Below are positions 1-59,638 of a stretch of DNA of 59,638 bases, in pieces. The stretch is from an uncultured Colwellia sp. (GTDB taxonomy: Bacteria > Pseudomonadota > Gammaproteobacteria > Enterobacterales > Alteromonadaceae). The notes beneath the pieces are model-generated. The model was not told the DNA's origin and searched no databases. It saw only the letters and a program-made list of their open reading frames with translations. The position numbers were made by a program, and so were the translations under genes. The stretch lies in NCBI GenBank assembly GCA_913058405.1, contig CAJXRC010000005.1, forward strand, positions 1-59,638, read 5' to 3'. The stretch's first letter is position 1. Every line of letters starts with the position of its first letter.

Positions 1-48
1 CGAGATCTAGTACGGTCTCGTGGGCTCGGAGATGTGTATAAGAGACAG
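1..48 (+). other. Illumina Nextera i7 adapter contamination
   Basis: Bases 15-48 match the Nextera read-2 transposase adapter, ending with the 19-base Tn5 mosaic end at 30-48 (AGATGTGTATAAGAGACAG). Bases 1-6 (CGAGAT) are the end of the P7 oligo. Bases 7-14 (CTAGTACG) match the i7 index I remember as N702. This is library-preparation sequence left at the contig end, not genomic DNA, and should be trimmed. It should not be read as an IS50/Tn5 end. Confidence 0.97.
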
Positions 49-117
49 GTACTGGTGTTTATATTGTGCTTTGTTATCGCCTACTTACCATTGAATAAGC
101 AAGTAGTGGCAAGCTAG
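49..117 (+). CDS. C-terminal tail of a truncated membrane protein
   Basis: Immediately after the adapter an open frame runs 22 codons to a TAG at 115-117. The peptide begins VLVFILCFVIAYLPLNKQ: a hydrophobic stretch of about 15 residues followed by a short polar tail, as at the end of a last transmembrane helix. The 5' part lies beyond the contig end, so the family cannot be named. It could be a chance frame, but the transmembrane-then-stop pattern and the lack of another gene before the protease favour a real 3' end. Confidence 0.4.
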   Translation, partial: VLVFILCFVIAYLPLNKQVVAS

Positions 118-244
118 CGACAAAACATAACCTCATTTTCAAGGCTTCATTTTTCAAGCTTTACCGTTATAATCAAGATAAGATAGTTTGTTAGCTTATT
201 AACAAACTATTAATGTTCTGTTTACAGTATTGAGAAATATCATA

Positions 245-2347
245 ATGAAGTACTTTTTATTCGCTGTGTTAGCGATTTCAACATTATTGTCATTCGCAAA
301 CGCAGCGAACCGATCTCCCCTGCTTATATCAAAACCTAAGATTGTCGGTGGCGAAGTTGCAAATGAAGAGGCTTGGCCTTGGATGTCAGCATTAGTTTTT
401 ACTTACAGTGATGTGAATAGCGATTTAGACGTTGCTGGCACTCAGTACCAAAGTGATCCTTTTTCATATTCCCCACCCGGTCAAGTTAGCGCTACTATGG
501 TTGATTGTGGAATTGGTGATAATTTATGTAATTTAGCTGAGAATAAAATATGCTTAATTGCCCGTGGTGAAATAGACTTTTCGGTAAAAGCCATGAATTG
601 CCAAACCGCAGGTGGTATCGGTGCGATTATCTATAACAATACTTCAGGAGTTATCAGTGGCACTTTAGGTGAGGATTTTAGTGGCAACATTCCGGTCATT
701 GCTATTAATCAAGATGATGGTGCTGCTTTACTCAATGAACTTGATAGCATTGCGACAATCAATTTAACGGTAAAACAAGATCTCGCGCAAAGTGCTAGTT
801 GCGGAGCAAGCTTTATTGGCGAAAAATGGGTACTTACCGCTGCACACTGTGTTGAAGATGCTAATAGTCAATTTTTAAAAGTTAATATTGGCGAATTTGA
901 CTTAAGTGATGGCGCGAGTGATGCTAAAGCAATTAAGCAGATTTATATTCATCCCGAGTACGATGAAGGCAGTGATTTTAATAATGATATCGCGCTTATT
1001 GAGTTAGTAGAATCGATCGACAACCCTTCACTTAAACTGCTTGATGATAATACCAGCAGACAATTAGCCCTTGCTCACAGTCCTGCAACGGTGATCGGTT
1101 GGGGTAACGTAAATGCTTATGGTCCAAATGACGAACAGCCTGACAATAGTCAGCCCAATCAATTACGCCAAGTTGAGTTGTCTTTATTAAGTAATGAAGA
1201 ATGCAAAAATAAATTAGCGCAAGCTTATGGCGATTTAAATAATACCTCCTATTCACCAAATCAAGTGGGCATTACTGATAGCATGATTTGTGCTGAATTC
1301 TTTGGTGACGTTCAAAAAGGCTCATGCCAGGGTGATAGTGGTGGACCTTTATTAGTAAACACCAATCAAGGTTGGCAACAAGTAGGTATCGTTAGTTATG
1401 GTGTTGGTTGCGCTAATGCTGCTTTTCCAGATGTTTATGCCCGCGTTGGACATTTTACGGACTGGATTAATAATATCACCCAAGGAATTGCCATTGAATC
1501 AAGTCATGACTTTGCAATTACTTCACAAAATAAAGCACAAACAACACGACTAACTGTGACTAACAATAGTGACCTTGCCGCTAATTTACGTTTTTCGCTA
1601 TTCTCTGATAATTTTGACACTACTAGTTTTAGTCTAAATACCAATGACTGTACCCTATTAGCGGCAAAACAAAGTTGTCAAATTCAAATCAACTTTGACG
1701 CTAGAATAGTAGGCAAGCAAAAAGTACGAATTGTCATCACTAGCAACGATGCAGATATTCCAACAAGTCTAAGCTATATAAGTGCTGAAGCTGTTGCCGA
1801 GAATAGCGATATCAATACTCAGTTATCAAATAGTTCGTCAGAGTTACGCTGGTTTAGCGGCGGAGATCAACCATGGCGACTCGATAATACTGAAGCCGCA
1901 ATAATGAGTGGTGTCATTGGAGATGATCAACAAAGCGCCGTTTTACTCACTTTTTCCGGTGCCGGTACTTTGTCATTTGATTGGTCCGTTTCTTCTGAAG
2001 AAAATACTGATACTCCCGATGAACCGTTTGGTGCATTATATTTGATTATTGATGATCAACAAATCAACGTAATCTCTGGAGAGATTGCTTATACCAAGGT
2101 AACTATCGATGATATAACTGAAGGCCAACATCAAGTAACTTGGTTGTATAAAAAAGATGACGGTACTCGTGACAGCGAAGATAAAGCCTCTTTAAAGAAT
2201 GTTATTTTTACACCCCTTGTTATTTCAACTCCTATCGAGCAAGTTACAGCGCCTACAGAGAAAATCTCAAATAAATCGAGTAGTGGCAGTAGCTATTTTA
2301 TTTTGTTCCTGCTTAGTTTGTTACCCCTTATACGTCGACGAATTTAA
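245..2347 (+). CDS. secreted trypsin-like serine protease with inserted PA domain
   Basis: Chymotrypsin-fold (S1) endopeptidase predicted to be exported. From the ATG at 245 (700 aa; an in-frame TTG at 230 is a less likely start) there is a signal peptide of about 20 residues ending FANA and a short propeptide. The activation site IVGG is at residues 33-36. The fold is interrupted after PWMSALVF by a protease-associated domain (around residues 75-185, with CLIARGEIDFSVKA and GIGAIIYNN). It resumes at SCGASF with the catalytic motifs TAAHC (His), DFNNDIAL (Asp) and GSCQGDSGGP (Ser). Beta-sandwich-like regions follow. The C terminus is a Ser/Gly-rich linker, one hydrophobic helix and RRRI, like GlyGly-CTERM signals cut by rhombosortase, although the glycine pair is replaced by SGSS. 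It is a single gene closed by a terminator at 2366-2391. The substrate is unknown. Confidence 0.9.
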   Translation: MKYFLFAVLAISTLLSFANAANRSPLLISKPKIVGGEVANEEAWPWMSALVFTYSDVNSDLDVAGTQYQSDPFSYSPPGQVSATMVDCGIGDNLCNLAENKICLIARGEIDFSVKAMNCQTAGGIGAIIYNNTSGVISGTLGEDFSGNIPVIAINQDDGAALLNELDSIATINLTVKQDLAQSASCGASFIGEKWVLTAAHCVEDANSQFLKVNIGEFDLSDGASDAKAIKQIYIHPEYDEGSDFNNDIALIELVESIDNPSLKLLDDNTSRQLALAHSPATVIGWGNVNAYGPNDEQPDNSQPNQLRQVELSLLSNEECKNKLAQAYGDLNNTSYSPNQVGITDSMICAEFFGDVQKGSCQGDSGGPLLVNTNQGWQQVGIVSYGVGCANAAFPDVYARVGHFTDWINNITQGIAIESSHDFAITSQNKAQTTRLTVTNNSDLAANLRFSLFSDNFDTTSFSLNTNDCTLLAAKQSCQIQINFDARIVGKQKVRIVITSNDADIPTSLSYISAEAVAENSDINTQLSNSSSELRWFSGGDQPWRLDNTEAAIMSGVIGDDQQSAVLLTFSGAGTLSFDWSVSSEENTDTPDEPFGALYLIIDDQQINVISGEIAYTKVTIDDITEGQHQVTWLYKKDDGTRDSEDKASLKNVIFTPLVISTPIEQVTAPTEKISNKSSSGSSYFILFLLSLLPLIRRRI

Positions 2348-2365
2348 TCACTAAACTTCAATGAT

Positions 2366-2391
2366 AAAAAGGCAGAATTGACTGCCTTTTT
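2366..2391 (+). terminator. rho-independent terminator after the protease gene
   Basis: A perfect 10-bp stem (AAAAAGGCAG / CTGCCTTTTT) with loop AATTGA and a U-rich right arm starts 18 bases after the protease stop codon. Confidence 0.85.
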
Positions 2392-2503
2392 CTATTTCCT
2401 CCTTATATTTAGAGACAGTTAAAATTCTCTTTAGCATTCGCAAAGTAAGCGTTTTATGCTATATTCTTGGCAAATTTATCCCCTTTCAATGTAATAAATC
2501 AAG

Positions 2504-3517
2504 ATGATGAAATTTCAAGGTAACCATATTCTATCGGTATCTCAATTTGACCGTGAAGCTATCGCAAAGATCCTGCAAGTTTCAGCACAAATGGCGCCTT
2601 ATGCGTCTCGAAAAAAACGCTGTCATGTGCTTGATGGCGCCATATTGAGTAATTTGTTTTTTGAACCAAGTACGCGTACCCGTGTTAGCTTTGGTACCGC
2701 ATTTAATTTACTCGGTGGTTTTGTCCGAGAAACTGTTGGCCAAGAAAACTCTTCACTTAGTAAAGGCGAATCTCTATTTGATACTGCCCAAGTGATCAGT
2801 GGTTACTCTGATGTCATTGCTATGCGTCATCCTCAAATGCATTCAGTAGAGCAGTTTGCTCAAGGTAGTTCAGTTCCGGTAATCAATGGTGGTGACGGTG
2901 CTAATGAACACCCTACTCAGGCATTGCTTGATCTCTTTACGATTCAGTCTGAAATGATGCATTTTAACAAAGGTTTAGATGACTTAAATATTGTTTTGAT
3001 GGGCGACTTAAAGCATGGTCGTACCGTGCACTCATTATCAAAACTATTAAGTCTCTACGAGAATGTCAAAGTCACTATGGTTGCGCCAAAAGCACTACAA
3101 ATGCCTGACAGCGTTATTTCTACCTTAAGCAATGCTGGTCATGAAGTAGTGCTGACAGAAACTATGGCAGGCAATTTATCGGCCGACGTTATATATCAAA
3201 CAAGAATACAGCAAGAACGATTTGCCAGTAAAGATGAAGCAGAGTTATACCGTGGACATTTCAGTTTAAATAAAAATGTCTACCAAAAATATTGCCGAGA
3301 AAATACGGTAATTATGCACCCATTACCACGTGACTCTCGCCCCGAAGCTAATGAACTTGATACCGATCTTAATGATTTAGACAACCTCGCCATTTTTAGA
3401 CAAGCACAAAATGGTGTTTTAGTGCGCATGGCATTATTTGCCTTAACATTAGGTGTTGAAGATCAATTAACCGATTATGAAAAACCAGTAAACTGGTTCA
3501 CAAATAAAAACGCCTAA
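2504..3517 (+). CDS. pyrB: aspartate carbamoyltransferase
   Basis: Catalyses carbamoyl phosphate + L-aspartate to N-carbamoyl-aspartate, the committed step of pyrimidine synthesis, in the cytosol. The 337-aa protein has the carbamoyl-phosphate loop FFEPSTRTRVSFG (STRTR at 56-60), HPTQALLD (136-143), GDLKHGRT (about 167-174) and HPLPR near residue 277. It is about 25 residues longer than the E. coli catalytic chain, mainly at the C terminus. No regulatory chain gene (pyrI) follows; the next gene is hemL, 42 bases on. Two adjacent ATGs (2504 and 2507) leave the start uncertain by one residue, and no strong ribosome site distinguishes them. Confidence 0.95.
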   Translation: MMKFQGNHILSVSQFDREAIAKILQVSAQMAPYASRKKRCHVLDGAILSNLFFEPSTRTRVSFGTAFNLLGGFVRETVGQENSSLSKGESLFDTAQVISGYSDVIAMRHPQMHSVEQFAQGSSVPVINGGDGANEHPTQALLDLFTIQSEMMHFNKGLDDLNIVLMGDLKHGRTVHSLSKLLSLYENVKVTMVAPKALQMPDSVISTLSNAGHEVVLTETMAGNLSADVIYQTRIQQERFASKDEAELYRGHFSLNKNVYQKYCRENTVIMHPLPRDSRPEANELDTDLNDLDNLAIFRQAQNGVLVRMALFALTLGVEDQLTDYEKPVNWFTNKNA

Positions 3518-3559
3518 TGGCAACACTCCTTATTAGTAACGATTTTAGAAGAAGCAATT

Positions 3560-4843
3560 ATGAATAAATCAGAACAGTTATTTGAACAAGCTCAAAAGAT
3601 TATCCCTGGTGGCGTTAACTCTCCAGTTCGCGCTTTCAATAGCGTTGGTGGTACTCCTTGTTTTATAAAACGTGCTCAAGGTGCTTATATTTATGACGCT
3701 GATGATAAAGCTTACATAGACTACGTTGGTTCTTGGGGGCCTATGATTTTAGGTCATAACCATCCAGCAATTCTAGAAGCGGTTATTAGTACGGCTAAGA
3801 ATGGTTTAAGTTTTGGTGCTCCGACTGAAGTTGAAATTACCATGGCTGAGAAAGTCCGTGAGTTAGTACCATCAATGGAATCTTTACGCATGGTTAGCTC
3901 TGGTACAGAAGCTACGATGAGCGCAATCCGTTTAGCTCGTGGCTATACTGGTCGCGATAAAATATTAAAATTTGAAGGTTGTTATCACGGCCATGCTGAC
4001 GCCTTGTTAGTTAAAGCCGGTTCTGGTGCTTTAACGTTAGGCGTACCAAATTCACCAGGTATTCCTGAAGATTTTGCTAAACATACTCTTACCGTTAGCT
4101 ACAATAATATCGACGAAGTGAAAGAGATTTTCACTAAGTATGCCGATGAAATTGCCTGTATTATCGTCGAACCTGTTGCTGGTAACATGAACTGTATTCC
4201 TCCTGTTGAAGGCTTCCTTGAAGGTTTACGTGACGTTTGTGACCAATACAGTAGTGTATTAATTTTTGATGAAGTAATGACTGGTTTTCGTGTTGCATTA
4301 GGCGGAGCACAAGCTCACTATAATATTAAACCTGACTTAACCACTTTAGGTAAAGTTATTGGCGGTGGTATGCCTGTTGGTGCCTTTGGTGGCAAACAAG
4401 AGATCATGGATTATATCGCTCCTGTTGGTCCTGTTTACCAAGCAGGGACTTTATCGGGTAACCCAATTGCTATGGCCGCAGGTTTAGCTTCATTGACTGA
4501 ATTAGCTCAAGGAAATAAACACCAACAACTTTCTTCTGCGACAGAAAAGTTAGCTATGGGCTTAAAAGCCGCAGCTGAACGTAATGGCGTAAGTTTAAGT
4601 GTTAACTACGTTGGCGCTATGTTCGGTTTTTTCTTTACTGAAGATAAAAACACCATAACTACTTATGAGCAAGCCACCCAAAGTGATGGCGAAATGTTCA
4701 AGCGTTTCTTCCACTTAATGCTTGATGAAGGCATATATTTAGCACCATCATCTTACGAGACTGGCTTTTTATCAACAGCGCATACCGATGACATTATTGA
4801 AAAAACATTAGTTGCTGCCGATAAGTGTTTCGCTCAACTATAA
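3560..4843 (+). CDS. hemL: glutamate-1-semialdehyde 2,1-aminomutase
   Basis: PLP enzyme converting glutamate-1-semialdehyde to 5-aminolevulinate in the C5 tetrapyrrole pathway. The 427-aa length is normal for HemL. Visible signatures are [10 protein letters not shown] at the N terminus, the gating-loop region [14 protein letters not shown] (about 154-167), FDEVMTGFR (236-244) and the Schiff-base lysine in TLGKVIGGG (K265, the same number as in E. coli). The start has a ribosome site AGAAGAA about 7 bases upstream. A strong terminator follows at 4875. pyrB and hemL are probably only neighbours, though a shared transcript is possible. Confidence 0.96.
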
Positions 4844-4874
4844 CGAGATAATGCTAGCGATTAATCGTTAAAAT

Positions 4875-4912
4875 AAAAAACGCTGTCTGTAGTAATACAG
4901 ACAGCGTTTTTT
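4875..4912 (+). terminator. strong rho-independent terminator after hemL
   Basis: A perfect 17-bp inverted repeat (arms around CGCTGTCTGTA / TACAGACAGCG, flanked by A6 and T6) with loop GTAA starts 32 bases after hemL. The A and T tracts make it potentially bidirectional. The remaining sequence to 5137 shows no gene. Confidence 0.92.
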
Positions 4913-5137
4913 ATATTTTTTTATCTCATTGCTATTTGTATAAGATAATGCTCACTATTGAGTTATACCAGTTAAATTAATTAATGGAGCAAATTTTAAT
5001 GAGAATAAATTTTCAAGAACAAGACGCTTGATTGAGTAATAGCTGGCTATTAGGATTGAAAGCAACGATGTTATTGGATATTTAGACCATTTAAAAAGAT
5101 CACTTAGTTAGTTTAGTTGGTATTTTTTAGCTAAAAA

Positions 5138-5539
5138 TTAGTTATTCAATACTTCACTATTCAGCTCGTCCTGCAACCAATCTAAGCCTTCTTGCCAACC
5201 TAAATTTAGACCATCAAATACCTTTAAGTTCCAACCATCACGTTGACGTATCGCAGCAATTTGTCCTACCGAGGCTTTACTTTGCTTGTCGTAAGTAACA
5301 ACAGCAATTGCTGCTAAATTTTCATGAGAGGCCACGCTTAACTTGGCTTCAAATGAAAAGTCATATTCATTGATCTTATTAATCAGCAAAGCAAAATTAT
5401 TAGAAAAAGTATTGGTCAAAAAATCATCATATTCTTCCGACATTTCCAGAGATATAACAACATCTTGACCGACAATAACTTCGGCGATATGCTCATTTAA
5501 AACATTAACTTTAGCAAAACTAAGTTGGTATTTTTGCAT
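5138..5539 (-). CDS. small protein of unknown function
   Basis: 133-residue acidic soluble protein with no signal peptide or membrane segment. I do not recognise the family with confidence. The pattern of a short N-terminal strand region, NFALLINKINEYDFSFEAKLS in the middle, an AAIAVVTYDKQSK strand and a C-terminal helix (WQEGLDWLQDEL) vaguely recalls STAS/SpoIIAA-like small proteins, which is only an impression. The ATG at 5539 is preferred over the GTG one codon upstream because GGCAGGA lies at good spacing before it. It is a single gene, in the same direction as moeA but 105 bases downstream of it, and a moeA link is not supported. Confidence 0.7.
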   Translation of the reverse strand: MQKYQLSFAKVNVLNEHIAEVIVGQDVVISLEMSEEYDDFLTNTFSNNFALLINKINEYDFSFEAKLSVASHENLAAIAVVTYDKQSKASVGQIAAIRQRDGWNLKVFDGLNLGWQEGLDWLQDELNSEVLNN

Positions 5540-5644
5540 CACGTCCTGCCCACATATTTTGTACTTAGTACCACAATACTAGACCTATATTTTCAACTTA
5601 ACAAACATGTGTTTGAAACTTTTTAGCTGTTTCTATCCATAAAC

Positions 5645-6877
5645 TTAAAGGTAGTGATCAAATAACTGTACATTCACCATTTCGCCAGCTTTAACCCCAC
5701 CTTGATCACTAGGTAAAACAATGTAGCAATTCGCTCGCGCTAAGCTAGATAAAATACCTGACCCTTGTGCGCCTGTTGAAGCAACAACATTTTCACCCGC
5801 TTCATTAACCGATAGAACACCGCGTTGAAAATCCATTCGGCCTGGTGATTTTCGTAAGTCACTGCTACATTTCACAGATAAATGCGTACGCTTTAAAGCG
5901 TTGGCGTTTTGCATTTTAGTCAAAGCAACCAATGCTAACTGATGAAAGGTAACTAACGCTGAAACGGGGTTACCTGGTAGTCCAAAAAAGACACTATTAG
6001 CTAACGTTCCAAAAGCAAAGGGCTTACCTGGTTTCATCGCTATTTTCCAAAACCCTATTTCACCTAATTCATCTAACACTGTTTTAGTGTAATCCGCATC
6101 GCCTACCGAAACACCGCCAGAAGAAATAACCGCATCGGCTTGTTCATCAGCACTAACAAAAGCAGCCTTTATTGCTTCAAAATCATCGCCAATAATACCA
6201 AAATTAATAATATCAACATGCAATGTCTTAAGCATGGCAGCTAGCACAAAGCTGTTAGACTCATAAATATCACCTGCTCGCAGCGATTGACCTGGTAATT
6301 TTAGCTCATCTCCAGTAGCGATTAGTGCCACTTTTAATTTTCGAAAAACAACAACTTCAGCCACCCCTAAAGAAGCCAGTACACCAATATCAACCACAGT
6401 TAATTTATGGCCAGAATGCAGTACTTGTTGGTTGATTTTAATATCTTCACCGGCATTTCTAACATGAGATCCAAAAGTCTTCTCTTGTAAAAAGGTAATT
6501 TTTTCCTCATCAGCAGTGACATTTTCTTGCATCTCAACAGAATCACAACAATCAGGCATTTTCGCCCCAGTCATAATTCGAATACATTCACCAGGCCGAC
6601 ATGTTCCTTGAAACGGCGCTCCCGCCATAGAACGTCCGATTAACTTCAGTGTTTTACTTTCATTTAAACTTGCAATAGCAAAAGCATAACCATCCATTGC
6701 TGAGTTATCGTGTGGAGGCACATTTAATGGGCTGGCAATATCTTGCGCTAAAACATGATGCAGCGCCTGCTCTATCGGCAAGGCGAGTGTTTCGGTGATA
6801 GGTGATATTTGCGATAGCATATTAGCTACAGCTTGTTCAAAAGGTAAAAGCCCTGGAGCTGAGCAACAATCAGACAT
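5645..6877 (-). CDS. moeA: molybdopterin molybdenumtransferase MoeA
   Basis: Inserts molybdate into adenylated molybdopterin to give molybdenum cofactor (Moco). The 410-aa protein shows the MoeA architecture: N-terminal domain with PPHDNSAMDGYAF (about 52-64), then RIMTGAKMP, IATGDEL (about 188-194), the MoCF-like core with SSGGVSVGDADYT (about 252-264) and KPGKPFAFG, and FGLPGNPVSALVTF (about 297-310). A beta-barrel domain IV closes the protein. It is transcribed away from the moaA operon, sharing the 446-base intergenic region that carries the FNR-type box. The N-terminal SDCCSAPG is unusually cysteine-rich. Confidence 0.95.
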   Translation of the reverse strand: MSDCCSAPGLLPFEQAVANMLSQISPITETLALPIEQALHHVLAQDIASPLNVPPHDNSAMDGYAFAIASLNESKTLKLIGRSMAGAPFQGTCRPGECIRIMTGAKMPDCCDSVEMQENVTADEEKITFLQEKTFGSHVRNAGEDIKINQQVLHSGHKLTVVDIGVLASLGVAEVVVFRKLKVALIATGDELKLPGQSLRAGDIYESNSFVLAAMLKTLHVDIINFGIIGDDFEAIKAAFVSADEQADAVISSGGVSVGDADYTKTVLDELGEIGFWKIAMKPGKPFAFGTLANSVFFGLPGNPVSALVTFHQLALVALTKMQNANALKRTHLSVKCSSDLRKSPGRMDFQRGVLSVNEAGENVVASTGAQGSGILSSLARANCYIVLPSDQGGVKAGEMVNVQLFDHYL

Positions 6878-6960
6878 AAAAAACTCGCTTAAATTGAAAT
6901 TACGATAAGTTTCACTCTAAACGAGGTAAATTTGCAAGCTGGTTTAGAGAAATATTGGTA

Positions 6961-7006
6961 TATACCTAAGCCACTTGAAGATACATTTTCAGGTAGTTTG
7001 GTTATA
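6961..7006. repeat. palindromic intergenic repeat, copy A1
   Basis: A 46-base imperfect palindrome bounded by TATACCTAAGCCAC and GTTTGGTTATA, with TTGAAGAT / TTTTCAGG inside. A second copy (A2, about 75% identical) lies at 46654-46700. Both can fold into a single hairpin and both are intergenic. This looks like a REP/MITE-type dispersed repeat. Confidence 0.65.
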
Positions 7007-7062
7007 GAGGATAGTATCGCTTAATTACTGATAAAATTAATAGTGATTTAACCGCCCGTTTA

Positions 7063-7076
7063 TTGATTACAATCAA
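7063..7076. promoter_or_regulatory. FNR/ANR-type binding site in the moeA-moaA gap
   Basis: TTGATTACAATCAA is a perfect match to the FNR consensus TTGAT-N4-ATCAA. It lies 248 bases before moaA and 187 bases before moeA, in the shared divergent region. Possible -10 hexamers downstream are TACAAT (7112-7117) and TATACT (7123-7128), which would place the box about 55 to 65 bases before a start site. FNR activation of moaA under anoxia is established in E. coli; here it is inferred from sequence. Confidence 0.7.
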
Positions 7077-7204
7077 TAATGAGGTGGGCAAAAAAAATTA
7101 CCATCTCGCAATACAATGGGTATATACTCATTTTAGAACAGAATTTTATTTATTACACCGAGCTATCACAGCTAACATTGTTTTATTTTTTGGTTAAATC
7201 AAGC

Positions 7205-7320
7205 CAACTTATTCGAAGCATTCATGTTGTGACATGCCGCGACTAATCCCATGTATTTATTGGATTTTAGTTGCCAGGGTTAACAAGGAAACGCGTTAGC
7301 CTCCCTACATTTGGAAAGGT
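7205..7320 (+). promoter_or_regulatory. candidate Moco (molybdenum cofactor) riboswitch leader
   Basis: The moaA leader is structured. CTAATCC pairs with GGATTTTAG (two-base bulge), and GGTTAAC (loop AAGGAAACGC) pairs with GTTAGCC, followed by CTCCCTAC just before the ribosome site GGAAAGGTG. The GGAAACG and GCCTCCC segments, and the position right before moaA, resemble the Moco RNA motif of gammaproteobacteria as I remember it. No covariance model could be run, so this is a candidate. The rest of the 6878-7323 gap holds only repeat A1 and the FNR-type box. Confidence 0.55.
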
Positions 7321-7323
7321 GAC

Positions 7324-8295
7324 ATGTTAACAGACAACTTTGGCCGTAGGTTCTCTTACCTGCGTCTCTCTATTACCGATGTTTGCAATTTTAGTTGCAC
7401 TTACTGCTTGCCTGATGGATATCAGTGCGATCAACCGCGTGATTTTTTATCACTATGTGAAATCAAACGTATCGCAAAAGCTTTCGCCGAGTTAGGAACT
7501 GAAAAGATCCGCATAACTGGTGGAGAACCAGCCTTGCGTAAAGACTTACCTGAAATCATTCGAATTTGTAAAGAAACAGCCGGTATCAAAAAGGTTGCTA
7601 TTACAAGTAATGGTTTTAAGTTACCAGATCATCTGCCTCATTGGTTAGATGCTGGTATTGATGCAATCAATATAAGTATCGATAGTTTAGATCCTCGTCA
7701 ATTTCACGCGATTACCGGCCACGATAAACTTAAGACCATACTCACAGGGATTGATATGGCATTGGCTGATGGCAGAGCCTCAGTTAAAGTTAATACGGTC
7801 TTAATGCGTGATCACAGTGGTCGAGAAATTCAGAGCTATCTTGATTGGCTAAAAGACACACCTATTACATTACGTTTTATTGAGTTGATGCAAACAGGTG
7901 ACAATCAAGAATTTTTTGATGCGCAGCACGTACAAGGCTCACGTATTAAACAGAACTTAATTCTCGATGGCTGGCTTCCAGTCATTCAAAACAAGTCCGC
8001 CGGCCCTGCCCAAGAATTTTACCATCCTGATTATCAAGGTAAAGTCGGCTTGATCATGCCTTATTCTAAGGATTTTTGTAGTAGCTGTAACCGCTTACGA
8101 ATAAGCTCAAGTGGTAAGTTACATTTATGTTTATTTGGTGAAGAAGGTTTGTCATTACGCGAAGAATTGCAAAGTGATGATATTGAGCCTTTACAAGCAA
8201 AAATATTAGCATTACTTGGCGATAAAAAAGCCACCCACTACTTACATGAAAAGCTAACAGGTGCCACTAAGCACCTTGCTATGCTTGGAGGTTAA
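7324..8295 (+). CDS. moaA: GTP 3',8-cyclase MoaA
   Basis: Radical-SAM enzyme starting molybdopterin synthesis from GTP. The 323-aa protein has the N-terminal radical-SAM cluster CNFSCTYC (Cys21, 25, 28), the GGEPALR SAM-binding strand (about 66-72), a C-terminal second [4Fe-4S] site (CSSCNRLR and a further Cys in HLCLFG, around residues 254-272), and the conserved C-terminal Gly-Gly (AMLGG). The ATG at 7324 follows the ribosome site GGAAAGGTG. It is the first gene of the ten-gene molybdenum operon and two bases separate it from mobA. The candidate riboswitch and FNR-type box upstream suggest control by cofactor level and oxygen. Confidence 0.97.
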   Translation: MLTDNFGRRFSYLRLSITDVCNFSCTYCLPDGYQCDQPRDFLSLCEIKRIAKAFAELGTEKIRITGGEPALRKDLPEIIRICKETAGIKKVAITSNGFKLPDHLPHWLDAGIDAINISIDSLDPRQFHAITGHDKLKTILTGIDMALADGRASVKVNTVLMRDHSGREIQSYLDWLKDTPITLRFIELMQTGDNQEFFDAQHVQGSRIKQNLILDGWLPVIQNKSAGPAQEFYHPDYQGKVGLIMPYSKDFCSSCNRLRISSSGKLHLCLFGEEGLSLREELQSDDIEPLQAKILALLGDKKATHYLHEKLTGATKHLAMLGG

Positions 8296-8297
8296 GT

Positions 8298-8963
8298 ATG
8301 CTTCCTCAAGCTATCGATTGTTTAGGTGTTGTACTTGCTGGTGGTTTATCTTCTCGTATGGGACAAGATAAAGCACAGCTCAGACGTCAACAAAATACCG
8401 CACCTTCAACAGAAAAATCAGCACACAGCATGTTAGATTTTTCTAAGCAGCTTTTAGCTGATGCAGGTATAAAAGATATAGTGATCAGCGGTGATAATCA
8501 TCAAATCCCTGACCGCGTAGCACATGCTGGACCTGTTGGCGGAATTTATAGTGTGCTTTCGCATTACCTTGCAAATAGCCCTGAACATTTACAACCCAAA
8601 GCCTTATTAATCTTGCCCGTTGATTTACCTTTAATGACTGCCAGCGCTTTAACAGAATTACGGCTAAAAGGTGAGCTTAGCCACAAAGCAACTTTTTTCA
8701 GTGATAGTCAAAAAAACATGCATCATATCCCTTTATATTTGCCCAACAATGCATTTTTGAACATGTTTTTGATGCAAGCATTTCACCAAGAAAAATTGCT
8801 AGCAAACAGTACAAATATAAATAAGAAAAATAACAAAAGGGGTCCTTCAGTAAGGGCCATGTTAGAACAAGTACCTCATCAAGCAGTTGCTAGCCTTAAT
8901 AGCCAGGTACTATTTAATACCAATACGCCAGAGCAATGGCAGCAAGCACAACAACAGTTTTAG
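8298..8963 (+). CDS. mobA: molybdenum cofactor guanylyltransferase MobA
   Basis: Predicted to attach GMP to Moco, forming the guanine dinucleotide cofactor of DMSO reductase-family enzymes. The 221-aa protein has the nucleotidyltransferase signature LAGGLSSRMGQDKA (about 13-26), AGPVGGIYSVLSH and LPVDLPLMT. The ribosome site overlaps the end of moaA (GGAGG, then TAAGT, then ATG), implying translational coupling. There are low-complexity insertions near residues 33-44 and 165-180 compared with the compact E. coli protein. No mobB was seen. Confidence 0.88.
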   Translation: MLPQAIDCLGVVLAGGLSSRMGQDKAQLRRQQNTAPSTEKSAHSMLDFSKQLLADAGIKDIVISGDNHQIPDRVAHAGPVGGIYSVLSHYLANSPEHLQPKALLILPVDLPLMTASALTELRLKGELSHKATFFSDSQKNMHHIPLYLPNNAFLNMFLMQAFHQEKLLANSTNINKKNNKRGPSVRAMLEQVPHQAVASLNSQVLFNTNTPEQWQQAQQQF

Positions 8964-9059
8964 GCCACACGTATGAAATATCAATGCATACCATGCGAGT
9001 GGCAAAAAGTATAAGTACAACAATCATTTTAATCTAAAGATTTAGTAAAGGATAAACCT

Positions 9060-9602
9060 ATGTCAGCACATGGCGGCACCACTTTCATTCCCTTAAATAT
9101 CGCCGTTTTAACGGTGTCGGATACACGAACAGAAGAAAACGATACGTCTGGTCAAGCACTGGTTGAGCGCCTAACACAATCAGGGCATAACCTAGCGGAT
9201 AAAGCGATTGTGATTGATGATGTCTATCAACTGCGCGCACAAGTATCAAAATGGATAGCGGATGATAGCATCCATGCCATAATTTCTACCGGTGGAACAG
9301 GTTTTACTGCACGTGATAATACTCCTGAAGCGTTAACGCCATTATTTGACAAAGCAGTTGAAGGTTTTGGTGAAGTATTTCGCCATGTATCGTTACTAGA
9401 AATAGGCACTTCAACAATCCAATCGCGCGCTTTTGGCGGTATTGCCAATAAAACGGTAGTGCTTTGTGTACCTGGCTCAACCAATGCTTGTAAAACTGCT
9501 TGGGATAAAGTGATTAAAGAACAACTAGATGCAAGTCATCGTCCATGTAACTTTGTACCACACTTGAACTTAAGTGCCGAGCAATGTGAGACGCGTAACT
9601 AA
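9060..9602 (+). CDS. moaB: molybdenum cofactor biosynthesis protein MoaB
   Basis: MoaB/Mog-family protein. In E. coli-like bacteria Mog adenylates molybdopterin, and MoaB is a close relative whose role varies. Signatures are [17 protein letters not shown] (about 16-32), [18 protein letters not shown] (about 77-94) and a PGSTNAC-type C-terminal motif. At 180 aa it matches MoaB in length. No separate mog gene is present in the window, so this protein may supply the adenylation step for MoeA (inference). Its TAA overlaps the moaC ATG by one base. The 96-base gap after mobA has no terminator that I can see. Confidence 0.9.
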
Positions 9603-10129
9603 TGACATCGAATACAACTAACACATCAGAGAAAGTCGTCGAACAAACACCTGAGTTAAGTCATCTTAACCAGCAAGGTGAAGCAAATATGGTCGATGTT
9701 ACTGAAAAAGCGATGACATCACGTACCGCTACTGCCCAAGGGTTCATCAAAATGAACCGCGCAACCTTTGAGTTAATCACCACAGGTAAGCATAAAAAAG
9801 GCGATGTATTTGCAGTAGCCAGAATAGCGGGTATTCAAGCGGCGAAAAAGTGCAGCGATTTAATTCCGCTATGTCACCCTTTGATGCTAAGTAAAGTACA
9901 AGTAGACTTCACCCTTGATAGTGATAACAGTCAGGTGCAAGTGAATAGTTTATGTCGCCTAACAGGGCAAACAGGTGTTGAAATGGAGGCATTAACTGCC
10001 GTATCCGTTGCCTGTTTAACTTTGTTTGATATGTGTAAAGCTGCGGATCCTGCAATGATAATTCATGGTATTGAAGTATTAACCAAAGAAGGTGGTAAGT
10101 CTGGCCATTGGCAAAGTCCTTCTACCTAA
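9602..10129 (+). CDS. moaC: cyclic pyranopterin monophosphate synthase MoaC
   Basis: Works with MoaA to turn the GTP-derived cyclic intermediate into cyclic pyranopterin monophosphate. Seen here: [68 protein letters not shown] (the Asp and Lys of DMCKA are conserved in the family) and GGKSGHW near the end. The 175 aa include about 15 to 20 extra polar residues at the N terminus relative to E. coli. The start ATG overlaps the moaB stop (TAATG), so translation is probably coupled. Confidence 0.96.
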
Positions 10130-10145
10130 ATTAAGAGAAAACCTT

Positions 10146-10394
10146 ATGATTAAAATTGTCTTTTTTGCCGCACTTAGAGAGCAACTTGACTGTGCACAGT
10201 TTTCTCTACCAGCGGCTGATGCTAAAACAGTCAACGATATAAAGCAGTTATTAAGTGACCGAAATGAACAGTGGCAACAAACGTTCAGCAATACATCACT
10301 GTTATCTGCAGTAAATCATGACATGGTTGATGGTAATCACTTGGTAAAATCAGGCGATGAAGTTGCCTTTTTCCCTCCTGTTACCGGCGGTTAA
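10146..10394 (+). CDS. moaD: molybdopterin synthase small subunit MoaD
   Basis: Ubiquitin-like sulfur carrier whose C-terminal glycine is adenylated by MoeB and thiolated, then donates sulfur inside the MoaD-MoaE synthase. The 82-aa chain starts MIKIVFFAALREQL and ends FFPPVTGG, with the required terminal Gly-Gly. An upstream in-frame ATG at 10092 would overlap moaC and add 18 residues. The ATG at 10146, 16 bases after moaC and preceded by AAGAGAA, fits the family length and is preferred. Confidence 0.94.
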   Translation: MIKIVFFAALREQLDCAQFSLPAADAKTVNDIKQLLSDRNEQWQQTFSNTSLLSAVNHDMVDGNHLVKSGDEVAFFPPVTGG

Positions 10395-10397
10395 GTT

Positions 10398-10868
10398 ATG
10401 TTGAAACAAGAGATATCTATCCAAACTAATGACTTTAGTTTAGCTGATGAAGTTGCTTTACTTGAAGAAGATAACGTAACAGATGGTGCAGTTGTTACTT
10501 TTACCGGTAGAGTTAGAAATAACAATAATGGTAATTCGGTGACTACCTTAACGCTAGAGCATTACCCGGGAATGACAGAAAAATCTCTCGCTAAAATCAT
10601 CATTCAAGCGAAAGATCGCTGGCAGCTAGGTAGAGTAAAAGTAATTCACCGTATTGGTGAACTCAGCATAGGTGACCAAATTGTTTTTGTTGGTGTTACC
10701 AGTAAGCACCGACAAGATGCCTTTGCAGCCAATGAGTTCATTATGGACTATTTAAAAGTTAAAGCCCCCTTTTGGAAAAAAGAACAAATTACCGATGAAG
10801 GCAAGACTTCTGAAAATTGGTTAGATGCTAAAAACAGTGATACTGACAAAGCAGATCTTTGGAGCTAA
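10398..10868 (+). CDS. moaE: molybdopterin synthase catalytic subunit MoaE
   Basis: Large subunit of molybdopterin synthase. It transfers two sulfurs from MoaD thiocarboxylate to cyclic pyranopterin monophosphate. Seen: GAVVTFTGRVRNNN (about 31-44), LEHYPGMTEKSL (about 53-64), HRIGEL, SKHRQDAF and the catalytic-lysine segment KAPFWKKE (about 122-129). The 156-aa length is normal. It starts three bases after the moaD stop and ends one base before the preferred start of modA, so moaD-moaE-modA are tightly packed. Confidence 0.95.
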   Translation: MLKQEISIQTNDFSLADEVALLEEDNVTDGAVVTFTGRVRNNNNGNSVTTLTLEHYPGMTEKSLAKIIIQAKDRWQLGRVKVIHRIGELSIGDQIVFVGVTSKHRQDAFAANEFIMDYLKVKAPFWKKEQITDEGKTSENWLDAKNSDTDKADLWS

Positions 10869-10869
10869 C

Positions 10870-11688
10870 GTGCTACGTATCCTGTTAGTCTCAATCTTGC
10901 TTATAAATTTACTGGCGGTAAACACTAGCCAAGCTCAACAAAGTATCGCCACTAACAATCAGACTAATAAACCGCTAAGAATTGCTGTTGCCGCTAACTT
11001 CACCCCTGTATTAAAAGTATTACTTAAAGAATTCACCACTAAAACAGGCATAAACACTCAGATAATCAGCGGTGCTAGCGGTGCCATGTTTCTACAAATT
11101 AAATATGGCGCTCCCTTTGATATATTTCTCAGTGCCGACAGTCGCCGTCCCAAAGAACTTGAGCAAGCTGGCTATGCACTAAAAGATAGTCGAAAAACTT
11201 ATGCTGTAGGTCAGTTAGCATTCTATTCGTCATCACATAATTCAAGTGCAAGTTCACTTGAACAACTAAAAAAGCCACCTGCACGCTTTGCCATCGCTAA
11301 CCCCGATATCGCCCCCTATGGCAAAGCAGCCAAGGAAGCATTAAACCACTTGGGTTTATGGCAAGCCTATGAACCTCGATTGGTCAAAGGAATCAATATT
11401 GGCCAGACATTTGCCCAATTACGCAGTAAAGCCGTTGCCTATGGTATGGTTGCCAATAGCCAATTAGTGTTAAATAGCTTATCAGGGGTCATTATTCCTA
11501 GTAGTTACCATCAAGCGATAGAGCAACAGTTAATTATATTAAGTAGCAGTAAGCAACAAGCTGCTGCAGAAAAGTTGAGTCATTTTTTATTATCAACCCA
11601 AAGTCAAAATAAAATAACAAGTTATGGTTACGCCCAACGTAAGCAAGATACACAAAAAAATGTGTTAAGCGAGTCGATGGCTAGATGA
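10870..11688 (+). CDS. modA: molybdate-binding periplasmic protein ModA
   Basis: Periplasmic molybdate/tungstate receptor of the ModABC ABC importer. The preferred start is GTG at 10870, one base after the moaE stop. It gives a 272-aa protein with signal peptide MLRILLVSILLINLLAVNTSQAQ; a longer reading from 10825 would run through the end of moaE. The mature protein has RIAVAANFTPVL, the anion-binding IISGASGAMFLQIK, GAPFDIFLSAD and FAIANPDIAPYGKAA. The modB ATG overlaps its stop codon (ATGA). Confidence 0.93.
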   Translation: MLRILLVSILLINLLAVNTSQAQQSIATNNQTNKPLRIAVAANFTPVLKVLLKEFTTKTGINTQIISGASGAMFLQIKYGAPFDIFLSADSRRPKELEQAGYALKDSRKTYAVGQLAFYSSSHNSSASSLEQLKKPPARFAIANPDIAPYGKAAKEALNHLGLWQAYEPRLVKGINIGQTFAQLRSKAVAYGMVANSQLVLNSLSGVIIPSSYHQAIEQQLIILSSSKQQAAAEKLSHFLLSTQSQNKITSYGYAQRKQDTQKNVLSESMAR

Positions 11689-12389
11689 TAAATTCAGACC
11701 TACAAGCACTGATTACCACACTGGAAATGGCGGCATTAACCACCATCATTCTATTAATTATTGGTACTCCTCTCGCTTGGTATCTGGCCAAAATGACCAG
11801 TCGTTTTAAGGTTATTATTGAAGCTGTAGTAGCGTTGCCGCTTGTTTTACCACCAACAGTGCTTGGTTTTTATTTACTTATCGCTTTTTCACCCGAGTAC
11901 TTGCCTGGGCAACTATGGCAACAAGCCACGGGTCAACAACTCGCTTTTAGTTTTTCAGCAATCGTTATCGGATCTGTTTTGTATTCCCTACCCTTTGTCG
12001 TTCAACCACTGCAAAAAGCATTTGAGCAATTGGGTGACTCTTTATTAGAAGCGGGCGCATTACTCGGCGCAGGTCCTATCGATCGATTTTTCTCTATTGT
12101 ATTACCATTAACCAAAGCCAGTTTTATTACTGCTGCGAGTTTAGGTTTTGCTCATACGGTGGGCGAGTTTGGCGTTATATTAATGATTGGGGGTAATATT
12201 CCTGGTGAAACACGAGTGCTTTCTATTGCTTTATTTGATCATGTCGAAGCCTTTGATTATGCTAGAGCACACTTGCTCGCCATCAGTTTATTGATTGGTT
12301 CAATGGTATTATTGGCTGCTATCTACTGGCTAAACTTACCGAACAGAAATGTTAGTGAAAGCTCTAATCAAATAAGAATAAGCAAATGA
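11685..12389 (+). CDS. modB: molybdate ABC transporter permease ModB
   Basis: Inner-membrane permease of the molybdate importer. The 234-aa protein has about five hydrophobic helices, PLVLPPTVLGFYLL (about 51-64) and the ABC-coupling EAA loop EAGALLGAGPIDRFFSIVLPL (about 121-141). HTVGEFGVILMIGGNIPGETR is characteristic of ModB. Start and stop both form ATGA overlaps with modA and modC, indicating one translationally coupled unit. Confidence 0.95.
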   Translation: MINSDLQALITTLEMAALTTIILLIIGTPLAWYLAKMTSRFKVIIEAVVALPLVLPPTVLGFYLLIAFSPEYLPGQLWQQATGQQLAFSFSAIVIGSVLYSLPFVVQPLQKAFEQLGDSLLEAGALLGAGPIDRFFSIVLPLTKASFITAASLGFAHTVGEFGVILMIGGNIPGETRVLSIALFDHVEAFDYARAHLLAISLLIGSMVLLAAIYWLNLPNRNVSESSNQIRISK

Positions 12390-13516
12390 AGATAAGTGAT
12401 ACTAGGTTGAATAAGGTCTCGGATGATGAGTGTTCCCAACTCAACATTGATATTAGTATTAACTATCAGCAATTCGAGTTAGCTATCAATTTACCCATCC
12501 CCTTAAAAGGTATCACGGGTATTTTTGGTCATTCAGCCTCAGGAAAATCAACCTTACTGCGCGCAATCGCAGGTTTAGAAAAAAACCTTTTGGGTGAGAT
12601 AATATTAGGTGATACAAACCTAGTTAATACAGAACAAGGTAATTATCTCAAACCCGAAGTACGTCAAATTGGTTTAGTTTTTCAAAATAGTCGTTTGTTC
12701 GAACATTTATCCGTTTTAGGCAATTTAGAATATGCAGTTAAACGCTGTAAAACCAAAAAGCTTGTATTGAGTGAAGTCATTGAATTGACCGAGTTGACAA
12801 CATTGCTTGAGCATCGCGTACATCAATTATCAGGTGGTCAACAACAAAGAGTTGCCCTAGCAAGAGCTATATTGGCTGAGCCGAAATTATTATTACTTGA
12901 TGAGCCTTTAAGTGCACTCGATCAACACAGTAAAACCCAGCTATTAAAGATGATGCTAAAGATTCAAAAGAAGCTCAACTTGCCTATGCTGTATGTCAGT
13001 CACTCATTAGATGAATTACAGCAAGTCTGTGACACCTTATTAGTTCTATCCCAAGGCAAAGTTGTTAATTTTGGTAGTATCCACCAAGTTATTCATCAGC
13101 TAAATAACTTTGGTGAAAATACGCTTATTCATCAGCAAACTAGTTTGTCATTACCTATCAAACAATTTAATAATGGCCATGGTTTAACCGTATTAGCGCT
13201 AAACGCACAGCAAGATATTTATTTAACTAGCGATAAAACCTTCGAAAATCAAACGCAATTACGTTGTTTTATATTGGCTAGTGATATTAGTATTTCGCTT
13301 ACAGAACCAAGTAATAGCTCCATTGTTAATCACCTCTTTGGTAGCATAAAGCAAATAAGCTATACAGAAAATAAAGTACTATTAATCATTAACTGTGCTT
13401 CTCAAGAGTTTTTTGTCACTATCAGTGCTTTCTCGCAGCAAAAATTATCGTTAACCAGTAGACAACAAGTTTATTTACAGTTCAAAGCCAGTGCCGTGCG
13501 CACTTTTATCCATTAG
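12386..13516 (+). CDS. modC: molybdate ABC transporter ATP-binding protein ModC
   Basis: ATPase driving molybdate import. Walker A GHSASGKST (about 48-56), Q-loop VFQNSRLFEH, signature LSGGQQQRVALARA (about 148-161), Walker B LLLLDEPLSALD (about 169-180) and the switch His in VSHSLDEL. The C-terminal ~70 residues, after residue 290, match the position of the molybdate-sensing Mop (TOBE) domain. The 376-aa length is usual. It is followed 27 bases later by moeB. Confidence 0.95.
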   Translation: MKISDTRLNKVSDDECSQLNIDISINYQQFELAINLPIPLKGITGIFGHSASGKSTLLRAIAGLEKNLLGEIILGDTNLVNTEQGNYLKPEVRQIGLVFQNSRLFEHLSVLGNLEYAVKRCKTKKLVLSEVIELTELTTLLEHRVHQLSGGQQQRVALARAILAEPKLLLLDEPLSALDQHSKTQLLKMMLKIQKKLNLPMLYVSHSLDELQQVCDTLLVLSQGKVVNFGSIHQVIHQLNNFGENTLIHQQTSLSLPIKQFNNGHGLTVLALNAQQDIYLTSDKTFENQTQLRCFILASDISISLTEPSNSSIVNHLFGSIKQISYTENKVLLIINCASQEFFVTISAFSQQKLSLTSRQQVYLQFKASAVRTFIH

Positions 13517-13543
13517 CACAAATAAAAATAACAAGGAATCAAT

Positions 13544-14293
13544 GTGTTAAGTAATCAAGAGCAACTCAAATACTCCCGTCAGATAATGTTGGATAAGATT
13601 GGTAGTCAGGGACAAGTCGCACTACGTAATGCTAAAGTACTCATTTTAGGTGTCGGCGGTTTAGGTAATCCTGCGAGTTTATATTTAGCTGCTGCTGGCG
13701 TTGGCACACTCTATATAGCAGACGGTGATTCCATAGAGATCAGTAACTTACCAAGGCAAATTCTCTTTAGTGAAGACAATATTGCTGAAAATAAGGCTGA
13801 TGTAGCCGCTGAAAAATTACAACGACAATTTCCTGATGTTACTATTGAAGCAATTGATGAAATGTTTGATGAAGAGTTATGTGATTATTACCTTCCACAA
13901 GTCGACTTAGTGCTCGATTGCTCTGATAACATTCAAACTCGCTACTTAATTAATCAAGCATGTGTGCAGCATAAAGTACCGCTGATAGTGGGTGCTGCTA
14001 CGGGCTTTGATGGTCAGCAATTAACAATAGACCCGCGCGATGAAACGAGTGCTTGTTATCATTGTCTTTTCCCTGTCAGTGAAAAAGCGCCCGCCAATAA
14101 CTGTCAAACTATAGGCATTATTGGCCCAGTACTCGCCATGATTGCTGGTATGCAAAGCTTACAAGCGATTAAGTTATTAACAGGAAATAAAGTACAACTC
14201 AATCAGCTTAATTTACTTGATGGTTTGGCAAATCAATGGCAACAATTTTCCATGAAAAAACAAAAAAGCTGTACTGTTTGTGGATCAGATTAA
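13544..14293 (+). CDS. moeB: molybdopterin-synthase adenylyltransferase MoeB
   Basis: E1-like enzyme that adenylates the MoaD C terminus. The 249-aa protein shows LGVGGLGNPASLYLAAAGVG (ATP-binding glycine loop, about 31-50), ADGDSIEISNLPRQILF with the conserved Asn/Arg, DCSDN (about 126-130), and zinc cysteine pairs CYHC (about 173-176) and CTVC near the C terminus. Start is GTG at 13544 with AAGGA upstream; the overlapping ATG two bases earlier is out of frame and hits a stop. A direct ThiF role is possible for this family, but the operon argues for MoeB. Last gene of the molybdenum block. Confidence 0.93.
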   Translation: MLSNQEQLKYSRQIMLDKIGSQGQVALRNAKVLILGVGGLGNPASLYLAAAGVGTLYIADGDSIEISNLPRQILFSEDNIAENKADVAAEKLQRQFPDVTIEAIDEMFDEELCDYYLPQVDLVLDCSDNIQTRYLINQACVQHKVPLIVGAATGFDGQQLTIDPRDETSACYHCLFPVSEKAPANNCQTIGIIGPVLAMIAGMQSLQAIKLLTGNKVQLNQLNLLDGLANQWQQFSMKKQKSCTVCGSD

Positions 14294-14305
14294 GGGTTAT
14301 GCCCG

Positions 14306-14848
14306 TTACAGTATTCCTAAGCTAAATTGACAATCGGCACTCGATAGAATCAACTCAGTGCCATTTTTAGTTTCCACTTCTTGCGCTATATCAGCCCACT
14401 GGTAATAGACATTTCGATGTACTTTCGCCAGCAAATTTCGACGAACAGTGACATACAAATCACCACTTTCAGTAACCGTCAATGGATGTTCTGCATCAAG
14501 CAGAAACTCATCATCCAAATTAGTACTAACTTGCATTATTTTCTCATCTGCATCAAACCAGCGCCATTGAGTCAATAAAAATGGCGCATCATCTACTTGA
14601 ATTTTTACTTTTTCAACCGGTGTCACTAAAAAATGCTCTGCCACATCACTGTTTACTTCTTTAATTAACACAGAGGCAAATAGCTTCACCAAAGGTAAAC
14701 GTTTAATCACACTACCGCCGTAAAACCAATCTCCATTGGCTTTAATTTGTATATCAATTTCACCACAATACGGTGGATTCCATGATTCCACTGGTGGTAC
14801 TTTTGTGTGAGTTCCACCTAACTGAGTCGAAATTTTATCCAATGACAT
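14306..14848 (-). CDS. DUF1285 family protein
   Basis: 180-aa cytosolic protein whose start is the ATG at 14848, preceded by GGGGAG; an ATG nine codons upstream lacks such a site. The N-terminal VPPVESWNPPYCGEIDIQIKANGDWFYGGSVIKR is the recognisable DUF1285 signature, with the conserved Trp and Gly residues, followed by FASVLIKEV and a beta-rich C-terminal half. No biochemical role is established to my knowledge. It converges on moeB with 12 bases between the stops, so it is a separate transcript. Confidence 0.82.
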   Translation of the reverse strand: MSLDKISTQLGGTHTKVPPVESWNPPYCGEIDIQIKANGDWFYGGSVIKRLPLVKLFASVLIKEVNSDVAEHFLVTPVEKVKIQVDDAPFLLTQWRWFDADEKIMQVSTNLDDEFLLDAEHPLTVTESGDLYVTVRRNLLAKVHRNVYYQWADIAQEVETKNGTELILSSADCQFSLGIL

Positions 14849-14988
14849 AATGCTCCCCTTGTTCAAACGCTTCAATTTTCAAATGCGATAAGATAACGGT
14901 ATTAAACGATAAGTAAATTTGTTTATGGTTATTATCGTGCTAACTTAACGCTTGATACATTTTTTTAACATTTACTACCGCTAACGTA

Positions 14989-15013
14989 TTACGATTTGTA
15001 GTAATTATCGTAA
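14989..15013. promoter_or_regulatory. palindrome upstream of the oligopeptidase gene
   Basis: TTACGAT and ATCGTAA form a perfect 7-bp inverted repeat separated by 11 bases, ending 25 bases before the start codon at 15039. The overall size (25 bases, two-turn spacing) resembles a dimeric repressor site. No family can be assigned. Confidence 0.4.
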
Positions 15014-15038
15014 GTTATCTTACAAGGAAAGATCTTTT

Positions 15039-17198
15039 ATGTCACAAATCCTATCAAAGACTAAGCTAAGTTTAATAGTCTCTTCTGCCCTGCTAATCGC
15101 AGCATGCAGCAATCAAAATAATGAAGCAACAAATGCCATGAACGATATTACCGCACCTATAGCTAAAAAAGTTCCCCATAAAATGGTTATTCATAACCAT
15201 ACACGTGTCGATGATTATTACTGGATGCGTGACGATAGTCGTAAAAACCCAGAAGTTTTAGCACATTTAGCTGCTGAAAATGACTATATGAAAGCACAGC
15301 TACAACATACTGAAGCAATGCAAGAAAAGATCTTCCAAGAGATTAAGGCGCGTATTGAAAAAGACGATAGTTCAGTACCAACCAAAAAAGGTGACTTTTA
15401 CTACGCCAGTCAAATGCAAGGTGAAAATGAATATCCTATTTACGTAAGATCATCTGATTTTTCAGGCAGTAACCTTGAAGTATTACTTAACGTAAATGAG
15501 TTAGCCAAAGCACACGATTATTATCAAGTAAGTGGCTTAAGTGCTAGTCCTGATGGCAAGCTACTCGCTTACGGAGAAGATACCGTTAGCCGTCGAATTT
15601 ATGCCGTACAATTCAAAGATATCGCGGGTAATACATTACTTGATGACAAGCTTGAAGGTACTAATGGTGGCATTGTTTGGGGTAATGACAATAAAACAGT
15701 GTATTACATCAAAAAAGATCCACAAACCTTATTAGGTTACCAGGTATTTCGTCATACCCTTGGAACACCACAAGCGACGGATGAAATGGTTTATGAAGAA
15801 AGTAATAAAGCTTATTACACTGGCCTGAGTAAATCTAAAGATGGCAGTAGTGTCTTTATTTGGCATTCAAGTACCGAAGCAAGTGGTGTTTCAGTCATCG
15901 ATGCTGATGATGCCAAAGCAATGCCTAAAAAATTCATTGAACGTGAAGAAGGTCATGAATACTCTATATCTAAAATGAATGATTGGTATTACATCAATAC
16001 TAACTGGCAAGCGACTAACTTTCGTTTAATGAAAGTTGATAAAAAGCACCTAGGTGATAAAACACAATGGCAAGACGTAATCCCAGCGAATGATGCAGTT
16101 AAGCTTGAGGATTATGAGTTATTTGCTGACCACCTTGTTTATCAACAACGTGAAAATGGTATTAGTCGATTGACTATTCAAGAGTTATCAAGCGGGAAAA
16201 AGCAACAGCTTAGTTTTAATGACACTGCATATACCTTATCGCTATACGGTAACAATGAATTAAAAAATAATAAATTACGCCTTTACTACACTAGTTTTAC
16301 TACGCCAGGAACACATTACGATGTAGACCTAAACACTCTTGATAAGACGCAATTAAAACAAGTAAAAGTTTTGGGTGATTTTGACAGTAATAACTATGTC
16401 TCTGAACGTATATTTGTTAAAGCCCGCGATGGCAAAAAAGTACCTGTATCGTTAGTTTATCGTAAAGATAAGTTCAAAAAAGATGGTACTAACCCACTAT
16501 ACCAATATGCCTATGGCTCATACGGCCACACAATTGATCCTTCTTTTTCAGTGAGTCGATTAAGCCTATTAGATCGTGGGTTTGTCTATGCTGTTGCGCA
16601 TATCCGTGGGTCAGAAATGCTGGGCCGCCCTTGGTATGAAGACGGTAAGAAGTTAACAAAAATGAACACCTTTACTGATTTCATTGATGTCACTAAAGAC
16701 TTAACTGCACAAGGTTACGGCGATAAAGACAACGTCTTCGCAGTTGGTGGTAGTGCTGGTGGTTTACTTATGGGCGCGGTTATTAATATGGCACCAGAAC
16801 AATACAAAGGCATTGCTGCCGCAGTACCATTTGTTGATGTAGTAACTACTATGCTTGATGAAAGCATCCCACTAACAACCAATGAGTTCAAAGAATGGGG
16901 TAACCCAAAAGAAAAAGCTTATTATGATTATATGTTGTCATATTCACCTTATGATCAAGTAAAAGCACAAGACTACCCTAACATTCTAGTTACTACTGGA
17001 TTGCATGATTCACAAGTACAATACTTCGAGCCAATGAAATGGGTTGCTAAGTTACGTGATTATAAAACCGATGATAACGTACTATTATTTAAAACTGATA
17101 TGGAAGCTGGACACGGTGGCGCTTCGGGCCGATTTAAACGCATTCATGATACTGCTTTACAATATAGCTTCTTCATCGACTTACTTAATAAGAGTTAA
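15039..17198 (+). CDS. ptrB: oligopeptidase B-like S9A peptidase, lipoprotein
   Basis: Prolyl-oligopeptidase-family serine peptidase. The sequence around YGSYGHTIDPSFSVSRLSLL and AHIRGSEMLGRPWYEDGK is typical of oligopeptidase B, which cuts small peptides after basic residues. The order is a beta-propeller (about 80-440), then an alpha/beta-hydrolase domain with GGSAGG (Ser572), GLHDSQV (Asp657) and GHGG (His692). Unlike cytosolic PtrB of enterobacteria, the N terminus has a lipoprotein signal with lipobox IAAC (Cys22), so it is probably envelope-anchored. 719 aa, ribosome site AAGGAAAG, single gene. The symbol is by family resemblance. Confidence 0.88.
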   Translation: MSQILSKTKLSLIVSSALLIAACSNQNNEATNAMNDITAPIAKKVPHKMVIHNHTRVDDYYWMRDDSRKNPEVLAHLAAENDYMKAQLQHTEAMQEKIFQEIKARIEKDDSSVPTKKGDFYYASQMQGENEYPIYVRSSDFSGSNLEVLLNVNELAKAHDYYQVSGLSASPDGKLLAYGEDTVSRRIYAVQFKDIAGNTLLDDKLEGTNGGIVWGNDNKTVYYIKKDPQTLLGYQVFRHTLGTPQATDEMVYEESNKAYYTGLSKSKDGSSVFIWHSSTEASGVSVIDADDAKAMPKKFIEREEGHEYSISKMNDWYYINTNWQATNFRLMKVDKKHLGDKTQWQDVIPANDAVKLEDYELFADHLVYQQRENGISRLTIQELSSGKKQQLSFNDTAYTLSLYGNNELKNNKLRLYYTSFTTPGTHYDVDLNTLDKTQLKQVKVLGDFDSNNYVSERIFVKARDGKKVPVSLVYRKDKFKKDGTNPLYQYAYGSYGHTIDPSFSVSRLSLLDRGFVYAVAHIRGSEMLGRPWYEDGKKLTKMNTFTDFIDVTKDLTAQGYGDKDNVFAVGGSAGGLLMGAVINMAPEQYKGIAAAVPFVDVVTTMLDESIPLTTNEFKEWGNPKEKAYYDYMLSYSPYDQVKAQDYPNILVTTGLHDSQVQYFEPMKWVAKLRDYKTDDNVLLFKTDMEAGHGGASGRFKRIHDTALQYSFFIDLLNKS

Positions 17199-17215
17199 TT
17201 GATAAAGCTTTTCTA

Positions 17216-17247
17216 TACCCTCACCTGACTATAGTTGGGTGAGGGTA
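17216..17247 (+). terminator. hairpin after the oligopeptidase gene
   Basis: A perfect 10-bp stem TACCCTCACC / GGTGAGGGTA with a 12-base loop starts 17 bases after the stop. No T tract follows, so it is a weak or factor-assisted terminator or an mRNA-stabilising hairpin. Confidence 0.5.
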
Positions 17248-17376
17248 ACTCCTTTACATACCAAGCCTCGCGGCCTAGCTTGCCCACACTATATCCTTAG
17301 CATTCCCTTTACTAATGACATTCCCATTAATATTCTTTATATTAATACAACCGATGAACTACCGATGCATGTGTCA

Positions 17377-18105
17377 ATGAAGACTTTCATCCAGATTATT
17401 TTTATTAGCATACTCTGTATCAGTCATCAAAGTAGTGCTGACCATACCGCGACAGCTCTGCAAGTGAGGACTATAGCAATTGCCCCCTATGGTATTGATG
17501 ATTCAGGTAAACTAAGCGGCATCTACTATGATCTAACGCATTCATTACTTATCAAAAGTGGCTTAGCATCTGAGCACCATATATTTCCCTACGGCCGAAT
17601 AATACATGAACTTAAATTGGGTAAAACAGATCTGACCATCATGTTCAAATATAAAGAGCTCGCCAATTACGTTGATTATATTCATCCACTCCCAGCCTTA
17701 AAGAATGTTGTTATTGGTCGCTATGGCCATGATTATCAGAATATTAAACAACTAGAAGGTTTGAACATAGCTTATCTAAATGGCGCAAAATTTAGCGATG
17801 AGATAGATAGTAACCCTAAAATTAATAAGCAAATTGTCGAGGATTTTAATCAGGGATTATTAATGTTAAAGAAAAGTCGTGTAGATGCCATCATAGGACC
17901 TATGGAGCCTATTATCAGTGGTGCAAAACAATTAGGTCTGAGTAAAAGTTTTTTTGGTAAACCTCTAACAGTTTCTGAGCGCACGCCTTGGTTACAGCTA
18001 TCGAAGCAAAGTAAAAATCATATTTCTGCTGAAAAACTCAAAGCAATCTTTAATAAAATGATGGACCAAGGAACATTAGAAAGCATTCAAAAAAAATATC
18101 AATAA
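17377..18105 (+). CDS. periplasmic solute-binding protein, family 3
   Basis: Substrate-binding-protein fold of the amino-acid (SBP_bac_3) class. Start chosen at ATG 17377 (242 aa), which gives signal peptide MKTFIQIIFISILCISHQSSA; ATG 17365 is an alternative. An open frame reaching back to 17239 crosses the hairpin and lacks signal-like sequence. The mature part has RTIAIAPYGIDDSGKLSGIYYDL, the YGR element, NIAYLNGAKF and a C-terminal helix ending LESIQKKY. No permease or ATPase gene adjoins it, so it may be an orphan receptor or a sensor-type binding protein. The ligand is unknown. Confidence 0.75.
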   Translation: MKTFIQIIFISILCISHQSSADHTATALQVRTIAIAPYGIDDSGKLSGIYYDLTHSLLIKSGLASEHHIFPYGRIIHELKLGKTDLTIMFKYKELANYVDYIHPLPALKNVVIGRYGHDYQNIKQLEGLNIAYLNGAKFSDEIDSNPKINKQIVEDFNQGLLMLKKSRVDAIIGPMEPIISGAKQLGLSKSFFGKPLTVSERTPWLQLSKQSKNHISAEKLKAIFNKMMDQGTLESIQKKYQ

Positions 18106-18246
18106 GACGTCCTTTAATTTATAAATTCATCTTTGGGAATCACAAATCTGTATACAGTGTAAACTTATGTAATGTCGCTATTATCATCAAGCATCTTTGA
18201 TTACACTAGCGTTAAGAGTAATTTTTTAACATGAGTTAATCACTTT

Positions 18247-19653
18247 ATGACACGTCGATTTCGACTACTACTTCCACTCCTTTCAAGTCTGTTTTTATTG
18301 GCTTGTAGTAGCACATCTGAAGTGGATGAAAAACTGAAAGATTTGCCCCTTCCCCAAAATTGGCAAGACAGCCAACAAGCCTTGGCCGTTGAACATAATT
18401 GGTTATCTGAACTTGATAACTTACAAGTTCATCAATTAGTAAAAAAAGCGTTAGCATCTAACCACCAATTTGCCATGCAAGCATACTCACTGGAGATAGC
18501 TGAACAGCAACTGATTGTTTCGGGTAGCCAACTTTGGCCTGAGCTCGACTTAGCTTTTCGTAGTGGCCGTAATAAAGACAATCAAACTGATAGTTATTCA
18601 AACAGTAACTCAGTTAACTTGAATTTAAGCTATGAAGTGGATATTTGGGGCAAGTTATCTGATGCCGATCGCATGACTAACTTTAACTATCTTGCACAAA
18701 AAGCCACTTTTGAGCAATACAAGCAACAACTTGTTGTGAATGTATTAACCACTTGGTTTCGCGTGATTGAGGCAGAAAAACTGTTAGCGCTTTATCGAAG
18801 CAGAGTTGCAAACTCCCAACAAAATTTAGCTATTATTGAAGCGGGATATAATTCAGGCTTAACCGCTGCGCTTGATGTTTATTTAACGCGTAATGATTTG
18901 AACAACGAATTAACCAGAGTCTCTGAGCAAGAAACGGAGAAAACCAAACTTATTAGACAGCTTGAACGGCTGGTTGGTGAATACCCAAAAGGTGAACTAC
19001 TCGTCAATGCAAATCTACCACTGCTAACTACAGACATTCCCGTAGGTTTACCGTCAGAATTAATTAGCCGAAAGCCTGAGTTAAAAGCCAGTTGGTATCA
19101 ATTATTATCACAAGATGCCGGTTTAGCTTATGCGCATAAGCAACGTTTTCCAAGCATTGTTCTGTCTGGCTCAGTTGGGGATTCTAACGCCGACATAGGT
19201 GACTTACTCTCGGGGTCATCATTAGCATGGTCATTACTTGGCAGTGTGTCTGCACCCATTTTTAATGCTGGTCGCTTGAAAGCAAATGAAGAAAAAGCTC
19301 GAATAGAACTTAAACAAGGTGAACAGTTATACCTTGATACCTTATATAACGCGTTTAGTGATGTTGAAAATGCTATCACCACTGAAAAAAACTTAAAGAA
19401 CAGTTATTACACTATGTTGGCGGCTCAAGAAAATGCAAAAATTGCCTCGACCCTTTCCTTTGAGCAATACCAAAGTGGTTTAGTCACTTATACCACTGTA
19501 CTTGATGCGCAAAATCGTTCTTTTGAAGCGCAATCAACACTGATAAAAATTAAAAACCAACTCATTGCCAATCGAATCAATCTACATCTTTCCTTGGGTG
19601 GCGACTTCACCACACCGTCACTTGCCTCATCACCTGCACCAAAGGCCGAATAA
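18247..19653 (+). CDS. RND efflux outer-membrane channel, lipoprotein
   Basis: TolC/OprM-like (NodT-type) outer-membrane factor. 468 aa with lipobox LLAC (Cys20) and signal MTRRFRLLLPLLSSLFLLAC. It carries two homologous helical-hairpin repeats: the first with LNLSYEVDIWGKLSDADR (about 123-140), the second with LAWSLLGSVSAPIFNAGRLKANEEKARIE (around 317-345), both standard for the family. First gene of a three-gene pump operon: the adaptor starts two bases after its stop. The 141-base gap upstream has no clear promoter that I could fix. Confidence 0.9.
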   Translation: MTRRFRLLLPLLSSLFLLACSSTSEVDEKLKDLPLPQNWQDSQQALAVEHNWLSELDNLQVHQLVKKALASNHQFAMQAYSLEIAEQQLIVSGSQLWPELDLAFRSGRNKDNQTDSYSNSNSVNLNLSYEVDIWGKLSDADRMTNFNYLAQKATFEQYKQQLVVNVLTTWFRVIEAEKLLALYRSRVANSQQNLAIIEAGYNSGLTAALDVYLTRNDLNNELTRVSEQETEKTKLIRQLERLVGEYPKGELLVNANLPLLTTDIPVGLPSELISRKPELKASWYQLLSQDAGLAYAHKQRFPSIVLSGSVGDSNADIGDLLSGSSLAWSLLGSVSAPIFNAGRLKANEEKARIELKQGEQLYLDTLYNAFSDVENAITTEKNLKNSYYTMLAAQENAKIASTLSFEQYQSGLVTYTTVLDAQNRSFEAQSTLIKIKNQLIANRINLHLSLGGDFTTPSLASSPAPKAE

Positions 19654-19655
19654 CC

Positions 19656-21056
19656 ATGTCACTCATCAATGAAAAGAAAAGTTCGAATTATAGAAAAATA
19701 CTATTGCCGGTGATTATTATCGTTACCACAGTCATATTAATGATGGTTATTTTTAAAAACCCACCTACAAGTAGCCGTGGCGCGCCGTCAAAAGCACCAC
19801 AAATGACCGTAGAAACCACCACACTTGCACCTCAAACCTATCAAGTGATGGTACAAAGTTTTGGCACGGTCAAGCCAAGAACACAAAGTGTGCTTTTCGC
19901 CCAGGTTTCAGGACAAATTAATTACGTAAGTAAACAATTTAGGGCAGGAGGATTTTTTGAACAAGGTGACATTCTAATTCAACTTGATGATAGAGATCAT
20001 CGCGCTGAAGTTAACATTGCTCAAGCAAGTCTAATGTCAGCCAAACAAGTTTTACAAGAAGAAGACGCACGGGTAAAACAAGCAAAAGCAGACTGGAAAA
20101 GACTAGGCAATGGTAAAGCGCCTAATGCCTTAGTATTACGTCAGCCACAATATGAAGCGGCAAAAGCGCAAGTACTTTCTGCAGAAGCTCAGCTCGATAA
20201 AGTAAAATTGTCGCTAGAACGGACAAGTATAGTTGCACCTTACGCTGGCCGAATCTTAAAGAAAAATGTTGATATTGGTCAGGTGATTTCTAGTAACACC
20301 CAGTTAGCCGATATTTTTGCTGTTGATTATGTCGAGATTCGCCTACCAATTAAAAACAAAGATTTACCGTTAATGAAATTACCTGAAGAATATCGCAATG
20401 CCCACGAAACATCGGAAGCTAACCGTATTAAGACTGATAATACTAATAACGACAGCTCTATGATTAGTAATGTTGTGATTTCATCTGATCTGATGGGCAA
20501 TCAAATATGGCAAGGAAAAATCGTGCGTACTGAAAGCGCTATCGATGAAATATCGCAGCAACTTTATGTCGTTGCACAGATTATTCGACCATACGATGGT
20601 GAGTATAATCAAGGTGCGCAGATAAAAATGGGGCAATATGTCACCGCAGAAATTACCGGACGAGAAGTCGATAATGCGTTAGTCATACCAAGTAGTGCCA
20701 TTTATCAAGGCAGCTATGTCTATATCGTTAAAGACGGCCTTTTGATGCGAAAAGAAATTAAATTAGGTTGGCAAAACGGTACTGAGTCTATCGTCACTCA
20801 AGGGTTAATTGCTGGTGACCAGTTAGTGCTAACCTCATTGGGACAAGTCAGTTCAGGCACGCCTGTTGCCATTGCAGGTGAAATGCCAGACCAGAATACA
20901 AAAAAACCTAAAGTACCTAAAGAGCGTCGAGAGAAATTAGAAAAAATTGCATCACAAAAAGGTATAAGTGTTGAAGCCTTAATTGCCGAACGAAGTGCTG
21001 CTAAAGGAAAAACGTCAAAAGCTAACGCCACACCTGTTGCTAAGGTGGATAACTAA
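19656..21056 (+). CDS. RND efflux periplasmic adaptor (membrane fusion protein)
   Basis: HlyD/AcrA-type adaptor linking pump and channel. 466 aa: one N-terminal transmembrane anchor (about 15-32), a lipoyl-like half GTVKPRTQSVLFAQVSGQI and GDILIQLDDRDH, a coiled-coil hairpin (about 110-190), the second lipoyl half TSIVAPYAGRILKKNVDIGQVI, a beta-barrel, and a membrane-proximal domain with VIPSSAIYQGSYVYIV. The C-terminal 45 residues are Lys/Ala-rich and extend beyond the usual end. Its TAA overlaps the permease ATG (TAATG). Confidence 0.92.
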   Translation: MSLINEKKSSNYRKILLPVIIIVTTVILMMVIFKNPPTSSRGAPSKAPQMTVETTTLAPQTYQVMVQSFGTVKPRTQSVLFAQVSGQINYVSKQFRAGGFFEQGDILIQLDDRDHRAEVNIAQASLMSAKQVLQEEDARVKQAKADWKRLGNGKAPNALVLRQPQYEAAKAQVLSAEAQLDKVKLSLERTSIVAPYAGRILKKNVDIGQVISSNTQLADIFAVDYVEIRLPIKNKDLPLMKLPEEYRNAHETSEANRIKTDNTNNDSSMISNVVISSDLMGNQIWQGKIVRTESAIDEISQQLYVVAQIIRPYDGEYNQGAQIKMGQYVTAEITGREVDNALVIPSSAIYQGSYVYIVKDGLLMRKEIKLGWQNGTESIVTQGLIAGDQLVLTSLGQVSSGTPVAIAGEMPDQNTKKPKVPKERREKLEKIASQKGISVEALIAERSAAKGKTSKANATPVAKVDN

Positions 21057-24000
21057 TGATTGCTTGGTTTGCACGAAATCATGTTGCCGCCAACTTACTA
21101 TTAATTACTATTTTAATAGCAGGTTTATTTAGCTTATCTAATCGCATTCCGCTGGAAGTGTTTCCCTCTTTTGCCACCGACCGCATTAACGTTAATGTGT
21201 CATTACGCGGCGCGACTCCAGAAGATGTAGAAAAAAGCATATCTATACGCATAGAAGAAGCAGTGCAAGATTTAGAAGGCGTTAAACAAATTGCTAGTAG
21301 ATCACAAGAAGGCTCTTCAGCGGTCAATATCGAAGTAGAGTCAGGCTATGATCCGCGCGAAATGCTTGCCGATATAAAAAGTCGCGTAGATGAGATAAAT
21401 ACCTTTCCCGTTGATGCAGAAAAACCCGTCGTCTCTTTAGCGACACGTAAACGTGAAGTGATTGCCGTGACTATCGCCAGTATTTATAGCGAGAAAGAGA
21501 CACGTGAATTCGCCGAAAAAGTCAGAGATGATTTATTAAAAATTCCCGCTATTACCCAAGTAGAATTGAGTGGTGTCCGCGACTATGAAATATCAATTGA
21601 AGTGCCTCAAGATAAATTACGCCAATATGATCTCACCATAGCAAAAATATCTTCTTCTATTTCCGATTCCAGTACTGATATTTCTGCCGGTAATTTGAAA
21701 ACCAAAGGCGGTGATATTCTACTGCGCTCAAAAGGACAAGCCTATCGTAAAGATGAGTTTGAAAAAATAGCCATTAAAACCAATGTTGATGGTTCTATCA
21801 TTCGCCTCAGTGATATTGCTGTCATCAAAGATGACTTTGAAGAAACCCCTGTACGCACTCGCTTTAACGGTAAACAAGCCGCTTTTATTGACGTATACCG
21901 AATCGGACAGCAAAGCGCTATCGACGTTGCCGATGCCGTAAGAACCTATATTAATGATCAGCAAAGTACCTTGCCTGTTGGCGTTGAGTTAAGTTTTTGG
22001 GATGACGACTCTCAAATCGTAAAAAATCGTATTTCGACACTAACAACCAGTGCTTTGCAAGGCGGTATCTTGGTACTAGCCTTATTAACTTTATTCCTCA
22101 GACCTTCGATCGCCTTTTGGGTATTTATTGGCATTCCCATCTCTTTTATGGGCGCCTTTATTATGATGCCAGTGTTTGGGGTTACCTTAAACATAATGAG
22201 TTTGTTTGGCTTTATTTTGGTGCTAGGTATCGTGGTGGACGATGCCATTGTCACGGGAGAAAATATTTATACGCATCTAAAAACGTCAGAATCAGGTGAA
22301 ATGGCAGCTATTCGTGGCACCGAAGAAGTTGCTACGCCAGTCACTTTTGGTGTGTTAACAACCGTAGCAGCATTTTTGCCTCTGGCTTTTATTGAAGGCG
22401 CACGTGGCGCTTTATTTGCGCAAATTCCAGTGATCGTTATTCCGGTACTAATCTTCTCTTTAATAGAATCAAAATTCGTTTTACCGTCGCATTTAAAACA
22501 TTTAAAGTTACGTTCAGAAAAAGCAAAGCAGTCAAAGTTTAGTAAACTACAACAATCATTTGCCGATGGTTTCGAGCGAGCGATAATCCGCTTTTACCAG
22601 CCCTTATTAAAACGTGCAATTAGCAACAAAACCACTACTCTAGTTGGCTTTGTTGGTGTTTTTTTAGTAATCCTTGCCCTTATTATGAGTGGCTGGACCA
22701 AGTTTATATTCTTTCCGCGAATTCCGAGTGAAACCGTAAGAGCAACACTGACCCTGCCTGCAGGTACACCATTTGAGGTGACCAATAAATATGTTATTAA
22801 AATGGCTGAAAAAGCAGATGAGCTGAAACAAAAGTATATAGAGCCATCAACTAATAGCAGCGTGATTATCAATATATTAGCCACCACAGGTGGGCGTGGC
22901 GGTGCTTCAAACTCAGGTAGCGTTCGTTTTGAAATAACGCCACCCGAATCACGCGAATTAGCCATAAGCTCTCGTGAGTTGGTTCGTGAGTGGCGTAATT
23001 TAATTGGACCTATTCCTGGCGCTGAAAGTATTACCTTTAGAGCTGAAATTGGCCGTTCGTCAGATCCCATTCATGTGCAATTTAAAGCAAGTTCATTAGA
23101 CACCTTGAAAGAAATAACTGATAAAGTAAAAGTCAGGTTAGCCACCTACCCTACGGTATTTGATATTGCTGATAGTTTGTCTAATGGCAAAGAAGAACTG
23201 CAGATTGAGTTAACGGAACAAGGTAAAGCATTAGGGTTAACCCGAGTTAGCATATCAAACCAAGTGAGACGCTCTTTCTTTGGTTCACAAGTACAGCGTA
23301 TACAACGAGGTAGAGATGATGTACGCGTCATGGTGCGCCTGCCCATAGATGAACGCCGTACTATGGCAGATCTAGAAGATATTCTTGTTGTCACGCCTTC
23401 AGGGGGCTCAGTGCCCTTATCTCATGTTGCCAAGCTTATCCCAGGCAAAAGTCCGTCGACTATTTCTAGAATAGATCGCTACCGCACTGCTAATGTAAGT
23501 GCCGATGTTGAGAAATCAAATACCAATATGACAGTATTGCAAGCCGATTTAAAAAGCTATTTAGATGAGTTAATAGTGCAATATCCTGGCGTTAGCCATT
23601 CCCTTGAAGGTGAGGCTAAAGAGCAACGTGAATCTTTTGGTTCCCTCGGTTGGGCACTAGTCTTTGTATTTTTTATTATTTATGCCTTATTGGCGATTCC
23701 TTTCAAATCTTACATTCAGCCAATCATTGTTATGAGCATCATTCCTTTTGGCATGATCGGCGCCGTGATTGGTCACTGGATTATGGGGATGGAATTAACC
23801 ATCATGAGCTTATTAGGCATGTTGGCGCTCATCGGTGTCGTAGTAAACGACTCGTTAGTATTGGTAGATTTTATTAATAAAAAGCGTAGTGAGGGCGGGG
23901 AGCTAATGGAAGCGGTGCTAACAGCAGGTGCTGCTCGATTTAGACCAGTAATGTTAACTAGTTTAACCACCTTTATTGGTTTAATGCCGTTGTTGTTTGA

Positions 24001-24181
24001 ACAATCAACACAAGCACAATTTTTAATCCCTATGGCTGTATCGTTAGGTTTTGGTATTTTATTCGCCACATTCATCACCTTGATATTAGTGCCAGTGAAT
24101 TATTTAATTGTTGAGCAGTTAAAAAGCTTGTTTTCATCACAATCAACGAAAGAACCACAAAACTTAACAGTACAAACCTAA
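21056..24181 (+). CDS. RND efflux pump permease
   Basis: Inner-membrane proton-driven exporter of the AcrB/MexB superfamily, 1041 aa. It shows the two-fold RND plan: an N-terminal helix (AANLLLITILIAGLFSL), a large periplasmic loop, helices 2-6 with VLGIVVDDAIVTGENIY (about 392-408, the proton-relay Asp-Asp), a second periplasmic loop after about 540, and helices 8-12 with ALIGVVVNDSLVLVDFI. The N-terminal sequence and NAH/LPP adaptor type differ from classic HAE1 drug pumps, so substrates (drugs, lipids, siderophores) cannot be named. A hairpin follows the stop. Confidence 0.93.
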   Translation: MIAWFARNHVAANLLLITILIAGLFSLSNRIPLEVFPSFATDRINVNVSLRGATPEDVEKSISIRIEEAVQDLEGVKQIASRSQEGSSAVNIEVESGYDPREMLADIKSRVDEINTFPVDAEKPVVSLATRKREVIAVTIASIYSEKETREFAEKVRDDLLKIPAITQVELSGVRDYEISIEVPQDKLRQYDLTIAKISSSISDSSTDISAGNLKTKGGDILLRSKGQAYRKDEFEKIAIKTNVDGSIIRLSDIAVIKDDFEETPVRTRFNGKQAAFIDVYRIGQQSAIDVADAVRTYINDQQSTLPVGVELSFWDDDSQIVKNRISTLTTSALQGGILVLALLTLFLRPSIAFWVFIGIPISFMGAFIMMPVFGVTLNIMSLFGFILVLGIVVDDAIVTGENIYTHLKTSESGEMAAIRGTEEVATPVTFGVLTTVAAFLPLAFIEGARGALFAQIPVIVIPVLIFSLIESKFVLPSHLKHLKLRSEKAKQSKFSKLQQSFADGFERAIIRFYQPLLKRAISNKTTTLVGFVGVFLVILALIMSGWTKFIFFPRIPSETVRATLTLPAGTPFEVTNKYVIKMAEKADELKQKYIEPSTNSSVIINILATTGGRGGASNSGSVRFEITPPESRELAISSRELVREWRNLIGPIPGAESITFRAEIGRSSDPIHVQFKASSLDTLKEITDKVKVRLATYPTVFDIADSLSNGKEELQIELTEQGKALGLTRVSISNQVRRSFFGSQVQRIQRGRDDVRVMVRLPIDERRTMADLEDILVVTPSGGSVPLSHVAKLIPGKSPSTISRIDRYRTANVSADVEKSNTNMTVLQADLKSYLDELIVQYPGVSHSLEGEAKEQRESFGSLGWALVFVFFIIYALLAIPFKSYIQPIIVMSIIPFGMIGAVIGHWIMGMELTIMSLLGMLALIGVVVNDSLVLVDFINKKRSEGGELMEAVLTAGAARFRPVMLTSLTTFIGLMPLLFEQSTQAQFLIPMAVSLGFGILFATFITLILVPVNYLIVEQLKSLFSSQSTKEPQNLTVQT

Positions 24182-24190
24182 GTAATATCC

Positions 24191-24217
24191 CCTGCTCTTC
24201 ATTTATTGTTGAGCAGG
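24191..24217 (+). terminator. hairpin after the RND operon
   Basis: A 7-bp stem CCTGCTC / GAGCAGG with a 13-base loop follows the permease stop by nine bases. Only a short A/T stretch follows, so it is a modest terminator candidate. Confidence 0.45.
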
Positions 24218-24326
24218 ATTTATTGAGAATCTGTGCGATAAATTTGAATAAAGTTGTGCTTTAGTTGAGCAATTTGTGATTTTTTTTAAAAATCACAAAA
24301 AAAGTAACATAAAATACATTTTTTTC

Positions 24327-24356
24327 TTGTCAACGAGCAACAAAATGCAATACAAT
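24327..24356 (+). promoter_or_regulatory. promoter of the tRNA-His/tRNA-Pro unit
   Basis: TTGTCA (24327-24332), an 18-base spacer, and TACAAT (24351-24356) match the -35/-10 consensus. They are followed by a GC-rich discriminator (CGCCGCGC), which is typical of stringently controlled stable-RNA promoters. The mature tRNA-His begins about 60 bases downstream. Confidence 0.7.
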
Positions 24357-24415
24357 CGCCGCGCTGTTAAAGAGCAGCACACATATTTCTATAATATGTA
24401 TCAGTACACCTCAGT

Positions 24416-24492
24416 GGTGGCTATAGCTCAGTTGGTAGAGCCCCGGATTGTGATTCCGGTTGTCGAGGGTTCAAGTCCCTTTAGCCACCCCA
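24416..24492 (+). tRNA. hisR: tRNA-His (GTG)
   Basis: 77-base cloverleaf with the extra 5' G (G-1) typical of tRNA-His, D arm AGCTCAGTTGGTAGAGC, anticodon GTG within GGATTGTGATTCC, TTCAAGT in the T loop and an encoded CCA. The sequence is close to the E. coli hisR product. Confidence 0.97.
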
Positions 24493-24538
24493 TTTTTAAC
24501 TCTCCTTAAGTTAAAAAATAGAAGTACTAAAAGATAAT

Positions 24539-24615
24539 CGGTGATTAGCGCAGCTTGGTAGCGCACTTGGTTTGGGTCCAAGGGGTCGCAAGTTCGAATC
24601 TTGCATCACCGACCA
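24539..24615 (+). tRNA. proM: tRNA-Pro (TGG)
   Basis: 77-base cloverleaf starting CGGTGATTAGCGCAGCTTGG, anticodon TGG within TGGTTTGGGTCCA, TTCGAAT T loop, acceptor CACCG and encoded CCA. It lies 46 bases after tRNA-His, as in the argX-hisR-leuT-proM cluster of other gammaproteobacteria, but argX and leuT are absent here. Confidence 0.97.
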
Positions 24616-24913
24616 CTTTCGAAATACATCCCTCCTTTGAATACACAATAAATTTCCAACCTATAAACTACTCCTGTACATATCCTGTTCTCAAGTAAAC
24701 CTAAAGCGATCACATTACTGACTTTCGTTTGAAATCATTCTTTCAACTTTAATCAAAGATCTTTCTGTTCAAAAAATAGAGTCAAATTCAATATTTCTCA
24801 TGCATAGCAACTTTTTCTCAGCATGGTTTATCCGTGTCGGTTTATTTTACAATTCAGCATACGAGCTATTTGTACATCAGTATAAATCATTGAATATATG
24901 CTATATTATGAAA

Positions 24914-24930
24914 TTGGCTTACTTCGTGCA
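24914..24930 (+). promoter_or_regulatory. sigma-54 promoter of the PEP-CTERM gene
   Basis: TTGGCTTACTTCGTGCA has the sigma-54 -24 GG (24916-24917) and -12 GC (24928-24929) separated by exactly ten bases. The expected start site is near 24941, leaving a leader of about 73 bases before the ATG at 25014. Twelve of 17 positions are shared with the site at 33289-33305. The leader also contains a direct repeat of GTGCAGTTT (24926 and 24949). The stretch 24616-24913 has no gene I can support. Confidence 0.72.
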
Positions 24931-25013
24931 GTTTACTTGCATTAAATGGTGCAGTTTCACTTTTGACAAGACCTTTCAAATTTACTTTGTGAAAAGGTTA
25001 AAAGGAATATCAA

Positions 25014-25715
25014 ATGAAAATTAAGTGTATAAAAACTATATTACCAGTGATGTTTTTTTCAGTTTCGTGTTTTTTTAACGTAGCTAATGCTGGGCTTATC
25101 ACATTGGGCGATTCACTTTCTGGTGGGGGCGTTGATGGGTGGCAAGCTATTATGGTAATCAATGAAAATGATGCTTATACCAATTCATCAGGTGCTTCTG
25201 AACTTGTTACGGTCAATAGCTTTAATTTTACTGTCGGTAATAATCGTGGTCAGGTAACTCCTTTTGTCGTAAAAATTAATAACTCTGCAACCAATGATTT
25301 TACTATATTAGCAATTGGTGAAACACGATATTCAGGCACTGATTATTTTAGCACTGGTAACTTCAGTTTTGATTTTTCTACAATGTTGAGTCAGTTCACT
25401 TTAGCCGCAGGCGACATTATTGCTTCCGGCTTTCTTGATGCAGATGTGAATGGGAATAGCGCAGGTAGCGTCATACCATACAGAAGCGGAGATTCGCTGT
25501 TTCTTACTGGATCTTCAAACAATTCAGGATCGGGTGACTTAACTCAAGGAATTGGTCAAGCACCTACATTTGGTAATTCGACTTTTATTAACGGTCTCAA
25601 TCGTGATTATAGCTATAATATAACTGCTGATGTAGAAGCCGTGCCAGAACCATCTACACTTGCGATTTTTGCATTTGCAATGATTGGTTTACTATCACGT
25701 CGACTCAATAAATAG
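25014..25715 (+). CDS. PEP-CTERM sorting-domain protein
   Basis: Exported protein of unknown function, 233 aa, destined for exosortase processing. It has a signal peptide (about residues 1-26, ending NVANA), a Ser/Asn/Gly-rich beta-type mature region with several Asn-rich turns, and a C-terminal tripartite signal: VPEPSTLAIF, a hydrophobic helix and the basic SRRLNK. Ribosome site AAAGGAAT. No exosortase or exopolysaccharide genes lie in the window, so the partner machinery must be elsewhere. The sigma-54 promoter upstream fits the PrsK/PrsR-linked control known for PEP-CTERM systems. Confidence 0.9.
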   Translation: MKIKCIKTILPVMFFSVSCFFNVANAGLITLGDSLSGGGVDGWQAIMVINENDAYTNSSGASELVTVNSFNFTVGNNRGQVTPFVVKINNSATNDFTILAIGETRYSGTDYFSTGNFSFDFSTMLSQFTLAAGDIIASGFLDADVNGNSAGSVIPYRSGDSLFLTGSSNNSGSGDLTQGIGQAPTFGNSTFINGLNRDYSYNITADVEAVPEPSTLAIFAFAMIGLLSRRLNK

Positions 25716-25738
25716 TATTAATAATTAAACATTTAAGA

Positions 25739-25769
25739 AAACATCAATTGTAATGGTTGGTGTTTTTTT
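25739..25769 (+). terminator. rho-independent terminator after the PEP-CTERM gene
   Basis: AAACATCAA / TTGGTGTTT stem (one G-U pair), nine-base loop, then a run of T. It starts 23 bases after the stop codon. From here to 26182 I see no gene or clear signal. Confidence 0.75.
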
Positions 25770-26182
25770 CGTTTAGTTTATAGCTAAATGCCGGCTTATT
25801 GTGCAACTTTAACTTCTGTAATGTGCCGATAACTAGTTTTCCCCAATAACTCAACACCACTTGATATTACTTCTACTAAATTATCAGCTAACGTTTAAAA
25901 AAGTTTGGTAAAAACTTCTACCCTAAAATCTCTTTTGGGTGTTCAAAACAGATAAAACTTAATTTTTCGAAAAAACAAAAATAAAATACACGTTTAAAAC
26001 TTACGTATAAAACATTGGTTTTAAAGGTGCTTAGGCCTGAAGATAACAGCGCCTTGTTTTAATCAAAATTAGCCCTTTTCTGCAGTTGCATTTAATTTTT
26101 TTATTCATTATAAATGATGAGGTATGACCAGTTTTTGTTCATATACATTTTTCTCTATTACAACTATAAAAAAGGTGAAAAA

Positions 26183-27172
26183 ATGATTAAAAAATTTATG
26201 CTTTTACTCACTGTCTCAGTGATCGCTACCTGCTGTATATCCATGCCTGCTAAAGCAGATAGTTCAGGTGATACTAAGTACCCCATCGTATTAGTCCATG
26301 GTTTATCGGGCTTTGATACGGCACTAGCCGACTACTTTTATGGCGTTAAAGGCGCGTTAGCTGCCGTTGGTTCAGTACAAGTTTATACCCCTCAAGTCTC
26401 AGGCTATGAAACGAGCGAAGCTCGTGGAGAAGAGCTATTAACTTACCTAGAAGAGTTAAGTGCTATAACGGGTTCAACTAAATTTAACCTAATTGGCCAC
26501 TCACAAGGTGGGATTGACTCACGCTATGTCGCCTCAATTCGCCCTGACTTGGTGGCCTCAGTGACATCTGTTGGCTCACCACATTTTGGTTCGGGAACCG
26601 CTGATTTTATCAAGGACTCCCCTCTTGAAGGTATTACGTTATCTATAGGTAATGCTGTAGGAAGCTTTTTAGCAGCGGCAACGGGTGATAGCTCCCAACA
26701 GGCTAATGCCATGGGATCATTAGAGGCACTGAACTCAACTGATGCAGCAATTTTTAATGCCAAGTATCCTGAAGGTCTACGCCAAGGAACTTGTCAGGAA
26801 ACCCCAAGTTATAATGCCGGCTCTTGGTGGTGGCCTAATTGGCAAAGCGACTACTCTGTCAATGATGGTGCGCATCAAGTGAATGGTGTGGCATATTATT
26901 CATGGGCAGGTACGTATAATCCCCTATTTGATTCAAACATTTTAGATTTAGCGGATGGCTTTTTATCCGTGACTTATCTAACGATTAATGAAGCCAATGA
27001 TGGTGTAGTAGGACGTTGTTCTACCCACTTGGGCCAAGTTATTCGTGATGACTACACCATGAACCATGCAGATGAAATCAATGGCATGTTCGGTCTACGT
27101 GGTTTGTGGAGTGCAAATCCACTGCAACTATATAAAGACCACGCAAGACGTTTAACGGCTGTTGGTTTGTAA
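26183..27172 (+). CDS. secreted triacylglycerol lipase (family I)
   Basis: Extracellular lipase of the Pseudomonas/Burkholderia foldase-dependent type. The start at ATG 26183 (329 aa, ribosome site AAAGGTG) gives signal peptide MIKKFMLLLTVSVIATCCISMPAKA; an upstream ATG at 26114 would destroy it. Seen: oxyanion-hole YPIVLVHGLSGFD, nucleophile elbow GHSQGG (Ser107), the Asp in NDGVVG (Asp273) and the His in MNHADEIN (His295). Two cysteines around CQETP and GRCSTH are placed like the family disulfide. Secretion by the type II system is typical. The foldase gene follows, separated by a hairpin. Confidence 0.94.
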   Translation: MIKKFMLLLTVSVIATCCISMPAKADSSGDTKYPIVLVHGLSGFDTALADYFYGVKGALAAVGSVQVYTPQVSGYETSEARGEELLTYLEELSAITGSTKFNLIGHSQGGIDSRYVASIRPDLVASVTSVGSPHFGSGTADFIKDSPLEGITLSIGNAVGSFLAAATGDSSQQANAMGSLEALNSTDAAIFNAKYPEGLRQGTCQETPSYNAGSWWWPNWQSDYSVNDGAHQVNGVAYYSWAGTYNPLFDSNILDLADGFLSVTYLTINEANDGVVGRCSTHLGQVIRDDYTMNHADEINGMFGLRGLWSANPLQLYKDHARRLTAVGL

Positions 27173-27178
27173 AATAAA

Positions 27179-27201
27179 AAAGGTTCACTGTGTGAACCTT
27201 T
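27179..27201 (+). terminator. hairpin between lipase and foldase genes
   Basis: A perfect 10-bp stem AAAGGTTCAC / GTGAACCTTT with a three-base loop starts six bases after the lipase stop and ends 39 bases before the foldase start. The weak T content downstream suggests partial termination or an mRNA 3'-end stabiliser, which would keep foldase expression below lipase. Confidence 0.6.
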
Positions 27202-27240
27202 ACTCCTTTTGAAAATACTTCAAGTCTCAAGGTATTAATT

Positions 27241-28296
27241 TTGAATCTGAATATATTAAAAGTTTCTATTATTTTGATCAGTATAGCTATGTTCGCTATC
27301 GCGCTATTTAACATGTTAGCAGGTGATGAAAAGATAGAACAACAGAAACAGTCCGCAATATTAATTGATCAAAGTGCCACAAATGCGCCACTAAAACCTG
27401 AGCTGATTACTGAATTGGTATTATCACCACCAGATTCAATAGCATATGCTGAATATGCGATAGTTTTACCAACATCATTACGTAATACCCCGATGCCCGA
27501 GCACCTTGATATTAACGATGATGGGAGTTTAATCATTAATAAGAAAATTCTTCACCTTTTTGAGTTTTATTTATCAGCAATGGGTGAAGAGTCTATAGAA
27601 GTCATTATTACTCGGATTAAAAGTAGCCTTAGAGAGCAGCTAACAGCTCAAGCCCTTGATGAAGCACTACATATTCTTGAAGGGTATTTACAATATCGAA
27701 ATGAGATCACAGCGATCAAGCAAGAATATAATCAAGCTATTGGCGCTAATGATTATTCATTGGAACATGTTATAAATGCTAGAGATGAACTTATAGAAGC
27801 ACGTTGGCGATTTCTATCAAAGGATGTTATTACCGCTTTTTTTGCACTAGCAGACGACTATGAAAATTATATGCTTGGCATTGCAAGCATTACCAAAGAC
27901 AACAGTTTAAGCAAAGAACAAAAAGATAATGCTATTTCGCTACTTAATACTCAGGCACCTAGCTGGTTGATTGAACAGCAAAATACAGCCAATCAATTAA
28001 ATGAATATCGGCAACACCATAGTGAACTAGTTTCTCAAGGAGCGAGTGAGAGTGAATTAAGAGCACTCAGAGAACAAGAATTTAGCAGTGACGCTTCTGA
28101 TAGGTTATCAACCCTTGATGCTCAGCGATTACGCTGGCAACAAAGACTAAGTGAATACAGAGTTGAATTGGCCACTATTTTGGCCATCGAACCTGACCAC
28201 CAAATTCAACAAGCTATGGTAGATGAATTACGCAGCCGACACTTTAATGCGCAAGAGACAAGACGAGTGAATGCACTTGATAGCAGTTACTTATGA
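27241..28296 (+). CDS. lipase-specific foldase (Lif)
   Basis: Steric chaperone, anchored in the inner membrane and facing the periplasm, that folds the upstream lipase. The 351-aa protein has an N-terminal transmembrane helix (about 5-22), a variable linker, and an all-helical domain. Family hallmarks include HLFEFYLSAMGEE (about 105-117), LREQLTAQALDEALHILEGYLQYR, ARWRFLS and DRLSTLDAQRLRWQQRLSEYR. The signature RXXFDY(F/C)LS(A/T)XGE is degenerate: the Arg position is Leu and FDY is FEF. Start is TTG at 27241 with AAGGT upstream. It ends eight bases before the convergent GGDEF-EAL gene. Confidence 0.88.
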   Translation: MNLNILKVSIILISIAMFAIALFNMLAGDEKIEQQKQSAILIDQSATNAPLKPELITELVLSPPDSIAYAEYAIVLPTSLRNTPMPEHLDINDDGSLIINKKILHLFEFYLSAMGEESIEVIITRIKSSLREQLTAQALDEALHILEGYLQYRNEITAIKQEYNQAIGANDYSLEHVINARDELIEARWRFLSKDVITAFFALADDYENYMLGIASITKDNSLSKEQKDNAISLLNTQAPSWLIEQQNTANQLNEYRQHHSELVSQGASESELRALREQEFSSDASDRLSTLDAQRLRWQQRLSEYRVELATILAIEPDHQIQQAMVDELRSRHFNAQETRRVNALDSSYL

Positions 28297-28304
28297 CAAT
28301 AGTT

Positions 28305-30593
28305 TTATTGTGCTGCTAATTGTCCCTCTAATAAGTTTGAAATGTCATCGGCACTGACCGGCTTACTAAAAAAATACCCCTGTGCGTAATCGCAATCAAG
28401 CTCTTGAAGCATTGTAAATTGCTCCTCGCTTTCAATGCCTTCAGCTGTGATTTTATGTTCAAGGTTATGCCCCATTTCTATCATAGAACCGACCAATAGT
28501 TTAGCTTTATGGTCAATAAGAATGTCATCGATAAAGTATTTATCAATTTTTAAGAAATCAACATTAAGATGTTTGAGCGAAGCAAAAGAGGAGTAACCTA
28601 CACCGAAGTCATCAATCGCTAATAAAACGCCCAGCTCTTTTAAATGTTCAAAAACGGCAAGGTTTTCTGGGTTGGTCTGTATCACCCCTTCTGTCACTTC
28701 TAGTTCAAGCTCACCGGGCAATATACCGGTTTCTTTAATAACACGCTTAACCAGTGGCACTAGATCACTATCAAGGAAATGACTTGGGGATATATTAACC
28801 GCCATAATAATTGAAGAAAAGCCCGCTTGCTTCCATAACGTTGCCTGATTACAGGCCATTTTCAAGACCCACTCAGTTAGTGGTTTTATCATGCCTATTT
28901 GCTCTGCCATGCCTATAAAGTCGACCGGAGAGACTTGACCGAGCAGTGGATGATGCCAGCGAGATAGTGCTTCAACGCCTATAATACAGCCCGAATGAAT
29001 ATCAACTTTTGGTTGATAAACCAGTGAGAGTTGCTGATTTTCTATCGCTTCTCTTAAATGTTGTTCTATTTTAAAACGGTATTCTGCTTTATCGGTTAAC
29101 TCTTTTTTATAAAAAGCATACCTATTTTTTCCGAGATCCTTTGCCGCATATAACGCAGTATCTGCAGCTTTTAATATTGTTTGTAGATCGATTCCATCGT
29201 CAGGATAATGCGCAATACCAATACTACACGCTGGCGTGAACTTTCTTCCTGCTAACTCTACAGGTTTTGATATCAGCTCTAAACAACGTTGAGCAACGTG
29301 AGCAGCACCATAGTCATCCATCACATTATTAACGGCAATACAAAATTCATCACCGCTGAGTCGAGCAATATAGTCAATTTCACGACATGCGCTTTTTAAG
29401 CGCAGTGCAACCTGTTTGAGGAGTAAGTCACCAACGTCATGTCCTAGGCTATCGTTAACCGTCTTAAAATTATCAAGATCGATATATAACAAACCAAACT
29501 TATTTTTTTTACGTGCAGATATTTTGACTAACTCTTCAATGTTTATATAAAAATGAGGGCGACTGGAAAGGCGAGTGAGTTCATCGGTATAGGCTAAATC
29601 TTGAATTCGTTTTTGATTTTGTTCTCGCTCCATAACAATACCGGCAAGTCGTGCTGCTGATCTGAGATCATTAGATTCTTCTTCATTAGGTAATGCAGGG
29701 TAGTCGTGATACATACCAAAAGCACCCAGTACTTTTCCAGAAGAGCTTTTAATAGGCTCTGACCAACAGCTACGCATGCCATAAGGAAGTGCTACGTGCT
29801 TTAATGCAGTCCACTTAGGATCGGTTGCAATATTTTCGACAAGTACACGCTTACCGGTATAAGTAGAGGTACCACATGAGCCAACGTCAGGGCCAAATTC
29901 AAGGCCATGAACTGCTTCGCAATAGGGTTTTGGTAAGCTAGGTGCTCCCGCATGAAGCAACTTCCCCTTATCTAATTCAAGCATTGAACAGCGCAAACCT
30001 GAGTGTCGTTCTTCATACATTAAGGCAATTTCATCATAGATTGTAGATGCAGGCTTACCTTGAGCAATTAACTCAAGAATTTTTGTATTTCTATCATTGA
30101 AGAATTCTGATTTTTTTTGCTGTGTTATATCAACATGAGTGCCAACTAAACGTACTGTCTCATTATTTTCACCGCGTGTTACTTTAAATGCTCGAGATCG
30201 TATAAAAACGTCATGACCTGCTTTATGACGCATACGCATTTCAACTTCAAAGGTATCGATTTCTCCGGATAAAAATTTCTGAACATCTTTTAAGACAAAA
30301 CCTTTATCATCAATATGAACCATTGCAGCCCAAGTATTTAAGGTATTCTCAAGTTCATTTTCACTGTAACCCAGCATCTTTTTCCAGCGAGGGGAGTAAT
30401 ACACGTCATCTGTTGCTAAATCCCAATCCCACAGGCCATCAGATGCTCCGCGCATAGCCAGAGCAAAGCGCTCTTCACTATTAAGAAGCTCTGCGGTACG
30501 AACATCCTGACTTATATGCGCTGCAACCAGCTCAGAACGTAATTGCTCAATTTCTCTTTGTAGTTGTATTTCTTTAGTCACTATTTCTGTCAT
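28305..30593 (-). CDS. PAS-GAF-GGDEF-EAL cyclic-di-GMP protein
   Basis: Cytosolic 762-aa signalling protein with no membrane helix. Order: a short N-terminal helix, PAS/PAC (about 42-160), GAF (about 165-325), GGDEF (about 330-495) and EAL (about 510-755). The cyclase signature is SGDEF (413-417) rather than GGDEF, with an intact inhibitory RxxD (404-407) five residues before it. The phosphodiesterase residues look complete: EALSRW, LEVTEG, IDDFGVGYSS and the KIDKYF lysine region. It is therefore likely a phosphodiesterase, possibly bifunctional (inference). The GAF ligand is unknown. It is a single gene convergent with the foldase. Confidence 0.93.
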   Translation of the reverse strand: MTEIVTKEIQLQREIEQLRSELVAAHISQDVRTAELLNSEERFALAMRGASDGLWDWDLATDDVYYSPRWKKMLGYSENELENTLNTWAAMVHIDDKGFVLKDVQKFLSGEIDTFEVEMRMRHKAGHDVFIRSRAFKVTRGENNETVRLVGTHVDITQQKKSEFFNDRNTKILELIAQGKPASTIYDEIALMYEERHSGLRCSMLELDKGKLLHAGAPSLPKPYCEAVHGLEFGPDVGSCGTSTYTGKRVLVENIATDPKWTALKHVALPYGMRSCWSEPIKSSSGKVLGAFGMYHDYPALPNEEESNDLRSAARLAGIVMEREQNQKRIQDLAYTDELTRLSSRPHFYINIEELVKISARKKNKFGLLYIDLDNFKTVNDSLGHDVGDLLLKQVALRLKSACREIDYIARLSGDEFCIAVNNVMDDYGAAHVAQRCLELISKPVELAGRKFTPACSIGIAHYPDDGIDLQTILKAADTALYAAKDLGKNRYAFYKKELTDKAEYRFKIEQHLREAIENQQLSLVYQPKVDIHSGCIIGVEALSRWHHPLLGQVSPVDFIGMAEQIGMIKPLTEWVLKMACNQATLWKQAGFSSIIMAVNISPSHFLDSDLVPLVKRVIKETGILPGELELEVTEGVIQTNPENLAVFEHLKELGVLLAIDDFGVGYSSFASLKHLNVDFLKIDKYFIDDILIDHKAKLLVGSMIEMGHNLEHKITAEGIESEEQFTMLQELDCDYAQGYFFSKPVSADDISNLLEGQLAAQ

Positions 30594-31021
30594 ACGCCCT
30601 CAAATCACTACATCAAATAATACAAACTGCTAGCGTTTTATTAAGTGTTAAGCCTAAATAGGAAATGACATTCCTTCACATAGTTAAACTAGCAAACAAC
30701 GTTAAATACACAAAGCTGTATATTTGTGGTCAGAGCTGTTTATATTCGTTAAGGAATACGTATAGTACTTTCATTAACATTATTAATCATAGATGATTTT
30801 TGCTAGTTTGCTGATTTTACTATCTAACTCTGCAACGGTTATAACGGAGAGTGCCAACCTTCAAACTAGTCACAGGAAAACGTAGCTAAATTGAATGTTT
30901 AGCTTTAGCTCTGTTAATGGCTGATGACTTTAATTTTATCGCTACCGAGTCAAAAAATCACTATACAAACGTGACTTATTGTTTTAAAAATAAGTCACCT
31001 AGACGAGTAAATTAGTAATAA
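30594..31021. other. intergenic region without recognised features
   Basis: 428 AT-rich bases between the divergent GGDEF-EAL gene and an AraC-family gene. It must hold both promoters, but I see no convincing consensus hexamers, palindrome or small gene. Confidence 0.5.
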
Positions 31022-31897
31022 ATGAGCATACCAAAAGTTGAATTCAGCCCCAAAAATCACAAAAAAATTGGGATAGAAATCATTGAATTATCTGATATAT
31101 ATAAGCGGTCTACTGATGAAACTGAAAATTTTATTGCACAGCCACATCGAATAAAATTTCACAATTTATTGTACATCACACAAGGTAGCGGAACACACTT
31201 CATTGATTTTAATACCTATACTATTCAAGCTGGCAGTGTCGTTTTTATTAATAAAAATCAAGTCCACGCGTTTGACTTAGTCAATCAACCACAAGGTAAG
31301 CTGATCATTTTTACGGATCAATTTCTTGATACTATCTTTACCACGATTAAAACGCCTTTAGCTGCTCACAACTATCTACTTACCTCCTACTCACCGACCC
31401 TGACATTGACAAAGGAAATAAGAAAAACTTGCGACGTATTGCTCACAGAGATTGAGAAAGAGTATCAAATAACAGACCCAAATTTGAATTTCTTAAATTT
31501 AATATTTTCGGCGGTATTAACCAAGTTTACTAGTCAGCGCACACGATCTTATGAGCAATATTTGAGTGAATCTCGTACGGAAAAATTTATGAGATTCATT
31601 AAATTACTTGAAGGAAATTATACTAACTCACGCGATGCAAAAATATATGCTGACATGCTGCATATGACTTATAAGTCGCTTAATCAAATATGTAAGCTAG
31701 CAACAAAACAAACAACAAAGCAGTTGATAGATGCATATATTATTTTAGAAGCTAAGCGAAAACTCTCAATTGAAAACATCCGCGTTCAGCAACTTGCTGA
31801 CGAATTAGGCTTTGATGAGGTTACTAATTTCGTCAAGTACTTCAAAAAGAATACCCTTATTACTCCTTCACAATTCAAAAAATCGATGCAAGGTTAG
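31022..31897 (+). CDS. AraC-family transcriptional regulator
   Basis: 291 aa. The N-terminal cupin-like sensor domain (about 45-115) has KFHNLLYITQGSGTHFIDF and AGSVVFINKNQVHAF. The C-terminal part has two helix-turn-helix motifs (about 200-290), including YADMLHMTYKSLNQICKLA and VQQLADELGFDEVTNFVKYFKKNT. The ligand is unknown. The next gene in the same direction, 88 bases away, encodes the SnoaL-like lipoprotein and is the natural candidate target. Confidence 0.88.
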   Translation: MSIPKVEFSPKNHKKIGIEIIELSDIYKRSTDETENFIAQPHRIKFHNLLYITQGSGTHFIDFNTYTIQAGSVVFINKNQVHAFDLVNQPQGKLIIFTDQFLDTIFTTIKTPLAAHNYLLTSYSPTLTLTKEIRKTCDVLLTEIEKEYQITDPNLNFLNLIFSAVLTKFTSQRTRSYEQYLSESRTEKFMRFIKLLEGNYTNSRDAKIYADMLHMTYKSLNQICKLATKQTTKQLIDAYIILEAKRKLSIENIRVQQLADELGFDEVTNFVKYFKKNTLITPSQFKKSMQG

Positions 31898-31985
31898 ATA
31901 TTTACCATTTTTTCGCATTCATTCACCTGAACACTTACTAAGCAACCACATATAATTTCCTCATCTTATTTAGAAGGAAATAACG

Positions 31986-32849
31986 ATGAAAAAAAGCTTT
32001 TTAACAACTGTCGTAGTAGGGGTGCTAGCCATTTCTGCCTGTAACGCTACCCCTGTGAATTCGGAGATAAAAATGAATATATCAAATGAAGATAAAGCCG
32101 TTGCTTTACTTAATAGTATTGAGACCGGTGACCAAACCGCTATTGGTTATGTAAACCCAGCAAAATATACACAGCACAACTTGGCAGTAGGCGATGGGTT
32201 AGCTGGTTTTGGTGCTGTTTTGCAAGCCTTACCTAAAAATAGCGCCAAGGTAAATATAGCGCGTTCATTTACTGACGGGGAATATGTATTTACTCACACT
32301 GACTATAACTTTTTTGGCCCAAAAATTGGTTTTGATTTGTTTAGATTTGAAGACGGCTTGATTGTCGAACACTGGGATAATTTAGACGAAAAATCAGCAA
32401 CCCTAAATCCAAGCGGCCGTAGCCAAATAGATGGCCCGACAACAGTTGAAGATTTAGATAAGACAGATGAAAACAAAGCATTAGTAGCAAAGTTTGTTGA
32501 TACCATATTAGTTAACGGTCAATTTGACCAGTTAAGCGCATTCTTTGAGGGTGATTTTTACCATCAACATAATACGGCAATCGCTGACGGTTTATCGGGA
32601 TTAGGTCAAGCACTAGAAGCAATGGCTAAAAATGGTATTAAGATGGTTTATACCAAAAACCATAAAGTGCTAGGTGAAGGTAACTTTGTATTAAGCATAA
32701 GTGAAGGCACTTTTGCCAATAAGCCTACTTCATTCTACGATTTATTCCGTGTTGAAAATGGAAAAATTGTTGAGCACTGGGATGTAATGGAAACCATTAT
32801 TCCAAAAGAACAATGGAAAAATACAAACGGTAAATTCGGCAATTTATAA
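31986..32849 (+). CDS. lipoprotein with two SnoaL-like domains
   Basis: 287-aa predicted lipoprotein (signal MKKSFLTTVVVGVLAISAC, lipobox ISAC). The mature part is a tandem duplication of an NTF2/SnoaL-type domain. Repeat 1 spans about 35-135 (YTQHNLAVGDGLAGFGAVLQAL ... FDLFRFEDGLIVEHWDNL). Repeat 2 spans about 160-275 (YHQHNTAIADGLSGLGQALEAM ... YDLFRVENGKIVEHWDVM). Similar single-domain proteins are usually annotated as nuclear transport factor 2-like or polyketide-cyclase-like with no defined reaction. Ribosome site AGAAGGAAA; terminator follows. It probably responds to the upstream AraC regulator (inference). Confidence 0.82.
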   Translation: MKKSFLTTVVVGVLAISACNATPVNSEIKMNISNEDKAVALLNSIETGDQTAIGYVNPAKYTQHNLAVGDGLAGFGAVLQALPKNSAKVNIARSFTDGEYVFTHTDYNFFGPKIGFDLFRFEDGLIVEHWDNLDEKSATLNPSGRSQIDGPTTVEDLDKTDENKALVAKFVDTILVNGQFDQLSAFFEGDFYHQHNTAIADGLSGLGQALEAMAKNGIKMVYTKNHKVLGEGNFVLSISEGTFANKPTSFYDLFRVENGKIVEHWDVMETIIPKEQWKNTNGKFGNL

Positions 32850-32868
32850 TTAATTTTCTTGTAATATT

Positions 32869-32908
32869 AAAGAAAGATATCGTGCACTTGAACACGATAT
32901 CTTTCTTT
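32869..32908 (+). terminator. strong terminator after the SnoaL-like gene
   Basis: A perfect 16-bp stem AAAGAAAGATATCGTG / CACGATATCTTTCTTT with an eight-base loop starts 19 bases after the stop codon and is followed by T-rich sequence. Confidence 0.88.
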
Positions 32909-32981
32909 ATTTCTTTATCTCTTTATTTCTTTAACCATTAATTATCATTTTCGTTGAAAGAAACTTCTAAGATATGTGGGC

Positions 32982-33155
32982 TTATTTTTCACATTTATAA
33001 CCAACACCATAGACTGATCTTATAGATCTTGAATCTGGAAAGTATTGATGAATTTGTTACGAATGTTTTTAATATGAGTATCACGGTTACGGTCACTAAC
33101 ATCAATTATATCGTGGTAAACGTTATTCATAACCTCATCCCGAAGACAATTGCAT
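32982..33155 (-). pseudogene. relic of an OmpR-family response regulator
   Basis: Reading the minus strand, one frame gives CLRDEVMNNVYHDIIDVSDR then NRDTHIKNIRNKFIN. It shifts by one base to QYFPDSRSIRSVYGVGYKCE and K, then TAA at 32984-32982. This is the winged-helix recognition segment and C-terminal hairpin (VYGVGYK) of a PhoB/OmpR-type regulator. An in-frame stop lies just upstream of the first residue, and the receiver domain and start are gone. No partner kinase is seen. It is a decayed fragment, probably what remains of a two-component system deletion. Confidence 0.8.
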
Positions 33156-33288
33156 CACCCAGTTTACATTAATGTTCTGCTATAAAATAAGTGATTGATC
33201 AGTTAAAAATGTCAGATTAATTTACAGTTAATTATTTATTGGTTAGCTGAATTATTTTATCGTACTGAAATAGTTGACTATTATTAAC

Positions 33289-33305
33289 TTGGCGCGTTTC
33301 GTGCT
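33289..33305 (+). promoter_or_regulatory. sigma-54 promoter upstream of the DUF2375 gene
   Basis: TTGGCGCGTTTCGTGCT has -24 GG (33291-33292) and -12 GC (33303-33304) spaced by ten bases. It shares TTGGC and TTCGTGC with the PEP-CTERM gene promoter at 24914. The start site would be near 33316, giving a leader of almost 200 bases before the ATG at 33513. I found no small gene in that leader. Confidence 0.68.
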
Positions 33306-33512
33306 ATTTTTTTGCCGAACTACGAATATAATAGTATCTGAGCTCTTAAAGCAGTAAAGGTAATGGTTAGTTTTTTTGTTCTTATTATTAAGAAACATTA
33401 AGAACTATGGACTACTATTGATTTAGATCCACACAAAAAAATCGTTCATACGGGATAATACATGACCGATTTCCTAAGTAAATTTAATATGGAATAACTA
33501 AAAGAGTATATT

Positions 33513-33731
33513 ATGGAGCAAGATTTAATCCAAGTAACCATCATTTATTACCAAGTAGAATCACTTGAATTACTACATGAAGTGAAATCATTTCCAAAAA
33601 ATCACCACGGAAGAGTTGTTTTACCTGCAGAGTTTAAAAAGGGTAAATCAATTATTGCTGTGTGTGAGGGTGAAATTACCATTTTAAATAAAGTAGGTGA
33701 TCGTATTTTATCTGTTGGTAAAGTCGCATAA
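33513..33731 (+). CDS. TIGR02922/DUF2375 family small protein
   Basis: 72-residue soluble protein: MEQDLIQVTIIYYQVESLEL, then a central FPKNHHGRVVLPAEFKKGKSIIAVCEG with strand-rich content resembling a swapped-hairpin (AbrB-like GRVVLPAEFK) element. I recognise it as the small family known from Colwellia and Shewanella, one member of which was noted to share an upstream regulatory site with PEP-CTERM genes. The function is unknown; a transcription or assembly factor is one possibility. The ribosome site is weak. The sigma-54 site at 33289 supports the regulon link. An imperfect hairpin at 33766-33800 may terminate it. Confidence 0.8.
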   Translation: MEQDLIQVTIIYYQVESLELLHEVKSFPKNHHGRVVLPAEFKKGKSIIAVCEGEITILNKVGDRILSVGKVA

Positions 33732-33895
33732 GAAAATTGTAGCCTCTACTTTAAATAATAATGCTGATAAGTTTTCAATCATCCCCAGTTGAAGCTTATC
33801 AAGTAGTTTATTTACATAGACAATAGCGCTCAAACATCTCTTCAGTAAGCTGTTTCTAATTGCTCTAATTTACGGAGTCAGCGAGTATGAAAAAG

Positions 33896-34855
33896 TCACA
33901 CACTAGATTCAACCTCTTCGTTTTGTACTTCATTTTTTAGCCAATCAATAAATAATTCTATTTTTGTATTTCTATTATTAGGTAACGTAGCAAGATAATA
34001 TCGCTGTGGACATAGCATTTTTTTATCAAGAAAAGGTTTAATCAACTCTCCTCTCTTAATTTGATTGCGGATAAGACTCTCCCTACCCATTGCTACACCA
34101 GCACCATGCATCGCCGCGATAACGGCCAAGTCTGAGCGGTCAAAGCTGATATTCCCACTATCCTCTAAGCAGTTTATATTGAAATGATTTGTCCATAATG
34201 CCCATTCATCTGTGTTGGAGTCATATCCCCATGCTTGGTTATCATGCAATAACGTGCATTGGTTTAGATTATTAATATTACCGATCAAATTAAATTCTTT
34301 GGCGTACTCAGGAGTACATACTGGCACTATAGTTTCGGCCATAATATCTTGGCAGTGTAACTTACTCCGTTGTTTTTCATCAAAATAAATTGCCACATTA
34401 ATGCCATGACCATGAAAGTTTATATTTTCATTTCCCGTTAAAATGTTGAGCGAAATAGCAGGGTATTTTTTTTGAAAACTGGAAATTCTGGGCACCAACC
34501 AGCTTTGCGCAAAAGAAGGTCGCGAATAAACAGTTAGCTCACCAGAAATCTCATTACTTTTTACCTCTAGAATTTCCTGATTTAAACTGGTTAACGAAGA
34601 CCTTGCCGCAATATAAATGCGCTCACCTTCCTTGGTTAATTCAATTTTTCGATGTGAGCGTTTAAATAACAATATACCTAATTCATGCTCTAACGCATTT
34701 ATTCGATGAGATATTGCACTTGGCGTCATCGATAACTCTTCAGCCGCAAGCGAGAAAGAACAGTGCCTGGCTGCTACTTCAAAGGTATGCATTTTAGAAA
34801 GCTGAAAACTGCTCAACCGTTTACTTTTAGAAATAATATTGTCTTGGCTGTACAT
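33896..34855 (-). CDS. dsdC: LysR-family activator of D-serine catabolism
   Basis: 319-aa LysR-type regulator of the GcvA/DsdC subgroup. The helix-turn-helix is at about 20-75 (MHTFEVAARHCSFSLAAEEL, SMTPSAISHRINALEHELG). The effector domain begins about residue 105 (LTVYSRPSFAQSWLVPRISSF), a sequence typical of DsdC. It is divergent from dsdA across 226 bases, the usual dsdC-dsdA arrangement, and is expected to activate dsdA in response to D-serine. No D-serine permease (dsdX) is present in the window. Confidence 0.85.
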   Translation of the reverse strand: MYSQDNIISKSKRLSSFQLSKMHTFEVAARHCSFSLAAEELSMTPSAISHRINALEHELGILLFKRSHRKIELTKEGERIYIAARSSLTSLNQEILEVKSNEISGELTVYSRPSFAQSWLVPRISSFQKKYPAISLNILTGNENINFHGHGINVAIYFDEKQRSKLHCQDIMAETIVPVCTPEYAKEFNLIGNINNLNQCTLLHDNQAWGYDSNTDEWALWTNHFNINCLEDSGNISFDRSDLAVIAAMHGAGVAMGRESLIRNQIKRGELIKPFLDKKMLCPQRYYLATLPNNRNTKIELFIDWLKNEVQNEEVESSV

Positions 34856-35001
34856 AATACAGAATCTTCCATTGGCGGTTTCCGACGAATTCTGACAACG
34901 ACAATATCATTATGCATAACAAAAATTAACTCAAATTGAACAATTCTATGGTTTTATATGATTAACATCGCTCTTGTTTAAATCTAGCTCATGTGAAGTT
35001 G

Positions 35002-35035
35002 AATAATCATCGTTTGTCTGTGTGTGACGATTATT
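35002..35035. promoter_or_regulatory. possible DsdC operator in the dsdC-dsdA gap
   Basis: An imperfect inverted repeat, AATAATCATCGT facing ACGATTATT, centred about 63 bases before the dsdA ATG. Position and size suit a LysR-type activator site; the arms differ by a three-base insertion, so confidence is low. Confidence 0.3.
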
Positions 35036-35081
35036 GTTTAATACTATTAAGAAAACACATAAAGCGGATTGAGAGGTAATA

Positions 35082-36428
35082 ATGAATAACGTCGACATCG
35101 AAAAGCTAATAGCTGACTTTCCCCTCATAAAAAAAATGGTCAAACTAAAAGAGGTAAACTGGTTTAACCCTAATATTACTTCACTACAGGAAGGCCTTCC
35201 TTATGTCGGGCTTGATAACAATGACATTCAAGATGCCAGTGACCGATTAGCACGTTTTGCCCCCTACATGGTAAAGGCATTTCCCGAAACGGCCGCAACC
35301 AAAGGTATTATTGAATCTGAGGTAGTTGAAATTTCAGCAATGAAATCGCAACTGGAGCAGCAATATGAGGTGGAAATTAAAGGTAAACTGCTGCTAAAAA
35401 AAGATAGTCACCTGCCCATTTCAGGTTCAATCAAAGCGCGTGGTGGCATTTATGAAGTGTTGGCACATGCTGAACAACTAGCAATAAAAGCAGGCGTGCT
35501 TGAGCTTTCAGATGATTACAGTAAGCTACTCACCGAAGAATTTAAGTGCTTTTTTAGCCAGTACAGTATCGCTGTTGGTTCAACGGGTAATCTTGGTATG
35601 TCTATTGGTATTATGAGTGCAAAACTGGGTTTTTCAGTTAGCGTACATATGTCTGCAGATGCCCGCCAATGGAAAAAAGAAAAACTCCGAGCTCATGGTG
35701 TTAATGTTGTTGAGTACAGCGAAGATTACAGTGTCGCTGTAGAGCAAGGTCGCCAGGAAGCTGAAAGTGATCCCAAGTGCTTTTTTATTGATGATGAAAA
35801 CTCCCAAACACTATTTTTAGGCTACGCCGTTGCCGGTGAAAGACTAAAACAACAGTTTGATGATATGCACATTGTGGTAGATAGCGATAATCCATTATTT
35901 GTCTACCTGCCCTGCGGTGTCGGTGGTGGTCCTGGTGGCGTAGCATTTGGGCTGAAGGTGGCTTTTGGTGATGACGTACATTGTGTATTTGCCGAGCCAA
36001 CACACTCTCCTTGCATGTTGCTCGGAATCCTCACTGGATTACATGATGCCATTGCCGTTCAAGATATCGGTATTGATAACATTACCGCTGCTGACGGCCT
36101 TGCTGTTGGACGAGCTTCTGGCTTTGTTGGCAGAGCAATGGAACGGCTGTTAGATGGTTTTTACACCATCACCGATCAGAGAATGTATGATCTGCTTTGG
36201 TTATTAAATAAGGTAGAAGGTATTCAATTAGAGCCGTCAGCACTGGCTGGTATGTTAGGCCCTATTGTAGTTGCTAATAATGGTGAATACCTTAATCGTA
36301 TAGCAGTGAATAATGAAAAATTGGTAAACGCAACACACCTTGTTTGGGCAACGGGTGGCGGTATGGTCCCAACGGTTGAAATGGAAAAATATCTATCAAA
36401 AGCGAGTTGTAAACTTTTCATTGATTAA
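35082..36428 (+). CDS. dsdA: D-serine ammonia-lyase
   Basis: PLP enzyme converting D-serine to pyruvate and ammonia. The 448-aa protein carries the DsdA N-terminal segment ([18 protein letters not shown]), the Schiff-base lysine in [17 protein letters not shown] (about residue 118), [12 protein letters not shown] for cofactor phosphate binding (about 168-179), [17 protein letters not shown], and a C-terminal cofactor region with WATGGGMVP. Ribosome site GAGAGGT. It lets the cell use or detoxify D-serine, which is abundant in marine organic matter. Followed by a hairpin shared with lhgO. Confidence 0.96.
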
Positions 36429-36443
36429 ACATTTGAGTAAATA

Positions 36444-36467
36444 GACCAACACACAGTTTTGTTGGTC
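36444..36467. terminator. hairpin between convergent dsdA and lhgO
   Basis: An 8-bp perfect stem GACCAACA / TGTTGGTC with an eight-base loop sits in the 52-base gap between the convergent stops. The flanking T/A content is modest; it probably serves both genes. Confidence 0.6.
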
Positions 36468-36480
36468 TTTGTCGGTTTGA

Positions 36481-37680
36481 TTAAGAGCTAAAATGTTCGT
36501 CTACTTTATCAACAATATAACCACCAATGGGAATGGCCGAAGTCGCTGCTGGCGATGGTGCATTGCAGACGTTGATTGTTCGCTCGCTATTTGCAAACAA
36601 AAAATCATGCACTAAGCTGCCATCATTCATCACTGCTTGTGCACGAATACCCGCAGGATATGCTTTAAGATCGGATAACTCTATTGAGGGGCAATATTTT
36701 CGCACCAAGGTTAAGTAACCGTTTTTAAAGAGTGAATTCTTAAACTCAGTAAGACCTGAACTCAAATTTTTCCACAGTACTTTCCAAAACCCAGCAAACA
36801 GCATCATTTCTTTAATATCACGTAAGTTAATATTAATCTTGCCATAACCTTCTCGTTTAAAGCCCAATACTGCATTAGGACCAACAGTAACACTGCCATC
36901 AATCATCCGAGTTAAATGCACACCTAAAAACGGTAATGTAGGATCAGGGATCGGATAGATTAAATGATTAACAATGGTATTTTTATTCGCTGGCAACTGA
37001 TAGTACTCACCGCGAAACGGTACAATTTGAAAATCGACTTTAATATCTAACATTTTAACCACACGATCAGCCATTAAACCTGAACAGGTGATTAAGTAAC
37101 GGCTAGCAATTTCACCTTGGCTTGTACTCACGCGAATCTCTTCTGCCGTTTCCATTAACTGAGTTACTTTGGTATTTAGTCTGCATTCACCGCCCAAAGA
37201 CTGAAATTCCTGCGCCATTTTAATAGTTATGAGTTGGTAATCAACAATGCCTGTCGATCTAACCAAAATAGCGCCAAGCCCGGTAATATTAGGCTCCTCA
37301 ATTTTAAGTTGCTGTTTATCTAATAACTCCACTTCAATATTATTCTTTTTGCAGCGTTGATAAAGTGCTTCCATGCGCTTTACTTCTAATTCATTAGTGG
37401 CGACCAATAACTTACCGCATTGATTAAAAGGAATATTATGTTGCTGACAAAAATTAATGGTAGCATCGACCCCTGCTCGACAAAACTTAGCCTTTAAGCT
37501 GCCAGGCTCATAATATACGCCAGCATGAATAACACCGCTATTATGCCCCGTTTGATGAGTAGCAAATTCGCTTTCTTTTTCTAACAATAATACTTTTTTA
37601 TCTGGGTAGCGTTGCTGTAGCTGCCAAGCCGTCGATACACCAACAATACCACCACCAATGATTATGTAGTCATAGATCAT
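36481..37680 (-). CDS. lhgO: L-2-hydroxyglutarate oxidase
   Basis: FAD-dependent oxidase/dehydrogenase turning L-2-hydroxyglutarate into 2-oxoglutarate, feeding electrons to quinone. The 399-aa protein has the N-terminal dinucleotide-binding motif IIGGGIVGVSTAWQL (about 7-21), then the LhgO motif THQTGHNSGVIHAGVYYEPGSLKA (about 42-65) and PFRGEYYQLP. It lies 15 bases after glaH in the same direction, a two-gene operon, as in the csiD-lhgO unit of E. coli. Ribosome site AAGGTAAT. Confidence 0.95.
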   Translation of the reverse strand: MIYDYIIIGGGIVGVSTAWQLQQRYPDKKVLLLEKESEFATHQTGHNSGVIHAGVYYEPGSLKAKFCRAGVDATINFCQQHNIPFNQCGKLLVATNELEVKRMEALYQRCKKNNIEVELLDKQQLKIEEPNITGLGAILVRSTGIVDYQLITIKMAQEFQSLGGECRLNTKVTQLMETAEEIRVSTSQGEIASRYLITCSGLMADRVVKMLDIKVDFQIVPFRGEYYQLPANKNTIVNHLIYPIPDPTLPFLGVHLTRMIDGSVTVGPNAVLGFKREGYGKININLRDIKEMMLFAGFWKVLWKNLSSGLTEFKNSLFKNGYLTLVRKYCPSIELSDLKAYPAGIRAQAVMNDGSLVHDFLFANSERTINVCNAPSPAATSAIPIGGYIVDKVDEHFSS

Positions 37681-37695
37681 ATAATTACCTTAACT

Positions 37696-38658
37696 TTACG
37701 ATTTCAGTTTTGCATTTTCATAATAAGCACCACGTTGACGCAGTAATTCACGATAGAGCCCTTTATCGGCAACAAATTTATCACGACCATGTAACCAAGA
37801 GTGATTATTTACCACTAACATACTGCCCACAGGAACACGGACATTAAAGGTATTTTGCTCTGCCTCTAGCGATGTGCCCATTTCATATAGATACTGACCT
37901 TGGCGCATATTTAAAGGTTCAGCGAATTGGTCGATAAATAGCATTTTAGGTCGACCATTGTCATCTTCTTCAAAAAACACCGGATGCTGCATTTTATAGG
38001 TAATATTTTTACTGGCAGGCGATGTCCATTGAATGTCTTCTTTTGCCAGCGGATGATTATAGAATTTTTCTAAATCTTGCCATTCGTCTACGTGTAATAA
38101 CAAGGAATCTCCACCTTCCATATTTTCTTCCGCTATTTTTTGCATAATCACCCAGTCGGTTCGTTCCTCTACATAAGTACCATCATTATGTAGCTCCATA
38201 CGACGATGAGCTTGACGTAAATAACTATCACTATTATCTTCATTTTTTACGCTGAATCGTGCATAAAATTTGCCGTACATAGCATCTAAATTAGGTACAC
38301 CAATTAAATGAGAAACGGCAGTCGATAACAAAATATTAAACTCAAGTTGATCAAACTCGGCGGCGACAGGTTCACACTGCAACATAAACGCCCCTGTATC
38401 TCGGTTCTTAATGATGTTTAGCAATAAAGTACCTAAAGTATCATTAGTGAGGTTATTTAGAATACTCGCAACATGAAAACGCAAAAATGGCTTGTACTCT
38501 ATAGCCTGCACACCTAAGGGTAATGCCTGTTCAATAAATCCCTTCACTGTTTCAGAAGATAACTTTATCACTTGCAAACGTGGATTCGCTGCAAACGGCG
38601 CTACCGAAAAGCCTTGTGGAATTGATTCATTGTTCAATTTTATTGCTGATGTATTCAT
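37696..38658 (-). CDS. glaH: glutarate 2-hydroxylase (GlaH/CsiD)
   Basis: Fe(II)/2-oxoglutarate-dependent dioxygenase that hydroxylates glutarate to L-2-hydroxyglutarate. The 320-aa protein matches the CsiD family over its full length. The iron facial triad is seen as the His and Asp of ELHNDGTYVEE (about 156-166) and the His of SWLHGRDKF (about 289-297); the Arg for 2-oxoglutarate follows near YRELLRQRGAYY. Ribosome site AGAGGGTG. First gene of the operon with lhgO, divergent from the LysR gene at 38835, which probably controls it. The E. coli regulator CsiR, a GntR-type protein, is not seen. Confidence 0.95.
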   Translation of the reverse strand: MNTSAIKLNNESIPQGFSVAPFAANPRLQVIKLSSETVKGFIEQALPLGVQAIEYKPFLRFHVASILNNLTNDTLGTLLLNIIKNRDTGAFMLQCEPVAAEFDQLEFNILLSTAVSHLIGVPNLDAMYGKFYARFSVKNEDNSDSYLRQAHRRMELHNDGTYVEERTDWVIMQKIAEENMEGGDSLLLHVDEWQDLEKFYNHPLAKEDIQWTSPASKNITYKMQHPVFFEEDDNGRPKMLFIDQFAEPLNMRQGQYLYEMGTSLEAEQNTFNVRVPVGSMLVVNNHSWLHGRDKFVADKGLYRELLRQRGAYYENAKLKS

Positions 38659-38834
38659 TCTATCACCCTCTTATGTTTTTGATTTAAAACCTAGATAGTA
38701 AATGGCTAACGACTGCTAGCTTCACTGTAATTTTTATTGCTCTTCATTAGGGTTTACTCTATCTAGAAAGCAAGAATAAATATAATATATAGTTTTTATA
38801 ATTTTAATAACTTTTACTTATCGGTTGCGTTAAT

Positions 38835-39722
38835 ATGAATTTGAAACGTCTTGAATATTTTTGTCAATTAGCCGTGCTGGGCAACTTTACTCGGACAGCG
38901 CATAAAATAGGCATTGCTCAACCAGCTCTTACCATTGCTATTCAAAAACTAGAGCAAGAAGTTGGGCTAAAATTAATTAATAGGGCTGAAAAGAACGCCT
39001 TATTAACCGCTGAAGGTGAAGTATTATATAAACTGGCAACTCAGCTATTAAGCCAAGCAAAACAGCTTGAATTAGAATTAGAAGAACTCAAAGACCTAGA
39101 GCAAGGCACTATTCGATTTGGTGTTTCCGCTATGATGGGCTCATATTACTTCCCAAAAGTACTAACGACTTTTAAACAAAAGTACCCGAAAATAAAAATG
39201 CACTTGGTTGACCAAGGCACGGCTGCACTTGAGAAAATGTTACTCAATGGTGAGCTTGATTTAGCCTTAGTACGTAGTGATTCAGAGAATCCGCAGCTGC
39301 GCTACACTGAGCTTTTTAATGAGGAGGTTGTTGCCGCTATGGCCAGTTCCCATCCACTAGCTGCTGAACAAAGCATATCACTGGCACAATTTTGTCAGCA
39401 GCCATTAGTGCTGTTTCATGAAGGCTATTTCTTACGTGAAGTCATCAGTCAATATTCTAAAAAAAATCACTTAGCTTTAGATATTCGTATGGAAACCAAT
39501 CTTATAGAGCTGCAAAAATCATTGGTGCGCAACGAGGTGGGAATCACTACTTGTTTATCACGTATTTTACAAAACGAACAACAGATGACATCAGCTCCCT
39601 TTGAGCCAAAAATTGAGTTTAAGCTGAGTTTGGCATGGAAAAAAAATCATTACCTGTCTAAAGCCAGTAAAGCTTTTATGACGCATTTAAAGTCTACACT
39701 AGAGCCTGTGAACAGCCTGTAA
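38835..39722 (+). CDS. LysR-family regulator next to glaH
   Basis: 295-aa LysR regulator with an N-terminal helix-turn-helix (MNLKRLEYFCQLAVLGNFTR, then QPALTIAIQKLEQEVG, residues 1-60) and an effector domain from about 90 (GTIRFGVSAMMGSYYFPKVL). It is divergent from glaH across 176 bases containing AT-rich imperfect palindromes near 38786-38812. By position it is a candidate glutarate-responsive regulator, analogous in role to Pseudomonas GcdR (also LysR-type), which activates glutarate genes. That role is inferred from context only. Confidence 0.85.
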   Translation: MNLKRLEYFCQLAVLGNFTRTAHKIGIAQPALTIAIQKLEQEVGLKLINRAEKNALLTAEGEVLYKLATQLLSQAKQLELELEELKDLEQGTIRFGVSAMMGSYYFPKVLTTFKQKYPKIKMHLVDQGTAALEKMLLNGELDLALVRSDSENPQLRYTELFNEEVVAAMASSHPLAAEQSISLAQFCQQPLVLFHEGYFLREVISQYSKKNHLALDIRMETNLIELQKSLVRNEVGITTCLSRILQNEQQMTSAPFEPKIEFKLSLAWKKNHYLSKASKAFMTHLKSTLEPVNSL

Positions 39723-39745
39723 AGGTAAATCCAACAGTCAAAATA

Positions 39746-39775
39746 AAAAGCCACTACTGATAAGTAATGGCTTTC
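39746..39775. terminator. terminator between convergent LysR and aminotransferase genes
   Basis: An approximately 12-bp stem with one mismatch (AAAGCCACTACT / AGTAATGGCTTT), loop GATA, lies between the convergent stops and can work both ways. Confidence 0.7.
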
Positions 39776-39812
39776 TTGATACAAGATCCGAACTCATGCA
39801 TACGAGAAAAAG

Positions 39813-41168
39813 TTAGATAAGGTTATAGAACCTTGCTGTATCGTCTAATGTCTTTTTAGCTTTCTCAATCAACTCATCAATTTCGGCTTTGCTAATAACC
39901 AACGGCGGTGAGATAACCATGATGTCGCCACATGAACGCATAATTAAACCATTGTCCATTGAATAATCACGACAAACACCGCCACCAGCGGCATTAGGTG
40001 CTAAACGTTCTTTAGTTGCCTTATTTTTTACAAGTTCAATCGCTGCTACCATACCTAAACCACGCGCTTCACCAACAATAGGATGATCAGCAAGTTCTTG
40101 CCAGCGTTGTTGTAAATAAGGTGAAATCTCAGCTTTAACTTGCTCAACAATACCTTCTGACTCTAAAATCTCGATATTCTTTAGTGCAACAGCAGCCGCT
40201 ACTGGGTGACCTGAATAGGTGTAACCATGGTTAAAGTCAGCACCTTCTCCAATCACTACATCAGCAACTTTATCTGAAATGATAACGCCGCCAATAGGCA
40301 AGTAACCTGAAGACATGCCTTTAGCGATAGTAATCATGTCTGGTTTTAAATCGAAGTATTCACTCGCGAACCATTCGCCTGTACGACCAAAACCTGAAAT
40401 AACTTCGTCTAAAATAAAGAGAATATCGTACTTGGCTAGAATTCTTTTAATTTCGGGCCAGTAGCTATCTGGAGGTGTTATAACCCCACCAGCACCTTGG
40501 AAAGGTTCTGCAATAAAAGCAGCAACGTTCTCTTCGCCTACTTCTAATATTTTAGCTTCCAATGATTGAGCCGCTTTAAGTCCAAATTCATCTTGAGACA
40601 AATCGCCACCTTCAGCAAACCAATAAGGTTGATCAACATGCACAATACCATCAATAGGTAAGTCACCTTGTTCATGCATATAGCCCATGCCACCTAGGCT
40701 TGCCGCAGCAACAGTAGAACCGTGATAAGCATTTTGACGACTGATAAAGGTTTTCTTCGTTGGTTTCCCTTTTAAGTCCCAGTATCTACGCACCATTCTA
40801 AAGTTTGTGTCATTCGCATCAGAGCCTGAACCAGTAAAAAATACCTTATTCATATGTGCAGGAGCAAGAGAGGCAATTTTTGCTGCCAGATCTGTTGCTG
40901 GTGCCGTGGTAGTTTTAAAGAACAAGTTGTAATAAGGCAGCTCTGTCATTTGATGGCTTGCTGCTTCAACAAGTTCTTTACGACCATAACCAATATTTAC
41001 ACACCACAAACCCGCCATGCCATCGAGGTATTTTTTGCCATTATCTTCATAGATATAAACACCTTCAGCTTTAGATATTAATTTAATACCTTTTTCTGCT
41101 AGCTCTTTATTATCACTAAATGGTTGAAAGTGATGTGCTGTATTTTTTTGCTGAAATTCTGACTTCAT
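39813..41168 (-). CDS. spuC: class III aminotransferase, putrescine/cadaverine type (SpuC-like)
   Basis: PLP-dependent omega-aminotransferase of 451 aa, resembling polyamine:pyruvate aminotransferase SpuC. Seen: LDGMAGLWCVNIGYGRKEL (about 49-67), FTGSGSDANDTNFRMVRRY (cofactor phosphate binding), AYHGSTVAAASLGGM, EPFQGAGGV, FILDEVISGFGRTG (about 255-268) and the Schiff-base lysine in TIAKGMSSGYLPIGG (about 288). It should convert putrescine or cadaverine to the amino-aldehyde, which the block's aldehyde dehydrogenases could oxidise. Substrate is inferred from family and neighbours. Downstream of gabT in the same direction with a hairpin between. Confidence 0.85.
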   Translation of the reverse strand: MKSEFQQKNTAHHFQPFSDNKELAEKGIKLISKAEGVYIYEDNGKKYLDGMAGLWCVNIGYGRKELVEAASHQMTELPYYNLFFKTTTAPATDLAAKIASLAPAHMNKVFFTGSGSDANDTNFRMVRRYWDLKGKPTKKTFISRQNAYHGSTVAAASLGGMGYMHEQGDLPIDGIVHVDQPYWFAEGGDLSQDEFGLKAAQSLEAKILEVGEENVAAFIAEPFQGAGGVITPPDSYWPEIKRILAKYDILFILDEVISGFGRTGEWFASEYFDLKPDMITIAKGMSSGYLPIGGVIISDKVADVVIGEGADFNHGYTYSGHPVAAAVALKNIEILESEGIVEQVKAEISPYLQQRWQELADHPIVGEARGLGMVAAIELVKNKATKERLAPNAAGGGVCRDYSMDNGLIMRSCGDIMVISPPLVISKAEIDELIEKAKKTLDDTARFYNLI

Positions 41169-41200
41169 AACATAACCTTTTAATTTTTATTATAAATTAT

Positions 41201-41217
41201 CCGCCCTATCAGGGCGG
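41201..41217 (-). terminator. hairpin between gabT and spuC
   Basis: A perfect 7-bp GC-rich stem CCGCCCT / AGGGCGG with a three-base loop in the 79-base gap. In the direction of transcription it is followed by A/T-rich sequence without a strict T run, so partial termination or processing is more likely than a full stop. Confidence 0.5.
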
Positions 41218-41247
41218 TCTGTTTAAAACGTTTTTAAAAATTACACT

Positions 41248-42534
41248 TTATTTAGCAAGTTCTTTGAACATATTTTCGAATGCATCTAAGCCTTCTGTTA
41301 ATACTTCATCTGAAATTGTTAGTGGCGGTAAGAAACGAATAACATTGCCGTAAAAACCACAAGCAAGTAATACCAAACCGTTTTTGGCTGCATTTGCAAT
41401 AAGCGCTTGCGTTAATTCAGTATTTGGTTGCTCTGAATCACCATTTTGGATTAATTCCATGGCAATCATTGAACCTTGATTACGTACATCTAACACTAGC
41501 TCAGGGAATGCCGTTTTTAATTGACTTAAACGGTGATTAAATTGCTCGCCAATGTGTGCTGAACGTTCCACTAAACTTTCTTCTTTGATAATATCTAGCA
41601 CTGCTAACGCTGCAGCACATGCCACTGGAGAACCACCATAGGTTCCGCCTAAACCGCCTGGTAATGGCGCATCCATTACTTCACTTTTACCCACGACTGC
41701 AGCAATAGGGAAACCACCTGCAATGCCTTTTGCCATAGTCATTAGATCTGCTTCTACACCTGAGTGTTCAAAAGCAAACATTTTTCCTGTACGGCCAAAG
41801 CCCGTTTGAATCTCATCGGCAATCAACATAATTCCATGTTGATCACAAAGTTGACGTAGCGCTTGTAAAAACTCAGTAGGTGCAGCATAAAAACCACCTT
41901 CACCTTGAACTGGCTCAACAATAATGGCTGCAACATCGCTTGGTGCAATATCGACTTTAAATAAGTTTTCTAGGGCTTTTAATGATTGTTTAACCGTAAT
42001 GTCATGACATTCGATTGGGAATGGGGCATGAAAAATATCGCCAGGAAATGGACCAAATAAATTTTTATACGGTGTGATTTTCCCTGTTAGCGCCATGGTC
42101 AAGTTGGTACGTCCGTGAAAACCACCATTAAAGGCAATAACACCACGACGACCAGTATGGGCACGAGCAATTTTCACACAGTTTTCAACAGCTTCTGCAC
42201 CTGTTGAAACAAATATCGCTTTTTTCTCGGAGTCACCTGGAGCAATGTCGATTAGTTTTTCCGCTAATTCAACAGCTACTTCATAAGGGTTAACCATGAC
42301 GCAGGTATGGCTAAATTTGTCTAACTGTTCTTTTGCAGCAGCAACAACTTTTGGATGACTGTGGCCAGTATTACAAACAGCAATACCCGCGCCAAAATCA
42401 ATATAACGATTACCTTCTACATCCCATATTTCTGAATTCTCTGCACGCTCTACATACACTGGGTACATATTGCCTTGGCCACGCGCTATCACTTTAGTTT
42501 TTCTGTTTTGTAATGCTTGATTTGCTGTTGTCAT
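41248..42534 (-). CDS. gabT: 4-aminobutyrate (or 5-aminovalerate) aminotransferase
   Basis: PLP enzyme transferring the amino group of GABA to 2-oxoglutarate, giving succinate semialdehyde; close homologues (DavT) act on 5-aminovalerate. Start chosen at ATG 42534 (428 aa), preceded by an AGAG-containing ribosome site; an ATG 14 codons upstream (42576) lacks family similarity. Motifs: DFGAGIAVCNTGHSHPKVV, FVSTGAEAVENCVKIAR, FHGRTNLTMALTGK, EPVQGEGGF, LIADEIQTGFGRTGK and the lysine in TMAKGIAGGFPIAA (about 268). 97 bases downstream of gabD in the same direction. Given the glutarate genes on both sides, a dual GABA/5-aminovalerate role is likely. Confidence 0.92.
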   Translation of the reverse strand: MTTANQALQNRKTKVIARGQGNMYPVYVERAENSEIWDVEGNRYIDFGAGIAVCNTGHSHPKVVAAAKEQLDKFSHTCVMVNPYEVAVELAEKLIDIAPGDSEKKAIFVSTGAEAVENCVKIARAHTGRRGVIAFNGGFHGRTNLTMALTGKITPYKNLFGPFPGDIFHAPFPIECHDITVKQSLKALENLFKVDIAPSDVAAIIVEPVQGEGGFYAAPTEFLQALRQLCDQHGIMLIADEIQTGFGRTGKMFAFEHSGVEADLMTMAKGIAGGFPIAAVVGKSEVMDAPLPGGLGGTYGGSPVACAAALAVLDIIKEESLVERSAHIGEQFNHRLSQLKTAFPELVLDVRNQGSMIAMELIQNGDSEQPNTELTQALIANAAKNGLVLLACGFYGNVIRFLPPLTISDEVLTEGLDAFENMFKELAK

Positions 42535-42631
42535 TGTATTGTCTCTACATTCTTTTCTAAATGGTGAGAGAGACACTTTTGTAGAACTCTCTCGACATAA
42601 TATAAATTTGGTTGAGCTTGCCTAAACGAGG

Positions 42632-44116
42632 CTATTTATCTAAACCGCCCATACATAGGTATTTAATTTCTAAATAATCGTCTAAGCCGTATTTTGATCC
42701 TTCTCGGCCGTTACCCGATTGTTTAACACCACCAAACGGAGCCGCAGCGTTAGAAATAATGCCTTCATTAATACCTACCATGCCAAACTCAAGACCTTCA
42801 GCTACTCGCCAAACCGTGCCAATATCACGAGAGTAGAAATACGCCGCTAAGCCATATTCGGTATCGTTAGCAAGTTCAATCGCTTCTTCTTCCGTTTCAA
42901 AAGCAATAATAGGTGATACTGGACCAAAGATTTCATTGGCTGCAATAGGCATATCATTGGTAACGCCAGTTAAAATAGTTGGCTGATAGAATAGCTCACC
43001 TGCTTCTGAGCGCTGTCCGCCAAAGGCAACTTTTGCACCTGCAGCGATAGAGTCGGCAACTAATTTTTCAACATCACAGACCGCTTTGTCTGTAATCATA
43101 GGGCCAAGGTTAACGCCCTCGACTAAACCATCACCAATGTGTAATTCAGCTACTGCATTTTTGAATTTTTCTGTAAATTCTTCTAATACGCCTTGTTGTA
43201 CAAGAATACGGTTTGTACAAACACAAGTTTGGCCTGCATTACGGTATTTAGAAATAATCGCGCCTTGTACAGCAGCGTCAATGTCAGCATCATTAAAGAC
43301 AATAAAGGGTGCGTTACCACCTAATTCCATTGATACTTTTTTTACGGTTGTAGCACATTGAGTCAATAATAATTTACCAACGCCGGTCGAACCGGTGAAA
43401 GTGAATTTTGCAACATCAGGGTGCTGTGTTAATACTTGTCCCATACCTCGAGAGTTACTACCAACAACAACATTAAATACGCCAGCTGGAATACCTGCTC
43501 GCTCTGCTAATTCAGCCATCGCTAATGCCGATAACGGCGTTGATTCAGATGGTCTAACGACAAAGGTACAACCTGCAGCTAGTGCAGCAGCAGCTTTACG
43601 AGCAATCATCGCATTTGGGAAGTTCCATGGGGTAATAGAAGCGACCACACCAACGGGTTGCTTAATAACAACAATTTTTTTATCACTCGAAAGCGCAGGG
43701 ATGGTATCGCCATAAACGCGTTTACCTTCTTCAGCAAACCATTCTAAGAATGCCGCACCATAGGCGATTTCACCTTTAGCTTCAGCCAAAGGTTTACCTT
43801 GCTCTAACGTTAAGATACGTCCTAGGTCATCTTGGTTTTCCATCACTAAGTTAAACCAATTACGTAATAAAGTTGCACGTTCATTGGCCGATTTAGCAGA
43901 CCACATTTTTAATGCACCTTTGGCAGCAGACACGGCTAATTCAGTTTCGGCTACATCAGCATTACTCACCTGAGCAACAACTTCCCCAGTCGATGGGTTG
44001 ATTACTGGAAATTGCGTTTCACTGCTATGCCAACTGCCGTTAATATATGAAAATGGTTTGATAAGCTGGCTGTCTTTTATGCCCGCGGCTTCTAAATTAC
44101 AAGTAACTTCAGTCAT
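42632..44116 (-). CDS. gabD: succinate-/glutarate-semialdehyde dehydrogenase
   Basis: NAD(P)-dependent dehydrogenase oxidising succinate semialdehyde (or glutarate semialdehyde, DavD role) to the diacid. The 494-aa protein has ITPWNFPNAMIARKAAAALAAGC (about 155-177), FTGSTGVGK, the general base MELGGNAPFIVF (about 265-276), catalytic Cys in NAGQTCVCTNR (about 299) and EIFGPVSPI. The catalytic cysteine is followed by a second Cys two residues on, as in GabD enzymes that form a regulatory disulfide. Divergent from the LysR gene at 44222, and first in the gabD-gabT-spuC direction. Confidence 0.94.
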   Translation of the reverse strand: MTEVTCNLEAAGIKDSQLIKPFSYINGSWHSSETQFPVINPSTGEVVAQVSNADVAETELAVSAAKGALKMWSAKSANERATLLRNWFNLVMENQDDLGRILTLEQGKPLAEAKGEIAYGAAFLEWFAEEGKRVYGDTIPALSSDKKIVVIKQPVGVVASITPWNFPNAMIARKAAAALAAGCTFVVRPSESTPLSALAMAELAERAGIPAGVFNVVVGSNSRGMGQVLTQHPDVAKFTFTGSTGVGKLLLTQCATTVKKVSMELGGNAPFIVFNDADIDAAVQGAIISKYRNAGQTCVCTNRILVQQGVLEEFTEKFKNAVAELHIGDGLVEGVNLGPMITDKAVCDVEKLVADSIAAGAKVAFGGQRSEAGELFYQPTILTGVTNDMPIAANEIFGPVSPIIAFETEEEAIELANDTEYGLAAYFYSRDIGTVWRVAEGLEFGMVGINEGIISNAAAPFGGVKQSGNGREGSKYGLDDYLEIKYLCMGGLDK

Positions 44117-44221
44117 GGTTTTATCTCACTAGTTATTTAATAAACAATATCGGTATTGAAACCTAGTTTTAATTAAGGTTAAATACAAAACAATAAACCT
44201 TTAGTTTGAAGTAAACAAAAC

Positions 44222-45145
44222 ATGTATAAACATTCAATTATTCCTAAACCGGTTAGTGAATATGATTTACGTTTGCTGCGTATTTTCATCTCAGTGGTCG
44301 AACATGGCGGATTTTCCGCTGCAGCCAATGCCTTAGGGATAACGCGTTCCACCATTAGTGTGCACATGTCTAATTTAGAAACTCGCATGAAATTAAAGTT
44401 GTGTTTACGCGGCCGAGGGGGGTTTTCGTTAACTGAAGATGGTCAGGCCGTTTACCAAGCCGTACTTGATTTGTTTGCAACTATGGATGATTTTTCTTTA
44501 TTAATTGACAGCTTAGGTAGTGAATTAAGTGGCGAATTAATTATTTTATGTGCGGATCAACTTGATGACAGCAAACAGCATAAAATGGCACAAGTCATTC
44601 GAAAAATTAACGATGCTTCACCTAATTTACATTTAGTGTTAGATGGTGACTCTATCTCAAACATAGAAAAATCCTTGTTAAAAGATAAGGCTCATATAGG
44701 TGTATTTCCAAGCTACCAGCAAATAGAAGGATTAAAATATCAACCGCTATTTAGTGAATCCATTTATTTATGTTGTGGCAAACAGCACCCCTTTTTTAAT
44801 CAGGTTGATACGGAAATTTCAGAAGAAATGTTAGGTGAAGCTGCTGCGATACATCCTGGCATCAATATAGATTTAGCCGGTAAACGGCAATTAGAAAAGT
44901 TGAACTTATCGGCAAAGTCTTATCAATTTGATACCCGTAAAGCGATGATTTTATCTGGCTGTTATATAGGGTTTATGCAACAAAGCTTTATCCAAGCCGA
45001 ATTAAATCGTGGCGAAATCAGAATAATAAAACCAAACAGCCATCACTATCAATTTAGACTCTCTTTAGTGAGTAAAAAAACACCTAGAGAAGTAAAAAAA
45101 GTGGAATTATTATCTGATGTGTTTTCTCAAGTATTTGAGCTGTAA
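44222..45145 (+). CDS. LysR-family regulator divergent from gabD
   Basis: 307-aa LysR regulator with helix-turn-helix YDLRLLRIFISVVEHGGFSA, then TRSTISVHMSNLETRM (about residues 14-70), and effector domain from about 105 (GELIILCADQLDDSKQHKM). It shares a 105-base gap with gabD, so it probably regulates gabD-gabT. Effector unknown. The sequence RGRGGFSLTEDGQ after the wing helix is typical of the family. Ends 36 bases before the convergent LysE-type gene. Confidence 0.85.
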   Translation: MYKHSIIPKPVSEYDLRLLRIFISVVEHGGFSAAANALGITRSTISVHMSNLETRMKLKLCLRGRGGFSLTEDGQAVYQAVLDLFATMDDFSLLIDSLGSELSGELIILCADQLDDSKQHKMAQVIRKINDASPNLHLVLDGDSISNIEKSLLKDKAHIGVFPSYQQIEGLKYQPLFSESIYLCCGKQHPFFNQVDTEISEEMLGEAAAIHPGINIDLAGKRQLEKLNLSAKSYQFDTRKAMILSGCYIGFMQQSFIQAELNRGEIRIIKPNSHHYQFRLSLVSKKTPREVKKVELLSDVFSQVFEL

Positions 45146-45180
45146 TACTATTTATTCAAATAACGAGTGCTGCTGTAATA

Positions 45181-45783
45181 TCACCTTAATTTTAGAAAAA
45201 CATATTCATAGCCAATATTAATGGCGACAGTAACAAGCAACATTGCCATAAAAATATTGAAGATTTTAAAATAGTTAGGGTTGTTTAGTTTCTTGCCAAT
45301 AAGCAACCCTATCAGGGAATAACTAAATGGCGCTCCAAAAGCCATAACAGACAAACCTATCGACCAAATAACAATAGCACTCCCTTGAATATTCTCTGAT
45401 GGAAACTGAATAGTGGCAATGGGCAGCGTCGCAAGCAATCCTTTAGGATTTAACAATTGCATAAAAAGTCCATCCCAAATGGATAAAACTCTTTCCTCTC
45501 CTGATGCAGGGCTCACACTCACTCTCACCGACATTATTTTCCAAGCAATATATATAATATAACAACAGCCTAATAAGCTCATATAAGGAATAAATGTTGG
45601 GTTAATAAAGGTATTACCTAAAAAACCAAGTGTCACAAATAATATAAACATTGCGCACGCAATACCGATAAAAAAACCAATGTGGTCAGTAACTTTACCG
45701 TTTATACCGCTATGAATTCCTAACAAATTGACAGGTCCTGGCGTGTACATAATGCCAAAAGCATAGATAATAATAGTTAACAT
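45181..45783 (-). CDS. LysE/RhtB-family amino acid exporter
   Basis: Six-helix inner-membrane protein, 200 aa from the ATG at 45783, which follows GGAG; the ATG at 45795 has no ribosome site. Signature: YAFGIMYTPGPVNLLGIHSGINGK (the TPGP motif of LysE/RhtB), a middle region LLGCCYIIYIAWKIM, then LNPKGLLATLPIATIQF. The family exports basic or neutral amino acids and related amines. It begins 22 bases after the AraC gene in the same direction, so the regulator and exporter form an operon. In this setting lysine, cadaverine or 5-aminovalerate are reasonable cargo guesses, unproven. Confidence 0.88.
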   Translation of the reverse strand: MLTIIIYAFGIMYTPGPVNLLGIHSGINGKVTDHIGFFIGIACAMFILFVTLGFLGNTFINPTFIPYMSLLGCCYIIYIAWKIMSVRVSVSPASGEERVLSIWDGLFMQLLNPKGLLATLPIATIQFPSENIQGSAIVIWSIGLSVMAFGAPFSYSLIGLLIGKKLNNPNYFKIFNIFMAMLLVTVAINIGYEYVFLKLR

Positions 45784-45805
45784 GTTCAACTCCATAGTAA
45801 AGTTG

Positions 45806-46633
45806 TTAGGGAAATTGTTTCTGGAAGCGCTTAGGCGTTAACCCATAGATTCGTTTGAAGTGACGGCTCAAATGACTATCATCGGCAAAACCCGCCTCAA
45901 AAGCGGCTTGATTCAATGATTTACCTGATTCGATGATTCTTCGTGCAAGATTAACTCGACAACTCAACACGTATTGGTGAGGAGTAATACCGAATTGCTG
46001 ACGAAACTGACGAATAAAATGGAACTTAGACATATTGGCAACGTTGGCAATATCATCAATGGATATATTATGTTCAAGACTTGCCAGAATATAATCTCTT
46101 GCTCTTAGCAGTAATTGATCAATACGCTTGCTATTTTGTGTGCCGAGATCAAGATTGCCCGACATAGCGACTAGTGAGTGAGCAATTTGAAATAAGCCTG
46201 ATTCAAATTCAATTTTAGAATAATTGGCTTGCTGAATGGTTGACGACAATCTGAGTATTTGATGACGAAGAATAGGATTATCAGCCATTGGTTGACTTAA
46301 CCTTAATATCGAGCTTTGTTGATAACCAAGTGATCTAAATAACGGGCGAAATTCGTCAGGATGAATATATAACATCTTATACTTTAGCGCTTGTTCACCA
46401 CCAGAATGACCATCATGCACATCTTCAGGATTGAATATCAGTACATTTCCAGAAGCACTCTGATGAAAAGAATTTTGGCAAAAAAAGTCTTGCCGTCCTT
46501 GGAGTGTTACACCTAAAGAATACTCTTCATGGGCATGTTTTGAATATGAAAAATCGCTCATAGTTGCATCAAGAACAGTGATATTTTCACTCTTTTCGCT
46601 ATTGATGAATTGGAAACGATTTTCTTTGTTCAT
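45806..46633 (-). CDS. AraC-family regulator paired with the LysE-type exporter
   Basis: 275-aa regulator: cupin sensor domain (about 20-100: YSKHAHEEYSLGVTLQGRQDF, SASGNVLIFNPEDVHDGHSG) and C-terminal double helix-turn-helix (about 175-272: SIDDIANVANMSKFHFIRQFR, GKSLNQAAFEAGFADDSHLSRHFKRIYGLTPKRF). AraC proteins upstream of LysE-type exporters are a common arrangement in which the regulator responds to the exported amino acid. Downstream exporter gene 22 bases away. Confidence 0.88.
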   Translation of the reverse strand: MNKENRFQFINSEKSENITVLDATMSDFSYSKHAHEEYSLGVTLQGRQDFFCQNSFHQSASGNVLIFNPEDVHDGHSGGEQALKYKMLYIHPDEFRPLFRSLGYQQSSILRLSQPMADNPILRHQILRLSSTIQQANYSKIEFESGLFQIAHSLVAMSGNLDLGTQNSKRIDQLLLRARDYILASLEHNISIDDIANVANMSKFHFIRQFRQQFGITPHQYVLSCRVNLARRIIESGKSLNQAAFEAGFADDSHLSRHFKRIYGLTPKRFQKQFP

Positions 46634-46653
46634 GAATACCTCTTTCTGATTAT

Positions 46654-46700
46654 TATACCTAAACTACCTGAAGATGCGGATTTCAGCTGGTTTGGGTATA
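46654..46700. repeat. palindromic intergenic repeat, copy A2
   Basis: 47-base imperfect palindrome running from TATACCTAAACTACC to GGTTTGGGTATA, homologous to A1 at 6961-7006. It lies 20 bases upstream of the AraC gene start. Confidence 0.65.
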
Positions 46701-47045
46701 GCCACTGGCTCTTTCACATCAGTATAAAGAGGCACCGAGCAAAAATATTGAACAAAATTGCTCAATTGATAAAACCATGATTTTAAAAAATTACGCAGTA
46801 GCTGATATTTACTTAAAGTAATTAGGCTTCACAACTCACAGCACTTAAAGCGCTTTAATACCAAGAAATTTGACCGCTAAAGCTCAACAGCCCTTAACTG
46901 AATTTAATCATCTTTAACCACAAAGAAGCCATATCCCCCTTTATGCAAGCTAGCGTTTTTATTATTATGAAGAGCAATTAAATGGTCGGTTTACTTTATT
47001 TGAAGGAAGAACACATGAAAATATTTATCTGACATTATTTCGGCC
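46701..47045. other. intergenic region, mostly featureless
   Basis: AT-rich sequence with no supported gene. The only notable item is a strong ribosome site (GAAGGAAGA) before ATG at 47015 that opens a five-codon frame (MKIFI, stop at 47030-47032). This could be the remnant of a gene start. Confidence 0.5.
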
Positions 47046-47083
47046 AAAAAAATACAGGCTATACCAATGGGCATAACCTGTAT
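47046..47083 (-). terminator. rho-independent terminator after gcdH
   Basis: On the minus strand ATACAGG pairs with CCTGTAT, with further pairing inside (GGTTATGCC region against TATAGCC), followed by a run of T (A run at 47046-47052 on the plus strand). It starts 28 bases after the gcdH stop. Confidence 0.8.
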
Positions 47084-47110
47084 TTAGTTTTTTCGGTGAG
47101 CGGTACTAAT

Positions 47111-48295
47111 TTAGCAGAATGCTTGTAAACCCGTTTGCGCACGCCCCAATATTAAACCATGCACATCGTACGTCCCTTCATAGGTGTTTACTGTTTCTAA
47201 ATTAACCATATGACGAATAACATGGAATTCATCTGAAATTCCATTACCACCGTGCATGTCACGCGCCATGCGAGCAATATCAAGTGATTTACCACAGTTG
47301 TTACGTTTAACCATTGATATCATAGTAGGGTCCCACTTTTTGGTATCAATAATTTGACCAACACGAAGTGATGCCTGCAGACCTAACGATATTTCAGTTT
47401 GCATGTTCGCTAATTTAGTTTGGAATAACTGCGTTTGTGCAAGTGGACGTTTAAATTGAATACGGTCTAAACCATACTGACGCGCAGCATGCCAACAGAA
47501 TTCAGCAGCGCCTAGAGCCCCCCAAGAAATACCGTATCTCGCCATATTTAAACAACCAAATGGTCCAGCTAAACCACGTACTTCCGGAAACATATTCTCT
47601 TCTGGTACAAAGACATTATCCATTACGATTTCACCCGTAATTGAGGTGCGTAACGATACTTTACCTTCAATTTTTGGTGCCGATAAACCTTCCATACCTT
47701 TTTCTAACACAAAACCACAAATTTGATTTCCTTCGGCTTCATTTTTTGCCCACACGACAAAAACATCAGCAATAGGTGAATTGGTGATCCACATTTTTGC
47801 TCCCGTTAAACGATAGCCACCCGCTACTTTTTTAGCGCGAGTGATCATGCTTGAAGGATCAGAGCCTGAACCTGGCTCGGTTAAACCAAAGCAACCTATG
47901 TATTCACCCGTAGCAAGCTTTGGTAAATATTTTTCTTTTTGCTCTGTAGTACCGTAGGCATTAATTGGATGCATCACTAATGAAGATTGCACGCTCATGG
48001 CACTTCTATAACCACTATCTACACGTTCTACTTCACGAGCAACCAAACCATAACTTACATAGTTAACACCTGAACAACCGTAACCATCAATAGTTGCCCC
48101 TAATAACCCAAGTTCGCCAAATTGACGCATAATATTAGGATCAAAGTCCTCATTACGGTTCGCCATTAATACACCCGGCAACAACTCTTCTTGGCAAAAA
48201 GTATGTGCCATGTCACGCACCATTCGTTCATCTTCTGATAATTGGTCGTTAAGTAAAAGTAGGTCATCCCAATTGTTTAGTACTGAATTTGTCAT
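47111..48295 (-). CDS. gcdH: glutaryl-CoA dehydrogenase
   Basis: Acyl-CoA dehydrogenase that oxidises and decarboxylates glutaryl-CoA to crotonyl-CoA. The 394-aa length is normal. GcdH-type features: [41 protein letters not shown] (about 92-111), [15 protein letters not shown] (FAD/substrate loop), [18 protein letters not shown], and the catalytic-base region [20 protein letters not shown] (about 364-383), where the Glu of TYEGT is the base. Ribosome site GGAGG. Follows gcdG by 58 bases on the same strand. Confidence 0.95.
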
Positions 48296-48353
48296 ATTAT
48301 TCCTCCGTTATAAATATAGGGTTATAGCTAATAAAATTTTGGTTTAGCTTGGT

Positions 48354-49526
48354 TCACTTCGATTTTAAGATTTCATCAGTGTGCTGTCCCAATGTGGGTG
48401 GGGCAGCGTGATAGTTAATTGGCGTTTGTGAAAATCTTACTGGATTACCTACCTGTGGCACTTTACCTGCTGTGGGGTGATCTAGTTCAAAGGCCATGTT
48501 GCGATGTTTAATTTGCGGGTTTTCAAACACACGATCAATTGAATTAATTGGGCCACAAGGTACGTGTACTTCTGACAGTGCGGTTAACCAATAATCTAAT
48601 TTACCTTTAATAAAGTAAGATTTTATTATTGGAATAAGGGTTTCTCGATGCTTTACTCTTAATGCATTTGTTGCAAATTGTTCACTCTCGCCAACGTCTG
48701 AGCAACCGAGTATATTACAGCATTTTTTAAACTGATCATCATTGCCAACCGCTAACAGAATATAACCATCTTGCACTTTCATGGCTTGATATGGAACAAT
48801 ATTTGGATGAGCCGACCCTAATCTTTGGGGCACTTCTCCACTCACTAAATAACTACTGCCTTGATTCGCTAAGCAGGCTACTTGCGTATCTAATAGTGCG
48901 ATATCTATCTGCTGGCCTTCATCTGTTTGAGTTCGATGATATAACGCCGCTAAAATACCTGAAACAGCATACATTCCTGTCATTAAATCCGTGGTAGCTA
49001 CACCTACTTTTTGCGGGCCTCCACCAGGTAAGTTATCCTTCTCTCCAGTAATGCTCATCAATCCTCCCATCGCTTGAATCATGGCATCGTAGCCTGCTCG
49101 ATTCGCATAGGGTCCATCTTGACCAAAACCAGTTATCGAGCAATAAATAACATTTTTACGAATATTTTTAATACTCTGGTAATCTAAACCGTATTTTTTA
49201 AGTCCGCCAACTTTATAATTTTCAACGACAATATCTGCTTGTTGTACTAATTTATAAATGGCCGCTTGCCCAGCTGGCGTTGTCATATCAACTTCAATCG
49301 ATTTTTTACCTCGATTAGCAGCAATATAATAAGCAGACTCTGCTGTATCATCACCCTGCTCATTTTTTACATAAGGAGGACCCCAGTGACGAGTATCATC
49401 GCCCTTCTCAGGTCGTTCTATCTTCCACACTTCAGCACCATAATCAGCCAATACTTGGGTAGCCCATGGGCCAGCTAAAATTCGGCTGAGATCGAGTACT
49501 TTGATTCCGTTAAGTGGCCCTGCCAT
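48354..49526 (-). CDS. gcdG: succinyl-CoA:glutarate CoA-transferase (class III)
   Basis: CaiB/BaiF-family CoA-transferase, 390 aa, proposed to activate glutarate to glutaryl-CoA for the adjacent GcdH. Seen: MAGPLNGIKVLDLSRILAGP and the LADYGAEVWKIERP element (about 26-39), VVENYKVGGLKKYGLDY, ITGFGQDGPYANRAGYDAMI with the class III catalytic Asp (GYDAMIQAMGG, about residue 149), and GGGPQKVGVATTDLMTGMYA. Function is assigned by family and by the gcdG-gcdH pairing known in other Proteobacteria. Ribosome site AAGGAGC. First gene of the pair. Confidence 0.9.
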   Translation of the reverse strand: MAGPLNGIKVLDLSRILAGPWATQVLADYGAEVWKIERPEKGDDTRHWGPPYVKNEQGDDTAESAYYIAANRGKKSIEVDMTTPAGQAAIYKLVQQADIVVENYKVGGLKKYGLDYQSIKNIRKNVIYCSITGFGQDGPYANRAGYDAMIQAMGGLMSITGEKDNLPGGGPQKVGVATTDLMTGMYAVSGILAALYHRTQTDEGQQIDIALLDTQVACLANQGSSYLVSGEVPQRLGSAHPNIVPYQAMKVQDGYILLAVGNDDQFKKCCNILGCSDVGESEQFATNALRVKHRETLIPIIKSYFIKGKLDYWLTALSEVHVPCGPINSIDRVFENPQIKHRNMAFELDHPTAGKVPQVGNPVRFSQTPINYHAAPPTLGQHTDEILKSK

Positions 49527-49779
49527 TAAATGCTCCTTAAGTAAGAATGGTGATTACTGCATTTTCTAGTTAAAAACTGAGGCACCATTTACCTCATGAC
49601 AAATTACCTGTTCCGATTTCAAATACAAAGACAGCACAGCAATTTACCACACAACCGTTTATAACCTTATTGAAGTGTTATTTACAACAAAATTTTAATA
49701 TTTATTGATGTTTTGCGCTTTATTGTTTATTTTATCCAACACTAGAATCATTTAAAAACTGCTATAAGGCAATGTGTTT

Positions 49780-51198
49780 ATGAAAAATTTAAGCCACTTT
49801 TATATTAACGGGCAATGGGTCTCTCCAGAGAAACCAAATGACTTTATCGTTGAGAATCCTTCAAATGAACGTCAAATCGGTATTATTTCTCTAGGCACCA
49901 GTGTTGATGTTGATAAAGCCGTTACCGCAGCTAGAAACGCATTTAATCAGTATGGTTTTAGTTCAAGAGAAGAGCGTATTGCACTATTAGAAAAACTCTT
50001 AAGTGCCTATATGAATCGGTATGATGAAATGGCTCAGGCTATTTCCCAAGAAATGGGCGCGCCAATCGATTTTGCCACAGCAGCTCAAGCTGATTGTGGC
50101 CGAGGTCATATTCAAACAGCCTTAGATGCTTTAAAAGACTTTGAATTTGAGCACACGTCTGGAAATGCCACTATAACTCATGAGCCAATAGGCGTTTGTG
50201 GATTCATCACGCCGTGGAACTGGCCTATTAATCAAATTGTTTGCAAAGTTGCGCCAGCACTAGCCACAGGTTGCACCGTGGTTTTAAAACCGAGTGAAAT
50301 TGCGCCATTATCTGCTCATGTTTTTGCAAAAATAATAGATGATGCTGGCTACCCAGCCGGTACGTTCAATTTAGTTAATGGCGATGGAATGGGCGTTGGC
50401 TCTGCCATATCGTCTCACCAAGATATTGATATGGTGTCTTTCACTGGCTCAACCAGAGCGGGTTCATTAATTTCGAAAGCGGCTGCAGATACGGTAAAAC
50501 GAGTAGCACTAGAATTAGGTGGTAAATCACCGAACATTATATTTGACGATGTAGACCTTGAAGCAATCGTAACCAAAGGTGTTGTCGGCTGTATGGAAAA
50601 TACCGGTCAATCATGTAATGCACCAACACGTATGCTAGTGCAAGCGTCTGTTTACGATGAAGCTGTCAAAATAGCGACCCGCGTTGCGAACGACGTAAGA
50701 ATTGATAGTGCTGATAAACCTGGTAATCACATTGGACCATTAGTGAGTAAAGCCCACTTTGATAAAGTACAAAGCATGATCAAAGAAGCGATAGATTCGG
50801 GCGCTACGTTATCAGCTGGAGGTCTTGGGAAACCTGAAGGCTGTGAGCTTGGTCATTTCACTAAACCTACCATATTTTCCAATGTGAACAATAAAATGAA
50901 CATCGCACAAGAAGAGGTATTTGGCCCCGTTTTGGTAATCATTCCATTCAAAGATGAACAAGAAGCGATCACCTTAGCAAACGATTCTCCTTATGGTTTA
51001 GCTGCCTATATTAATACCCAAGATGAAACAAAAGCGAGCCGTGTTGCAAGGAAAATGAGAGCTGGAATGGTAAGGATTAACTGGGCTTCACATCACTATA
51101 CCTCTCCGTTTGGTGGTTATAAACAATCAGGAAATGGTCGTGAGTGGGGAGTATTTGGTTTTGATGATTATTTAGAAATTAAAGCGACCAGCCGTTAG
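49780..51198 (+). CDS. aldehyde dehydrogenase, substrate uncertain
   Basis: NAD(P)-dependent aldehyde dehydrogenase. Start chosen at ATG 49780 (472 aa), ten bases after AAGG; a GTG at 49774 is in frame but too close. Motifs: FITPWNWPINQIVCKVAPALATGC (about 147-170), FTGSTRAG, base LELGGKSPNIIF (about 246-257), catalytic Cys in NTGQSCNAPTR (about 281) and EEVFGPVLVI. It may oxidise aminoaldehydes from putrescine or cadaverine made by SpuC or PuuB-type enzymes (context inference). It stands alone, divergent from gcdG and upstream of the polyamine importer. Confidence 0.88.
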   Translation: MKNLSHFYINGQWVSPEKPNDFIVENPSNERQIGIISLGTSVDVDKAVTAARNAFNQYGFSSREERIALLEKLLSAYMNRYDEMAQAISQEMGAPIDFATAAQADCGRGHIQTALDALKDFEFEHTSGNATITHEPIGVCGFITPWNWPINQIVCKVAPALATGCTVVLKPSEIAPLSAHVFAKIIDDAGYPAGTFNLVNGDGMGVGSAISSHQDIDMVSFTGSTRAGSLISKAAADTVKRVALELGGKSPNIIFDDVDLEAIVTKGVVGCMENTGQSCNAPTRMLVQASVYDEAVKIATRVANDVRIDSADKPGNHIGPLVSKAHFDKVQSMIKEAIDSGATLSAGGLGKPEGCELGHFTKPTIFSNVNNKMNIAQEEVFGPVLVIIPFKDEQEAITLANDSPYGLAAYINTQDETKASRVARKMRAGMVRINWASHHYTSPFGGYKQSGNGREWGVFGFDDYLEIKATSR

Positions 51199-51224
51199 TC
51201 TTTGAGATTTAATTATATTTACTA

Positions 51225-51534
51225 ATACCCGTTACCATTCAAAGTGCAGGTTTTCAGTGGGAATTTAAATGACTTTAGGCAAGAAGAATGATTTAAGCAT
51301 AGTCATTCTATGCTTTGATTATTTGACGCAGTATAAAGGCATTTAAAACCCATCGAAGAAGCGCTTGAGCAACATCATTTCATCGTTACTGTGATTTATA
51401 AGGACGCCACATGGATGTAGTCTATAAGAGAATGCAGGAGCATATTCTCCTGAATTACCATTATTTCATCACAGCGCCTTGAATTGAAATTGCTCAAGCT
51501 CTCTGAAACCTACATCTTGATTGATGACGGGTAT
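51225..51534. repeat. 310-bp palindromic element (MITE-like), copy B1
   Basis: The ends form an imperfect terminal inverted repeat of about 33 bases: left ATACCCGTTACCATTCAAAG, right GATTGATGACGGGTAT. Inside are nested inverted repeats, e.g. GCTTGAGCAA (about 51370) against TTGCTCAAGC (51490s), CAGGAG against CTCCTG, and ACTGTGAT against ATCACAG. No protein-coding frame. The left end is shared with B2 at 52845. This fits a non-autonomous miniature element and fills most of the 491-base gap before the polyamine-binding gene. Confidence 0.65.
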
Positions 51535-51689
51535 ATAAGCTTAAATTTCCCCTAAAAGGGTGTTGATTTATTGACTTGACTATGTTTCTATAAATAAGAA
51601 TTTGAAGAATATATTTAACACAACAATGTCATTCTGAGTTTTATAGTAGCTTTTATAAGTAAATAACAAACAAAAACAGGGTATGAACC

Positions 51690-52775
51690 ATGAAAAAGAA
51701 AAGTATATTACTAATTACAACAATGCTTGCTTCGCTAGCGGCATCGGCATCAGATAAAGTCGTAAACGTCTATAACTGGTCAGACTATATTGACCCTGCT
51801 GCAATTAAACAGTTTGAAAAAGAAACCGGTATTAAAGTTAACTACGATGTTTATGATTCGAATGAAATACTCGAAGCCAAGTTGATGGCTGGTGGATCAG
51901 GATATGATGTTGTGGTACCTACAGGTTCATTTTTAGAGCGCCAAGCCAAAGCGGGAATTTACGCACAAATCGATAAAGATAAACTGGCTAATTACAGTAA
52001 CATTGATAAAGCAATGGCTGGTAAAATGGCGCTTCATGATCCAGGTAACAAGCACAGTGTACCTTATACTTGGGGAACGATTGGTTTAGGTGTAAATCCG
52101 GATATGGTTAAAGCACGTTTAGGTGATGTCGAACTGAATAGCTTAGACCTTATCTTTAAGCCTGAAGTTGCAGCCAAGTTAGCAGATTGTGGTATTGGTA
52201 TTTTAGACTCCCCTGCAGAAGTTATGTCAATCGCATTAAATTACGCTGGTTTAGATCCTAATACTGAAAGTAGTAAAGATCTTTCCGCAGCAAAATCAAT
52301 GATAAAAAAAGCCCGCCCTCATTATAAATACTTTGACTCAAGCCGCCTGATTGCTGATTTAGCCAATGGCGATATTTGTGTGGCTTTAGGTTATAACGGC
52401 GATATGTTACAAGCGAATAGTCGTGCAAGTGAAGCTGGACAAGGGGTTAAAGTTGAATACTTAATTCCTAAGGAAGGCACCATAGCTTGGTTCGATATGA
52501 TGGCTATTCCTGCTGATGCGCCTCATAAGAAAGAAGCTTATGCGTTCATCAACTACATCTTAAAAGCTGAAACTGGTGCTGGTATTTCTAACTATGTTTA
52601 TTACGCTGTTGCCAATGAAGCTGCTGCTAAGTTTGTTAACAAAGACATTAAATCTAATATCGGTATTTACCCAGTTGGCGAAACGAAAGAAAAACTGTTT
52701 TCTCAACTCGCTCACACTTCCCGTTTTGACCGTAAATTAACGCGTGCGTGGACACAAATCAAAACAGGTAGATAG
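51690..52775 (+). CDS. potF: polyamine-binding periplasmic protein
   Basis: Receptor of a spermidine/putrescine ABC importer, 361 aa, signal peptide MKKKSILLITTMLASLAASA. Mature protein begins DKVVNVYNWSDYIDPAAIKQF, the N-terminal hallmark of PotD/PotF/SpuD, with YDVYDSNEILEAKLMAGGSGYDVVVP (about 47-72) and the aromatic pocket in VPYTWGTIGLG (about 124-134). The PotF/SpuD grouping suggests putrescine or spermidine; exact specificity is unknown. It is followed by a hairpin and repeat B2 before potG, so it may be expressed above the membrane components. Confidence 0.93.
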   Translation: MKKKSILLITTMLASLAASASDKVVNVYNWSDYIDPAAIKQFEKETGIKVNYDVYDSNEILEAKLMAGGSGYDVVVPTGSFLERQAKAGIYAQIDKDKLANYSNIDKAMAGKMALHDPGNKHSVPYTWGTIGLGVNPDMVKARLGDVELNSLDLIFKPEVAAKLADCGIGILDSPAEVMSIALNYAGLDPNTESSKDLSAAKSMIKKARPHYKYFDSSRLIADLANGDICVALGYNGDMLQANSRASEAGQGVKVEYLIPKEGTIAWFDMMAIPADAPHKKEAYAFINYILKAETGAGISNYVYYAVANEAAAKFVNKDIKSNIGIYPVGETKEKLFSQLAHTSRFDRKLTRAWTQIKTGR

Positions 52776-52789
52776 TTTTAATCATTGGT

Positions 52790-52815
52790 CATAAGGGCAT
52801 TGGTTTGCCCTTATG
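52790..52815 (+). terminator. hairpin between potF and potG
   Basis: Perfect 10-bp stem CATAAGGGCA / TGCCCTTATG with loop TTGGTT, 14 bases after the potF stop, and only a short CTTTA tail. Likely an attenuator or a 3'-protecting hairpin. Confidence 0.6.
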
Positions 52816-52844
52816 CTTTAGGACATAACTAAAATAAAAATATA

Positions 52845-52936
52845 TATACCTATTACCATTCAAAGTGCAGGATCTCAGTGGAAGTTAAAATAATTCCAGC
52901 ACTCTGAAATATCCAGCTTGAATGGTAATGAGTATA
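52845..52936. repeat. 92-bp palindromic element, copy B2
   Basis: Terminal inverted repeats TATACCTATTACCATTCAA and TTGAATGGTAATGAGTATA (two mismatches in 19). The left arm ATTACCATTCAAAGTGCAGG is shared with B1 at 51233-51250. It sits inside the polyamine operon between potF and potG, ending 32 bases before the potG start. Confidence 0.75.
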
Positions 52937-52968
52937 GATCCTGTCGAAAATATCCCTAGGAATCTCGA

Positions 52969-54099
52969 ATGACTCAAGAAACAACTATGCCTCTTTGGAA
53001 GCAAGATGGCGCTAAACCTTTTATTCAAATAAAAAACGTTACTAAGAAATTCGGCGAATTTACTGCCGTAGATAATGTTTCATTAGATATATACGAAAAT
53101 GAATTATTTTGTTTATTAGGAGGCTCGGGATCAGGGAAAAGTACCCTGTTAAGGATATTAGCAGGCTTTGAAGATCTAACCTCTGGCCAGGTACTTATCG
53201 ATGGTGTCGATATGGCTAATATCGAACCATGGAATCGTCCAATCAATATGATGTTTCAGTCATACGCATTATTTCCGCATATGACAGTTGCTAAAAATAT
53301 TGCGTTTGGTCTGAAGCGAGACAAGGTACCGAAAAAAGAAATTAATGAACGTGTCGATGAAATGCTTACTATGATGCAAATAGAAGCGTTCGCTGATAGA
53401 AAACCGGACCAATTATCAGGCGGTCAGCGTCAACGTGTCGCGTTAGCAAGATCCTTAATCAAACGTCCTAAATTATTATTACTTGATGAGCCGTTAGGCG
53501 CACTTGATAAAAAGCTTAGAGAAGAAACTCAATTTGAATTAGTCAATATTCAAGACAAGTTAGGGGTTACCTTTGTCGTAGTAACCCATGACCAAGAAGA
53601 GGCTATGACACTCGCCACCCGAATTGGCGTTATGGGTAATGGTGTTATTACCCAAGTTGATGAACCTCGTGATGTTTATGAATACCCAAGTAGCCGTTTT
53701 GTTGCAGAATTTGTTGGCTCTATCAATTTATTTGAGGGTCGTATTTATGAAGATGAAGTTGAGCATGTAAAAATAAAGTCAAAAGAAGCTGGTTGCAACT
53801 TCTTTGTCAATCATGGCATTAGCTGTGCGCCGAATCAAAAAGTTACCGTTGCTGTTCGTCCTGAAAAAATGAAAGTCACCCGAAGAAAACCAGATCAGGA
53901 ATATAACTGCTTACACGGTCAAATCATCGATATTGCCTACATGGGTAACCTTTCAATTTTTAGGGTCAAATTAGAGAGCGGCATCATTGTCCGTGTCACC
54001 TTGCCTAATCTAGTCAGAGAAAATCGTAACCCACTAACTTGGGATGATTTTGTTTACCTTGCATGGGATGACGACAGCAGCGTGGTATTAACATCATGA
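52969..54099 (+). CDS. potG: polyamine ABC transporter ATP-binding protein
   Basis: ATPase of the polyamine importer, 376 aa. Walker A GGSGSGKST (about 49-57), Q-loop MFQSYALFPHM, signature LSGGQRQRVALARS (about 150-163), Walker B LLLLDEPLGALD (about 171-182), switch VTHDQEEAMTLA. A C-terminal TOBE region (about 295-375) is present. The ATG at 52969 follows AGGAATCTCGA. Its stop overlaps the potH ATG (ATGA). Confidence 0.94.
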   Translation: MTQETTMPLWKQDGAKPFIQIKNVTKKFGEFTAVDNVSLDIYENELFCLLGGSGSGKSTLLRILAGFEDLTSGQVLIDGVDMANIEPWNRPINMMFQSYALFPHMTVAKNIAFGLKRDKVPKKEINERVDEMLTMMQIEAFADRKPDQLSGGQRQRVALARSLIKRPKLLLLDEPLGALDKKLREETQFELVNIQDKLGVTFVVVTHDQEEAMTLATRIGVMGNGVITQVDEPRDVYEYPSSRFVAEFVGSINLFEGRIYEDEVEHVKIKSKEAGCNFFVNHGISCAPNQKVTVAVRPEKMKVTRRKPDQEYNCLHGQIIDIAYMGNLSIFRVKLESGIIVRVTLPNLVRENRNPLTWDDFVYLAWDDDSSVVLTS

Positions 54100-55049
54100 G
54101 TAAAGTAACCGGTACTTTTTGGCTAGGTCGTTACGACACAGTCAAAACTAGATTTAGTTCATTGAAAAAAATCCGCTGGGGTAGATATGCAGTTATCTCT
54201 GTCCCTTCCTTATGGTTAGCCTTATTTTTCTTTATTCCTTTTTTGGTCGTGTTTAAAATTTCACTGGCTGAATCTGCAATTGCAGTGCCTCCTTACACTG
54301 ATATGTTTAGCTGGAATATAGAAGAGGCAATCATTGATGTAAAAATAAAGCTGGGTAATTATTTATACCTTTTTGAAGACTCCTTTTATTTGGACGCTTA
54401 TTTGAGTTCGGTAAAAATTGCCGCGGTCTCTACTTTTTTTACTTTAATAATTGGCTTTCCTATGGCCTATTATATTGCAAGTAAAACGGGTTCAATGCGA
54501 ACACTGTTATTAACGCTTGTTATCTTACCTTTTTGGACTTCTTTTTTGCTAAGGGTCTATGCATGGATGGGATTTCTTAAAAAGAACGGTATTGTAAATG
54601 AGTTTCTACAGGGTATTGGTCTTATCGACCAGCCTATTCAAATGTTACAAACCGACTTCGCCGTTTATATCGGTATTGTCTACACCTATTTGCCTTTCAT
54701 GATACTACCTTTATACACCACCTTAGAAAAATTGGATGGTAGTTTGATTGAAGCCGCTAAAGACCTTGGTGCAGGACCAATTAGAACCTTTTTCCTCATT
54801 ACTTTACCTATGTCTATGCCCGGAATTTTAGCTGGTTGTTTATTAGTGTTTATACCTGCCGTTGGGGAATTTGTTATTCCTGCCTTATTAGGTGCATCTG
54901 ACACGCTAATGATTGGACGAGTGCTATGGGATGAGTTCTTCCAAAATAGAGATTGGCCAATGGCTTCAGCTGTAGCGACCATGATGCTACTTATTTTAGT
55001 TGTTCCAATTATGTTTTTACGTAATGGCAAAAAGGAAGGGACAGAATAA
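54096..55049 (+). CDS. potH: polyamine ABC transporter permease
   Basis: 317-aa inner-membrane permease with about six transmembrane helices; the first is at about 32-52 (VISVPSLWLALFFFIPFLVVF). The EAA coupling loop is EAAKDLGAGPIRTFFLITLPL-type (about 218-238). The PotB/PotH family is recognised from AYYIASKTGSMRTLLLTLVILPFWTSFLLRVYAW. Start and stop overlap potG (ATGA) and potI (TAATG), so potGHI is translationally coupled. Confidence 0.94.
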   Translation: MSKVTGTFWLGRYDTVKTRFSSLKKIRWGRYAVISVPSLWLALFFFIPFLVVFKISLAESAIAVPPYTDMFSWNIEEAIIDVKIKLGNYLYLFEDSFYLDAYLSSVKIAAVSTFFTLIIGFPMAYYIASKTGSMRTLLLTLVILPFWTSFLLRVYAWMGFLKKNGIVNEFLQGIGLIDQPIQMLQTDFAVYIGIVYTYLPFMILPLYTTLEKLDGSLIEAAKDLGAGPIRTFFLITLPMSMPGILAGCLLVFIPAVGEFVIPALLGASDTLMIGRVLWDEFFQNRDWPMASAVATMMLLILVVPIMFLRNGKKEGTE

Positions 55050-55852
55050 TGACTAGAAATTCTAAGTTTTTATCAATCTCATCGTTACTTGGTTTTATAT
55101 TTCTTTATGCGCCAATACTTTCATTAATTATTTATAGCTTTAATAAATCCAAGCTAGTAACGGTATGGGGTGGCTGGTCAGTAAAATGGTATGTCGAGTT
55201 ATTTAGTAATCAACAAATTATTGATGCGGCAATGGTGAGCTTAAAAGTGGCATTTATCACCGCTACGCTCTCCGTTATTCTTGGGGTACTGGCGGGTTAT
55301 GTCTTGAGTCGGATGGGTAAGTTCCCCGGTAAACTAATTGTTTCAGGTTGGATAAGTGCACCACTTATTATGCCTGAAGTAATCACCGGTTTATCATTAT
55401 TATTACTATTCGTTTCCTTGGAAAACCTAATAGGCTGGCCTGCCGGACGAGGTATTACTACGATTATCATTGCCCATACTACTTTTTGTATGGCCTATGT
55501 TGCTGTCATTGTACAGTCTCGTTTATCACAAATGGATGACTCATTAGAAGAAGCTGCAATGGATTTAGGTGCAAAACCACATAGCCTGTTTTTTCTCGTT
55601 ACCTTACCTATTATCTCACCGGCGATAATTTCTGGTTGGTTACTAGCATTTACCATGTCATTAGATGATTTGGTTATTGCCAGTTTCGTTTCAGGACCAG
55701 GTAACAGTACTTTACCTATGGTTATATTCTCTAAGATCAGATTAGGGGTATCACCTGAAGTCAATGCGTTAGCAACAATCATGATATTAATTGTCGCCAT
55801 TGGTGTGGTCGCAGCGATGTGGCAAATGAGAAAAAAAGAAAATGCCCTCTAA
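55049..55852 (+). CDS. potI: polyamine ABC transporter permease
   Basis: 267-aa permease of the PotC/PotI family, about six helices: YAPILSLIIYSFNKSKLVTVWGG near the N terminus, SAPLIMPEVITGLSLLLLFV (about 108-127), and EAA loop EEAAMDLGAKPHSLFFLVTLP (about 167-187). It pairs with PotH to form the channel. The start overlaps the potH stop. The chemoreceptor start lies 82 bases after its stop, with no terminator visible, so cotranscription is possible. Confidence 0.93.
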   Translation: MTRNSKFLSISSLLGFIFLYAPILSLIIYSFNKSKLVTVWGGWSVKWYVELFSNQQIIDAAMVSLKVAFITATLSVILGVLAGYVLSRMGKFPGKLIVSGWISAPLIMPEVITGLSLLLLFVSLENLIGWPAGRGITTIIIAHTTFCMAYVAVIVQSRLSQMDDSLEEAAMDLGAKPHSLFFLVTLPIISPAIISGWLLAFTMSLDDLVIASFVSGPGNSTLPMVIFSKIRLGVSPEVNALATIMILIVAIGVVAAMWQMRKKENAL

Positions 55853-55934
55853 ATAGTGCTCATTTTTAATATTGAAAATTAAGGTTGTATTGTTTTTCTT
55901 TACAACCTTTTTTATTTTCCAAGGGATCAACTAT

Positions 55935-58040
55935 ATGAATAAATCCGTAAAAACAAAAATTATTTTTTCCACTTTATTGTTACTTATTATAACAATAACA
56001 TCGTTACTAATTGTCTCTTCAGTCTCTATTGATAAAACCTCCACATCTTTATCTACCTACCTTGAGCCTAAAATCAAAGACAGCAGTTTGATGCCAATGG
56101 TTATTGCCGCAGAGGCTGAAACCGCAAGAAATGAAGCATTTTTTGGCCAAGTCATCAATGAGACTAACCGCCTTTCGAATGACATTGCCTTTTTACGACA
56201 ACAATTTCGTGCACTTTTTTTATCTGCTGAAGATGTTCGTCATATCTTAAATATGTATCTCAAGAGTGCTATTGAAAGTAACCAGTCAGCGATTGGTGTT
56301 TATGCCGTATTTCTCCCCAATGCACTTGATGGTGCAGATGAAGCAAATAGAGATGCTGATGATCTAGCAACTAACGAAGCAGGAAGGTTCGCAGTGTACT
56401 GGGCCCTTAATGAGCAGGGTCAAGCTGTTGAAGAAATCATGCCCGAAGATATGATTAACGATAAGAGTCCAAATTCAACAGGCCAGCCTTATAACTCTTG
56501 GTTTACTTGTCCCATTGAACAACAGAAAAATTGTTTGTTAGAGCCTTACATTGACAAAGTTGATGGTAAAAACACCTTGATGACGTCAGTCGCTATGCCG
56601 ATTAAATTCGATGGTAAGGTCGTTGGAGTTGTCGGCATAGACATCGCTTTATCAGATATTCAAACAAAGGCGCAAGCATTTTCCGCTAAAATTGCTGATG
56701 GCAATAGCCGAGTTTTGATCGTATCTGAAGATAAATCGGTAATAGCGGATTCCAATAATAGTGCAAATCAAGGATCCTTATTTTCTGATGTCATTAGTCG
56801 TACTGAATTAATTGAGGGCCTTAATGAAAATGATCATAGCTTCACGTTAGTGAAACACATTCATTTAGGGGGCTTAGCTAAGTGGAGTATTTATACTGAA
56901 ATCCCTAAACAGTATATCAGTGATGAAGTTAATCAAACCATGTTGGTACTAGATGAAGGTACTGAAGATCAATTAACCAGTGTGCTTTATATGAGTTTAT
57001 TGGTGTTAATCATAGGGAGTATCGTTATCTTTTTCATGGCTGAAAAATTAACGATACCTTTAAGATCTGTGGCAGCAGCTTTAAAACAAATTGCCAGCGG
57101 AGATGCCGATTTGACTCAACGAATAAACGTCAATTCAAAAGATGAGACGGGTCAACTAGCCCAGTCATTTAACCAATTTGTCGGAGGATTGGCGACTATT
57201 GTCAGTCAATTTTCTGAAGGCGTTAAAACCACTTTTTCAGCCTCTGAAACAGGTAAAGCGTTATCAACAACAACTAACTCACAATTGGCAAACCAGCAGT
57301 TAATGATTGAAATGGTTGCTACCGCGGCAGAAGAAATGTCGCAGACTTCTACTGAGGTTGCACAAAATGCAGTATCAACCGCTGATGCCACTAGAGAGGT
57401 TAAAAGCGCCGCTTCTAATGGCATCATTAAGTTAAAGCAGACCACGAGTACTATTTCAAAACTAGCAGAGCAAATGCAGTATTCAAACGGACAAGTCGAT
57501 AAGCTTTCAAGTAATAGCGATAATATAGTTAATGTACTTAACGTGATTAAATCGGTTGCTGAGCAAACTAATTTACTGGCTTTGAATGCTGCGATTGAAG
57601 CCGCAAGAGCAGGTGAATTAGGTCGTGGTTTTGCCGTTGTTGCTGATGAAGTGAGAGCCCTAGCGGGTAGAACTGCTAGTTCAGTGTTTGAAATTGAGGT
57701 GGTTATTAATGAACTACAAGTTTCCACCAAAGAAATGGTTGCTACCATCAGTGAAAACGTTAAAAGAGCCGAAGCTTGCACGGAACAAGCACAAGAAACA
57801 CAATCTATCTTTGAAGTCATTGAGCAAGAAGTGACTACCATGACTGATATGGCGGTTAATATTGCTTCTGCCGCTGAAGAACAAAGTCATGTGTCAGAAG
57901 ACATTAGCAGCACCTTACAAAATATAAATACAACCTCTGATGAGCTAGCGCAAAGTGCTCAGCAGACTTTAAAAGTCAGTGAAGAGTTGTTGGTGTCAGG
58001 ACAAGATCAAGAGCAACTTATCGGGCGTTTTAAGTTTTAA
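55935..58040 (+). CDS. methyl-accepting chemotaxis protein with dCache-type sensor
   Basis: 701 aa from the ATG at 55935, which follows AAGGG; an earlier TTG at 55872 adds 21 hydrophobic residues and lacks a ribosome site. Order: transmembrane helix (about 9-28), a large periplasmic Cache-type sensor (about 30-345, with [21 protein letters not shown]), second helix (about 350-372), HAMP ([20 protein letters not shown]), and a methyl-accepting domain with the conserved hairpin tip [20 protein letters not shown] and [18 protein letters not shown]. Placed right after potGHI, it may sense polyamines or amino acids (inference). The terminator at 58108 closes the unit. Confidence 0.92.
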
Positions 58041-58107
58041 GTTTTAAGTCAATCTATTGATTTAAGCTGAGTTGAGTTGAGTTGATAAGCCATAAATTTA
58101 CGGCAAT

Positions 58108-58139
58108 AAAAAAGCTAACAACACCTTGTTAGCTTTTTT
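58108..58139. terminator. bidirectional rho-independent terminator
   Basis: Perfect 14-bp stem AAAAAAGCTAACAA / TTGTTAGCTTTTTT with loop CACC between the convergent chemoreceptor and puuB-type genes; A and T tracts on both sides suit both directions. Confidence 0.9.
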
Positions 58140-58174
58140 GTTCTTCGGTTATAACATTCATCCAATTAATGAAA

Positions 58175-59458
58175 TTATATACCTAACTTATCTCTCATCT
58201 GGTAATACCAAGCGCCCATCGCGGTGTAAGGCGTTTTAAATAGCCTACCACCAGGGAATGGATATTGAGGTAAGCCAGCAAATACATCAAACCGTTCTGC
58301 TTGGCCAGTAATTGCATCGGCAATAACTTTACCGGCTAAGTGTGTCGAAGTAACACCATGGCCACTATAACCTTGAGCATAATAGACATTGTCATTTATA
58401 CGACCAAATTGCGGTAAGCGCATTAGCGTCAGTAAAAAGTTACCTGTCCAGGCATAATCAATCTTCACATCTTTAAGCTGAGGGAATGTTTTCAACATTT
58501 TAGGAATGATAATTGATTCAATTTTAGAAGGCTCTCTCGCCCCATAGGTTGTACCACCACCGTAGATCAGACGACCATCGCCTGATAAGCGGAAGTAATC
58601 TAACAGGTAGTTACAATCTTCGACGCAAACATCGGTCGGTAATAATTGCTTTTGTACGGCTTCTGGTAAGACTTCAGTGGTGATTATTTGCGTGCCACAT
58701 GGCATTGATTGTTTCTGTTGCTTAGGTAAAAGCCCTTCTAAATAAGCATTACCAGCTACAACAACAAAATCAGCCGTTACACTGCCAGAAGCTGTTTTAA
58801 TGACTGCTTTTTTACCATGAACAATATCAATAACCGGGCTGTCTTCATAAATAACACCACCTAGTTTTTCAAACGCTGCGGCTTCACCAAGTGCTAAATT
58901 TAGTGGATGGATATGACCACCTGCTTTATCTAATAACCCGCCCACGTAACGTTCAGAACCGACATGATTTTGAATGTCACTTGCACTTAATAGCTCAGTT
59001 TCATGGTAGCCATGCTTAGCCCAAAGTTTTTGCTTTTCAGCCATTTCATCCAGCTGTTTGTTGTTACAAGCGGCAAAAACCCCCCCTGGTCTTAAATCAC
59101 ATTTAATATCGTAATCGTTAATTAAACGTTTAATTATTCGACTACCTTCAAAGGCCATTTGTCCCATTTCAGTACTAACATGTTTGCCATAATTACGTTC
59201 AATAAAGTCCATATCTCGACTATAGCTATTTACTAACTGGCCGCCGTTACGACCTGAAGCGCCAAATCCAATGCGACTGCCTTCAACAACAACCACTTTG
59301 AAGCCTTTTTCGGCTAAATGTAATGCGCTCGATAATCCAGTAAAACCAGAACCAACAACGCATATGTCAGCGGTAATATCTTCTGTCAGCTTTGAACGCT
59401 GAACTTTATCATTAGCACTTGCTGCATAATAAGAGCCTGTGTGGGAAACGTGATTCAT
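58175..59458 (-). CDS. puuB: FAD-dependent oxidoreductase, gamma-glutamylputrescine oxidase type
   Basis: 427-aa DAO-family flavoprotein. The N-terminal FAD motif is ICVVGSGFTGLSSALHLAEKG (about 33-53), followed by GFGASGRNGGQLV (about 65-77), typical of PuuB-type enzymes. The middle has GGHIHPLNLALGEAAAFEKLGG, and the C-terminal FAD-contact segment is YYAQGYSGHGVTSTHLAGKVI (about 368-388). PuuB oxidises gamma-glutamylputrescine in the Puu pathway, but no puuA glutamine-synthetase-like gene is visible, so the ligand could be another glutamylated or free amine. Ribosome site AGAGGCAAG. The 180 bases beyond it to the window end hold its promoter region only. Confidence 0.85.
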   Translation of the reverse strand: MNHVSHTGSYYAASANDKVQRSKLTEDITADICVVGSGFTGLSSALHLAEKGFKVVVVEGSRIGFGASGRNGGQLVNSYSRDMDFIERNYGKHVSTEMGQMAFEGSRIIKRLINDYDIKCDLRPGGVFAACNNKQLDEMAEKQKLWAKHGYHETELLSASDIQNHVGSERYVGGLLDKAGGHIHPLNLALGEAAAFEKLGGVIYEDSPVIDIVHGKKAVIKTASGSVTADFVVVAGNAYLEGLLPKQQKQSMPCGTQIITTEVLPEAVQKQLLPTDVCVEDCNYLLDYFRLSGDGRLIYGGGTTYGAREPSKIESIIIPKMLKTFPQLKDVKIDYAWTGNFLLTLMRLPQFGRINDNVYYAQGYSGHGVTSTHLAGKVIADAITGQAERFDVFAGLPQYPFPGGRLFKTPYTAMGAWYYQMRDKLGI

Positions 59459-59638
59459 AACTTGCCTCTGAAATTTTAAATTTATTAACTATTTGATTAA
59501 CTAAGCTTAACTCTCGATAAACAGCACTTGCTCAACATTCCCATTTTTGAGGTTCTCATCGTTAAAACGTTTATAAATAGCCAGCTATTCATAAACGTTT
59601 TGCCTTGATAACCGCATAAATTGAAACCTTGATTGGAC

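Follow-up and report, generated by a model that had tools for sequence, protein, structure and literature searches.

Why would a gene for a small DUF2375 protein be preceded by a promoter resembling that of a PEP-CTERM gene? The question arises in a stretch of 59,638 nucleotides (here called the window, meaning the whole of the DNA analysed) from the genome of an uncultured Colwellia sp. (G000; 4,984,870 bases, 422 contigs, 99.85% complete). A first-pass annotation had found the pattern TTGGC-N4-TTCGTGC twice in it, read both sites as -24/-12 promoters and proposed that the two downstream genes belong to one exosortase-linked regulon. Is the likeness a regulatory tie, an accident or a trace of a gene that once stood there? 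Comparisons were made with a family sample of 118 genomes and a same-genus (Colwellia) sample of 39, in which species distances and the order of splits were judged from DUF2375 identity. The relatives that matter most are C. psychrerythraea ND2E (G129), C. demingiae (G120), a more distant species, G128, and G126, which we take to be a C. psychrerythraea 34H-like genome. The features of the window on which the answer depends are these:

24835 to 24851, forward strand: motif 1 on the PEP-CTERM side, a predicted PrsR activator box, TGTCGGTTTATTTTACA, from pattern search
24913 to 24929, forward strand: motif 2 on the PEP-CTERM side, a predicted sigma-54 -24/-12 promoter, ATTGGCTTACTTCGTGC, from pattern search
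25014 to 25715, forward strand: gene for a PEP-CTERM protein of 233 aa with the tail VPEPSTLAIFAFAMIGLLSRRLNK (PF07589, 25.4 bits, cut-off 20.7)
25740 to 25768, forward strand: predicted intrinsic terminator behind the PEP-CTERM gene, folding at -12.2 kcal/mol (z -5.3)
33210 to 33226, forward strand: motif 1 on the DUF2375 side, a predicted activator box, TGTCAGATTAATTTACA, from pattern search
33288 to 33304, forward strand: motif 2 on the DUF2375 side, a predicted sigma-54 -24/-12 promoter, CTTGGCGCGTTTCGTGC, from pattern search
33305 to 33377, forward strand: leader, a proposed deletion scar, which in G126 aligns to the stop-codon and 3' regions of PEP-CTERM genes
33348 to 33377, forward strand: proposed decayed terminator, from alignment to G126
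33454 to 33459, forward strand: GATAAT, candidate -10 element of a promoter of DUF2375's own, from ortholog alignment
33513 to 33731, forward strand: DUF2375 / TIGR02922 gene, 72 aa (PF09558, 56.5 bits; TIGR02922, 123.6 bits, cut-off 64.95)

How much does the shared string itself say? Both copies, TTGGCTTACTTCGTGC at 24914-24929 and TTGGCGCGTTTCGTGC at 33289-33304 on the forward strand, were recovered by pattern search with the exact GG-N10-GC spacing reported for them, although the first ends at 24929, one base before the annotated 24930. Shuffled windows held a mean of 0.02 matches and none of 100 shuffles reached two or more. Scaled to 4.98 Mb this rate gives about 1.7 expected exact matches; the genome has two, both in the window, and the reversed control has none. 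A genome-wide count of two is not unusual by itself. The unusual part is that both fall inside one 60-kb window, upstream of a PEP-CTERM and a DUF2375 gene, which had been called unlinked, a loose wording for genes of one contig separated by 8 kb. If two mismatches are tolerated, 3 matches appear in the window where 4.29 are expected, and the genome gives 386 sites for the pattern and 285 for its reverse; the string is therefore little above background. The 27 sites with one mismatch were examined and 2 of them have an activator box upstream; the orthologous DUF2375-side promoters of G126 and ND2E read TTTGTGC, the C of TTCGTGC being seen among these three genomes only in the window. On these two grounds the idea that identity beyond the sigma-54 consensus marks a regulon was given up, and the genome-wide enrichment predicted for the string did not appear. 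Could a recent common origin of the two promoters explain the match? When whole elements were compared, the 33289 promoter was closest (orthologs aside) to a PEP-CTERM promoter on contig C94 and the 24914 promoter was absent from its ten closest; together with the lack of the C in G126 and ND2E, this led to the rejection of a recent common origin.

What the two sites do have in common, beyond what was first annotated, is a second feature: TGTC-N7-TTTACA, at 24835 and 33210, lies ahead of the 17-nt -24/-12 box at both, the two elements starting exactly 78 nt apart and leaving a spacer of 61 nt in each case. Haft et al. 2006 (PMC1569441) describe, for PEP-CTERM genes of proteobacteria, an upstream site in two parts, in which motif 1 is 17 nt long and ends in TTTACA, motif 2 is 17 nt long and fits sigma-54, the spacer between them averages 62.8 nt (range 32-92 nt), the distance from promoter to start codon averages 71 nt (SD 38.5, maximum 221) and PrsR is proposed as the activator. 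The sites found here have the same TTTACA-ending 17-nt motif 1 and sigma-54 motif 2, with 61 nt between them against the published mean of 62.8, and the genome encodes PrsK and PrsR. Every trait of the element is present at 24914, including the position upstream of the PEP-CTERM gene at 25014-25715, which NCBIfam TIGR02595 also recognises (21.2 bits, cut-off 16). At 33289 all but one are present; that site differs from the element as described in PMC1569441 in that the next gene is DUF2375 and not a PEP-CTERM gene. The prsK and prsR genes are adjacent on contig C80 and their products score well above cut-off (TIGR02916, 883.6 bits for 300; TIGR02915, 781.8 bits for 502.6), and an exosortase is present in the genome. 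Two suggestions of the first-pass annotation, to look for PrsK/PrsR and for conserved activator sites upstream, were thus borne out, and its reading of both sites as -24/-12 promoters agrees with the sequence, which predicts the PrsR/sigma-54 PEP-CTERM type at each. The promoter class is correct yet known since 2006 (PMC1569441); beside that paper, nothing joining PEP-CTERM, Colwellia and a promoter was found among the open-access papers searched. As a separate observation, genes for tRNA-His and tRNA-Pro lie at 24417-24492 and 24539-24615 of the window, and about 220 nt separate the end of the latter from motif 1 on the PEP-CTERM side.

Is the element a good marker of PEP-CTERM genes in this organism? 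Written as TGTC-N3-W4-TTTACA, motif 1 is found at 19 places in the genome, where composition predicts about 2.5 and the reversed control gives 3, and a strict GG-N10-GC follows at 17 of the 19, 76-79 nt away in 13, 88 nt in three and 97 nt in one. The exceptions are a site on contig C57, with GG-N10-GT, and one on C238, with no GG-N10-GC at such a distance. The distances form classes about one DNA turn apart, 88 nt at L088, L095 and L103 and 97 nt at L098. Downstream of the 19 sites stand 14 PEP-CTERM genes, one DUF2375 gene, one OmpR-type regulator (C66) and one contig end (C78); the other two sites are those on C238 and C138, where the gene is cut by the contig end and is probably a PEP-CTERM gene too. 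The genome has 19 PEP-CTERM matches above cut-off, 15 of which could be tested for a promoter (four, L034, L035, L036 and L046, lie too close to contig ends, and 2 matches below cut-off were likewise set aside); motif 1 precedes 14 of the 15 and strict motif 2 is also present in 13. Four relatives have 55 motif-1 sites, and among the 30 examined 24 lead into ORFs with a PEP tail (one gene accounting for two of the sites), 3 lead into ORFs whose tails are PEP-like and 3 are others. GG-N10-GC lies 60-93 nt past the motif 1 start in 25 of these 30 loci and at 97 nt in 2 more. The PEP-like tails (L201, L211, L226) read VPNPATL once and VPTPATL twice, which suggests variant sorting signals that may escape the PEP-CTERM model.

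Other features of the element and its surroundings are recorded here. A block like CAACTGGTTGAYGAGTT lies just 5' of motif 1 at L093, L199, L221 and L223 and at the G126 (L174) and G128 (L177) promoters. An OmpR-type winged-helix regulator gene (PF00486), in which no receiver domain was recognised at E 0.001, has both parts of the element, spaced by 88 nt, in G000 (C66; L180:1428-2240, reverse strand; L095) and also in C. demingiae (L227); its product is a candidate for a second tier of regulation in the PEP-CTERM regulon. The element also lies upstream of an immune inhibitor A-like M6 peptidase gene at L225 (G128:C43), whose ORF runs off the locus. What is presumably sequencing-adapter sequence was left at some G000 contig ends (L092 start, C138/C222, C80); this leftover translates to the false tails VYKRQ and SYTHLTLPTKR, and C138 and C222 probably carry two halves of one PEP-CTERM gene.

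How widely, then, does DUF2375 carry this promoter? The window protein lies above both family cut-offs. The TIGR02922 family comment remarks that one C. psychrerythraea member has a PEP-CTERM cis site. No paper on DUF2375 or TIGR02922 was found among the open-access papers searched, and a comparison with solved structures returned 2 matches, the best at E 1.6, which is not informative. TIGR02922 occurs in 38 of the 118 family-sample genomes with 67 matches, and the two-part element is upstream of one, the window's; it was not found at the other 66 (2 of the 67 having less than 460 nt upstream), and a general tie between DUF2375 and the element was rejected on this count. Within the genus, where 35 of 39 genomes have a relative of the window protein, the element is present at 3 of 30 DUF2375 loci, those of G000 and G126 with strict motif 1 and that of ND2E with motif 1 decayed to TTAACA, and these three are the most alike in DUF2375. 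No sigma-54 promoter was found before the DUF2375 orthologs of C. demingiae and G128. A promoter of the gene's own may lie closer: the GATAAT at 33454, preceded by a TG that is conserved in part, aligns also in C. demingiae and G128, while ND2E has AATAAT at this position and G124 and G146 diverge more. A scan for consensus promoters did not report GATAAT at 33454, and its role as a -10 element is proposed from the alignment.

If DUF2375 as a family has no such promoter, where did this one come from? Gene order gives a first hint. In G000 and G126 the order is phosphodiesterase, AraC, SnoaL, promoter, DUF2375, LysR, DsdA, and ND2E has about 5.5 kb extra between SnoaL and the promoter. In C. 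demingiae it is phosphodiesterase, the 3' end of a PEP-CTERM gene, DUF2375, LysR, DsdA; at this same place the remnant consists of VPEPSTLAIFALGILGFASRRFEKPS, a stop codon and a terminator, without the 5' part, and neither motif 1 nor motif 2 was found at the C. demingiae DUF2375 locus. In G128 a PEP-CTERM gene is intact and lies 1.6 kb before DUF2375; its promoter is a looser element (TGTCAAGTTGCTTTACA, 78 nt, TATGGTATATATTTTGC), and a gene of the uracil-DNA-glycosylase family stands between the two. Among the loci examined, none has an intact PEP-CTERM gene directly adjoining DUF2375. Because promoter, tail and intact gene are kept in different groups, a PEP-CTERM gene appears to have stood here once and to have been lost in different ways.

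The terminators add to this. The type at 25740-25768 is common to several PEP-CTERM genes of these species. A pattern drawn from the C. demingiae remnant, searched with up to 3 mismatches in 5 genomes, gave 14 matches in four of them (none in G128) and none in the reversed controls. All 14 end a PEP-CTERM frame, one being the remnant itself (13 tails were read directly and L190 was assigned through the overlapping ORF end of L216). In G126 the stretch between promoter and DUF2375 holds a hairpin with a T-run (fold -14.9 kcal/mol, z -6.4) that resembles these terminators; it is five bases off the search pattern, is not among the 14 matches and was found by position. The best score of the G126 leader against PEP-CTERM 3' ends was reached by none of 500 shuffles, and the genes that share the terminator were its best partners. 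The likeness of the window leader to such 3' ends is weak: its score against the C. demingiae remnant was reached by 2 of 1000 shuffles, and that against the best of all PEP-CTERM 3'-end targets by 33 of 500. The likeness of the ND2E leader to PEP-CTERM 3' ends was not significant (58 of 1000 for the C. demingiae remnant, 109 of 500 for the best target). For the window and ND2E the reading as a scar is adopted because their leaders align to that of G126. Most of the length of all three leaders can be aligned, ND2E having gaps, and this suggests one shared deletion. At 33348-33377 the window folds at -3.8 kcal/mol (z 0.3) and the ND2E counterpart at -2.4 kcal/mol (z 0.1), neither better than shuffles. 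The terminator fold seems lost in both, so that read-through into DUF2375 would be possible.

The account that best fits these observations is that both sites are PrsR/sigma-54 PEP-CTERM promoters and that the one at 33289 was probably left behind by a lost PEP-CTERM gene, its terminator having decayed in this genome and in ND2E. The predicted binding site of PrsR is TGTC-N7-TTTACA, from which it would activate RpoN polymerase at GG-N10-GC. The 24914 promoter would drive its own PEP-CTERM gene and the 33289 promoter, with a transcript start predicted at about 33316, would at first have driven another, upstream of DUF2375. The frame of that second gene would have been deleted once, in the common ancestor of G000, the 34H-like genome and ND2E, leaving the promoter, a short leader and the terminator. 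In G126, where the terminator is intact, transcripts would end before DUF2375; in G000 and ND2E PrsR-dependent transcripts may read through into it. There is a parallel in Aquincola tertiaricarbonis RN12 (PMC9850573), where pepA is an RpoN-dependent PEP-CTERM gene with a mapped start, a -24/-12 promoter and a predicted enhancer. A putative terminator sets it apart from the following gene, and disruption of rpoN1 'seemed' to leave transcription of that following gene unaffected. The likeness lies in a PEP-CTERM gene with such a promoter and a putative terminator before its neighbour; the difference is that the PEP-CTERM gene is still present in Aquincola (PMC9850573) and is missing from the DUF2375 locus here.

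Is the promoter still of use? Of its 95 columns, 70 are the same in G000, G126 and ND2E; for the noncoding DNA downstream the figure is 122 of 221 (Fisher p 0.0025; pairwise p 0.04, 0.11 and 0.0006), a test on three species whose columns are not independent. A looser test that adds 60 nt upstream of motif 1 gave p 0.0005; the stricter one is preferred because ND2E has extra DNA upstream. Since the promoter is better conserved than the noncoding DNA behind it, it would appear to keep some use. This is a ground on which DUF2375 could be seen as truly belonging to the PrsR/RpoN regulon, with a promoter kept for useful co-expression with PEP-CTERM proteins, which is the view of the first-pass annotation and of the NCBIfam remark; two of the three species do have the full element with correct spacing, the third showing a one-base decay of motif 1. 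Exosortases above cut-off are also more frequent in DUF2375 carriers (35 of 38) than in non-carriers (57 of 80; Fisher p 0.01, kinship ignored), a weak association confounded by relatedness. Against membership speak the terminator that stands intact in G126 between the promoter and DUF2375, the single element among 67 TIGR02922 matches (two with a short upstream stretch), the orthologs of C. demingiae and G128 without it, and a promoter-to-start distance of 208 nt, for which PMC1569441 gives a mean of 71 (SD 38.5, maximum 221). Membership in this sense is rather unlikely. Slightly less doubtful, and still tentative, is a capture in progress, in which the promoter is under selection and decay of the terminator hands it to DUF2375 in two of three lineages, not in 34H.

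Might the unit instead be a gene in its own right? Promoter, leader and terminator could form a gene for a small RNA some 60-75 nt long, controlled by PrsR/sigma-54 and derived from a PEP-CTERM transcription unit; the strong G126 terminator lies within about 80 nt of the promoter, and its stem still pairs despite base differences from the PEP-CTERM family terminator. Yet the terminator has decayed in two of three species and the leader is no better conserved than the remaining upstream region (48 of 88 columns against 74 of 133), which makes a small RNA improbable. That two unrelated GG-N10-GC sites match by chance would suit the genome-wide count, two exact matches being seen for about 1.7 expected by composition; but motif 1 sits exactly 78 nt upstream of both, with 0.03 motif 1 expected per window and a probability of 0.001 that TGG-N10-GC falls at any one chosen offset. 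Chance is ruled out by the activator box and the spacing, the probability left to it being negligible. The leftover promoter of a lost PEP-CTERM gene is thus the reading retained.

What is new is the origin of the DUF2375-side promoter, not its type. The claim that DUF2375 is a gene of an exosortase-linked regulon is weakened, with the element at one of 67 matches and the promoter apparently left over from a lost PEP-CTERM gene; a leftover promoter need not mean that DUF2375 works with the PEP-CTERM system. As for DUF2375 in the regulon, the promoter type stands, membership gives way largely to a deletion scar, and a later capture is possible.

For the family, this offers a simple historical account of the PEP-CTERM site that, according to a database remark, one DUF2375 gene in the C. 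psychrerythraea group bears: the cis site is read here as the leftover of an adjoining PEP-CTERM gene. It also advises caution, as a promoter can outlive its gene and function is not assignable by a shared promoter alone. If read-through is true, a sigma-54 promoter would have passed to a neighbour through deletion and terminator decay; if capture is true, DUF2375 would be joining the exosortase regulon in the two lineages with a decayed terminator, and not in 34H.
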